Shown here: piece by piece, positions 1 to 29,509 of the stretch
Numbering within the stretch: position 1 is the stretch's first letter
Layout: every line of letters begins with the position of its first letter
The notes under the pieces: generated by a model
Database searches by the model: none
The model's input: the letters and a program-made list of their open reading frames with translations, nothing else
What the model was told of the DNA's origin: nothing
Position numbers and translations under genes: made by a program
DNA from: a virus
Virus record (IMG/VR): IMGVR_UViG_3300006802_000371
Span: 1-29,509 of that record
DNA: 29,509 nt
Reading direction: 5' to 3' (one strand)

Positions 1-47
1 CCTCCATGTGTTTGCCGCAAAGTTTTCGCCACGGGGGTACGTCACAC

Positions 48-521
48 ATGGGCAAACGCGGCCCGCCAAAAACGCCAACGCAAATCAAACTCGCTCGCGG
101 CACGGCTCGCGCCGCAAAATCCGATGAGCCGCAACCATCAACGGACGGCGTTGCAATGCCGTCGCATCTTGGCGAAGTCGCCGCAGCGCGATGGCAAGAA
201 GTCCTTCCAATCCTCCAAAGTGTTCGCGTTATGACGTGCGCGGACGTTGAGGCACTCGCTAGGTATTGCGATTCCTTTGAATGGTGGCTTGCGGTGCGTG
301 CCAAACTCAGGGCAGAGGGTGACACCTACCCCATTCTCAATGACGGTGGCGAGGTTAAGTACATTGCCCAAAGGCCGGAAGTCGCAATCGCGCACAAACT
401 CGCCCAGCAGCTCAGGCAGCTTGAGCAAGACTTCGGACTCAACCCGTCCGCGCGTGCCTCGCTCAAGACGGAGCCAGAAAAGCCAGCAGACGACGACACT
501 GCCGCCATCCTGTTCGGTTAA
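48..521 (+). CDS. terS: Terminase small subunit, P27-like
   Basis: Predicted small terminase subunit (157 aa), which recognises phage DNA and hands it to the large subunit for packaging. The basic N-terminus (MGKRGPPKTPTQIKLARGT) matches the KRGxPxxPTxxKxxxG opening of P27-type small terminases, followed by a helical middle and an acidic C-terminus (residues ~140-157). I chose the ATG at 48 over the in-frame ATG at 6 because the P27 signature begins there and a G-rich stretch lies about 10 nt upstream. The large terminase reading frame follows directly and probably overlaps the 3' end. Family assignment rests on this motif and on gene order. Confidence 0.85.
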   Translation: MGKRGPPKTPTQIKLARGTARAAKSDEPQPSTDGVAMPSHLGEVAAARWQEVLPILQSVRVMTCADVEALARYCDSFEWWLAVRAKLRAEGDTYPILNDGGEVKYIAQRPEVAIAHKLAQQLRQLEQDFGLNPSARASLKTEPEKPADDDTAAILFG

Positions 522-2037
522 CGCTCCTTGCGGCAAGTGCTCGTCCTGTCGCTCTGTCCTCTTCTTTGAGAGAATCCTGACGCACGCGAAAGGTGAACTG
601 GGCGGCAAGCCGTTCACGCTTGAGCGGTGGCAAAAGGAATACGTCCGCACGCTCTTTGAGACTGACGCCAACGGCATTCGGAAGATTCGCACGTCTCTCC
701 TGGCGTTGCCTCGCAAGAACGGCAAGTCATCGCTGGCGAGCGGCATCGCTCTCAAACTGCTGATGGAGAATGAGCCAGGGTGCGAGGTGTATTCCTGCGC
801 GGCGTCACGCGACCAGGCTCGCCTGGTCTTTGACATGGCTCGCGTCGCGGTTGAGCAGTCACCTGCTCTCTCCAAACATCTCAAGGTGTATCGGAACGCC
901 ATTGTTCGAGAGGAGACGCACGGCACCTACAAGGCGCTTTCAGCAGAGGCTGGCATCCAACACGGTTTGTCTGCTCACGGCGTGATCTTTGACGAGCTGC
1001 ACGTCAGCAACCGCGAAATGTGGGAGGTGATGCTCTCAAGCCAGGGTGCTCGCAGACAACCGCTCACGGTTGCCCTGACGACGGCAGCCTATGACCGCAA
1101 GTCAGTCTGCTGGGAACTTTGGAAGTACGCAGAGAACGTCCGTGACGGCGCAATCGTTGACCCAACTTTCCTTGCAGCGATACACGCGGCGCCAAAAGGA
1201 AGTGACTGGAAATCGGAGGAGACATGGGCATCTGCCAACCCCAATCTCGGCGTTTCCGTAAAGCTGGACTTCCTTCGCAGCGAGTGCGCCCGCGCCGTAG
1301 AAATGCCCGCATACGAGTCAGCCTTCCGGACGCTGTATCTCAATCAGTGGGTAGAAGTGGAATCCCGCTGGCTGCGGATGGATCAGTGGATGCAGGGCAG
1401 CAAATCATGCCCAGTTGACCTGCGAGGCCGCGAGTGCTTTGGCGGGTTGGACTTGGCAACAACCTTTGACACTACGGCCTTTGTCTTGCTGTTCCCTCTT
1501 GAGGACGGCACCTACTGGGTTGAGCCGCACTTCTGGATTCCGGAAGAGAACATGAGACAGCGCGTGCTCAGGGATAAGGTGCCCTATGACGCATGGGCCA
1601 AGCAGGGGCATTTGACTCTGACGCATGGCAACGTGACTGACTACGAAAAAGTCCGGTTGGATATCAACGCCCTGCGTGAAAAATACAACATCCGACAGGT
1701 TGCAGCGGACAGATGGAATAGCACTATGCTCACCACGGCACTGCAAGGGGATGGTCTTGACTTGGTAGGTTTCGGACAGGGCTATGGCTCAATGTCGGCA
1801 CCGAGTCACCAGCTTGAAGCGTTTGTGGTTGGCGGCAAGTTGCTACACAACTCGCCAGTGTTGGACTGGCAGGCGGCAAATGTTGCGATCCAGCAGGATC
1901 ACTCAGGAAACATCAAGCCAAGCAAGGCAAAGAGCACAGAACGCATTGACGGCGTTGTCTCGCTTGTGATGGCGATAGGCATTCACTCAACGGCAACAGC
2001 ACCGCCAGAACGATCCTGGGACATCATCGCATTATGA
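454..2037 (+). CDS. terL: Terminase large subunit (packaging ATPase/nuclease)
   Basis: Packaging motor ATPase and DNA-cutting nuclease. Walker A is LPRKNGKS (about nt 706-732). Walker B is GVIFDELH (979-1002), followed by a coupling-type TTAA segment. The C-terminal RNase H-like nuclease is marked by GGLDLATTFDTTAF (~1441), AADRW (~1701) and a late IDGVVSL aspartate (~1946). The reading frame is open well upstream of Walker A and has no ATG in a sensible place. GTG at 454 is the start I prefer (527 aa), overlapping terS by 68 bp; TTG 421 or a later non-ATG codon is possible. The segment before the ATPase has an unusual CGKCSSC cluster. The stop overlaps the portal start (ATGA). Confidence 0.92.
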   Translation: MPRSRRSQKSQQTTTLPPSCSVNAPCGKCSSCRSVLFFERILTHAKGELGGKPFTLERWQKEYVRTLFETDANGIRKIRTSLLALPRKNGKSSLASGIALKLLMENEPGCEVYSCAASRDQARLVFDMARVAVEQSPALSKHLKVYRNAIVREETHGTYKALSAEAGIQHGLSAHGVIFDELHVSNREMWEVMLSSQGARRQPLTVALTTAAYDRKSVCWELWKYAENVRDGAIVDPTFLAAIHAAPKGSDWKSEETWASANPNLGVSVKLDFLRSECARAVEMPAYESAFRTLYLNQWVEVESRWLRMDQWMQGSKSCPVDLRGRECFGGLDLATTFDTTAFVLLFPLEDGTYWVEPHFWIPEENMRQRVLRDKVPYDAWAKQGHLTLTHGNVTDYEKVRLDINALREKYNIRQVAADRWNSTMLTTALQGDGLDLVGFGQGYGSMSAPSHQLEAFVVGGKLLHNSPVLDWQAANVAIQQDHSGNIKPSKAKSTERIDGVVSLVMAIGIHSTATAPPERSWDIIAL

Positions 2038-3242
2038 GCACCGACTATCAGATCGTTGACCTTCGCAGCGTTGATTGGGCACAGAGTGGCAATCGCACGC
2101 CGTCAGGGGTCAGGGTTACGCCAGACACGGCGTTGCAATGCTCGGCCTACACTGCGTGTATCCGCGTCATCAGCGATGCCGTCTCTTCGCTTCCGCTGCA
2201 CGTTTACGAACGGATTGCCGATGGCGGCAAGGCGAAAGCGTCGCAGCATCCGATCTACAGGCTCCTGCATTCGCAGCCAAACCCTTGGCAGACTGCTCAG
2301 GAGTTTCGGGAGTGGATGACCGCAATGTATCTGCATTACGGTGCGTCATACGCAGAAATCAGGCCAGGTGCTCGCGGAGCTGTTTCTGAGCTTTGGCCCT
2401 TGCACTCCAGCCGCATGGAGGTTGAGAGACTTGTCGATGGCTCGTTGAGGTATCTCTACCGTGAGCCAGACGGCAGGCAGACTGCCTACTCGCAAGACCA
2501 GATTTTTGCACTGCGCTGGAACACTGAGGACGGCGTGACGCCTGTTCCGACGTACCGTCTGTTTAGGAATGCCATCGGGCTTGCTCAAGCACTAGAGGCC
2601 CACGGCGCAACGTACTTTGGCAACGGCGCGCGGCCTGGGATCGTGCTGGAATCGGAGCACCCTATCCCAGCGGAAGCAGCGCAAACACTTCAACACAACT
2701 GGGAAAGAATCCATCGCGGACCTGACCGCGCTTTTCGGACCTGCGTGCTGCCAAACGGCGTGAAGGCTCACGAGCTTAGCGGCAGCAACGAGGCAAGCCA
2801 GTTTCTAGAAACGAGAAGCTTTCAGATCATTGAGATTTGCCGCGCCTTCCGGTGTCCTCCTCATCTCATCCAAGACCTGAGCCGCAGCACCTACAGCAAT
2901 ATCGAGGTGCAGGGTACGGAGTTTGTGCAGCATTGCCTGCTGCCTCACCTACGTCGCTGGGAATCTGCAATCGCTCGCGACCTAATAACGGACGACGAGC
3001 TTTTCTTTGCAGAGCACAGCGTCAGCGGTTTGTTGCGAGGGGACCACGCCAGCCGGTCAGCGTACTACGTCGCCGCTCTCCAGAATGGCTGGATGAGCAT
3101 CAACGAAGTGCGTGAGCTTGAAAATCTGAACCCAATCGGCAAGGAAGGCGACAAGCACTTCGTGCCGCTCAATATGACGACGCTTGACCAAGCAACGTCA
3201 GGCCAACAGCCGCAGCAAGGAGGCTCACAAAATGGAGCTTGA
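2034..3242 (+). CDS. Portal protein, HK97 family
   Basis: Dodecameric portal at the packaging vertex (402 aa), the docking point for terminase and later for the head-tail connectors. Family-typical segments are present: the N-terminal YTACIRVISDAVSSLPLHVYE block (~35-56 aa), HPIYRLLHSQPN, the EFREWMTAMYLHYGASYAEI core, and RFCxPPHLIQDLSRSTYSNIE-like residues near 270-290. The last ~20 residues are Gln/Gly-rich and probably disordered. The start overlaps the terL stop by 4 nt, indicating translational coupling. Length is usual for this family. Confidence 0.93.
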   Translation: MSTDYQIVDLRSVDWAQSGNRTPSGVRVTPDTALQCSAYTACIRVISDAVSSLPLHVYERIADGGKAKASQHPIYRLLHSQPNPWQTAQEFREWMTAMYLHYGASYAEIRPGARGAVSELWPLHSSRMEVERLVDGSLRYLYREPDGRQTAYSQDQIFALRWNTEDGVTPVPTYRLFRNAIGLAQALEAHGATYFGNGARPGIVLESEHPIPAEAAQTLQHNWERIHRGPDRAFRTCVLPNGVKAHELSGSNEASQFLETRSFQIIEICRAFRCPPHLIQDLSRSTYSNIEVQGTEFVQHCLLPHLRRWESAIARDLITDDELFFAEHSVSGLLRGDHASRSAYYVAALQNGWMSINEVRELENLNPIGKEGDKHFVPLNMTTLDQATSGQQPQQGGSQNGA

Positions 3243-3888
3243 GCGCAGAGACTACCGAGACTATGAAGTCGCTGACACTGACGAGCTTTTCGTGGAAAGC
3301 CGCGCCGATGGCGGTACGTTCATTGTCGGTTATGCGGCAGTGTGGAACCGCTTGAGTCTTGACCTTGGCGGGTTCCGAGAGCGAATCCTTCCGGGCGCTT
3401 TTGACGCTGTGCTGAAGCGTGGCTCGTTGGACGTGAAAGCGTTGTTCAACCACGACAGCAACATGGTACTCGGTCGCTCTCTCAGCGGCACGCTTGAACT
3501 TTCCAGCGACGACAAGGGGCTGCGGTACGTTGTTTCGCCGCCGGAGACTCGCGCAGACGTTGTTGACCTGATTCGTCGCCGCGACGTGACTGGCAGCTCT
3601 TTTGCGTTCACTTGCAAAGGCAAAAGCTGCGAATCCTTCTCCACCGAAGGCGGGCAGACGATCCGCGAGATTCGTGAAGTGAGCGGTCTGTATGACGTTG
3701 GGCCAGTCCTGACGCCTGCATATCCTGACAGCTCAGTGGGAGTTGCCGCACGGTCTTACGATGTGGCAAAGCGGTCATATGAAGAGTGGCTTTCCACGCA
3801 AGCGCCTGAGCAGCTTGCGCAGATCGCAAGGCGTTCGCTGGTAAGCGATGCAGCGTTGGCTGCGGCACTGAGGCTGCGGAATGTCTGA
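3232..3888 (+). CDS. Prohead maturation protease, HK97 (U35) family
   Basis: Serine protease that trims scaffold or delta domains inside the prohead (218 aa). The family pattern is visible: FIVGYAAVWN near the N-terminus, FRERILPGAFD, the catalytic His in ALFNHD (His74) and the catalytic Ser in GSSFAF (Ser123), then DVGPVLTPAYPDS. A perfect AAGGAGG ribosome site at 3217-3223 sits 8 nt before ATG 3232, so I prefer this start over the in-frame ATG 48 nt upstream. It overlaps the portal by 11 bp and is followed by a tiny zinc-ribbon gene and the capsid gene, the usual order for an HK97 module. Confidence 0.92.
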   Translation: MELERRDYRDYEVADTDELFVESRADGGTFIVGYAAVWNRLSLDLGGFRERILPGAFDAVLKRGSLDVKALFNHDSNMVLGRSLSGTLELSSDDKGLRYVVSPPETRADVVDLIRRRDVTGSSFAFTCKGKSCESFSTEGGQTIREIREVSGLYDVGPVLTPAYPDSSVGVAARSYDVAKRSYEEWLSTQAPEQLAQIARRSLVSDAALAAALRLRNV

Positions 3889-4036
3889 GCGACGGTGCAA
3901 GTGTGGTGGGCAGTTGCGTGTTGAGTGTTCTCGGCGCGTTGGAGATACGCAGTTGCGCTATCTTCGCTGCCGCTCATGCGGGCATCAGTGCCGCAAGCTA
4001 GTGCCTGCGGAAGTGGTCTTCCGTCGCTCTAAATAA
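3881..4036 (+). CDS. Small zinc-ribbon protein (51 aa)
   Basis: A 51-residue protein read from ATG 3881, overlapping the protease stop by 8 bp. It has two Cys pairs, CKC near the N-terminus and RCRSCGHQC near residue 30, separated by a basic stretch (CSRRVGDTQLRYLRC). The layout resembles the N-terminal zinc ribbon of NrdR and related phage proteins, where such ribbons bind DNA or RNA. Function is unknown; a regulator of the adjoining capsid gene, or a small structural or assembly factor, are both possible. Tight coupling to the protease and the intact Cys pattern support a real gene. Confidence 0.6.
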   Translation: MSERRCKCGGQLRVECSRRVGDTQLRYLRCRSCGHQCRKLVPAEVVFRRSK

Positions 4037-4070
4037 ATCGTCCTACGCTAGTACGTTTTTTCTCCACCAA

Positions 4071-4134
4071 ACGCTGCAAGGGTTCTTGCCCTGGCCTGTA
4101 GCGTTAGGGAATCGCACTCGCGGCACGTCGCCGC
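4071..4134 (+). promoter_or_regulatory. Structured leader of the capsid gene
   Basis: The 115-bp gap before the capsid start holds two possible RNA hairpins. The first pairs ACGCT (4071-4075) with AGCGT (4100-4104) around an inner AGGG/CCCT stem. The second is GCGGC-ACGTC-GCCGC (4120-4134), ending 4 nt before the GGAG ribosome site. A T run lies at 4055-4060. There is no clear -35/-10 pair. The structures may stabilise the capsid mRNA or gate translation, but they are short. Confidence 0.3.
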
Positions 4135-4151
4135 AGCCTGGAGAAAAAAGC

Positions 4152-5471
4152 ATGGACAATCTGAAGAAACTGCAAGACGAAGCCGCTGACCTCGCCAACC
4201 GCATCGACTCGGTGCGTGCCGTTGAGGCCGAAACCGATGCTGACATTGCCGCTCGCGATATGGAGCTCAAGGGTCTTGTCGAAAAGGCCGAGAGTGTTGC
4301 CGGTCGCCTCGCTTGGGAAAAGAAAGTGAGCGAAGCCGGTGCCAACCTTCGCAGCGTCGTGGATCGCTGCACGCCTGCCCCTGTAGAAGAGGAGCGTTCC
4401 GAAGTGCGTATTGAGCCAGTCCGTTTCAGCGGTCGCCTGCGTGCGTTTGAGAATGCAGAGTCGGCGTACCGCGTTGGCAAGTGGATCGCAGGCACGTTTC
4501 TTGGCGACGCTGACGCCAAGCGGTGGTGCCTTGACCACGGCGTGGAGTCTCGTGCGATGGCTGAAGGCACCACGTCTGCCGGCGGCTTCGCTGTGCCTGA
4601 CGAACTTTCCAGCCAGCTCCTGCGGCTTGTGGAAACCTACGGTGTCGCTCCTGCGGCGCTCCAGAACGCTCCGATGTCGTCCGACGTTCTTCTCTTCCCA
4701 AAGCGTCTGACCGGCGTGACGGGCTACTGGGTAAGCGAAAACGCCGAGATCACGACCAGCGATCCGACTGGCGGTCAGGTGCAGATGGTTGCCAAGAAGC
4801 TTGGCTGCGGAACCCGCGTCAGCAACGAGCTGCTTGCCGACAGCATCATCTCCGTTGCGGATTTTCTCGTTCAGGAGATGTCGCTGGAGCTGGCGCGTTC
4901 AATCGACGACGCAGCCTTCAACGGAGACGGGACCAGCTCCTACGGTTCCATCGACGGTGTTGTGCCTGCGATTGACGACGGAACGCATACCGCATCGGTG
5001 GTCGCAGCCGCGAGCGGTAACGATTCGTTTGAAAACCTTGACCTTGCGGACTTTTCCAAGGCACTCGGCAAGCTGCCGCGATATGCCATCGGGAATGCCG
5101 CTTGGTATATCTCGCCTGCTGGCTACCACGCGAGCATTGAGCGTCTTCAGCTTGCCGCTGGCGGAAACATGGCTGGCGACATTGCCAGCGGTGGCCTGCC
5201 TCGTTTCCTTGGTCTGCCAGTTGTGCAGACCCTGGTGATGGACAACACGCTTGGCAGCGATGCTGGCGTGGTCAAGGTGCTCGTTGGTGACGCAGCCCTG
5301 GCTGGCATCTACGGCGTGCGTAACCAAGTGAATCTGCGAAGCAGCGTTGACGAGTACGCTCGATATGACCAGACCGCTTGGTACGCCACCATGCGAGTTG
5401 ACATCAACTGGCACGCACTCGGCAGCAACTCTGTTGCTGGCCCAATGGTCGCCATCAAGACGACCGCATGA
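4152..5471 (+). CDS. Major capsid protein, HK97 fold
   Basis: Main shell protein (439 aa). Residues 1-~60 form a charged helical, coiled-coil-like segment (MDNLKKLQDEAADLANRIDS) typical of the scaffolding delta domain that the upstream protease removes. The shell domain starts around TTSAGGFAVPDELSSQLL (~138), followed by family-typical WVSENAEIT, RVSNELLADS, AFNGDG and LPRFLGLPVV segments and a final P-loop-like stretch. ATG 4152 follows a GGAG at 4139-4143 and makes the delta domain complete; the in-frame ATG 66 nt upstream lacks a site. A strong terminator follows 30 nt after the stop, fitting a need to insulate the most abundant transcript. Confidence 0.94.
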   Translation: MDNLKKLQDEAADLANRIDSVRAVEAETDADIAARDMELKGLVEKAESVAGRLAWEKKVSEAGANLRSVVDRCTPAPVEEERSEVRIEPVRFSGRLRAFENAESAYRVGKWIAGTFLGDADAKRWCLDHGVESRAMAEGTTSAGGFAVPDELSSQLLRLVETYGVAPAALQNAPMSSDVLLFPKRLTGVTGYWVSENAEITTSDPTGGQVQMVAKKLGCGTRVSNELLADSIISVADFLVQEMSLELARSIDDAAFNGDGTSSYGSIDGVVPAIDDGTHTASVVAAASGNDSFENLDLADFSKALGKLPRYAIGNAAWYISPAGYHASIERLQLAAGGNMAGDIASGGLPRFLGLPVVQTLVMDNTLGSDAGVVKVLVGDAALAGIYGVRNQVNLRSSVDEYARYDQTAWYATMRVDINWHALGSNSVAGPMVAIKTTA

Positions 5472-5503
5472 CCTTGACTGCTAGGTCAGGATGACAACCA
5501 AGG

Positions 5504-5546
5504 ACGGCGGGGCACGGATGCCCAATCCGGCCCCGCCGTTTTCTTT
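5504..5546 (+). terminator. Strong intrinsic terminator after the capsid gene
   Basis: ACGGCGGGGC (5504-5513) pairs perfectly with GCCCCGCCGT (5530-5539). Inside, CGGAT (5515-5519) pairs with ATCCG (5525-5529) around a 5-nt loop, giving a 15-bp stem with a single bulged A. It is followed by TTTTCTTT (5539-5546). It lies between the capsid stop and the ribosome site of the next gene, so it should end or partly attenuate head transcription. Confidence 0.9.
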
Positions 5547-5557
5547 GGAGGTTGCTC

Positions 5558-6295
5558 ATGCTGGTGAAAGTCGGTGACACGACTGCGGATGTGAGGGTTG
5601 AGGCAGTCATGTCGATGCCTCGTCTTGGATTTAATGACAACTGGTTTGGATGGTGCCAGGCATTGATGCCGCTTGGCATTCGTCCAACAAAGGTCACAGG
5701 TGCCTTTTGGGGTGCCTGCCTGCAAAGGGTTTTTGAGAGCTTTGTAGACGAGTGCGAGTACCTGCTGACTATTGACTATGACACGTTTTTCACAAAGGCA
5801 GATGTTGAGCACTTGCTGACGCTGGCAATGACGTTCCAGTGCGATGCAGTGACTGGCTTGCAGACAAAGCGGGAAGATGGCAGGCCGATGCTGACGCTAA
5901 AAGGAACGCTTGAAAGCCCGCCAGAAAGTGGCGTGATTGAGGTGCCAAAAGACTGGTTTTCTGCGCCCGTCCAAGAGGTAGACACAGCTCACTTTGGCTG
6001 CACTGTCATCAGCACGGCAGCGCTTAAACGAACGCCAAAACCTTGGTTTCAAGGAGTCCCAAACGAGCAAGGGGAATGGGGTGACGGAAGAACTGACGAC
6101 GACATCTTTTTTTGGAAACAGTTCAAGAAGGCAGGGAACCGCTTGTACGTCACGCCTCGCGTGATTCTTGGGCATGGTGAATACATGGTGACTTGGCCCG
6201 GCGAAAACCTTGGAAAGCCTGTCCATCAACACGCAACGCATTTCGTCACGACAAACAAGGCGCCGGAAGGTGTCTGGAAGGTAGGAGGGCCATGA
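5558..6295 (+). CDS. Glycosyltransferase-like protein (GT-A fold)
   Basis: Predicted glycosyltransferase (245 aa) that would move a sugar from a nucleotide-sugar to an unknown acceptor. The clues are a metal-binding DxD-type motif in LLTIDYDTFF (residues ~70), an acceptor-side GRTDDDIFFWKQ segment (~185), and a late His (ILGHGEY). ATG 5558 has GGAGG (5547-5551) 6 nt upstream, within the end of the terminator T tract. It sits between the capsid and connector genes, where it is not needed for assembly. Glycosylation of the capsid, or of the host surface to block superinfection, is inference. The exact GT family is not resolved. Confidence 0.7.
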   Translation: MLVKVGDTTADVRVEAVMSMPRLGFNDNWFGWCQALMPLGIRPTKVTGAFWGACLQRVFESFVDECEYLLTIDYDTFFTKADVEHLLTLAMTFQCDAVTGLQTKREDGRPMLTLKGTLESPPESGVIEVPKDWFSAPVQEVDTAHFGCTVISTAALKRTPKPWFQGVPNEQGEWGDGRTDDDIFFWKQFKKAGNRLYVTPRVILGHGEYMVTWPGENLGKPVHQHATHFVTTNKAPEGVWKVGGP

Positions 6296-6525
6296 GAGTC
6301 AGATTCATCAAGAGTTTTCGCGCGTACAGCAAAGGTGCTGTGATAGAGCTTGGCGACGGCGAGGCAAACGTCTTGATATCTCGCCAGATCGCGGCACCAG
6401 AAGCACAGACGCGATTGATTGAGACAGCAGACGTTGTGCGTGAGGTTCGTACAGCGGAGATCAAGCCGCAGCGCAGGAGGCGAAGCAAAAAAGATGCAAT
6501 ACCGCAGCCTTTCGGTAGTGACTGA
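6292..6525 (+). CDS. Small conserved-type head protein (77 aa), unknown function
   Basis: Short basic protein starting MRVRFIKSFRAYSKGAVIEL. The first 45 residues read as a compact beta-rich fold (growth from a 'KGAVIELGDGEANVLISRQIA' pattern like that of small phage head proteins), followed by a basic RRRRSKK tail. The start overlaps the glycosyltransferase stop (ATGA) and has GGAGG just upstream; the 3' end overlaps the connector gene by 32 bp. Small proteins of this kind often lie between the capsid and the first connector. I do not recognise a specific family. Confidence 0.7.
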   Translation: MRVRFIKSFRAYSKGAVIELGDGEANVLISRQIAAPEAQTRLIETADVVREVRTAEIKPQRRRRSKKDAIPQPFGSD

Positions 6526-7093
6526 GCCAGCGTCTGAGCCTGTCAGCGTTGCGGAGGCAAAGGCTCACCTGCGCGTGGATACGGCAGACGATGACTCCTA
6601 CATCGGAACTCTGATTGTCGCCGCTCGTGAGTGGGTGCAGTCATACCTAGACCGTGCCCTTGTCACGCAGCAGCTAACCGTGAAGTTGGACACCTTCCCT
6701 GACGAGATTGAGCTGCCTCGCCCGCCTGTCGCCAGCGGCGGCACTCTTACGGCAACAACCGTCAGCTATACGCTTTCCAGCGGCAGCACTGCTGCCATGA
6801 GTGTCAGCGAGTACCGCGTGGACCGCGACGCTACTCCTGGCGTTGTCCGCACTGTCTACGCTGGCACCTGGCCTACGCACCTCGCAGACAGCAACGCTGT
6901 CAGCGTGACATGGTGGGCTGGCTACGGTGAGGCGAGCGACGTACCTGCTGTGATCCGGCACGCGATCTTGATGCTTGTCGCTCATTGGTATGAGAGCAGG
7001 CAGGCGGCAGTCTCAACCGGCGCTGTTCCGCAGGATGTCCCGTTTGGCGTCAAGTCTCTGCTTGACTCAAAGAAATGGGGGTCATACGCATGA
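6494..7093 (+). CDS. Head-tail connector (adaptor), gp6-like
   Basis: Probable adaptor protein (199 aa) that forms a ring under the portal. The opening SVVTEPASEPVSVAEAKAHLRVDTADDDSYIGTLI matches the classical start of phiE125 gp8 / HK97 gp6-like connectors (SVxEAKxHLRVD followed by D-D-x-I). The family-like end is ADVPAVIRHAILMLVAHWYESR. AGGAGG (6476-6481) precedes ATG 6494 by 12 nt. It lies directly before a head-closure gene, which supports the assignment. Confidence 0.87.
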   Translation: MQYRSLSVVTEPASEPVSVAEAKAHLRVDTADDDSYIGTLIVAAREWVQSYLDRALVTQQLTVKLDTFPDEIELPRPPVASGGTLTATTVSYTLSSGSTAAMSVSEYRVDRDATPGVVRTVYAGTWPTHLADSNAVSVTWWAGYGEASDVPAVIRHAILMLVAHWYESRQAAVSTGAVPQDVPFGVKSLLDSKKWGSYA

Positions 7094-7410
7094 TCCGGCC
7101 AGGAGAGTTGCGGGAGCGTGTCGTCGTTGAAGAGCCGACGAGAAGCACGACGGCGCTTGGTGAGTCGCAGTTGACCTGGGGGACATTCGCGTCTCGTTGG
7201 GCCAGCGTTGAGGGCGTGAGCTCTCGCGAGTCTCTGCAATACGGGCAGCAGCAAGTTGACGTGACCCACAAGGTACGGATGAGGTATTTGCCTGGGTTGT
7301 CGCACGACATGCGGCTTGTCTGGCGTGGGCGCATCCTTGATGTCGTCAGCGTGCTGGAGTACGGCAACAGAAGTGAACACGTCCTTGTATGCCAGGAGCA
7401 AGCCGCGTGA
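7090..7410 (+). CDS. Head closure / head-tail joining protein
   Basis: Small beta-rich protein (106 aa) of the SPP1 gp16 / head-tail joining type, which seals the head after packaging. The signature is MIRPGELRERVVVEEPT...LGESQLTWGTFASRWASVEG...RMRYLPGLSHDMRLVWRGRILDVVSV, the normal order for the family. ATG 7090 overlaps the stop of the upstream connector by 4 nt. The next gene starts on a GTG overlapping its own stop. Confidence 0.87.
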   Translation: MIRPGELRERVVVEEPTRSTTALGESQLTWGTFASRWASVEGVSSRESLQYGQQQVDVTHKVRMRYLPGLSHDMRLVWRGRILDVVSVLEYGNRSEHVLVCQEQAA

Positions 7411-8063
7411 GCATTGCCATTGATATTGAGCTTCCGACGCTGAAGGAACTGAAAGTTGCGTTCCGGATGTTGCCGTCAAACATTGCTGCAAAACACATGA
7501 CGGCGGCACTTGGTCGCGCCATAGACCCGGCATACAAGAGGCTTAAGAAGAACACGCCAAAAGGGCCAACTGGCAACCTGCGGAAAGCTGTCGCGAAAAA
7601 GACGCGAAAGTACGTCCGCAGCGGCGCTGGCGTTGCCTTGATTGGCTTCCGTAAGCCTCCACGCGGTGACGCGATGGGGCCAAGGCGTGCAAATGAGCTG
7701 GGGTATCACGCCCACTTGCTTGAGAAACCTGTCGGCTGGCGAACAACCGAAGGGCGTATCGCATCGTCCTACAAGACTCGCGGGCCATTTGAAATCAAGA
7801 AGTACGCAAGCAGGTCGCGAGCAAGCAGCGTGCGGACATCTCCGCGACCTCCGCAGGCGTTTTTCAAGTCTGCCAGCAAGGGTCTGCCTGTAAGCGTTGG
7901 AAAGATGCCGCTTGGTGGAAAAAAGGGGAAACCTCCGCTGAAGACGACATTTTCCGAAACTAAAAGCGAGCTTGAGGCAGAGATTCGTCTGCAAATGTCG
8001 GCAAGCGTTGAAAAAGCGATCATGGAAATCGCAGGAAAGTTTCGGCTTACAGGGGCACGCTGA
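7407..8063 (+). CDS. Tail completion protein, HK97 gp10-like
   Basis: Probable neck or tail-terminator-side protein (218 aa) of the HK97 gp10 type. It is very basic, opens with a helix (LPTLKELKVAFRMLPSNIAAKHM), then has KKNTPKGPTGNLRKAV, the K-N-x-P-x-x-T-G-x-L-x-x-S/A motif of this family. The C-terminal half contains a Lys/Gly-rich insertion (PLGGKKGKPPLK), longer than usual. I chose GTG 7407, which overlaps the previous stop (GTGA) and has AGGAG at 7392-7396; the ATG at 7389 has no site. Confidence 0.75.
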   Translation: MSIAIDIELPTLKELKVAFRMLPSNIAAKHMTAALGRAIDPAYKRLKKNTPKGPTGNLRKAVAKKTRKYVRSGAGVALIGFRKPPRGDAMGPRRANELGYHAHLLEKPVGWRTTEGRIASSYKTRGPFEIKKYASRSRASSVRTSPRPPQAFFKSASKGLPVSVGKMPLGGKKGKPPLKTTFSETKSELEAEIRLQMSASVEKAIMEIAGKFRLTGAR

Positions 8064-8479
8064 TGGCTATTCGCTACCCAGACGCGGCTATACGAAACGC
8101 CCTTGTGTCAGACGCAAGGGTCACGTCGTTACTTGGGCACCGCGTCTTTTCGCAGTACGCGTCACCGGCAGACGTGCTGCCGTTTGTTGTGTTGCGACGT
8201 ACGGGCATTGAGAGGGAGCAGTCTTTCTCAGGTCCGATAGGGACACCAAAGCTGTCCATAGATGTTGAGGTGTACGGAGAAACCTACGAAAGCGCGAGAG
8301 ACGTTGCTGATGCAGTGCGGTTGGTTCTGGATGGGTACGGCGGCTTTTTTGACAATACGGAAGTGAAGAACGCGACGCTCAACGACGAGCAAGACGAACT
8401 CGTCCAGCTTGCCGGAAGCGAAAAGCCTCCAGCGTTTGCGATACGGATGAGTTTTGACGTTTTGTGGCAGGAGACTTAA
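8063..8479 (+). CDS. Tail terminator-like protein (DUF3168 type)
   Basis: 138-aa protein in the position and with the look of DUF3168 tail terminators, which cap the tail tube and join it to the head. It starts with a helix (YPDAAIRNALVSDARVTSLLGHRVF), then DVLPFVVLRRTG and a beta-strand, helix (YESARDVADAVRLVLDGY), then strand pattern. Start and previous stop share one base (TGATG). The tail-tube gene follows 3 bp after its stop. Confidence 0.75.
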   Translation: MAIRYPDAAIRNALVSDARVTSLLGHRVFSQYASPADVLPFVVLRRTGIEREQSFSGPIGTPKLSIDVEVYGETYESARDVADAVRLVLDGYGGFFDNTEVKNATLNDEQDELVQLAGSEKPPAFAIRMSFDVLWQET

Positions 8480-8482
8480 AGC

Positions 8483-8854
8483 ATGGCCGCGACTCCGCAT
8501 GATTCAACGGGAACATCCCTGGTTTTTGACGGCACGACGTTCACTGTCACGAATGTCGTCCTCAACTACAGCAATGTTCGCGACAGCATCGACATTTCGC
8601 ACCTTGGGCAAACGACAGGCGAGCATGTGCTCAGTCAGGATGCTCCGCTCATCGGCTCCGCAAACGACACCGGAGTGGAGGTGAGCTTTGACTACATCGG
8701 TCCTATCGAGCTGGTTGGCGAAACCAGCGGAACTCTCACGATTGCGGGAGGTCTGAACCTCAGCCGCGCCGCGACAGTCTCTTCAAGCAACGTTACGCTC
8801 GCCATGAACGACGCAATCCGAGGCAGTGCCACGCTCAAGGTCGCAGCAAGCTAG
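8483..8854 (+). CDS. Tail tube-like protein, first copy
   Basis: 123-aa Thr/Ser-rich beta protein, the probable major tail (tube) protein: DSTGTSLVFDGTTFTVTNV at the start, SGTLTIAGGL in the middle and a GSATLKVAAS end, which are typical of tail-tube beta-sandwich folds. AGGAG lies 11 nt before the ATG. It is placed between the terminator and the tail chaperones, the normal location. The next gene is a shorter relative: both open DSTG-x(2-3)-F-x-G and end in an SAT-x-x-I/V strand. It is smaller than most tube proteins, and which of the two forms the tube is not decided. Confidence 0.65.
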   Translation: MAATPHDSTGTSLVFDGTTFTVTNVVLNYSNVRDSIDISHLGQTTGEHVLSQDAPLIGSANDTGVEVSFDYIGPIELVGETSGTLTIAGGLNLSRAATVSSSNVTLAMNDAIRGSATLKVAAS

Positions 8855-8870
8855 CGGAGACACTGGCTGG

Positions 8871-9182
8871 ATGGCTACCGACTCAACAGGCGTCGTCTTT
8901 TCGTTCAACGGCTCAACACACGGCAACGTGTCTGCGTTGTCGTGGAGCTGGGGTGGCGGCTATTCCGAGAGCAGAGACGTTGCCTTCAAGCACGAGATAG
9001 GGACTGTGACTATCTCTTCGTTTGACGCGATCAGCACGACCGTCTGGGCGACTGCAGGAAGCCTTGTCGTGACTGGAGGCGGCGTTGGCTTGACAGCGAC
9101 GGCAGTATGCACAGACGTAGGTGCCGAAGCTCAGCTCAACGGAGTCACGAGATACTCGGCAACGTTTCAGATCATCCAGTGA
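8871..9182 (+). CDS. Tail tube-like protein, second (divergent) copy
   Basis: 103-aa protein resembling the gene before it: DSTGVVFSFNGSTHGNVSAL aligns with the opening of the upstream protein, and YSATFQI with its last strand. It is best read as a diverged tandem duplicate of a tail-tube domain. It may be a second tube subunit, a tail-tip adaptor or a decoration. A GGAG (8855 area) precedes ATG 8871. It ends just before the chaperone start, which it overlaps or nearly abuts depending on the GTG chosen there. Confidence 0.6.
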   Translation: MATDSTGVVFSFNGSTHGNVSALSWSWGGGYSESRDVAFKHEIGTVTISSFDAISTTVWATAGSLVVTGGGVGLTATAVCTDVGAEAQLNGVTRYSATFQIIQ

Positions 9183-9190
9183 GGAATGTT

Positions 9191-9535
9191 GTGGATTTAC
9201 GGCAGACAATCTTGGCTGCGACAGACAGGCAGCGGGTCAAAGTGCATGTGCCAGAGTGGGGCGTTGATGTCTGGCTCCAGTCGATGTCGGTTGGTGATAG
9301 AGATGCTTGGGAAAACGAATGGCTTGCCAAGGGCCAGCAGGGTGGCGTCAAAAACTGGCGGTCAAAGTTTCTTGCCAAGTGCTTGCTTGATGAGGCAGGA
9401 AACAGGGTTTTCAACGATTCGCAGATCGAAGAGCTGGCATCAAGGTCTGGCGACGTTGTGTGCAGGCTGTTTGAGCAGGCCAGGAAAGTCAACGCTCTGA
9501 CTGCGGAAGAGATTGACGACATGGCAAAAAACTGA
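9191..9535 (+). CDS. Tail assembly chaperone, upstream (G-like) frame
   Basis: 114-aa helical protein equivalent to lambda gpG. It opens VDLRQTILAATDRQRVKVHVPEWGVDVWLQSMS, a common beginning of phage tail assembly chaperones, and ends LTAEEIDDMAKN. GTG 9191 has GAGGA 5 nt upstream and keeps this opening; GTG 9179 is an alternative. The last sense codons form a slippery A AAA AAC followed at once by TGA, so a fraction of ribosomes should shift -1 into the downstream frame. The short and fused products together load the tape measure during tail assembly. Confidence 0.85.
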   Translation: MDLRQTILAATDRQRVKVHVPEWGVDVWLQSMSVGDRDAWENEWLAKGQQGGVKNWRSKFLAKCLLDEAGNRVFNDSQIEELASRSGDVVCRLFEQARKVNALTAEEIDDMAKN

Positions 9536-9576
9536 GCATCCGGCCAGGAAGACGCTTCCTGTTCTCTTTGGCCGGA
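9526..9576 (+). promoter_or_regulatory. Programmed -1 frameshift signal
   Basis: The slippery heptamer A AAA AAC is at 9526-9532, in the right phase and directly before TGA (9533-9535). After a 6-nt spacer a hairpin begins: TCCGGCC (9539-9545) pairs with GGCCGGA (9570-9576), and stacked inside it AGGAAG (9546-9551) pairs with CTTCCT (9555-9560) around a 3-nt loop. All three canonical parts (heptamer, spacer, stimulatory stem) are present. Confidence 0.9.
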
Positions 9577-9852
9577 CACCTCAAGATGACTGTCGGTGAG
9601 TTGTGCGAGCGGATGGATTCGCGTGAGTTGACTGAGTGGTATGCCTACGTCACGCACTTTCGTGGCCCTCTTGATGATCCTTGGAGCCAAACAGGAACAA
9701 TCGCGTCTGCTGTGCTGGCGCCGTATGTGAAACGCGGCAAGCGACCAAAACCATCAGACTTTGTGCCAGTGACTCCTCCTCCGCAGCATCCTTTGCAAAC
9801 TGCGGAAGCTCTTGCGGAACTTGAAAGACTTCTCGGCGGCGGGGGTAAGTGA
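9532..9852 (+). CDS. Tail assembly chaperone, downstream (T-like) frame, made by frameshift
   Basis: About 106 codons read only after -1 slippage, giving a fused chaperone of about 220 aa with the upstream frame. The sequence resumes LSIRPGRRFLFSLAGHLKM and contains SRELTEWYAYVTHFRGPLDDPW, which resembles the S-x-E-L-T-E-W-x-A-Y core of phage T-type/DUF4035 chaperones. There is no ribosome site or good start codon at the beginning of this frame, which supports expression only by frameshift. Its stop overlaps the tape measure start (TGATG). Confidence 0.85.
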   Translation: MSIRPGRRFLFSLAGHLKMTVGELCERMDSRELTEWYAYVTHFRGPLDDPWSQTGTIASAVLAPYVKRGKRPKPSDFVPVTPPPQHPLQTAEALAELERLLGGGGK

Positions 9853-11219
9853 TGGCGACAACAGCACTCGGCCTTGCGTTGCAGATTTCCGCAAGTACGG
9901 CAGGGCTTGCCAAGAGCGTCAAGGAGGTCAACCAAAAGCTTGACCAGATGGCAGAGTCTGGCAAGAAGTCTGCGAAAGACCTCGCGGTCCTCAAGACCAT
10001 TGAGATCAGCCGCGCCCTCATCAGCGGCGTCAAGGTTCTTGCAAGCGCTTTAACAAGTGCTGCTGATTCTGCGGCGGCGCTGTTCAATCACTCGCGGGAG
10101 ACTGTTGGTGAGCTGACCAAGATGGCTCAGATTTCCAACACTTCCGTTGAGAACTTCCAGCGGCTGTCTCTTGCTGCTGCGTCTGTCGGCATTGAGCAAG
10201 ACAAGCTTTCAGACATCTTGAAGGACGTGAATGATCGCGTCGGTGACTTCCTCCAGACTGGTGGAGGGCCGATGGCTGATTTCTTTGAGAAAATCGCGCC
10301 GCAAGTTGGCGTGACGGCAGAGAACTTTAAGGACTTGGCTGGGCCAGAAGCCTTGCAGTTGTACGTCGATTCGCTTGAGAAAGCAGGCGTCAACCAGCAG
10401 GAAATGACGTTCTTCCTTGAGGCAATGGCGTCTGACCTAACTGCACTTTTGCCTTTGCTGAAGGACGGCGGCGCAGGGATTGAAGAGTTTGGTGCAAAGG
10501 CTGATGAGCTTGGCGTCGTCTTGACTGAAGACCAAGTGGCAGCGGTCAAGGAGATGAACGGCGCTCTCTCGCTTGTCGCAAAGACGATCCAGGGCATCGT
10601 CAACCAAGTGACGGCAGAGCTTGCTCCTGTTGTGACGCAGGTTGCAGAGCAAATCCTTGCTATGTTCCAAGAGATCGGCGGGCAAAACATTGCCAGCATG
10701 GTGACGGACGCTCTCTTTGCTTTTGCGGACAGTTTTCTGTCTGGGCTCAGTGTCCTCGCTGAAGTCTTGGCGCAGATCGCAGACGGCATCCTGACGATCT
10801 TGAAGACTCTTGGGGTTGTTGAGAAATCTGCTCAGCAAAAAGAACTTGACCAGTTGCGTGAGGCTGCGACTCAGAGGCGAACCGTCACAGTTGGCGGCAG
10901 GTTCACTCAACAACAGGCAACCTTTGCTCCTAGCCCTGAGCAGGCGGCAAGGATTTCTGAGCTTGAAAGGCAGATTCGCCTGCGTGACGAAGGTGGCCTT
11001 TCTGCTGCTCTAACGTCAGGCATTGATGCTCTCAGGCAAACGCTTGACCAGACGCGTGACAGGTTGCAAATGCCGGAAGCTCCAGCCGCGCAAGTTGATG
11101 CGACGAAAGGCGTTGAAGACGCAGTAGACAAAAACGCTGAGACGCTGCGAAGCGCTATTGAGGAGCAGACAAAAGAACTAAAGACACCAACCGTTGAGAT
11201 ATTGGGGGCAGCAGCATGA
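9852..11219 (+). CDS. Tape measure protein (short)
   Basis: 455-aa long-helix protein that sets tail length and is expelled ahead of DNA. It has an N-terminal coiled segment (TAGLAKSVKEVNQKLDQMAES), a TMP-like core (VGELTKMAQISNTSVENFQRLSLAAASVGIE), two hydrophobic stretches around residues 240-325 (LAPVVTQVAEQILAMF, FADSFLSGLSVLAEVLAQIADGIL) that could cross the inner membrane, and a helical tail. At roughly 0.15 nm per residue this implies a tail of about 65-70 nm, short for a siphovirus. The ATG overlaps the chaperone stop by one base. Confidence 0.87.
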   Translation: MATTALGLALQISASTAGLAKSVKEVNQKLDQMAESGKKSAKDLAVLKTIEISRALISGVKVLASALTSAADSAAALFNHSRETVGELTKMAQISNTSVENFQRLSLAAASVGIEQDKLSDILKDVNDRVGDFLQTGGGPMADFFEKIAPQVGVTAENFKDLAGPEALQLYVDSLEKAGVNQQEMTFFLEAMASDLTALLPLLKDGGAGIEEFGAKADELGVVLTEDQVAAVKEMNGALSLVAKTIQGIVNQVTAELAPVVTQVAEQILAMFQEIGGQNIASMVTDALFAFADSFLSGLSVLAEVLAQIADGILTILKTLGVVEKSAQQKELDQLREAATQRRTVTVGGRFTQQQATFAPSPEQAARISELERQIRLRDEGGLSAALTSGIDALRQTLDQTRDRLQMPEAPAAQVDATKGVEDAVDKNAETLRSAIEEQTKELKTPTVEILGAAA

Positions 11220-12115
11220 GCGTCATTGCAGCGCGTGAGCTGACTGGCCGGACGTTCTCGCACAGGTTTGGCGAGGCTCCTTCCGCGCAAAGGCGGTTCA
11301 GCGTCACACTTGACCACCCAGCGACGACAAACCAAGAGATCCTCAACTACATCGGCATTTTCCACGGCGCGTTGCATCCGGAATACCTCTTCCTCTTGTG
11401 TGTTGAGGGTTCCGTCACTGAGAACACGCCGACACCATATCACGCCGAGGTTGTCTACAGGTACGAAGCGCCAAAACTCGGCACCAAAGAGTTTCAGCCA
11501 AATCCGCTTGCGCGGCCTGACATATGGAGCTTTTCACCGACTGCCGCGTCTGTCCCAGCACTCAACTACTTTGACGGCAACGGGAATGACACCGTAAAAG
11601 CGTTAACCAACACGGCTGGCGACTACTTTGAAGGCTTAATGGTTGAATCTAGTGAGGTGCGCTGCGTCATTGCTGGCAACCGCGCAGCATATCCTGCCGC
11701 GATTGCAAACCAAGTCACAAACACAATCAACAATGCCGTTTTTCTTGGCTGTGATCCACACACATGGAAATGCCAGGGCATCGGGGCACAGCAGAAAACG
11801 GAAGTGGTCAACGAAGTAGAGATTTCATACTGGGAAGTCACTGTGGAGCTTCTCTACAGGCCGCAGACGTGGTTGCTCAAGCTTCCGAATGTTGGTTTCA
11901 ACTATCTGCCAGGAGGCTACGGAGACAAAGCTCCTGTCCATGTGAAAGACAACGCCTCCGGTTCTGCGACTTACGGGCAAGACGTGCCGTCGCAAGTGCC
12001 TTTGGCACTGGAGTCCAACGGCGACCTGCGCACAAGCGGCGACCCGGACATCCTTGAACGACGACCGTATGCGACATCGGACTTTTCTTCGTACTTTGGC
12101 ACGCCGCCGTTCTGA
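11216..12115 (+). CDS. Distal tail protein, family not recognised
   Basis: 299-aa beta-rich protein immediately after the tape measure (ATGA overlap), the place of distal tail (Dit) proteins. It starts MSVIAARELTGRTFSHRFGEAPSAQRRFSV, has aromatic/Gly-rich middle sections, two Cys (CDPHTWKC) that could form a disulfide or metal site, and ends in a loop-rich DILERRPYATSDFSSYFGTPPF. Its role as a tail-tip or baseplate component is inferred from position only; no motif confirms it. Confidence 0.7.
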   Translation: MSVIAARELTGRTFSHRFGEAPSAQRRFSVTLDHPATTNQEILNYIGIFHGALHPEYLFLLCVEGSVTENTPTPYHAEVVYRYEAPKLGTKEFQPNPLARPDIWSFSPTAASVPALNYFDGNGNDTVKALTNTAGDYFEGLMVESSEVRCVIAGNRAAYPAAIANQVTNTINNAVFLGCDPHTWKCQGIGAQQKTEVVNEVEISYWEVTVELLYRPQTWLLKLPNVGFNYLPGGYGDKAPVHVKDNASGSATYGQDVPSQVPLALESNGDLRTSGDPDILERRPYATSDFSSYFGTPPF

Positions 12116-12124
12116 GGATGACAC

Positions 12125-12493
12125 ATGCCAGACGTTCAATACTCCATAAATGGTCAGGTTGCAAAGGGTGCGCTCTCGCAGTCATTTGCCGCAAGCGGCG
12201 TGACTGCAAGCATGAGCACCGCAGGCGTTTCGTCCGTCACGCTTGAGCTTGGCACGGCAGTCTCAAACATCAGCACAGCCAGCATTGGAGCTGTCGGCCT
12301 GTGCTTTGCGCGGTCACTTGCAACAGAGACGACGCACACTGTTTCCTTCGGAAGACTTGATGCGGGAACGCTATACGAAACCGTCAGGCTCAAAGCAGGT
12401 GAGGCCGCAGTTCTTCGCCTGGCTCCTGGCGACTACGCTGCAAAGTCTGCCGTTGAAGGCTCGCGGCTTGTGCTGACCATCTATGAGGACTGA
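12125..12493 (+). CDS. Small minor tail protein, unknown function
   Basis: 122-aa Ser/Ala/Thr-rich beta protein (QSFAASGVTASMSTAGVSSV, then RLAPGDYAAKSAVEGSRLVLTIYED). It has the composition of a small virion beta-sandwich: few charged residues, alternating hydrophobic residues and a compact C-terminal strand pair. It lies between two tail-tip proteins and all three are co-directional within a few base pairs. I do not recognise a family; a tail-tip or decoration protein is likely. Confidence 0.6.
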   Translation: MPDVQYSINGQVAKGALSQSFAASGVTASMSTAGVSSVTLELGTAVSNISTASIGAVGLCFARSLATETTHTVSFGRLDAGTLYETVRLKAGEAAVLRLAPGDYAAKSAVEGSRLVLTIYED

Positions 12494-12498
12494 GCGGC

Positions 12499-13008
12499 AT
12501 GGCGCAAAAGCCAGACGGGAAGTCTGCAAAAACGCAGGGCGTTTCCTTTACTCGCCCTGCGGCTGAACGCATCGCGCGAACTGTTCGCACAGTTGAGCAG
12601 GGAAAGCGTGATGGAACGCCGTTGACGTTTGGCCCTCGTATTCGCCCAACATTCGCGAATAGCGGCGACGTGTTTCGCACGGCCAAGTTTACAGGCTCGT
12701 GGAACGTAGACACAACCGCGACCATTGAGTTTACAAACAGCACTTTCACGCCGCAGACAGCGACCGCGCTCAACCTGTTTTGCGGCATTGCGGATGGTGA
12801 CATAGGAGTATGTAAGGACGTTGAAAACGTCTGGCACCTCGTTTCGTGGGAAATGACCGAAGTATGCACAACGCGGCTAATAAACATGACCTTGCAGCTC
12901 AACACTGCTAGCTGCGAGATAGAGAAAACGCTGGTTACTTCCGAGTTTCGTTTTCTAAAGCTGACATACCCTTTTGCGACGTGCTCAACGGCTACCACAC
13001 CAGGGTGA
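12499..13008 (+). CDS. Minor tail protein, unknown function
   Basis: 169-aa protein. The N-terminal 45 residues are basic and polar (KPDGKSAKTQGVSFTRPAAERIARTVRTVE), probably helical. The rest is beta-rich with four or more Cys (FCGIADGDIGVCKD, EVCTTRL, NTASCEIEK). No known motif was seen. It starts 5 bp after its neighbour and ends 3 bp before a Cys-rich gene, so it belongs to the distal tail operon. A virion component is likely; nothing more specific is visible. Confidence 0.6.
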   Translation: MAQKPDGKSAKTQGVSFTRPAAERIARTVRTVEQGKRDGTPLTFGPRIRPTFANSGDVFRTAKFTGSWNVDTTATIEFTNSTFTPQTATALNLFCGIADGDIGVCKDVENVWHLVSWEMTEVCTTRLINMTLQLNTASCEIEKTLVTSEFRFLKLTYPFATCSTATTPG

Positions 13009-13011
13009 TCT

Positions 13012-13272
13012 ATGGCACGGTGCGTCTGCTGTGGTTGCTTAACGGATGACGATTGCTGCACTGGCGGCTTCTTTTTTGTTGGTGGTGGAAGCAGTGGGTG
13101 CCCTGCTGGCGTGAACGGGCCATATGACACTGGCGCTGAATGTCAGGCGGCAGTGGACGCTTGCTATGCCGGGTTTCCGAATCCACGGCCAGTCTGCTAC
13201 TGCGGCAGCGGATCTTTTGAGTGTTGCAGCGATGGACAATGCCGTGAGTTTTGCGAGGAGTTGCCTCCGTGA
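13012..13272 (+). CDS. Very Cys-rich small protein (15 Cys in 86 aa)
   Basis: 86-aa protein in which about one residue in six is Cys, mostly in CC, CxC or CCxC clusters (CVCCGC, DDDCC, PVCYC, FECC, GQCREFC), with Gly/Asp between and a hydrophobic GGFFFVGGG segment. There is no signal peptide. The pattern suggests a disulfide knot or multi-zinc domain. It follows the minor tail genes by 3 bp and its stop overlaps the next start (GTGA), so it is part of the tail operon and may be a tail-tip adhesin or metal-stabilised plug. No family recognised. Confidence 0.65.
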   Translation: MARCVCCGCLTDDDCCTGGFFFVGGGSSGCPAGVNGPYDTGAECQAAVDACYAGFPNPRPVCYCGSGSFECCSDGQCREFCEELPP

Positions 13273-13712
13273 AGGCTGTGAGCATTGACGCACTGCACAA
13301 GGCCGCACAGAGCAAGCCTGCTGGCTACCTTGCGGACGTGCTCTCCTACGTTGCGGAAAAAAGGGACACGCATGTCCTTTTTGAAGACGGCGACTACTAC
13401 GCGTTGCGAGACAAATACACGGGAGACGTTGACCCACTTGTGAGAGGTGTCGGAACTGAGTTGCACAAGCTGCTTGGGATGGTTGGCATCCACATGCAGA
13501 AAGGCTGTGCCTGCCGCGCTCGCATGACGCAGATGAACAAATGGGGCTGCGATGGGTGCGAAGAGAACATGGAGACGGTTCTGGAATGGCTGAAAGAAGA
13601 AGCAGCAAAGCGACGACTGCCATTCGTGAGAGTCGCAGCAGCTCTCCTTGTGCGTCGTGCCATTTTTAACGCTCGCAGGGAGGCGCGGCGTGCCACAAAG
13701 TCAACAGCATGA
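13269..13712 (+). CDS. Zinc-binding-type phage protein, unknown function
   Basis: 147-aa protein from GTG 13269 (overlaps the Cys-rich gene stop). The N-terminal helical part reads IDALHKAAQSKPAGYLADVLSYVAEKRD. The middle CACRARMTQMNKWGCDGC is a CxC...CxxC site that would hold a zinc ion. The C-terminal helices are basic (VLEWLKEEAAKRRLPFVRVAAALLVRRAI). This Cys-site plus double basic helix looks like a small nucleic-acid or protein adaptor. It sits between tail and accessory genes, and the role is unknown. Confidence 0.65.
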   Translation: MKAVSIDALHKAAQSKPAGYLADVLSYVAEKRDTHVLFEDGDYYALRDKYTGDVDPLVRGVGTELHKLLGMVGIHMQKGCACRARMTQMNKWGCDGCEENMETVLEWLKEEAAKRRLPFVRVAAALLVRRAIFNARREARRATKSTA

Positions 13713-13998
13713 GCAGAGCTTCACTATCGCAGGCAAGCCTTGGCGATGGGTCTACCGCTCGCTGCGCAGGCGACGGCTGTGCGGGCTGTGCGACTATGAC
13801 AGCCAGACGGTGACGATCTGCACGAGTGTCAAAGGCGTTGACCACCTAGACACCGCCATCCACGAGTCGCTGCACGCTTTGCAGGGATACGCAAGCGAAG
13901 ACCACGTTGCCGACGTTGCGACGACTCTGGCAAGCATCCTCTGGCAACTCGGCTACCGCACGGAGGCAGATCGTGAGCAAGAAAAAGCTGGTGGATGA
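13690..13998 (+). CDS. Small HExxH protein, putative metallopeptidase-like
   Basis: 102-aa protein starting at GTG 13690, which has AGGGAGG (13676-13682) 7 nt upstream and overlaps the previous gene by 23 bp. It holds DTAIHESLHALQGYASEDHVADVATTL. HESLH fits the HExxH zinc signature, and a downstream acidic helix could supply the third ligand as in minimal zincin domains (ImmA/SprT-like). An N-terminal CGLC may add structure. A peptidase function, for example virion processing or host-wall attack, is a hypothesis from the motif alone. Confidence 0.6.
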   Translation: MPQSQQHEQSFTIAGKPWRWVYRSLRRRRLCGLCDYDSQTVTICTSVKGVDHLDTAIHESLHALQGYASEDHVADVATTLASILWQLGYRTEADREQEKAGG

Positions 13999-14221
13999 CG
14001 TTGTGCAGCGCGTTGAGTCGCGACGCGGCGGGAATCGCACTTGGTTTGAAAAGTTGCCAGAAGACTTGCAGGCAGAACTGCGTGAGGTCCGCGTGTACTT
14101 CCTTAGCACCTGCCGGAAGAAGCGTCCTTTTGCAGTCGCCATTGCGGAGGCTGTTGCAGAGCGTGGCTTTGAGAAACCTGGCGAGCAGGCAGTTGTGGCA
14201 TGGCTAAACCGCGCAGACTGA
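13973..14221 (+). CDS. Small helical protein, unknown function
   Basis: 82-aa basic helical protein (SKKKLVDDVVQRVESRRGGNRTWFEKLPEDLQAELREVR, then RPFAVAIAEAVAERGFEKPGEQAVVAWLNRAD). GTG 13973 has GGAGG 6 nt upstream. It overlaps both neighbours. The helix-loop-helix arrangement and the 'kAIAeAVaERG' segment suggest a small DNA-binding or assembly factor, possibly acting with the next gene, but no family is recognised. Confidence 0.55.
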   Translation: MSKKKLVDDVVQRVESRRGGNRTWFEKLPEDLQAELREVRVYFLSTCRKKRPFAVAIAEAVAERGFEKPGEQAVVAWLNRAD

Positions 14222-15393
14222 TTGACGCAGTTGCCGCAAAGGCACCACCACCAGAACCGCCGCGAGACGCTGAGCAGGTCACGCAGAAGCGGGAAGGTGA
14301 CGTGCTTGAGGCACGCAGCACAAGCCGCCGCATTAAGACGGTTGAAGACCTGCTGGCCCACATAGAGGCAGACCTGACACGCTTTGAGGTTGCTGCCAGC
14401 GAGGCGACCAAGTGGGAAGTCGGAAGCACTGACGCAAGCGGTGGCGTGACTGTCACGGAACTACACCGCGTCTTCGTCCGGCTGAAGCCGCGCGGCGGGC
14501 CGAAGCTCCGCGAGTGCGTTGAGGCAATCGTCTCAGGCGCATCGCTTCGCGGAAAGCGAATCCCGAAGCCACGCAAGCGGAAAGGGTTGTGGCAGGTTGT
14601 CATTGTTGCGGACACGCACTTCGGCAAGTACGCCTGGAGCAAGACAACGGGAGGCGAGGACTACGATCTTGGCATTGCGGTTGCGGCTGTTGACTCCGCG
14701 AGCTCGCAACTCCTAGACGTTGGCGACGATCATAGGCCAGCAAGGAGGACCGTCGCCTTTCTTGGCGACCTGTTCCACTATGACACGCCAAGCGGCACGA
14801 CAACGAGCGGCACGCCACTTGAGCGGGATGGTCGCCTACAGAAGATGCTCGCTGTCGGATGCCAGTCCTTACTGGCTATTGTTGAGCGTTCCGCTGCAAC
14901 GTGTCCGACCGATGTGATCGTGGTAAACGGCAACCACGACGAGACGCTGACCTGGGCTTTCCAACGCATCCTCCTTGAGCGGTTCGCAAAGGATGGCCGC
15001 GTCACAGTATCGCAGGAGTACACCGGCAGGCAGTACGCGATGCACGGCGCCAACCTGCTTGGATTTGCTCACGGTCATCGTGCAAAGCGAAAACTGCCGC
15101 AGCTCATGGCCCTTGAGCGTCCAGCCGACTGGAGTGCCGCAACGTGCCGCGAGTGGCATACGGGGCACTTTCATTCGCAGGCTGCGGAATGGCAGCGACC
15201 GATTGAGACGATTGACGGCGTGATCGTGCGGACGGCCCCTGCCCTTTGCCCTGCCGATGACTGGCACGCGGTCAACGGATTCATCGGAAGTAGACAGTGC
15301 ATGGAGACTTTCTTGTATCAGCCTGAAGGTGGGCTGGCATCCATGCACATGCGAGGGGCTGATGCTGGGAACAGAGCATCCCGTTTTGACTGA
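14200..15393 (+). CDS. Calcineurin-like metallophosphoesterase
   Basis: 397-aa phosphoesterase. After a basic, low-complexity N-terminus (~130 aa) the metal site is complete: VADTH (Asp138, His140), GDLFH (Asp190, His193), GNHDE (Asn245, His246), FAHGHR (~290) and HTGHFHS (His323, His325). This is the five-block calcineurin-like motif of nucleases such as Mre11/SbcD and of many phosphodiesterases. Substrate is unknown; phage relatives might act on DNA, nucleotides or host RNA. It overlaps the previous gene by 22 bp, and its 3' end overlaps the Nmad1-like gene. Confidence 0.85.
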   Translation: MAKPRRLIDAVAAKAPPPEPPRDAEQVTQKREGDVLEARSTSRRIKTVEDLLAHIEADLTRFEVAASEATKWEVGSTDASGGVTVTELHRVFVRLKPRGGPKLRECVEAIVSGASLRGKRIPKPRKRKGLWQVVIVADTHFGKYAWSKTTGGEDYDLGIAVAAVDSASSQLLDVGDDHRPARRTVAFLGDLFHYDTPSGTTTSGTPLERDGRLQKMLAVGCQSLLAIVERSAATCPTDVIVVNGNHDETLTWAFQRILLERFAKDGRVTVSQEYTGRQYAMHGANLLGFAHGHRAKRKLPQLMALERPADWSAATCREWHTGHFHSQAAEWQRPIETIDGVIVRTAPALCPADDWHAVNGFIGSRQCMETFLYQPEGGLASMHMRGADAGNRASRFD

Positions 15394-15727
15394 AGACGAC
15401 GAAGACGACGACACGCCAGATCCTCTGCACGGCTCGTCGCAGCGATTCCTTGAGTTGCTCGCAGAGATGGCGGCACTGCATCGCAGCAAAAGTGCCGACT
15501 ACGGCAGCGACGTTGACCCGCTGGCAAACATCCGAAGCGGCGCGGAGTTTGTCGGCATTGAGCCTTTGCGTGGGTGTATGGTCAGGATTGCAGACAAGGT
15601 GCAGCGACTTCGCACCTACTGCCGCACAGGATCGCTTGTCCATGAAGGCGTAACAGACAGCTTGCTTGACTTGGCTGCCTACAGCCTGCTGGCGATAGTG
15701 CTGCATGAGGAGAGCAATGATGCCTGA
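15362..15727 (+). CDS. DUF1599/Nmad1-like protein
   Basis: 121-aa protein whose core LHRSKSADYGSDVDPLANIRSG...CMVRIADKVQRLRTYCRT...VTDSLLDLAAYSLLAIVL matches the helical MazG-like fold known as nucleotide modification associated domain 1 (DUF1599). Such proteins occur in phages, sometimes with base-modification genes; no other clear base-modifying enzyme is visible here. I chose ATG 15362 because GAGGGG precedes it by 4 nt and the acidic N-terminus (EDDEDDDTPD) follows naturally. Function may be nucleotide pyrophosphohydrolysis or sensing. Confidence 0.7.
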   Translation: MLGTEHPVLTEDDEDDDTPDPLHGSSQRFLELLAEMAALHRSKSADYGSDVDPLANIRSGAEFVGIEPLRGCMVRIADKVQRLRTYCRTGSLVHEGVTDSLLDLAAYSLLAIVLHEESNDA

Positions 15728-16331
15728 GTTGCACAATCCAGAACCTTGGTTGGCAGGGTGGCTTCCTTGGATGCGTGAAACGCAGGGTGTGCTTGCGTTT
15801 GACGTTGGAGCAAACGCAGGTGAGTGGTCTGCGATTCTGTCAGAAATCTTCTACCGCGTGATTTCCGTTGAGCCTGACGTGAGGTGCCATGCGCCGGAAG
15901 GCAAGGCATATGACCGTCGCGCCGTGTGGAGTCACAGCGGAAAGGCTGTGCTGTACGGCAGAGAAGACGCCGCTCAATCGTCACTGTTGCCAACGCACAG
16001 CATTGGGCGAGGCAAAGGCGCTCCGGTCAGTGTGGTCAGCACCAAGCGAGTTGCGTGCGTCACGCTGGACCAGTTAGCAGAAGAGCACGGCCCTCCGGAC
16101 TTTGTGAAAATAGACATCGAAGGCGCAGAGGCTTTTGCCCTAGAGGGCGCAACCGCTCCCTGTTTTTCCCGGTGTCAGTGGCTGATTGAGCTGCACGACA
16201 CACGAGAAAGCGTGCTGCCACAGATGCACAGGCTGGGCTACCAACGTGGACGGTTTATCCCAAACCCGTGCGTAGGCGCGGTTGCTGGTCACGAGTGGGC
16301 TTTTTTTCGTTTGGAGGATCAGCGTGACTAG
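15720..16331 (+). CDS. FkbM-family methyltransferase
   Basis: 203-aa SAM-dependent methyltransferase. Motif I is LAFDVGANAGEWS (~residue 30), the second strand ends VISVEPDV, and the FkbM hallmark FVKIDIEGAEAFALEGA lies around residue 135. FkbM enzymes usually methylate sugar hydroxyls on glycans. This fits the two glycosyltransferase-like genes elsewhere in the window and suggests surface or virion glycan modification (inference). GAGGAG (15707-15712) favours ATG 15720 or the ATG 3 nt before it. It overlaps the upstream gene by 8 bp. Confidence 0.85.
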   Translation: MPELHNPEPWLAGWLPWMRETQGVLAFDVGANAGEWSAILSEIFYRVISVEPDVRCHAPEGKAYDRRAVWSHSGKAVLYGREDAAQSSLLPTHSIGRGKGAPVSVVSTKRVACVTLDQLAEEHGPPDFVKIDIEGAEAFALEGATAPCFSRCQWLIELHDTRESVLPQMHRLGYQRGRFIPNPCVGAVAGHEWAFFRLEDQRD

Positions 16332-16512
16332 AACTGACTTGCTCCCTTTAAGTGCAGACGACATTGCACGCATGGAGCACAGAGCACGCGCCGCAGGCCA
16401 ACCTGGCTGGACAGGAACCAGCGGAACGCTTGCTGCGGATGTTATGCGTCTTCTCTGGGAACGGCAGCGCCTGCTGACCGCCCTGCTCGTGAAAGACTTG
16501 CCAAAGGAGTGA
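16324..16512 (+). CDS. Small helical protein (62 aa), unknown function
   Basis: GTG 16324 with GGAGG (16313-16317) 6 nt upstream, overlapping the FkbM stop by 8 bp. The protein is mostly helical (LSADDIARMEHRARAA, then AADVMRLLWERQRLLTALLVKDL) with a Gly/Ser loop between. No signal peptide or motif is seen. It may be a small partner of the methyltransferase or of the exported proteins that follow; no function can be given. Confidence 0.55.
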   Translation: MTRTDLLPLSADDIARMEHRARAAGQPGWTGTSGTLAADVMRLLWERQRLLTALLVKDLPKE

Positions 16513-16514
16513 CA

Positions 16515-16853
16515 ATGCGACGAGCTGCATTGCTGATGGTTCTGGTGTTGTTTGCGTCAACCGCTGAGGCCCGCGTCTTCGGACGACGTGGCGGCAGCTC
16601 CTACCGGTCCCTTCCTGCCGGTGGCAGTTGTGCAACGGCTCAAGGAGTCGCTGACGCGATGGCAAAGCTTGAGTGGGTGGGCCACTTCGGTCTGGGTGGA
16701 CACAAAGGCTATGAAGGCTGCGGAAGCGGCTCATCGCCAGAGGCTGCCTATCGTGGCACCTGCTACGCCTCAAGCGGCATGAAAACGGTTGACAGCGGCG
16801 TGGCTCAAGGGAAGAGCGGTCGCTGGTACTGCTGTCGTCGGTTTGTTCCCTAG
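16515..16853 (+). CDS. Secreted small Cys-containing protein
   Basis: 112-aa protein with a clear Sec signal (MRRAALLMVLVLFASTAEA, cleavage predicted after AEA). The mature part has SCATAQGVADAMAKLEWVGHFGLGGHKGYEGCG, then SPEAAYRGTCYAS and GRWYCCRRF: five Cys and several His in a compact Gly-rich frame. AAGGAG at 16504-16509 sits 5 nt before ATG 16515. It lies in the typical place for lysogenic-conversion genes, between structural genes and the integrase. Its pattern recalls a family of small exported proteins in planctomycetes, but I cannot name it. Confidence 0.65.
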   Translation: MRRAALLMVLVLFASTAEARVFGRRGGSSYRSLPAGGSCATAQGVADAMAKLEWVGHFGLGGHKGYEGCGSGSSPEAAYRGTCYASSGMKTVDSGVAQGKSGRWYCCRRFVP

Positions 16854-16870
16854 GTCTATGGAGAGTCCCT

Positions 16871-17137
16871 ATGCGTCTCGCTCTTGGTTTTGTGTTCTCT
16901 GCTGTCTGTGCTCTGGCCCTTGCTGGCGATGCGTCGCCAGACGTGAGCTGCAAGGGTGCTGCCTGCCAGCCTGTTGAAGCGACCTCGTGTGCTGCCGAGA
17001 AGGCTTGCAGCGGTCGCCGCACGTTCTCGCAACGGCGTGCTGATCGCGTCGCTGGACGTTGTGCCGCACGCGAAGTACGGCAGGAAGCCCGCTCGTGTGC
17101 TGGCTCATGCGCTGGCACGTCTTGCAGCGGCAAGTGA
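16871..17137 (+). CDS. Secreted Cys/Arg-rich small protein
   Basis: 88-aa protein with a Sec signal peptide (MRLALGFVFSAVCALALAGDA). The mature part holds eight Cys in SCKGAAC, TSC, KACSG, GRCAA and SCAGSCAGTSC, spaced among basic residues (RRTFSQRRADRVAGRC). It resembles a small disulfide-rich exported peptide. It follows another exported Cys protein by 17 bp and ends 15 bp before a large inverted repeat, with the integrase facing it. Expression from the prophage could alter the host surface or protect it from other phages (inference). Confidence 0.6.
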   Translation: MRLALGFVFSAVCALALAGDASPDVSCKGAACQPVEATSCAAEKACSGRRTFSQRRADRVAGRCAAREVRQEARSCAGSCAGTSCSGK

Positions 17138-17151
17138 TGCAGGTCCGGGTG

Positions 17152-17196
17152 GCGGGTTGAGCGCGTTGTGTTCCCTTTCCACAACGCGCTCCCCGC
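17152..17196. terminator. Large inverted repeat between convergent genes
   Basis: GAGCGCGTTGTG (17159-17170) pairs perfectly with CACAACGCGCTC (17180-17191) around a 9-nt loop; GCGGG/CCCGC (17152-17156, 17192-17196) extends the stem after a 2-nt bulge. It lies between rightward secreted-protein genes and the end of the leftward integrase. There is no T tract on either strand, so it could be a factor-assisted bidirectional terminator, a recombination-related site or a recognition palindrome. Function is uncertain. Confidence 0.55.
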
Positions 17197-17203
17197 TTCC
17201 CGG

Positions 17204-18094
17204 TCAATCAATCTCTAGGCGTGGCAGATACTGGAGCACGTCATCCTGCGGCACGATTCGCGGGTCTATGTAGTGCTGCCGCGTTGTCCGCTCGTTTGAG
17301 TGTCCAAGGTGCTGCGTAGCGTTGCCGCCGCCTGCCATGACGTAGGAGCCGCTCGCCTTGCGAATCGCGTGAAAGCCTCGCGGCTCAACGCCAGCCGCAA
17401 CAGCGATGCGACGGAAACAGCCGAAAATGCTGTTTTTGTCTGCACGGAAATCCATCCACGGCCATACCCGTTGCCCTGGTGCTCCTCGTCCAAGCTTGAG
17501 CAGGTCAACGAGGTCAGACGGAATCTGCCTGGTAATGGTCTTAGTGTCTCCTTTGCGATACTCGCCAAGGAAGGTGAGTTGGCCTGCCTCAAGGTCTGCG
17601 GTTTCCCATCGGATGCCAAGGTGTCCACCGATTCTCTCGCCTGTGTACCAGCACGAAAGAAGCAGCGACGGCCAAAACCAACTCGCAGGAACTGGGCCTA
17701 TGCCGCGCTCCATCGTGCGAGCCTGCCGGATGAGTGCCGTTACCTCCTCAGCCGTGTACGCACGAGGCGCACGCTCGGGAACTTTGACGAGATTTCGCGG
17801 CAGGTCTAGGAACTCAGCGAGTAGGCGCTTCTTCGCTGCGTAGTTCGCCAGAGCGACGATGTGGGCCAAGTCTTTGCGGACTGTCGCAGGACGCACTAGG
17901 CGCCCTCTGTGCGGCGTCACCTGCCGCCAGCGGACGAATCTGCTGACGACAATGTCCGTTAGGTCTTCCACCATCGGCTCGCGTTGCAGGTGGTCGCGGA
18001 GTCTATCCACGCTGTGAGTGAACAGCTCAACGGTGCGTTCCTTGAGGTTGTGAAGCGGTGCGTATCGGTCTGTCAAAAGCTCTTGTAGCGTCAT
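17204..18094 (-). CDS. int: Tyrosine-type integrase
   Basis: 296-aa site-specific recombinase, the only leftward gene. The N-terminal SAM-like core-binding domain spans ~1-105; the catalytic domain carries Arg154 (TGERIGG), a basic hairpin EYRKGDTKTITRQIP (~179-192), HxxR as FHAIRK (His242, Arg245), His265 in LGHSN and the nucleophile Tyr275 in RQHYID. All six catalytic positions are in place, so the protein should be active. Read on the minus strand, AAAGGGAAA precedes the start. An attachment site is expected nearby but was not recognised. Confidence 0.95.
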   Translation of the reverse strand: MTLQELLTDRYAPLHNLKERTVELFTHSVDRLRDHLQREPMVEDLTDIVVSRFVRWRQVTPHRGRLVRPATVRKDLAHIVALANYAAKKRLLAEFLDLPRNLVKVPERAPRAYTAEEVTALIRQARTMERGIGPVPASWFWPSLLLSCWYTGERIGGHLGIRWETADLEAGQLTFLGEYRKGDTKTITRQIPSDLVDLLKLGRGAPGQRVWPWMDFRADKNSIFGCFRRIAVAAGVEPRGFHAIRKASGSYVMAGGGNATQHLGHSNERTTRQHYIDPRIVPQDDVLQYLPRLEID

Positions 18095-18130
18095 GGTTTT
18101 TCCCTTTGCGACGCATTGTCTCGGATGGCT

Positions 18131-18152
18131 GTGAACGTGTACAGCGGTTCAC
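18131..18152. promoter_or_regulatory. Dyad upstream of the integrase
   Basis: GTGAAC (18131-18136) and GTTCAC (18147-18152) form a 22-bp dyad 37 bp upstream of the integrase start. The 177-bp gap 18095-18271 also contains a looser GTCCCA...TGGGAC pair (~18186-18215). These could be operator or arm-type recombinase sites. No clear leftward -35/-10 pair was found. Confidence 0.3.
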
Positions 18153-18237
18153 TACTCCCATGCCCTCCGCTAGACATACGTTGAGTCCCATCTTTTCCGC
18201 GTGTCGGTTGGGACGCAAATCGGCCTGCCTGAATCTG

Positions 18238-18266
18238 TTGCTTTTGGTTCCTCTAGCGGTACCATT
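18238..18266 (+). promoter_or_regulatory. Composite promoter/operator O1
   Basis: -35-like TTGCTT (18238-18243), 16-nt spacer, -10-like TACCAT (18260-18265). The spacer and -10 lie in a 24-bp element (18243-18266), TTTGGTTCCT-N4-CGGTACCATT, the least symmetric of three copies. The predicted transcription start falls on the A of ATG 18272, so the next gene would be leaderless. Confidence 0.6.
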
Positions 18267-18271
18267 GAGGC

Positions 18272-18502
18272 ATGATTGCCATGAAGGATGACGCCGGAAA
18301 CCGCATGATCGGGGCCAACGAGGCTGCTGAGCTGTACGGCTGCTCCCAGCGGTACATCCGACGACTTGCTGCCGAGGGCCGGATCCGCTCTGAAATCGTT
18401 GGCCGGACGTACCTCGTGTCCGCTGCTGACGTGAAAAAGCTTTCCAGCCGCCAGGACGGCGGGCGCCTTCGCAAGCGGGCAACAGGCCATAAACCAGGCT
18501 AA
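18272..18502 (+). CDS. Excisionase/MerR-type helix-turn-helix protein
   Basis: 76-aa DNA-binding protein: MIGANEAAELYGCSQRYIRRLAAEGRIRSEIVGRTYLVSAADVKKL is a standard HTH_17 (excisionase-family) winged helix, with a basic C-terminal tail (RLRKRATGHKPG). There is no ribosome site; the promoter's predicted start coincides with ATG 18272, suggesting a leaderless message, although ATG 18281 or 18305 would also keep the domain. It lies divergent from the integrase, so it is either the excisionase or the lysogeny regulator acting on the adjoining operators. Confidence 0.75.
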   Translation: MIAMKDDAGNRMIGANEAAELYGCSQRYIRRLAAEGRIRSEIVGRTYLVSAADVKKLSSRQDGGRLRKRATGHKPG

Positions 18503-18507
18503 CTCTC

Positions 18508-18545
18508 GGCGTTTCTGCCTTTTTCGGAAATCTGGATTCTTTTTT
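18508..18545 (+). terminator. Possible weak terminator
   Basis: After the HTH gene, a short GGC/GCC stem (18508-18519) is followed by TTTTT, and a second T run lies at 18539-18545, just before the next promoter. The stem is only 3 bp, so termination would be weak. It could insulate the HTH gene from the next unit. Confidence 0.25.
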
Positions 18546-18555
18546 GTGAAGACAC

Positions 18556-18585
18556 TTGACCAATGGTTCCGATAGCGGTACCATT
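18556..18585 (+). promoter_or_regulatory. Composite promoter/operator O2
   Basis: -35 TTGACC (18556-18561), 17-nt spacer, -10 TACCAT (18579-18584). The 24-bp dyad AATGGTTCCG-N4-CGGTACCATT (18562-18585) fills the spacer and -10; its two halves match at 9 of 10 positions, making it the best copy. The sequence just beyond (TTGGGGCATGA) is also nearly identical to O1, including an ATG at the predicted transcription start. Confidence 0.75.
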
Positions 18586-18590
18586 GGGGC

Positions 18591-18638
18591 ATGACGCAGC
18601 AACGAGCTGCGAGCCACAAAGGAAAGGGAAAACGATGA
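18591..18638 (+). CDS. Possible leaderless 15-codon leader peptide
   Basis: ATG 18591 sits at the predicted transcription start of O2 and begins MTQQRAASHKGKGKR, a basic 15-residue peptide. Its TGA overlaps the ATG of the following gene (ATGA), the arrangement of translational coupling. The same ATG is kept at the matching position of O1, where it starts the HTH gene. It may be a real leader or a coincidence. Confidence 0.3.
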   Translation: MTQQRAASHKGKGKR

Positions 18639-18883
18639 CCAACGCCGTCCAAAAGTTTCAGATTGGCAAGACCTACAGCACTCGTGCCGCTTGCGACTGG
18701 GACACGATCTACAGCTGGACGGTCATTGCCCGCACGACAAAGACCGTGACGCTCAAGGATCGTCACGGCGAAATCAGCAAGCGTGGCGTGAAGGCCGACT
18801 ATGACGGCACGTCAGAGGCTTGCTACCCAGATGGCAAGTATTCAATGTGCCCAGTCATCAAGGCAGATCGTGAGCTGAGCTGA
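18635..18883 (+). CDS. Early protein of a widespread phage/plasmid small family, unknown function
   Basis: 82-aa protein: FQIGKTYSTRAACDWDTIYSWTVIARTTKTVTLKDRHGE...KRGVKADYDGTSEACYPDGKYSMCPVI. The G-K-x-Y-x-T-R-S/A-x-C-D opening, the R-T-x-K-T-V-T block and a Y-S-M-x-P-V end are typical of a small uncharacterised beta-rich family seen in phages and conjugative elements. An AAAGGGAAAA sequence precedes the start, and a coupled upstream 15-codon frame may assist. As the first gene after a repressor-controlled promoter it is probably expressed very early. Confidence 0.7.
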   Translation: MTNAVQKFQIGKTYSTRAACDWDTIYSWTVIARTTKTVTLKDRHGEISKRGVKADYDGTSEACYPDGKYSMCPVIKADRELS

Positions 18884-18893
18884 CAGGAAATGT

Positions 18894-18921
18894 CTAACGC
18901 GGAGGAACTGAGGTTCCTCGG
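18894..18921. repeat. Palindromic repeat, copy 1
   Basis: 28-bp element containing CGGAGGAAC-TGAG-GTTCCTCGG, identical at 25 of 28 positions to a second copy 304 bp downstream. One pair of the dyad is mismatched. It lies in the leader between the early gene and a 23-codon gene. Confidence 0.7.
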
Positions 18922-18939
18922 CTCACAGGGAGGGAACCC

Positions 18940-19011
18940 ATGAACGCTGAACTTTGGATTGAGCTTCTGATTGTTGTCCTGCGGATCGTTTCCGCTGGGC
19001 TTTGTTGTTGA
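18940..19011 (+). CDS. 23-residue hydrophobic microprotein
   Basis: ATG 18940 preceded by GGGAGG (18928-18933) 6 nt upstream, an excellent ribosome site. It encodes MNAELWIELLIVVLRIVSA then GLCC, a single membrane-spanning helix with an acidic N-terminus and a Cys pair at the end. The stop lies inside the -35 of the next promoter. Small hydrophobic early phage peptides can disturb host membranes or bind host membrane proteins, but no family is recognised. The strong ribosome site is the main evidence that it is translated. Confidence 0.55.
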   Translation: MNAELWIELLIVVLRIVSAGLCC

Positions 19012-19037
19012 CGAATGGTTCCGGTGTCGGTACGGTT
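19008..19037 (+). promoter_or_regulatory. Composite promoter/operator O3
   Basis: -35 TTGACG (19008-19013), 17-nt spacer, weak -10 TACGGT (19031-19036). The 24-bp dyad AATGGTTCCG-N4-CGGTACGGTT (19014-19037) fills it in the same register as O2. The left half is identical to O2; the right half has two changes. Confidence 0.65.
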
Positions 19038-19047
19038 TGCTCGCACA

Positions 19048-19071
19048 AATGATTCCGACAAAGGAACTTTT
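19048..19071. promoter_or_regulatory. Degenerate fourth operator O4
   Basis: AATGATTCCG-N4-AGGAACTTTT, 10 bp after O3. Its left half matches the O2 half-site at 9 of 10 positions and its right half, read inverted, at 7 of 10. It lies just upstream of the strong promoter at 19082, where a bound repressor could act on it. Being adjacent to O3 it could support cooperative binding. Confidence 0.4.
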
Positions 19072-19081
19072 CTTGGGCTTG

Positions 19082-19109
19082 TTGACAGACCAGTGAACGG
19101 GCGTATAGT
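19082..19109 (+). promoter_or_regulatory. Strong sigma70-type early promoter
   Basis: TTGACA (19082-19087), 16-nt spacer, TATAGT (19104-19109): near-consensus elements, the best promoter in the window. Transcription should start near 19116, giving a short leader with AGGGAG before ATG 19135. It probably drives the whole rightward recombination and replication operon. Confidence 0.8.
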
Positions 19110-19134
19110 GCCCACACGGAAGGGAGACTAGTGA

Positions 19135-19389
19135 ATGTATGTACACTATCGAGAAGCTGCTGCTGCGGTGGCTGGCATGCAGGAAACCTACGGTCCGCTT
19201 ACGCGGAGGAACTCAGGTTCCTCCGTGCTTTTCTGGCTGAAAGGCGACCTGTGCCGAGGGCACGTCATGTCGGTTGAACGTGGCGTGACAGGCGACGTGT
19301 ACAGCGTCAGGCGGCACGTCGTCGGTGGAGGGACTGAGGTTGTTGAGGTGAAGGAAAAGGCAATCGTCTTTGGAAGGGATAACGCATGA
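19135..19389 (+). CDS. Early protein (84 aa), unknown function
   Basis: First gene after the strong early promoter; AGGGAG (19121-19126) is 8 nt before the ATG. The protein is beta-rich in its second half (GHVMSVERGVTGDVYSVRRHVVGGGTEVVEVKEKAIVFG). Its reading frame contains the second copy of the palindromic repeat (19198-19225), which encodes TRRNSGSSV. The stop overlaps the recT start (ATGA). No family is recognised; a small regulator or recombination accessory is possible. Confidence 0.6.
   Translation: MYVHYREAAAAVAGMQETYGPLTRRNSGSSVLFWLKGDLCRGHVMSVERGVTGDVYSVRRHVVGGGTEVVEVKEKAIVFGRDNA
19198..19225. repeat. Palindromic repeat, copy 2
   Basis: Second copy of the 28-bp element, with a perfect 9-bp dyad CGGAGGAAC-TCAG-GTTCCTCCG (19204-19225) followed by TGCTTTTCT. 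It is inside the coding sequence of the 84-aa early gene, roughly 85 nt after the predicted transcription start, where a hairpin could act as an attenuator or antiterminator-binding site. Confidence 0.7.
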
Positions 19390-20177
19390 GCACAGAACTG
19401 ACCACACAAACGCAAGTCCCGCAGCGGGGACTTGCTCTGTCCTCCTTTGAGGACGCATTCCGCTTTGCGGGAATGGTGGCGAAGAGCGACTTCGCGCCAC
19501 GGGATTTCAAGGGGAAGGCCGAAGCCTGCCTGCTTGCGATGCAGCACGGCGCAGAGCTTGGGCTCTCCCCGATGCAATCACTGCAATCAATCGCGGTGGT
19601 GAACGGCAGGCCAAGCGTGTACGGAGACACGGCCCTGGCCGTCTGCAAGGGCTCGGCAGTCTGCGAGTGGGTGAGAGAGTCCATTGAGGGTGATGGCGAG
19701 AGCATGGTTGCCGTATGCCTCGCCAAGCGTCGCGGAGACGCTCAGCCGGTTGAGGTCCGCTTCGGTGTCGCTGAGGCGAAAAAAGCCGGTCTTTGGGGAA
19801 AGGGTGGCCCCTGGACTCAGTACCCGCGACGAATGCTTCAGATGCGAGCGAGAGGGTTTGCTCTGCGAGACGCATTCCCTGACGTGCTGCGCGGACTTGT
19901 CACTGCCGAGGAGGCTGCGGACTACACGCACCACGAAGAACCGCAGCCAGCGACACCAAAGGTGACGCAGCCACGCCCGCCAGTCGCAGACGACGAGGCA
20001 ATGGCGAAGGCTCGCGCTGCAATCGAGTTGGCTCAAACATCTGAGCAGGTCAGGAAGTTTGCCGCTGTTGTCCGCTCACGCTTGGACGACGGTTTCTATC
20101 TGGAAGAGCAAGCGGCAGACCTGTTTGAGTTGCTGGACGAGCGACTCTCGATGATGGAAGAGGAGGTGCCAGCGTGA
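19386..20177 (+). CDS. recT: RecT-family single-strand annealing protein
   Basis: 263-aa recombinase. Family blocks: FAGMVAKSDFAPRDFKGKAEACLLAMQHGAELGLSPMQSLQSI, NGRPSVYGD, and FGVAEAKKAGLW...GPWTQYPRRMLQMRARGFALRDAFPDVLRGL. RecT anneals single strands during phage replication and recombination. The C-terminal third (after ~185) is Pro-rich and then helical and acidic, probably a partner-binding tail. No RecE/exonuclease is adjacent, although a nuclease-like gene follows three genes later. Confidence 0.9.
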   Translation: MSTELTTQTQVPQRGLALSSFEDAFRFAGMVAKSDFAPRDFKGKAEACLLAMQHGAELGLSPMQSLQSIAVVNGRPSVYGDTALAVCKGSAVCEWVRESIEGDGESMVAVCLAKRRGDAQPVEVRFGVAEAKKAGLWGKGGPWTQYPRRMLQMRARGFALRDAFPDVLRGLVTAEEAADYTHHEEPQPATPKVTQPRPPVADDEAMAKARAAIELAQTSEQVRKFAAVVRSRLDDGFYLEEQAADLFELLDERLSMMEEEVPA

Positions 20178-20437
20178 GCACCTCCCCATCCCGAGTGTCG
20201 GCAATCCTTTTCAGTCGCGGCCTTGGCGAGCTAGGAGACGAGTTGAAACGACGACTGCAATACCTGGAGTACCTCCAAGAGTTGGCACTCAATCAGCAGG
20301 CAAAGATTCAAGAGCTTGAGAGTCTGCTGCCTGACGACGTGAAGGAGCAGCGGCGGCAAGAGCAGGAAGAGCGTGCGGCTGCGGCTCGCGGAAGTGGCGG
20401 CGGCTTTCGCAGGGCGCCAGCGGAAAGCGACGGGTGA
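20174..20437 (+). CDS. Coiled-coil protein (87 aa), unknown function
   Basis: GTG start overlapping the recT stop (GTGA). Residues ~18-70 form a long amphipathic helix (ELGDELKRRLQYLEYLQELALNQQAKIQELESLL), followed by an Arg/Gln/Glu-rich run and a Gly-rich end. A coiled-coil adaptor for RecT or the following DNA-binding protein is plausible from position. No family recognised. Confidence 0.6.
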   Translation: MSTSPSRVSAILFSRGLGELGDELKRRLQYLEYLQELALNQQAKIQELESLLPDDVKEQRRQEQEERAAAARGSGGGFRRAPAESDG

Positions 20438-20440
20438 GCC

Positions 20441-20758
20441 ATGAGCGATTACTGGCCCGATCCTGAGCTGCCACTTTTCAGCAAGCCAGCGCCTGCGCAG
20501 CAGCACAGTCGCACAAGCATGGCTGCGGCTGATTCGCTGGAACCAGAGACGTTGAACCGTCTCCAAGCAATGGTGCTGCGGTACATCAGCGAGCATCCGC
20601 AGGGATGCACGGACGAAGAGGTGCAGACTGGCCTGAGACTAAACCCCAGCACTGAAAGGCCGAGGCGCATCGAGTTGGCTCGTCGCGGTCTTGTTGTCCA
20701 GGCAGGTGAACGCAGGACGACAAGCGGCAGGAAGGCGACCGTGTGGAGGGTTGCTTGA
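20441..20758 (+). CDS. Winged-helix DNA-binding protein
   Basis: 105-aa protein. An N-terminal flexible part (PDPELPLFSKPAPAQQ) is followed by a winged helix: LQAMVLRYISEHPQGCTDEEVQTGLRLNPSTERPRRIELARRGLVV with a basic wing (RRTTSGRKATVWRV). The helix-turn-helix is of the MarR-like/type seen in small phage wHTH proteins. The N-terminal ELPLF resembles the pentapeptide by which proteins bind the sliding clamp. Its stop overlaps the next start. A role in recombination or replication control is inferred from the operon. Confidence 0.7.
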   Translation: MSDYWPDPELPLFSKPAPAQQHSRTSMAAADSLEPETLNRLQAMVLRYISEHPQGCTDEEVQTGLRLNPSTERPRRIELARRGLVVQAGERRTTSGRKATVWRVA

Positions 20759-21264
20759 TGATCGTCGTGAACGAAGACCTGCAAGCGGAAGCTGTCAGGT
20801 TGTTGCGCAAGCTTGGGCAGCTCTTTGGCGTGCGTGTCCATGAAGCCAACGCTGACATCGGGAAGCGGTGGGAGAAAGAGGTGGCGGCGAGATTGAAGAG
20901 GCTTTTTCCTGGCAAAGTTTCCTACAAGCAGGACGGCCACGAAATGCAGGACGTTTTGGTGTTTGGGTATGGGGTGCAATGCAAGCACAGGGAACCAAGT
21001 AGCAGCGGCAAGTTTTGCATTTCGTTTACCGCTCGCGCGAATGAGTACACCAAGTCTGACATCAGGTTTTTTGCCTGCCGCTACGGGCAGGCTGAGTACA
21101 TCGTTCCCTTTGATGCGATGTGCGACAGCAACGGCAAGCTGCGCAAATCAATCCCGGTGAAGAGTCTCGCGAAATACCGCGATCGCTGGGACTTGATTAC
21201 GCCGGAGGCTTCCGGTTGTTGTCAGTGCGACAGCCAGGCAACGCTGCCAGGCTTTGAAGAATAG
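20758..21264 (+). CDS. Probable PD-(D/E)XK-type nuclease
   Basis: 168-aa protein. GKRWEKEVAARLKRLFPG, then QDGHEMQDVLVFGYGVQCKHRE matches the Glu ... Asp ... Q-x-K layout of small restriction-like/Holliday-resolving nucleases. The C-terminus has CCQC and ends QATLPGF-EE, similar to a short clamp-binding motif. ATG 20758 overlaps the previous stop. It could serve as the exonuclease or resolving partner of RecT, though RusA is also encoded further on. The family is assigned with moderate confidence because only the motif supports it. Confidence 0.6.
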   Translation: MIVVNEDLQAEAVRLLRKLGQLFGVRVHEANADIGKRWEKEVAARLKRLFPGKVSYKQDGHEMQDVLVFGYGVQCKHREPSSSGKFCISFTARANEYTKSDIRFFACRYGQAEYIVPFDAMCDSNGKLRKSIPVKSLAKYRDRWDLITPEASGCCQCDSQATLPGFEE

Positions 21265-21280
21265 AAAGCAAGGTTGCGAC

Positions 21281-22198
21281 ATGGCAGGTGAATGGATTTC
21301 GGTTGATTGCTGTCTTGCGCAGAAGCCTGAGACGTTGCAGATCATGGCGGCGACAGGCCAGCCGCCTGACGTGGTTGTGGGCAGGCTTGCGATCTTTTGG
21401 GCCTGGTGCCAGCTCAACGCGGTTGACGGCGTGGTGAGTGGGAACCCTGGCGTGCTCGCAATCGTTGCAGGTGGGGATGCGGGCTTTTGGCTGGCTGTTG
21501 CTGACGCCGGTTGGCTGACGTTTGAGGATGCTGGCAAGGTGCGTATTTCCGGCTGGGAGGATCGTTTCTCGCAGGCAGCAAAGGAGCGGCTAAAGGACAG
21601 GCGACGGAAGACTGACGGACGCAAGTCGGACAGGGTACGGACGCGATCCGGACACAAACCGGACACAAACCGGACAACTTCCGGACAACTTCCGGACACA
21701 AACCAGACGCGGGATGGACTAGAAGAGAAGAGAAGAGAAGAGATAGAAGAGAGTAGATGTTGTAGTGGGCAGACGCCGCCGCCAACATCCGCAGACTTTG
21801 TTGACGAAGACCCTCTCGCTGGCTGGGAAGCGTTCTCGCAGGCTTGGAAGGCTGCGGGCCTCCAAGGACTACCAAGCGGGCTTACGCCCCCTGACGGCTT
21901 TGCCAGGGCAGTCCTAGAGCGTCCAGGCTGGCTTGCAATGGCACTGCGTCAGATACCGCGATTGCCAAAGCTGCCCTTCTTTGACCGGCCCCCTTCGTTC
22001 TGGCAGGCAATCAAGCCTGACTTTTTTGCCAAGTGCGAAAGCGGCGCCTTTGACGCTGCAAAGTTTCGGCCTGGCGAACAGGGCAAGCCGCCGCCACCAA
22101 AACGCTGGATGGACGAGTACAAGCCAGCGGAATACCGCAGGCCAAAGGAGTTGGCTGAGATTACTGGTGCGCTGAAGGTGCGAGGTGTTGATGACTGA
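21281..22198 (+). CDS. O-like replication initiator with internal origin
   Basis: 305-aa initiator-like protein. The N-terminal ~100 residues (GEWISVDCCLAQKPETLQIMAATGQPPDVVVGRLAIFWAWCQLNAVDGVVS) look like the winged-helix DNA-binding domain of phage O/DnaD-type proteins. The central segment (~104-140) is an 11-residue periodic, hydrophilic linker, encoded by the iteron block, and the C-terminal domain (AGWEAFSQAWKAAG ... PPSFWQAIKPDFFAKCESGAFD) may bind helicase. A helicase or loader gene is absent from the window, so host DnaB is the likely partner. I chose ATG 21281 because AAGG precedes it. Confidence 0.75.
   Translation: MAGEWISVDCCLAQKPETLQIMAATGQPPDVVVGRLAIFWAWCQLNAVDGVVSGNPGVLAIVAGGDAGFWLAVADAGWLTFEDAGKVRISGWEDRFSQAAKERLKDRRRKTDGRKSDRVRTRSGHKPDTNRTTSGQLPDTNQTRDGLEEKRREEIEESRCCSGQTPPPTSADFVDEDPLAGWEAFSQAWKAAGLQGLPSGLTPPDGFARAVLERPGWLAMALRQIPRLPKLPFFDRPPSFWQAIKPDFFAKCESGAFDAAKFRPGEQGKPPPPKRWMDEYKPAEYRRPKELAEITGALKVRGVDD
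21589..21757 (+). other. Predicted replication origin: 11-bp iterons plus purine tract
   Basis: Twelve consecutive 11-bp units (21589-21720) each place a CGGACA-like core at the same position, the best being CAAACCGGACA (twice) and ACTTCCGGACA (twice). An 11-bp period puts all cores on one face of the helix. Directly after, 21721-21757 is an almost pure A/G run built from AGAAG and AGAG units, lower in GC than its surroundings. It lies inside the initiator gene, as lambda ori lies in O. Confidence 0.75.
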
Positions 22199-22466
22199 GC
22201 AGGTGCGAAAGGTTGAGGAACCGCTAACGACGGCACAACGCGCGACGCTGAACGCTGTCCTGCGGTTTGCAACAGAGCGAGGCTACCCGCCGACGTTTCG
22301 TGACGTTGCTGACATGATGGGTTGGAGCAGCCCAAACGCTGCGTCGCAGATGGTTGGGGTACTCGCTCGCAAGGGATTCCTGGCCTTTGACGCAGGGATA
22401 GCAAGAACAATCCGAGGCACGGAGGCTGCGCATGAACAAGCGACCAAGCAACCGCGAGCTGTTTGA
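22191..22466 (+). CDS. LexA-type DNA-binding domain protein
   Basis: 91-aa protein that is just the LexA N-terminal winged helix: LTTAQRATLNAVLRFATERGYPPTFRDVADMMGWSSPNAASQMVGVLARKGFLAFDAGIARTIR. The YPPTFRDVAD and SSPNAASQMVGVLxRKGFL blocks are characteristic. The self-cleaving C-terminal peptidase domain is absent. Its targets may be SOS-type boxes or the phage operators; which of this and the 18272 HTH protein is the phage repressor is unresolved. ATG 22191 overlaps the initiator gene by 8 bp. Confidence 0.85.
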   Translation: MTEQVRKVEEPLTTAQRATLNAVLRFATERGYPPTFRDVADMMGWSSPNAASQMVGVLARKGFLAFDAGIARTIRGTEAAHEQATKQPRAV

Positions 22467-22716
22467 CGCCTGCATGAAGCGGGCCTGGTCTGACGACGTT
22501 GACGACGCGAGCCGCAAGCTGCTTGAGGCAGCAGCGAAGCGCATTCGCTCGCTGCACACGCGGACGATATCGCTCGCTCACAGCCTGGAGCTAGAGGAGG
22601 CTGTCTGCCAAGAGGCACTGCAAGAGCGGGACGACATGGTGTACGCGGTGCGAATGTGCCGCCAGAAGACAGAAGCAAATGAAGGACCGAAGGACACTCA
22701 CGGAGAGGGGATGTGA
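22432..22716 (+). CDS. Helical protein (94 aa), unknown function
   Basis: ATG 22432 with GGAGG about 6 nt upstream; it overlaps the LexA-like gene by 35 bp. The protein is nearly all helical (RELFDACMKRAWSDDVDDASRKLLEAAAKRIRSLHTRTISLAHSLELEEAV). There is no recognisable motif. It sits just before the sliding-clamp gene and overlaps its start (TGATG), so it may take part in replication or its control. Confidence 0.55.
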   Translation: MNKRPSNRELFDACMKRAWSDDVDDASRKLLEAAAKRIRSLHTRTISLAHSLELEEAVCQEALQERDDMVYAVRMCRQKTEANEGPKDTHGEGM

Positions 22717-23807
22717 TGGCTACTGCTACTGCAACGACGGTGAGGGTTGATGCGACTGAGCTGAGAAGAGCTTTGGCGATCTGTAAAAGGGTGGTGCCAA
22801 ACCACACGCCAAAGCCAGTGCTGCGAAACGTCCTGTTGTCTGGCAATGTGATGACGGCAACTGACAGCGAGGTCAAAGTTGACGTAGAGATCGGCTACGA
22901 AGGCGAGCCGATTCTGCTGCCTCACGACAAGCTTTCGGCAATCGTTGCAGCAAGCGACTCGCCAGTGGTTTCGCTGACGATTGACGGCAACAACCGCTGC
23001 CGCGTCACTGCTGGGCGTGGAAAGTGGATGCTGCCAACTGAAGACCCTGCCGAGTTTCCCGCGTGGGACGTGGAGGCTGAACGTCCCGTTGCAAGGGTTC
23101 CTGCGGATCAGTTCACTCGCGCAGTCAGCGGGACGGTGTTCGCGTGCGATTCGGAATCAAGTCGGTACGCTCTTGGTGCAGTGCTTGTGGGTGTTACCGA
23201 TGGCGACCTTGTGTTGGTGGCAACTGACGGTCGCCGCCTGGTTGATTTTAAGTGTGAGACAGAGCAGGCGGTTGATGACGGCGAGTGGTTGGTGCCGTCT
23301 CGCGTGATGCACCTTCTTCGTGGTGTCGCAGGTTCGGACACCGGCAGCGTTCAGCTTGAAGCAACGCAAGACGAGATTCTTGCCAGCATTGGTGACGTGC
23401 GAGTGACCGCAAGGCTCATCAATGGCGCATTCCCAGCGTGGCGGGACGTGATGCCGAAGCGGCAGGTAGAGCGGACTTTGGTGCGGGCCGCTGACATTCT
23501 CTCGGCTGTGCGACAGGCTGGAGTTGTGGCAAGCGAAAACAGCAAAGGCGTTGACTTTTCCTTTGGGCCAAGCGGCATCGGCCTGCAAGCCAAAAGTCCT
23601 GAGCACGGCGAGTCATTTGTGCAGTGCGACGTAGAGAAGGCTGGCACGGAATGCACGGCACGGCTGGACCCGTCCTTCGTGGTTCAATGGCTCAACACTG
23701 TTGACGGTGCCGAGATCGTTGAAGTTGACGCAAAGGACAACCAAAGCGCCGTCGTTTTTCACGCTGAAGAAACGCGATATGTCGTCATGCCAATGGCCCT
23801 TGACTGA
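22716..23807 (+). CDS. dnaN: DNA polymerase III beta sliding clamp (phage-encoded)
   Basis: 363-aa beta clamp, essentially full length. The three topologically similar domains are visible: VRVDATELRRALAICKRVVP...TATDSEVKVDVEI (~1-115), FTRAVSGTVFACDSESSRYALGAVLVGVTDGDLVLVATDGRRLVDFK (~130-240) and AADILSAVRQAGVVASENSKGVDFSF...PSFVVQWLN...ETRYVVMPMALD (~250-363), with a family-typical C-terminal P-M-x-L. ATG 22716 follows GAGAGGGG. Neighbours on both sides are phage-type and co-directional, so it is not a stray host gene. No polymerase is encoded, so it must work with the host replicase. Confidence 0.93.
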   Translation: MATATATTVRVDATELRRALAICKRVVPNHTPKPVLRNVLLSGNVMTATDSEVKVDVEIGYEGEPILLPHDKLSAIVAASDSPVVSLTIDGNNRCRVTAGRGKWMLPTEDPAEFPAWDVEAERPVARVPADQFTRAVSGTVFACDSESSRYALGAVLVGVTDGDLVLVATDGRRLVDFKCETEQAVDDGEWLVPSRVMHLLRGVAGSDTGSVQLEATQDEILASIGDVRVTARLINGAFPAWRDVMPKRQVERTLVRAADILSAVRQAGVVASENSKGVDFSFGPSGIGLQAKSPEHGESFVQCDVEKAGTECTARLDPSFVVQWLNTVDGAEIVEVDAKDNQSAVVFHAEETRYVVMPMALD

Positions 23808-23825
23808 TGCGGCAACCTTGGTGGC

Positions 23826-24185
23826 ATGACACCAAAGATGCGGCAGATCGCGGACGACGGTTTTGCGGAAAAATACCACGCCGGATGGAAATACAAGGCA
23901 CTTTCGCAGCACTACAAGTGTGGTGCTCAGGTTGTTTGTGACCTTGTGCGTGCCTTGAAGTTGCCGCCGCGAGGAAACGTCAGTGAGATGAACGACGCGC
24001 CGACGCTGGAAGAAGAGCAGGCGTCAGCAGCTTCCCTGGCCCTTGCTCCTCTTGTCGCTGAGCGAGTCAAAGAGGTGACAGCGTTGCACCTCAAGTTTTT
24101 GCGCGGAGAAATCACGTCTTTTCCGTGGGACAGAACTCCAAACCGGCGCTGCCTGTTTGTCAGCGGGAAAATGAGGGGTGACTGA
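23826..24185 (+). CDS. Small HTH-type protein with acidic middle, first of two relatives
   Basis: 119-aa protein starting MTPKMRQIADDGFAEKYHAGWKYKALSQHYKCGAQVVCDLVRALKLPPRGN, a Trp/His-containing helix-turn-helix, followed by EEEQASAASLALAPLVAERV and a basic end (DRTPNRRCLF). A second gene at 25841 has the same plan (HTH ending ELPKRHN, acidic EEEEA, SLAP block). ATG 23826 sits in a short GGTG...CACC repeat. It probably binds nucleic acid; target and role unknown. Confidence 0.6.
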   Translation: MTPKMRQIADDGFAEKYHAGWKYKALSQHYKCGAQVVCDLVRALKLPPRGNVSEMNDAPTLEEEQASAASLALAPLVAERVKEVTALHLKFLRGEITSFPWDRTPNRRCLFVSGKMRGD

Positions 24186-24424
24186 TGAAAGCGTCTTTAG
24201 AGTTTGACCTGACGAATCCTGACGACGTTGACGGGTACGCTGCTGCCAAGGCAGGTGCCGCCGCCGTTGCGTCGTTGCGAGAGATTGCAACGTGGCTTCA
24301 CGCCTGCAAGAAGTGGCCTACGGCATACCAGTCAGAGCAGGAAACGCTGGCCTATACGGCAGCTCACGACAAGCTGCGTGAGATTTGCGAGGACAACGGC
24401 CTGGCATTGGATCGCATCGCTTGA
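24185..24424 (+). CDS. Small helical phage protein (79 aa), resembles RusA-neighbour family
   Basis: 79-aa protein (MKASLEFDLTNPDDVDGYAAAKAGAAAVASLREIATWLHACKK...ETLAYTAAHDKLREICEDNGLALDRIA). The opening MxASLxFDL and the LREIxEDxGL end recall a small family often found beside rusA in phages. Start overlaps the previous stop by one base. Function unknown; its fixed place next to RusA suggests a role in recombination or replication. Confidence 0.6.
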   Translation: MKASLEFDLTNPDDVDGYAAAKAGAAAVASLREIATWLHACKKWPTAYQSEQETLAYTAAHDKLREICEDNGLALDRIA

Positions 24425-24432
24425 CGCTGTTG

Positions 24433-24449
24433 CCATGCTTCCCGCATGG
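24433..24449 (+). promoter_or_regulatory. Hairpin over the rusA start codon
   Basis: CCATGC (24433-24438) and GCATGG (24444-24449) form a perfect 6-bp stem around TTCCC. The ATG of rusA lies in the right arm, and there is no ribosome site upstream. Translation may therefore need unfolding or coupling to the preceding gene. Confidence 0.45.
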
Positions 24450-24880
24450 AATCTTTTTCTGTCAACGTCCAGCCTGTGAGCCAGCCGCGTGCGAGAGTGA
24501 CAACTCGCGGCAAGTTTGCTCACGCTTACGTTCCTGAAAAGCATCGTGTGCATGACTACCGCAAGAAGGTCGCCGCCGCTGCTGTAAAAGCTGGCGTTGC
24601 GATGCGTAGCGGCCCCGTTTTTGTTGACCTGCTCTTCGTCTTTGAACGCCCGAAAAGCCATCGCACAAAAAGCGGGCTTTCTAGTCGCGCCCCTGCCCTG
24701 CCGCGTGAAGACGGCGACAACCTTGCGAAAGCCGTGGTTGACTGCCTAACGGGCGTCGCGTGGGAAGACGACACTATTGTCGCAGATTGGTTTGTCCGCA
24801 AGCGATACGGAAAGCAAGGGCTTGTGCGGGTGGAGATCAGCGACGTTGACGTGAGCGACTGGGAGGGCTTTTGTGAATGA
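24446..24880 (+). CDS. rusA: RusA-type Holliday junction resolvase
   Basis: 144-aa resolvase. Catalytic Asp residues are in place: PREDGDNLAKAVVDCLTG (Asp89, Asp91 with Asn92 and Lys95) and WEDDTIV (Asp108/109). The N-terminal V-N-V-Q-P-x-S-Q-P-R-x-R-x-T opening is classic for RusA. The enzyme resolves four-way junctions to allow packaging of branched replication products. Its start codon is inside a short hairpin and lacks a ribosome site. The following GTG overlaps its stop by 8 bp. Confidence 0.93.
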   Translation: MESFSVNVQPVSQPRARVTTRGKFAHAYVPEKHRVHDYRKKVAAAAVKAGVAMRSGPVFVDLLFVFERPKSHRTKSGLSSRAPALPREDGDNLAKAVVDCLTGVAWEDDTIVADWFVRKRYGKQGLVRVEISDVDVSDWEGFCE

Positions 24881-25838
24881 CATTGAGGAAGCAATGAGCG
24901 CTATCTGGCTGGACAAATCTGCGGAACCGGAAACCCGGGAAGCTGCAAAGCGCGTCTTGCAGCGTGAGCACGAAAGGCAAACGCGTCACGAACGAGCCGA
25001 CAGGTATCTGCCGGATGACATTTTGCCGGTAGATCGTGAGTTTGAAGAACTTTGCCGCGTCGTCACGGAAGAAGGCCGACAGAAGGCAGCAAAGTCTCAC
25101 GTCACGATTGTCGGCCAGGTGCGAGACTGCGGCGGCGTTTTGCCGGTCAGCCTTCACCGACTATCTCTCTTCTCTCGCTTGTTTGCTGGCTGCGGCATGG
25201 TCTTCGTTGAGAACGACAGCAAAGACGGCACAAAAGAAATGCTCAAAGCATTCGCCGCAGCAAATCCTGAGAATGTCGTCGTTAATTGCCGCAACTATGG
25301 CTACAAGAAGCTAGCCGGTTTTGAGCCGAAGCGAGTGAAGCGGTACGCAGCGTTCCGCAACAAGTGCAAAGCCCTAGCAAAGCAGCACTTTCCGGAAACT
25401 GACTATGTGCTCGTTGTTGATCTAGACCCGTGGGGCGGGTGGTCGCTCATGGGGCTCATCAACGGCATCGGATGGCTTGAGCGGATTCCGACTGCCGCAG
25501 GCATGGCGAGCCTGTCGCTATACGAAGCTTCGCTTGAGGGTGGCGGGTCAACTTGGTTGCACTATGACCTTTGGGCTTTGCGTGCCTACCGCTGGCGTCA
25601 TCAGTTTGAGCCGTGGATGCCCTATTGGCTTCCTTCTCCAGGCGCCCCCCCTGTTCGCGTCTTGTCGGCATTTGGTGCCGCCGCAATCTACAGGCCGAAA
25701 GCGTTTTTTGCTTGCGACTACGAAAGCATTGACGGCGACATAGAACACGCGGGACTTCACAAGCAGATGCAGCAGAAAGGCTGGGAAATGTACCTCAACC
25801 CTAGCCAGAGGGTGGTCATGCACTGGCTCACGGAGTAG
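24873..25838 (+). CDS. Glycosyltransferase (Cap59/mannosyltransferase-like)
   Basis: 321-aa predicted glycosyltransferase: VTIVGQVRDCGGVLP opening, MVFVENDSKDGTKEML (nucleotide-sugar binding strand), the DxD-type VLVVDLDPWGG, and a late FFACDYESIDGDIEHAGLH. The layout matches fungal CMT1/Cap59-like mannosyltransferases also found in bacteria and phages. GTG 24873 has GGGAGGG about 5 nt upstream. The acceptor is unknown. It sits in the replication block, not with the head genes, so it may glycosylate DNA-associated or host-surface targets; that is open. Confidence 0.75.
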   Translation: MNDIEEAMSAIWLDKSAEPETREAAKRVLQREHERQTRHERADRYLPDDILPVDREFEELCRVVTEEGRQKAAKSHVTIVGQVRDCGGVLPVSLHRLSLFSRLFAGCGMVFVENDSKDGTKEMLKAFAAANPENVVVNCRNYGYKKLAGFEPKRVKRYAAFRNKCKALAKQHFPETDYVLVVDLDPWGGWSLMGLINGIGWLERIPTAAGMASLSLYEASLEGGGSTWLHYDLWALRAYRWRHQFEPWMPYWLPSPGAPPVRVLSAFGAAAIYRPKAFFACDYESIDGDIEHAGLHKQMQQKGWEMYLNPSQRVVMHWLTE

Positions 25839-25840
25839 CG

Positions 25841-26227
25841 ATGCGAGGCGACACAACTGCCGTAGACGTTCAGACGCTGCGCCTGCAATGGGCCAGCCAT
25901 TCGTCAATGGTGGATATCTGTGCGTTTTGGACGATCAGCCGCGACCAGCTCATCCGACTGCGTGACGTTTACGAGTTGCCGAAACGGCACAACAGGTCGC
26001 TGCGCTTTAAGCCTCAGCGGCAGACAGATGATGCAGACTCTGAAGAGGAAGAGGCAAAGTCTCAGGAAACTCTTTCGCTCGCGCCAAGCATTGAGCAGCG
26101 GGCCGCTCTTGTGCGTGCGAAATGGAGTGAGTCGGTAAGAAATGAACGCTACTGGTCTGCCCCAATGCGGTTTGTTGTGCAGCAGGTAGACCTGCCGCCA
26201 GACGCAGAGCTGCCGGTTGAAGAGTAA
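25841..26227 (+). CDS. Small HTH-type protein with acidic middle, second relative
   Basis: 128-aa protein built like the one at 23826: HTH-like VDICAFWTISRDQLIRLRDVYELPKRHN, acidic DADSEEEEAKSQ, then LSLAPSIEQRAALVRAKWSE. The alignment of ELPKRHN with KLPPRGN and of SLAPS with SLALAP suggests duplication and divergence. ATG 25841 follows the glycosyltransferase stop by 2 bp. It may control or process early transcripts; this is inference. Confidence 0.6.
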   Translation: MRGDTTAVDVQTLRLQWASHSSMVDICAFWTISRDQLIRLRDVYELPKRHNRSLRFKPQRQTDDADSEEEEAKSQETLSLAPSIEQRAALVRAKWSESVRNERYWSAPMRFVVQQVDLPPDAELPVEE

Positions 26228-26283
26228 CTGCAAGAGGTGGGCGGTGACTTGTCACGATGCAGACTGCACCGGAGGCATTCTCG

Positions 26284-26538
26284 ATGACCCTTTTTGAAAA
26301 AATCCGTCTTCTTGCTGAATGGTCGCCAATCATTTCCTTCCTGCAACGGTTTGCAGAGGAAAGCGACATTCACGCGAAAGCCCTCATTGTCAGTGACGCG
26401 GCTGAGTGGCTCGCAAGCCGCACAGATTTGGAATGGGATGACGAGCTTGTGGATCACATCGCAGACATTCTCCGCAGCGATGAAGGCGAAGCCCTCGTCC
26501 GCTGGGTGATGTCGCAGCTTGAGGTGCAGAGTGACTGA
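26284..26538 (+). CDS. Small acidic helical protein (84 aa), unknown function
   Basis: ATG 26284 with GGAGG (26271-26275) 8 nt upstream; an in-frame ATG 27 nt earlier is less likely. The protein is helical and acidic (LFEKIRLLAEWSPIISFLQRFAEESD...LEWDDELVDHIADILRS). No signal peptide or clear membrane helix is present. It opens the tightly overlapping cassette of small membrane proteins, and could be a regulator or antiholin-like partner; that is a guess from position. Confidence 0.55.
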   Translation: MTLFEKIRLLAEWSPIISFLQRFAEESDIHAKALIVSDAAEWLASRTDLEWDDELVDHIADILRSDEGEALVRWVMSQLEVQSD

Positions 26539-26809
26539 CCCTGTGAAGATTCTCGCTGCGGTTGCTGCCGTTTCGTTGTTTGTGGCGCCGTACATCCCAG
26601 CCGCGTTCTCGCGGCTTTCGGCGTTTGTGCAGTCCTTGCGTGTTCCCTCGCTGCCATCGGCGGCACCGTCAGGAATCGGCGTTGATGACATGACCACGGT
26701 GCTGCATCTCGCAAACAAGCTGCGACTTGAGGGAAATGCAGAGGCTGTTGCGCTCTGCCAGAAACTGCTTGATTCCATGCTTGGCTACACGCCTGGAGGC
26801 AAGAAGTGA
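26531..26809 (+). CDS. Small membrane protein, holin candidate
   Basis: 92-aa protein with an N-terminal hydrophobic helix (VKILAAVAAVSLFVAPYIPAAF, ~residues 5-25) and a helical cytoplasmic or periplasmic domain (DDMTTVLHLANKLRLEGNAEAVALCQKLLDSML). GTG 26531 overlaps the upstream stop by 8 bp, and the stop overlaps the next GTG. One membrane helix, small size and position two genes before the peptidase fit a holin or membrane-anchored lysis protein, but single-helix holins are hard to prove by sequence. Confidence 0.5.
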   Translation: MTDPVKILAAVAAVSLFVAPYIPAAFSRLSAFVQSLRVPSLPSAAPSGIGVDDMTTVLHLANKLRLEGNAEAVALCQKLLDSMLGYTPGGKK

Positions 26810-27297
26810 CTGGGCGCAATCTCATCGCTTTGGCTTGTCTGTACGTTGCTTTCAGCGGGTTGCCGTCTGGACTGAGCCTGCCTATCCCATCACTGCCGTC
26901 ACCTGGCGGCACGGACATTGAGGTGCCAACGGTGCGTCTGCGTGAGGCTGTCGCTGGCGTTGCGAAAGTGGCCCAGAACATGAGCGGCTTTGACCGTCAG
27001 GTCTGGATGGCGACTTGGAAGGAAGCAGCACGGCTCGTCGATGGCGAGCGACTGGATGGCTCAGCAATAACGTTTCACGACACCATCGGTCTGCGTGCCT
27101 ATACGGGGATCGTCTTAGACATTGCGTGGAAGCGACTCGCGAACGCTTCCGGCAAATACGATGGGCTGGCTGACGCTGTTGAAGAGGCATTCGCGGACAC
27201 CATCGGCAACGATGTGAAACCGTTTGACGAGGCGACCAAGCGGCAGACGGTTGAGCTGTTTAAGGCTCTTGCGTGGGCTGGGGCACGAGGAGAGTAG
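26806..27297 (+). CDS. Exported or membrane-anchored protein (163 aa), unknown function
   Basis: GTG start overlapping the previous stop. Residues ~4-25 are hydrophobic (NLIALACLYVAFSGLPSGL) and could be a signal peptide or anchor, followed by a Pro-rich linker (SLPIPSLPSPGG) and a helical domain (TVRLREAVAGVAKVAQNMSGFDRQVWMATWKEAARLVDGE). It is between a membrane protein and the papain-like peptidase, so it may be part of the lysis or cell-envelope module. No family recognised. Confidence 0.6.
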   Translation: MTGRNLIALACLYVAFSGLPSGLSLPIPSLPSPGGTDIEVPTVRLREAVAGVAKVAQNMSGFDRQVWMATWKEAARLVDGERLDGSAITFHDTIGLRAYTGIVLDIAWKRLANASGKYDGLADAVEEAFADTIGNDVKPFDEATKRQTVELFKALAWAGARGE

Positions 27298-27301
27298 CGA
27301 C

Positions 27302-28216
27302 GTGCAAGACCAGCTTTTCGGCTATGTGCCGGACACGCCAGCAAATGAGGCTTTCATCGCCTCACTTCCGTTCCCAACGCTTGCAGCGGCTGGGCCTAGC
27401 CTCGTTCTGGACGACAAGCGAGAGGTGTTTCTGTATGAGTCCCTCATCAAGGCGATGCCAGAGTGGAAGCGTGGCGCGCAGGGGATAGGCAGTTGCGTTG
27501 GCTGGGGTTGGTCGCTTGCTGTTGACCTTCTTGCTGCAACTGAAGTCATGCTCAAGCGGGAGCCGGAATCATTTGGAGGCAGGACGCTTGAGGCGAGCGT
27601 TTACGCTTTCAGCCGCGTTGAGGCTCGCGGGCGCTCGCGTGCAGGAATGTCAGACGGCTCATACGGTGGCGCTGCTGCCAAGGCTGTGAAGGACTGGGGG
27701 ACGCTGCATTACGGGCGCGACTACAAAGGCGAGCGGTTTGACTCTTACTCTGCCCAGCGAGAAAAGACGTGGGGCAATACTGGAGTCCCTGACAACCTTG
27801 AGCCATTTGCTAAAGAGCACCGCGTCGGTGAAGTGACGCTCGTTGACTCCTTTGACGCAGCAGCCAAAGCAATCCAGAACGGCTACCCCGTCGCGGTTTG
27901 TTCCGGCCAAGGTTTCACAATGAAGCGTGACAGCCAGGGCTTTTGCTCGCCTCGCGGGAGCTGGGCGCACTGCATGTGCCTTGCCGGTGTCCGCTGGGAT
28001 CGCCCCGGCCTGCTGTGCATCAACTCTTGGGGCAATAGCAACTCAGGGCCGCACTATCCGCAGACGATGCCTTCAAGCGTGCAAGCGTGCTCTTTCTGGA
28101 TTGATGCCCGCACGGTGGACGGAATGTTGCGAGGAAGAGACTCCTACGCACTCAGCAGCTACGAAGGGTTCCCGCCAAGGAGAATAGAACGATGGTTCCC
28201 AGATGGCTTGCTTTGA
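27302..28216 (+). CDS. Papain-like (C1-type) cysteine peptidase
   Basis: 304-aa peptidase. The active site is complete: QGIGSCVGWGWS with Cys65 and an oxyanion-type Gln60, WAHCMCLAGV with His223, and CINSWGNSNSG with Asn241; the order Q, C, H, N-S-W-G is the papain hallmark. There is no signal peptide on GTG 27302 (GAGGAGAG 7 nt upstream), which would fit release through a holin. It sits within a run of small membrane/exported proteins and a lipoprotein. An endolysin-like role on a protein-rich cell envelope is my inference; a virion or immunity role is an alternative. Confidence 0.8.
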   Translation: MQDQLFGYVPDTPANEAFIASLPFPTLAAAGPSLVLDDKREVFLYESLIKAMPEWKRGAQGIGSCVGWGWSLAVDLLAATEVMLKREPESFGGRTLEASVYAFSRVEARGRSRAGMSDGSYGGAAAKAVKDWGTLHYGRDYKGERFDSYSAQREKTWGNTGVPDNLEPFAKEHRVGEVTLVDSFDAAAKAIQNGYPVAVCSGQGFTMKRDSQGFCSPRGSWAHCMCLAGVRWDRPGLLCINSWGNSNSGPHYPQTMPSSVQACSFWIDARTVDGMLRGRDSYALSSYEGFPPRRIERWFPDGLL

Positions 28217-28641
28217 CGGCATTGCTTGTGCTGCCTGGTTGCCAGACAGCTCAAAGCGTTGACCGTGCAGGCATCATCTCAGAGCTTTCCGTGAGAGTCG
28301 CGGCCTTGCTTTTCTCGCAAGGTGGTGAGCCTCTGCCTACACCTGCGCCCAAAGAAGGTTGCGAGGTGGACTGTCGCTGCGATGGGACTGGAGAGGAGAA
28401 GAGCGGAGACGGGCTGGCTGTTGTCTCTTGCCGCTGTGAGGACTCCTGCAAATGCAAGAAGGAAAAGCAGGGACTAGACGCGCCGCCAGTGGAAGAGCCT
28501 CCGCTCGTCCCAATCCCTCAGCCTGAGCCAAAGCCTGCGTCGCAGCCCGTCGTGATTCGGACAGTCCCGCAAGTCATGTGCGAAGGCGGCGCCTGCTTTG
28601 CCCCGCCGCAACGTCAACGCGGAGGGCTATTCAGACGATGA
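28192..28641 (+). CDS. Pro/Cys-rich lipoprotein
   Basis: 149-aa lipoprotein: signal MVPRWLALTALLVLPGC with lipobox LPGC (Cys17). The mature protein has Cys clusters (CEVDCRCDG, CRCEDSCKCKK), then a Pro-rich stretch (PPVEEPPLVPIPQPEPKP) and CEGGACF before a basic end. AAGGAG 7 nt upstream of ATG 28192. It overlaps the peptidase by 25 bp. A Pro-rich outer-membrane lipoprotein beside a lysis gene recalls Rz1-type o-spanins, although it is longer and Cys-rich. Confidence 0.75.
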   Translation: MVPRWLALTALLVLPGCQTAQSVDRAGIISELSVRVAALLFSQGGEPLPTPAPKEGCEVDCRCDGTGEEKSGDGLAVVSCRCEDSCKCKKEKQGLDAPPVEEPPLVPIPQPEPKPASQPVVIRTVPQVMCEGGACFAPPQRQRGGLFRR

Positions 28642-28964
28642 CGCGAGAGGAAGTCTACGCATCGCTTTGGCAGAAGCTGCCAGCATCAAAGCACCTCATC
28701 GGCAGACGAGGCGTCAGGCGAGTTGCTGACAACATCGTTAAGCGATGGGAACCGCTGTCGATGTCGATGCAGAAGGCACGCGAGCAAAAGATCGTGCGAG
28801 ACAACCTTTCCGAGATAGTCGCCAAAGACACATACGGCTCAATAATGCTCATGCTGTTCATCGGCCTGGTGTCCGCAGCAGTGCAAGCGCTTTTGGAATG
28901 GTGGCTCCTGAGCGAAGAGGGACGCCGGATGTTTTCTCACTGGAAACAGGAGCTGCGCGGATGA
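28638..28964 (+). CDS. Single-helix membrane protein, i-spanin/holin candidate
   Basis: 108-aa protein. A basic N-terminal region (ASKHLIGRRGVRRVADNIVKRW) is followed by helical MSMQKAREQKIVRDNLSEIV and one membrane helix near residue 70-95 (SIMLMLFIGLVSAAVQALLEWWLL). The start overlaps the lipoprotein stop (ATGA). Placement next to the lipoprotein is what one would expect for the partner of an o-spanin, but orientation and topology are not typical, so holin or DUF-type membrane protein is equally possible. Confidence 0.55.
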   Translation: MTREEVYASLWQKLPASKHLIGRRGVRRVADNIVKRWEPLSMSMQKAREQKIVRDNLSEIVAKDTYGSIMLMLFIGLVSAAVQALLEWWLLSEEGRRMFSHWKQELRG

Positions 28965-29224
28965 GCGGTGTTGAGGCAATCGACTGGGCTAAAACGATTA
29001 TTGAGCGTTGGGGCTTCCCTGTGCTGATGGCGCTCGCGTTTGGCTGGACTCTTCGCGCCGACGTGCTTCTGCCGTTGGTTGACGCACACACTACGTTTTT
29101 GCATGAGATCACAGAAACGCAAAGAGAGATCGTAGAGACGACGCGCGAGCAGACGCGACTCCTGTATGCGATGCAACCAAAGACGGCGGCATACGGTTTA
29201 CACGACGACACGCCGCAGAACTAG
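28961..29224 (+). CDS. Membrane protein with coiled-coil tail, holin/spanin candidate
   Basis: 87-aa protein with one membrane helix (FPVLMALAFGWTLRADVLLPLV, ~residues 19-40) and a coiled-coil-like helix (TTFLHEITETQREIVETTREQTRLLYAM). ATG 28961 overlaps the previous stop. A membrane anchor plus periplasmic coiled coil is the i-spanin pattern (Rz-like), so this is the better spanin candidate of the two. Not confirmed by any family match. Confidence 0.6.
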   Translation: MSGVEAIDWAKTIIERWGFPVLMALAFGWTLRADVLLPLVDAHTTFLHEITETQREIVETTREQTRLLYAMQPKTAAYGLHDDTPQN

Positions 29225-29258
29225 ACGCACCCCTAGCCTACTCAGTTAAAGGCTCGCC

Positions 29259-29509
29259 ATGAGTCCGATGAACAACCGCCTTTTGGTGCCGCAGAAACTC
29301 CCGCTTCTGCTGGACTACGCGGGTGGTGCCGCCGCAGCCTACAGCCTGCGGTCTTTGAGCAACTCCTACGTTGGTCCCGTCGTCACGGTGCGCCGCAGCA
29401 CGGACAACGCGGAGCAGGGGTTCACCAGCACCGAAGTAAGCGACGGCACATTGGCCGCGTGGTGCGGGGGTGGGGATGGTTTCGTCAAAACGTGGCATGA
29501 CCAGTCGCA
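29259..29509 (+). CDS. Tail fibre / receptor-binding protein, N-terminal part (cut by window end)
   Basis: Open reading frame from ATG 29259 running off the right end (83 codons visible). The text MNNRLLVPQKLPLLLDYAGGAAAAYSLRSL...YVGPVVTVRRSTDNAEQGFTST, then WCGGGDGFVKTWHDQS matches a carbohydrate-recognition-type N-terminal domain often found in phage tail fibres (the A-A-Y-S-L-R ... R-R-S-x-D-N-x-x-x-x-F and W-x-D-Q-S blocks). It lies downstream of the lysis cassette, well apart from the other tail genes. The 34-bp gap before it holds only a weak 5-bp AGCCT/AGGCT repeat. Confidence 0.75.
   Translation, partial: MSPMNNRLLVPQKLPLLLDYAGGAAAAYSLRSLSNSYVGPVVTVRRSTDNAEQGFTSTEVSDGTLAAWCGGGDGFVKTWHDQS

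Follow-up and report, generated by a model that had tools for sequence, protein, structure and literature searches.

Compact cassettes of overlapping genes for small membrane proteins, an enzyme with or without an export signal and an envelope lipoprotein are known from the holin-endolysin-spanin lysis modules of Gram-negative phages, e.g., S-R-Rz-Rz1 of phage lambda and the cassettes of SAR-endolysin phages (P1). Described endolysins target peptidoglycan or pseudomurein. Amongst the latter are PeiW and PeiP (peptidase family C71), cysteine peptidases of Methanothermobacter viruses that serve as endolysins on a non-murein wall by acting on pseudomurein cross-links (PMC12596118; PMC4456609). 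To our knowledge, neither of them is accompanied by a redox partner or by a conserved set of membrane genes. Protein-degrading lysis has been treated as a hypothesis only, in a review that states S-layer-degrading enzymes to be unknown (PMC4456609). Neither papain-type enzymes nor planctomycetes are mentioned in a survey of viral lytic proteins published in 2025 (PMC12596118).

The locus reported here consists of seven overlapping genes at positions 26284–29224 of the window, i.e., the whole stretch of viral DNA analysed (IMGVR_UViG_3300006802_000371, 29,509 nt). The genes are listed in Table 1; from PRE to M2, they are spaced by −8, −4, +4, −25, −4 and −4 bp. The layout resembles that of the lambda- and P1-type cassettes, but the enzyme is a papain-like protease instead of a peptidoglycan hydrolase, the lipoprotein belongs to a family with Cys-cluster or thioredoxin modules, and no cassette gene could be identified as a member of a known holin or spanin family. 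A first-pass annotation, made from the sequence alone, had read the locus as a lysis-like cassette; its open reading frames and overlaps held as described, and we have added the seventh gene, PRE (26284–26538). The window also carries genes for an integrase and for a separate S78 prohead protease (both by Pfam), and the phage is likely a temperate siphovirus of planctomycetes, which forms part of the explanation we favour.

Table 1. Genes of the cassette and the gene that follows it, in window coordinates.
Gene	Position	Strand	Description
PRE	26284..26538	+	84-aa soluble protein, first in the cassette, overlaps A
A	26531..26809	+	92 aa, one N-terminal membrane helix
B	26806..27297	+	163 aa, N-terminal membrane/signal helix, Pro-rich linker, all-helical globular domain
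PEP	27302..28216	+	304-aa papain-like cysteine peptidase, GTG start, without export signal
LIPO	28192..28641	+	149-aa predicted lipoprotein, lipobox LVLPGC, Cys cluster, Pro-rich tail
M1	28638..28964	+	108 aa, basic N-terminal part, one membrane helix near the C-terminus
M2	28961..29224	+	87 aa, one probable membrane helix, coiled-coil tail
Next gene	29259..29507	+	gene start only, truncated by the contig end

The AlphaFold model of PEP (pLDDT 91.7) has a papain fold. It compares best with xylellain (Z 21.8) and with procathepsins (Z 17–19), cellular proteases of the C1A group, at a structural-alignment identity to xylellain, cathepsin and papain proteins of 19% at most. Gln60, Cys65 and His223 are invariant in all 41 PEP relatives aligned and Asn241 is kept in 39 of the 41; the catalytic residues are the Cys65, His223 and Asn241 of the first-pass annotation plus Gln60, which it had not listed. 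By fold model and residues, PEP meets the C1A description, complete with the catalytic Gln-Cys-His-Asn set; its proteolytic activity is inferred. The papain fold is also shared by Cwp84 of Clostridioides difficile (Z 16.7). The latter acts on a cell-surface protein and is a host enzyme of S-layer maturation, not of phage lysis. PeiW and PeiP are of another peptidase family than PEP. C71-type structures do not appear amongst the chains listed in the fold comparison. Some annotated phage lysins rank low in a viral fold search with PEP.

Sequence searches with PEP against Pfam, PHROGs, PDB sequences and 50,697 phage records yielded no match. No Pfam family was hit at E ≤ 1; since the Peptidase_C1 profile is unmatched, we call PEP papain-like and do not file it in that Pfam family. 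With these searches empty, relatives were sought in IMG/VR and in genomes, and we found them in at least 288 IMG/VR contigs (none in the 50,697 phage records) and in Planctomycetota genomes, including that of Blastopirellula marina. Hydropathy predicts no membrane segment in PEP. Its first description as signal-less holds only for the window's own clade: most relatives have an N-terminal export segment (anchor, Sec-like or lipoprotein-like), and members of the sister clade carry their own N-terminal signal or anchor.

The cassette is a real and conserved gene group, and the same gene order recurs in other phages, a check that the first-pass annotation had proposed. The order B–peptidase–Cys-rich lipoprotein is retained in phages that have diverged from one another, its genes moving together; this block occurs in three genomic positions. 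Membrane proteins make up 65–82% of the neighbours at positions −2 to +2, against a background of 10% (genes were called with a simple script, so neighbour counts are approximate). In most contigs, the cassette runs in the same direction as the late genes and lies near them; in six, it is found between the prohead protease and major capsid genes. It is near-universal amongst the window's relatives. Two apparently peptidase-less loci (L266 and L281) were rejected as gene-calling artefacts, an out-of-frame open reading frame having been called over the site. Two contigs without the cassette (G031 and G034) begin in a glycosyltransferase-like gene at its expected site and, therefore, provide no evidence of absence.

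Membrane segments were predicted with a hydropathy threshold of 1.6. One segment each is predicted in A (2.07), B and M1 (2.26), M2 being borderline (maximum 1.56); none is predicted in PRE (maximum 0.84). A, B, M1 and M2 match no Pfam or PHROG family, and a sister-lineage gene resembles Transgly_assoc only weakly (E 0.037). B is the constant partner: in 116 of 137 loci (other contigs plus the window), the gene immediately upstream of the peptidase is of B type, so the order is more than chance, and a peptidase was called in 79 of the 80 loci found through B. The B protein is homologous to c1 of a distant lineage (hhalign, P 95%). A role for B as inhibitor or propeptide was considered but is unsupported, its model (pLDDT 88) being without a PDB match. 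The A family comprises six loci, and hhalign detected no homology between A and a 105-aa membrane protein of B. marina. In L104 and similar relatives, no separate A is called, and the B alignment reveals an extra N-terminal hydrophobic stretch in B. A is a possible holin component, although which of the membrane proteins is the holin remains a matter of inference. M1 has 21 homologues in place and is homologous to c9 (P 91%); M1 also follows LIPO in G032 and G033. The PRE family comprises 17 loci in the window clade, each upstream of A/B, and PRE also stands ahead of A-B-PEP in a distant phage (G033); no homology to c5 was found by hhalign.

LIPO is homologous to c4 (P 96%) and to family 22 (P 94%; hhalign). 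Its family includes DnaJ-type CxxCxGxG modules, with a PF00684 match in the G008 homologue, and thioredoxin fusions; the window's own LIPO has the Cys cluster only. In several planctomycete prophages, a thioredoxin occupies the lipoprotein position. Its CxxC-containing domain is matched by Pfam in L083 (the prophage of B. marina DSM 3645), L437 and L439 and was read from the sequence in L443, and it is joined to a Cys-rich module in two of them (L439 and L443). The protease thus travels with thiol-disulfide chemistry, and LIPO resembles a partner for thiol-redox reactions more than it does a spanin, its redox role being inferred. A two-component spanin formed by LIPO and M2 is unsupported: the lipobox is present, but M2, which has the coiled coil, can occur apart from LIPO, and LIPO homologues carry thioredoxin.

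A conventional endolysin elsewhere in the genome would have refuted the lysis reading. Six-frame searches for Amidase_2, Phage_lysozyme, SLT and M23 found none in 31–38 related contigs, including complete genomes, four of which are circular by terminal overlap. Within the window, the initial statement that no lysozyme, amidase or transglycosylase is visible stands (Pfam and six-frame searches); of the 28 Pfam families found in the 47 other window genes, none of the 25 inspected is a peptidoglycan hydrolase. Beyond the four families named, peptidoglycan hydrolases were screened by Pfam alone, in the genes of the window and in most of those of G008 and G029.

A host with a protein-rich envelope had been proposed, and this held. 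Cysteine-rich YTV wall proteins are encoded in 14 of the 15 peptidase-positive genomes, versus 42 of 392 Planctomycetota overall (p = 4e-14, uncorrected for phylogeny); this is an association only and is confounded by shared ancestry. Such wall proteins and the loss of peptidoglycan genes have been published for Planctomycetales (PMC8567305; PMC10632474). A clear MraY, above the cut-off, is missing in six of the 15 peptidase hosts and present in nine. Several planctomycetes have lysozyme-sensitive peptidoglycan (PMC4432640), and, given this and the nine MraY-positive hosts, the protease alone may not suffice in some of them.

We consider it likely that the cassette serves the lysis of cells with a protein-rich wall, by proteolysis and probably also by reduction. 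What computation shows is the order of the genes, the fold and catalytic residues of PEP, its partners and hosts, and the absence of four peptidoglycan-hydrolase families; lysis, the protein substrate and the redox role are inferred. The original idea of a peptidase in place of the hydrolase is, hence, supported by comparison, not by experiment. In this view, the papain-like protease would replace the peptidoglycan hydrolase and cleave a structural protein of the cysteine-rich host wall, while the predicted LIPO-type envelope lipoprotein, with thiol chemistry from a DnaJ-type Cys cluster in the window and from a thioredoxin in some relatives, would reduce disulfide cross-links in the wall or keep the catalytic cysteine reduced. 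A, B and M1 may make the inner membrane permeable or keep the enzyme at its site. The enzyme of the window's clade, lacking an export signal, would need a holin, and that of the sister clade would use its own N-terminal signal or anchor; by analogy, this resembles the divide between holin-dependent and SAR or exported endolysins. The location between prohead protease and capsid genes in six contigs is unusual for lysis genes and counts against the lysis reading.

The first alternative is that PEP is an endolysin cutting peptide bonds of peptidoglycan and not wall protein, like CHAP, NlpC/P60 or C39-like domains. In its favour, domains distantly related to the papain fold serve in other endolysins, the viral fold search returned some annotated phage lysins in its lower ranks, lysozyme dissolves the sacculi of several planctomycete species (PMC4432640) and MraY is present in most of the hosts checked. 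Against it stand the C1A fold, which has the complete papain arrangement and comes closest to xylellain and cathepsins, the hosts without a clear MraY and an occurrence that tracks Cys-rich wall proteins. We deem it unlikely.

Also improbable, in our opinion, is a role in the lysogen, where the cassette would be expressed to modify the envelope or to exclude superinfection: the protease would trim a surface receptor, with the membrane proteins as its anchor. In support, the phages are temperate (integrase), many PEP homologues are membrane-anchored or exported and the genomic position of the cassette varies. Every tailed phage needs a lysis enzyme, however, and no other was found in these genomes (four families searched); moreover, the cassette accompanies the late genes in most contigs and, unlike typical lysogenic conversion genes, is near-universal in the window's relatives. 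That PEP is a virion or morphogenesis protein, e.g., a tail protease for entry, is very unlikely: the six contigs in which prohead protease and major capsid genes flank the cassette, and the fibre-like gene that follows it in the window clade, speak for this reading, but a separate S78 prohead protease is present, the N-termini of the homologues are of kinds seldom seen in siphovirus virion proteins and PEP's constant neighbours are membrane proteins.

A bolder version of the proteolytic lysis module, which we hold to be slightly less likely than not, is that the thiol-redox lipoprotein opens disulfide cross-links of Cys-rich, YTV-type wall proteins and the papain-like endolysin digests these proteins. 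If true, such a system would be common amongst phages of planctomycetes, with at least 288 viral contigs, and missing from the phages described so far. We know of no earlier protease-based lysis module; this one would be the first, if we are right. The phage's choice of enzyme would then point to disulfide-linked protein in the planctomycete wall, which would bring separate evidence, open to testing, into the long-standing debate about what keeps that wall together. PEP, with its redox partner, could also serve as a tool to break open cells of planctomycetes.

At the 3′ end of the cassette, M2 has 23 homologues in place in the window clade and no homology to c3 (hhalign). It was rejected as part of the cassette core: no peptidase was called near 31 of 79 new M2 loci, and several of the genomes concerned harbour a distant peptidase cassette elsewhere. 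In other phages, M2 occurs beside fibre genes, away from the peptidase. The truncated gene downstream of M2 is replaced in relatives by lectin- or fibre-like genes, e.g., one with a Laminin_G_3 domain in G008.

The chassis of this 29,509-base IMG/VR contig is that of an ordinary siphophage (terminase, portal, S78 prohead protease, capsid, tail genes, integrase, sliding clamp and RusA), and its portal alone finds matches in 1,691 described phage records. The cassette consists of seven genes on one strand at the right end, in the order PRE, A, B, PEP (the peptidase), LIPO, M1 and M2, spaced by -8 to +4 bp except for a 25-bp overlap at the 3′ end of the peptidase gene. The first-pass annotation, which described a lysis-like cassette built around a papain-type peptidase, was accurate in this respect. 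Neither PEP nor B has a match among 50,697 phage records.

Positions of the cassette genes and of further features in the window and in related sequences
Sequence	Positions	Feature	Remarks
Window	26284-26538	PRE
Window	26531-26809	A
Window	26806-27297	B
Window	27302-28216	PEP
Window	28192-28641	LIPO
Window	28638-28964	M1
Window	28961-29224	M2
Window	5609-6295	Glycosyltransferase-like gene	Within head module; capsid on one side, connector genes on the other
Window	13012-13272	Small ORF	Cys-rich or secreted-looking; no assigned function
Window	16509-16853	Small ORF	As preceding
Window	16871-17137	Small ORF	As preceding
Window	22716-23807	Phage-encoded DNA polymerase III sliding clamp	Three DNA_pol3_beta domains (Pfam)
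L024 (sister-lineage locus)	5157-5384	c2-family protein	75-aa multi-helix membrane protein downstream of peptidase; also in relatives
L142 (related locus)	7196-11070	Variant cassette	In a row: secreted trypsin-like protease, B-type protein, 657-aa peptidase, thioredoxin-like protein
L419 (on contig G034)	44399-46996	Large terminase, 865 aa	Apparent intein (...ALNTPLLTTDGWKTMGSVKVGDQVFHPSGRPVGV...)

PEP gave no Pfam or PHROG hit. Its AlphaFold model, with 41 sequences as input (mean pLDDT 91.7), has as top PDB match xylellain, a papain-like protease of bacterial origin (Foldseek E 3e-11; Z 21.8, 238 residues, 3.0 Å), followed by procathepsins and papain. Gln60, Cys65 and His223 are conserved in 41/41 sequences and Asn241 in 39/41 of an alignment whose columns average 37% identity, and in three divergent homologues (G032, G033, G041; E 1e-24 to 1e-31) the Cys and His motifs match, as judged by eye. 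From this pattern we infer an active protease, without activity data. The peptidase had been called signal-less: an export signal is indeed absent in the window's clade, but the 28 members of a well-supported sister clade have a hydrophobic N-terminus.

The earlier observation that the window shows no conventional endolysin also held, and is now extended, for four families, to 31-38 contigs. Six-frame searches, positive in control genomes, found no Amidase_2 or Phage_lysozyme in 38 contigs and no SLT or M23 in 31; the searched set includes G008, G019, G022 and G029, whose ends are direct terminal repeats of 102-127 bases, typical of circular assemblies. Pfam scans covering the window genes (25 of 28 matched families) and the majority of G008 and G029 genes (25 of 32) revealed no conventional endolysin either; for all other contigs, the negative covers those four families only.

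At least 288 IMG/VR contigs carry a PEP relative. A B-type gene lies immediately upstream of the peptidase at 116 of 137 loci, and a peptidase was called at 79 of 80 loci found via B alone; the 80th was rejected as a peptidase-less locus, being a gene-calling artefact. Profile comparisons with a distant lineage pair B with family c1 (P 95%), LIPO with c4 (P 96%) and M1 with c9 (P 91%), so these genes form a single cassette and not a local assortment. The block occurs in three settings: upstream of the terminase, in the interval from late genes to integrase, and flanked by prohead protease and capsid genes. M2 does not belong to its constant part; in other phages it adjoins fibre genes, with PRE-A-B-PEP-LIPO-M1 located elsewhere. 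Membrane proteins are predicted at 65-82% of positions -2 to +2 around the peptidase, 11-19% at -3 and +3, and 10% elsewhere. The c2-family protein weakly resembles Transgly_assoc (E 0.037) and is a holin candidate. In distant relatives (L441, L450, L074, L084, L086), the B position is taken by lipoprotein- or Sec-type proteins, that of L441 having a PKD domain (Pfam, E 2.4e-4) and Pro/Thr-rich linkers.

One gene among those of G008 and G029 matched the DnaJ CXXCXGXG domain (Pfam), and it is by sequence the LIPO homologue of G008. In the Blastopirellula marina prophage and its relatives, the LIPO slot holds a protein that resembles thioredoxin (Pfam E 5.5e-7, 1.6e-7) and has a hydrophobic segment at its N-terminus, and at locus L439 lipobox, Cys cluster and thioredoxin are united in a single protein (Pfam E 2e-6), an arrangement shared, by sequence, by L443. 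Downstream of 109 peptidase genes, CxxCxGxG motifs occur in 73 cases and thioredoxin-like motifs in eight. Because the relatives' slot holds CxxCxGxG modules, thioredoxin, or both fused, we tie the Cys-rich LIPO of the window to thiol-disulfide chemistry. Such a partner might reduce wall disulfides or might keep the catalytic cysteine reduced; we do not choose between these.

When 84,980 species genomes were scanned, PEP relatives turned up in B. marina DSM 3645, Planctomycetales bacterium 10988, two planctomycete MAGs and one more MAG, as well as on two short contigs from a single MAG that is labelled Alphaproteobacteria. Phage contigs L085 and L087 (MAG LLD_269), which carry the peptidase and are binned as Alphaproteobacteria, are probably misbinned, because every other named host belongs to Planctomycetota. 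Cys-rich YTV proteins have been reported in planctomycete walls, as has the absence of peptidoglycan genes from most Planctomycetales (PMC8567305), and most such genes are reportedly dispensable in P. limnophila (PMC10632474). Among 392 Planctomycetota genomes, 15 carry the peptidase and 42 a YTV protein; 14 of the 15 peptidase-positive genomes also have YTV (Fisher p = 4e-14, uncorrected for shared ancestry). MraY above the curated cut-off was absent in 6 of 15 peptidase hosts checked, including B. marina, and present in 14/14 comparison genomes.

We consider it likely that the cassette effects lysis by proteolysis of a protein substrate, with help from thiol chemistry; that it lyses the host, what it cleaves, when it acts and which protein is the holin are all inferences. 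For a private, block-moving, membrane-rich cassette that surrounds a single protease with the marks of activity, and that is carried by phages in which no endolysin could be recognised and whose hosts have Cys-rich protein walls, this is the simplest account. The alternative that survives best, though improbable, is a lysis enzyme directed at peptidoglycan. Lysozyme-sensitive peptidoglycan has been demonstrated in several planctomycete species (PMC4432640). A lysogenic role, in which the cassette would modify the envelope, ranks marginally lower still. A role in the virion is very unlikely.

Proteolytic lysis would resemble the standard lysis cassette in its mode of working, but a defining feature of the latter, the peptidoglycan hydrolase, is missing, and we therefore regard this cassette as a variant and not a member of that kind. 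In the open-licence literature searched, no protease endolysin accompanied by a redox partner is described. The nearest precedent is provided by the pseudomurein endoisopeptidases of methanogen viruses, which are also cysteine peptidases, but of a different family. Outside the cassette, glycosyltransferase-like genes occupy the equivalent place in the head module of contigs G008 and G034.
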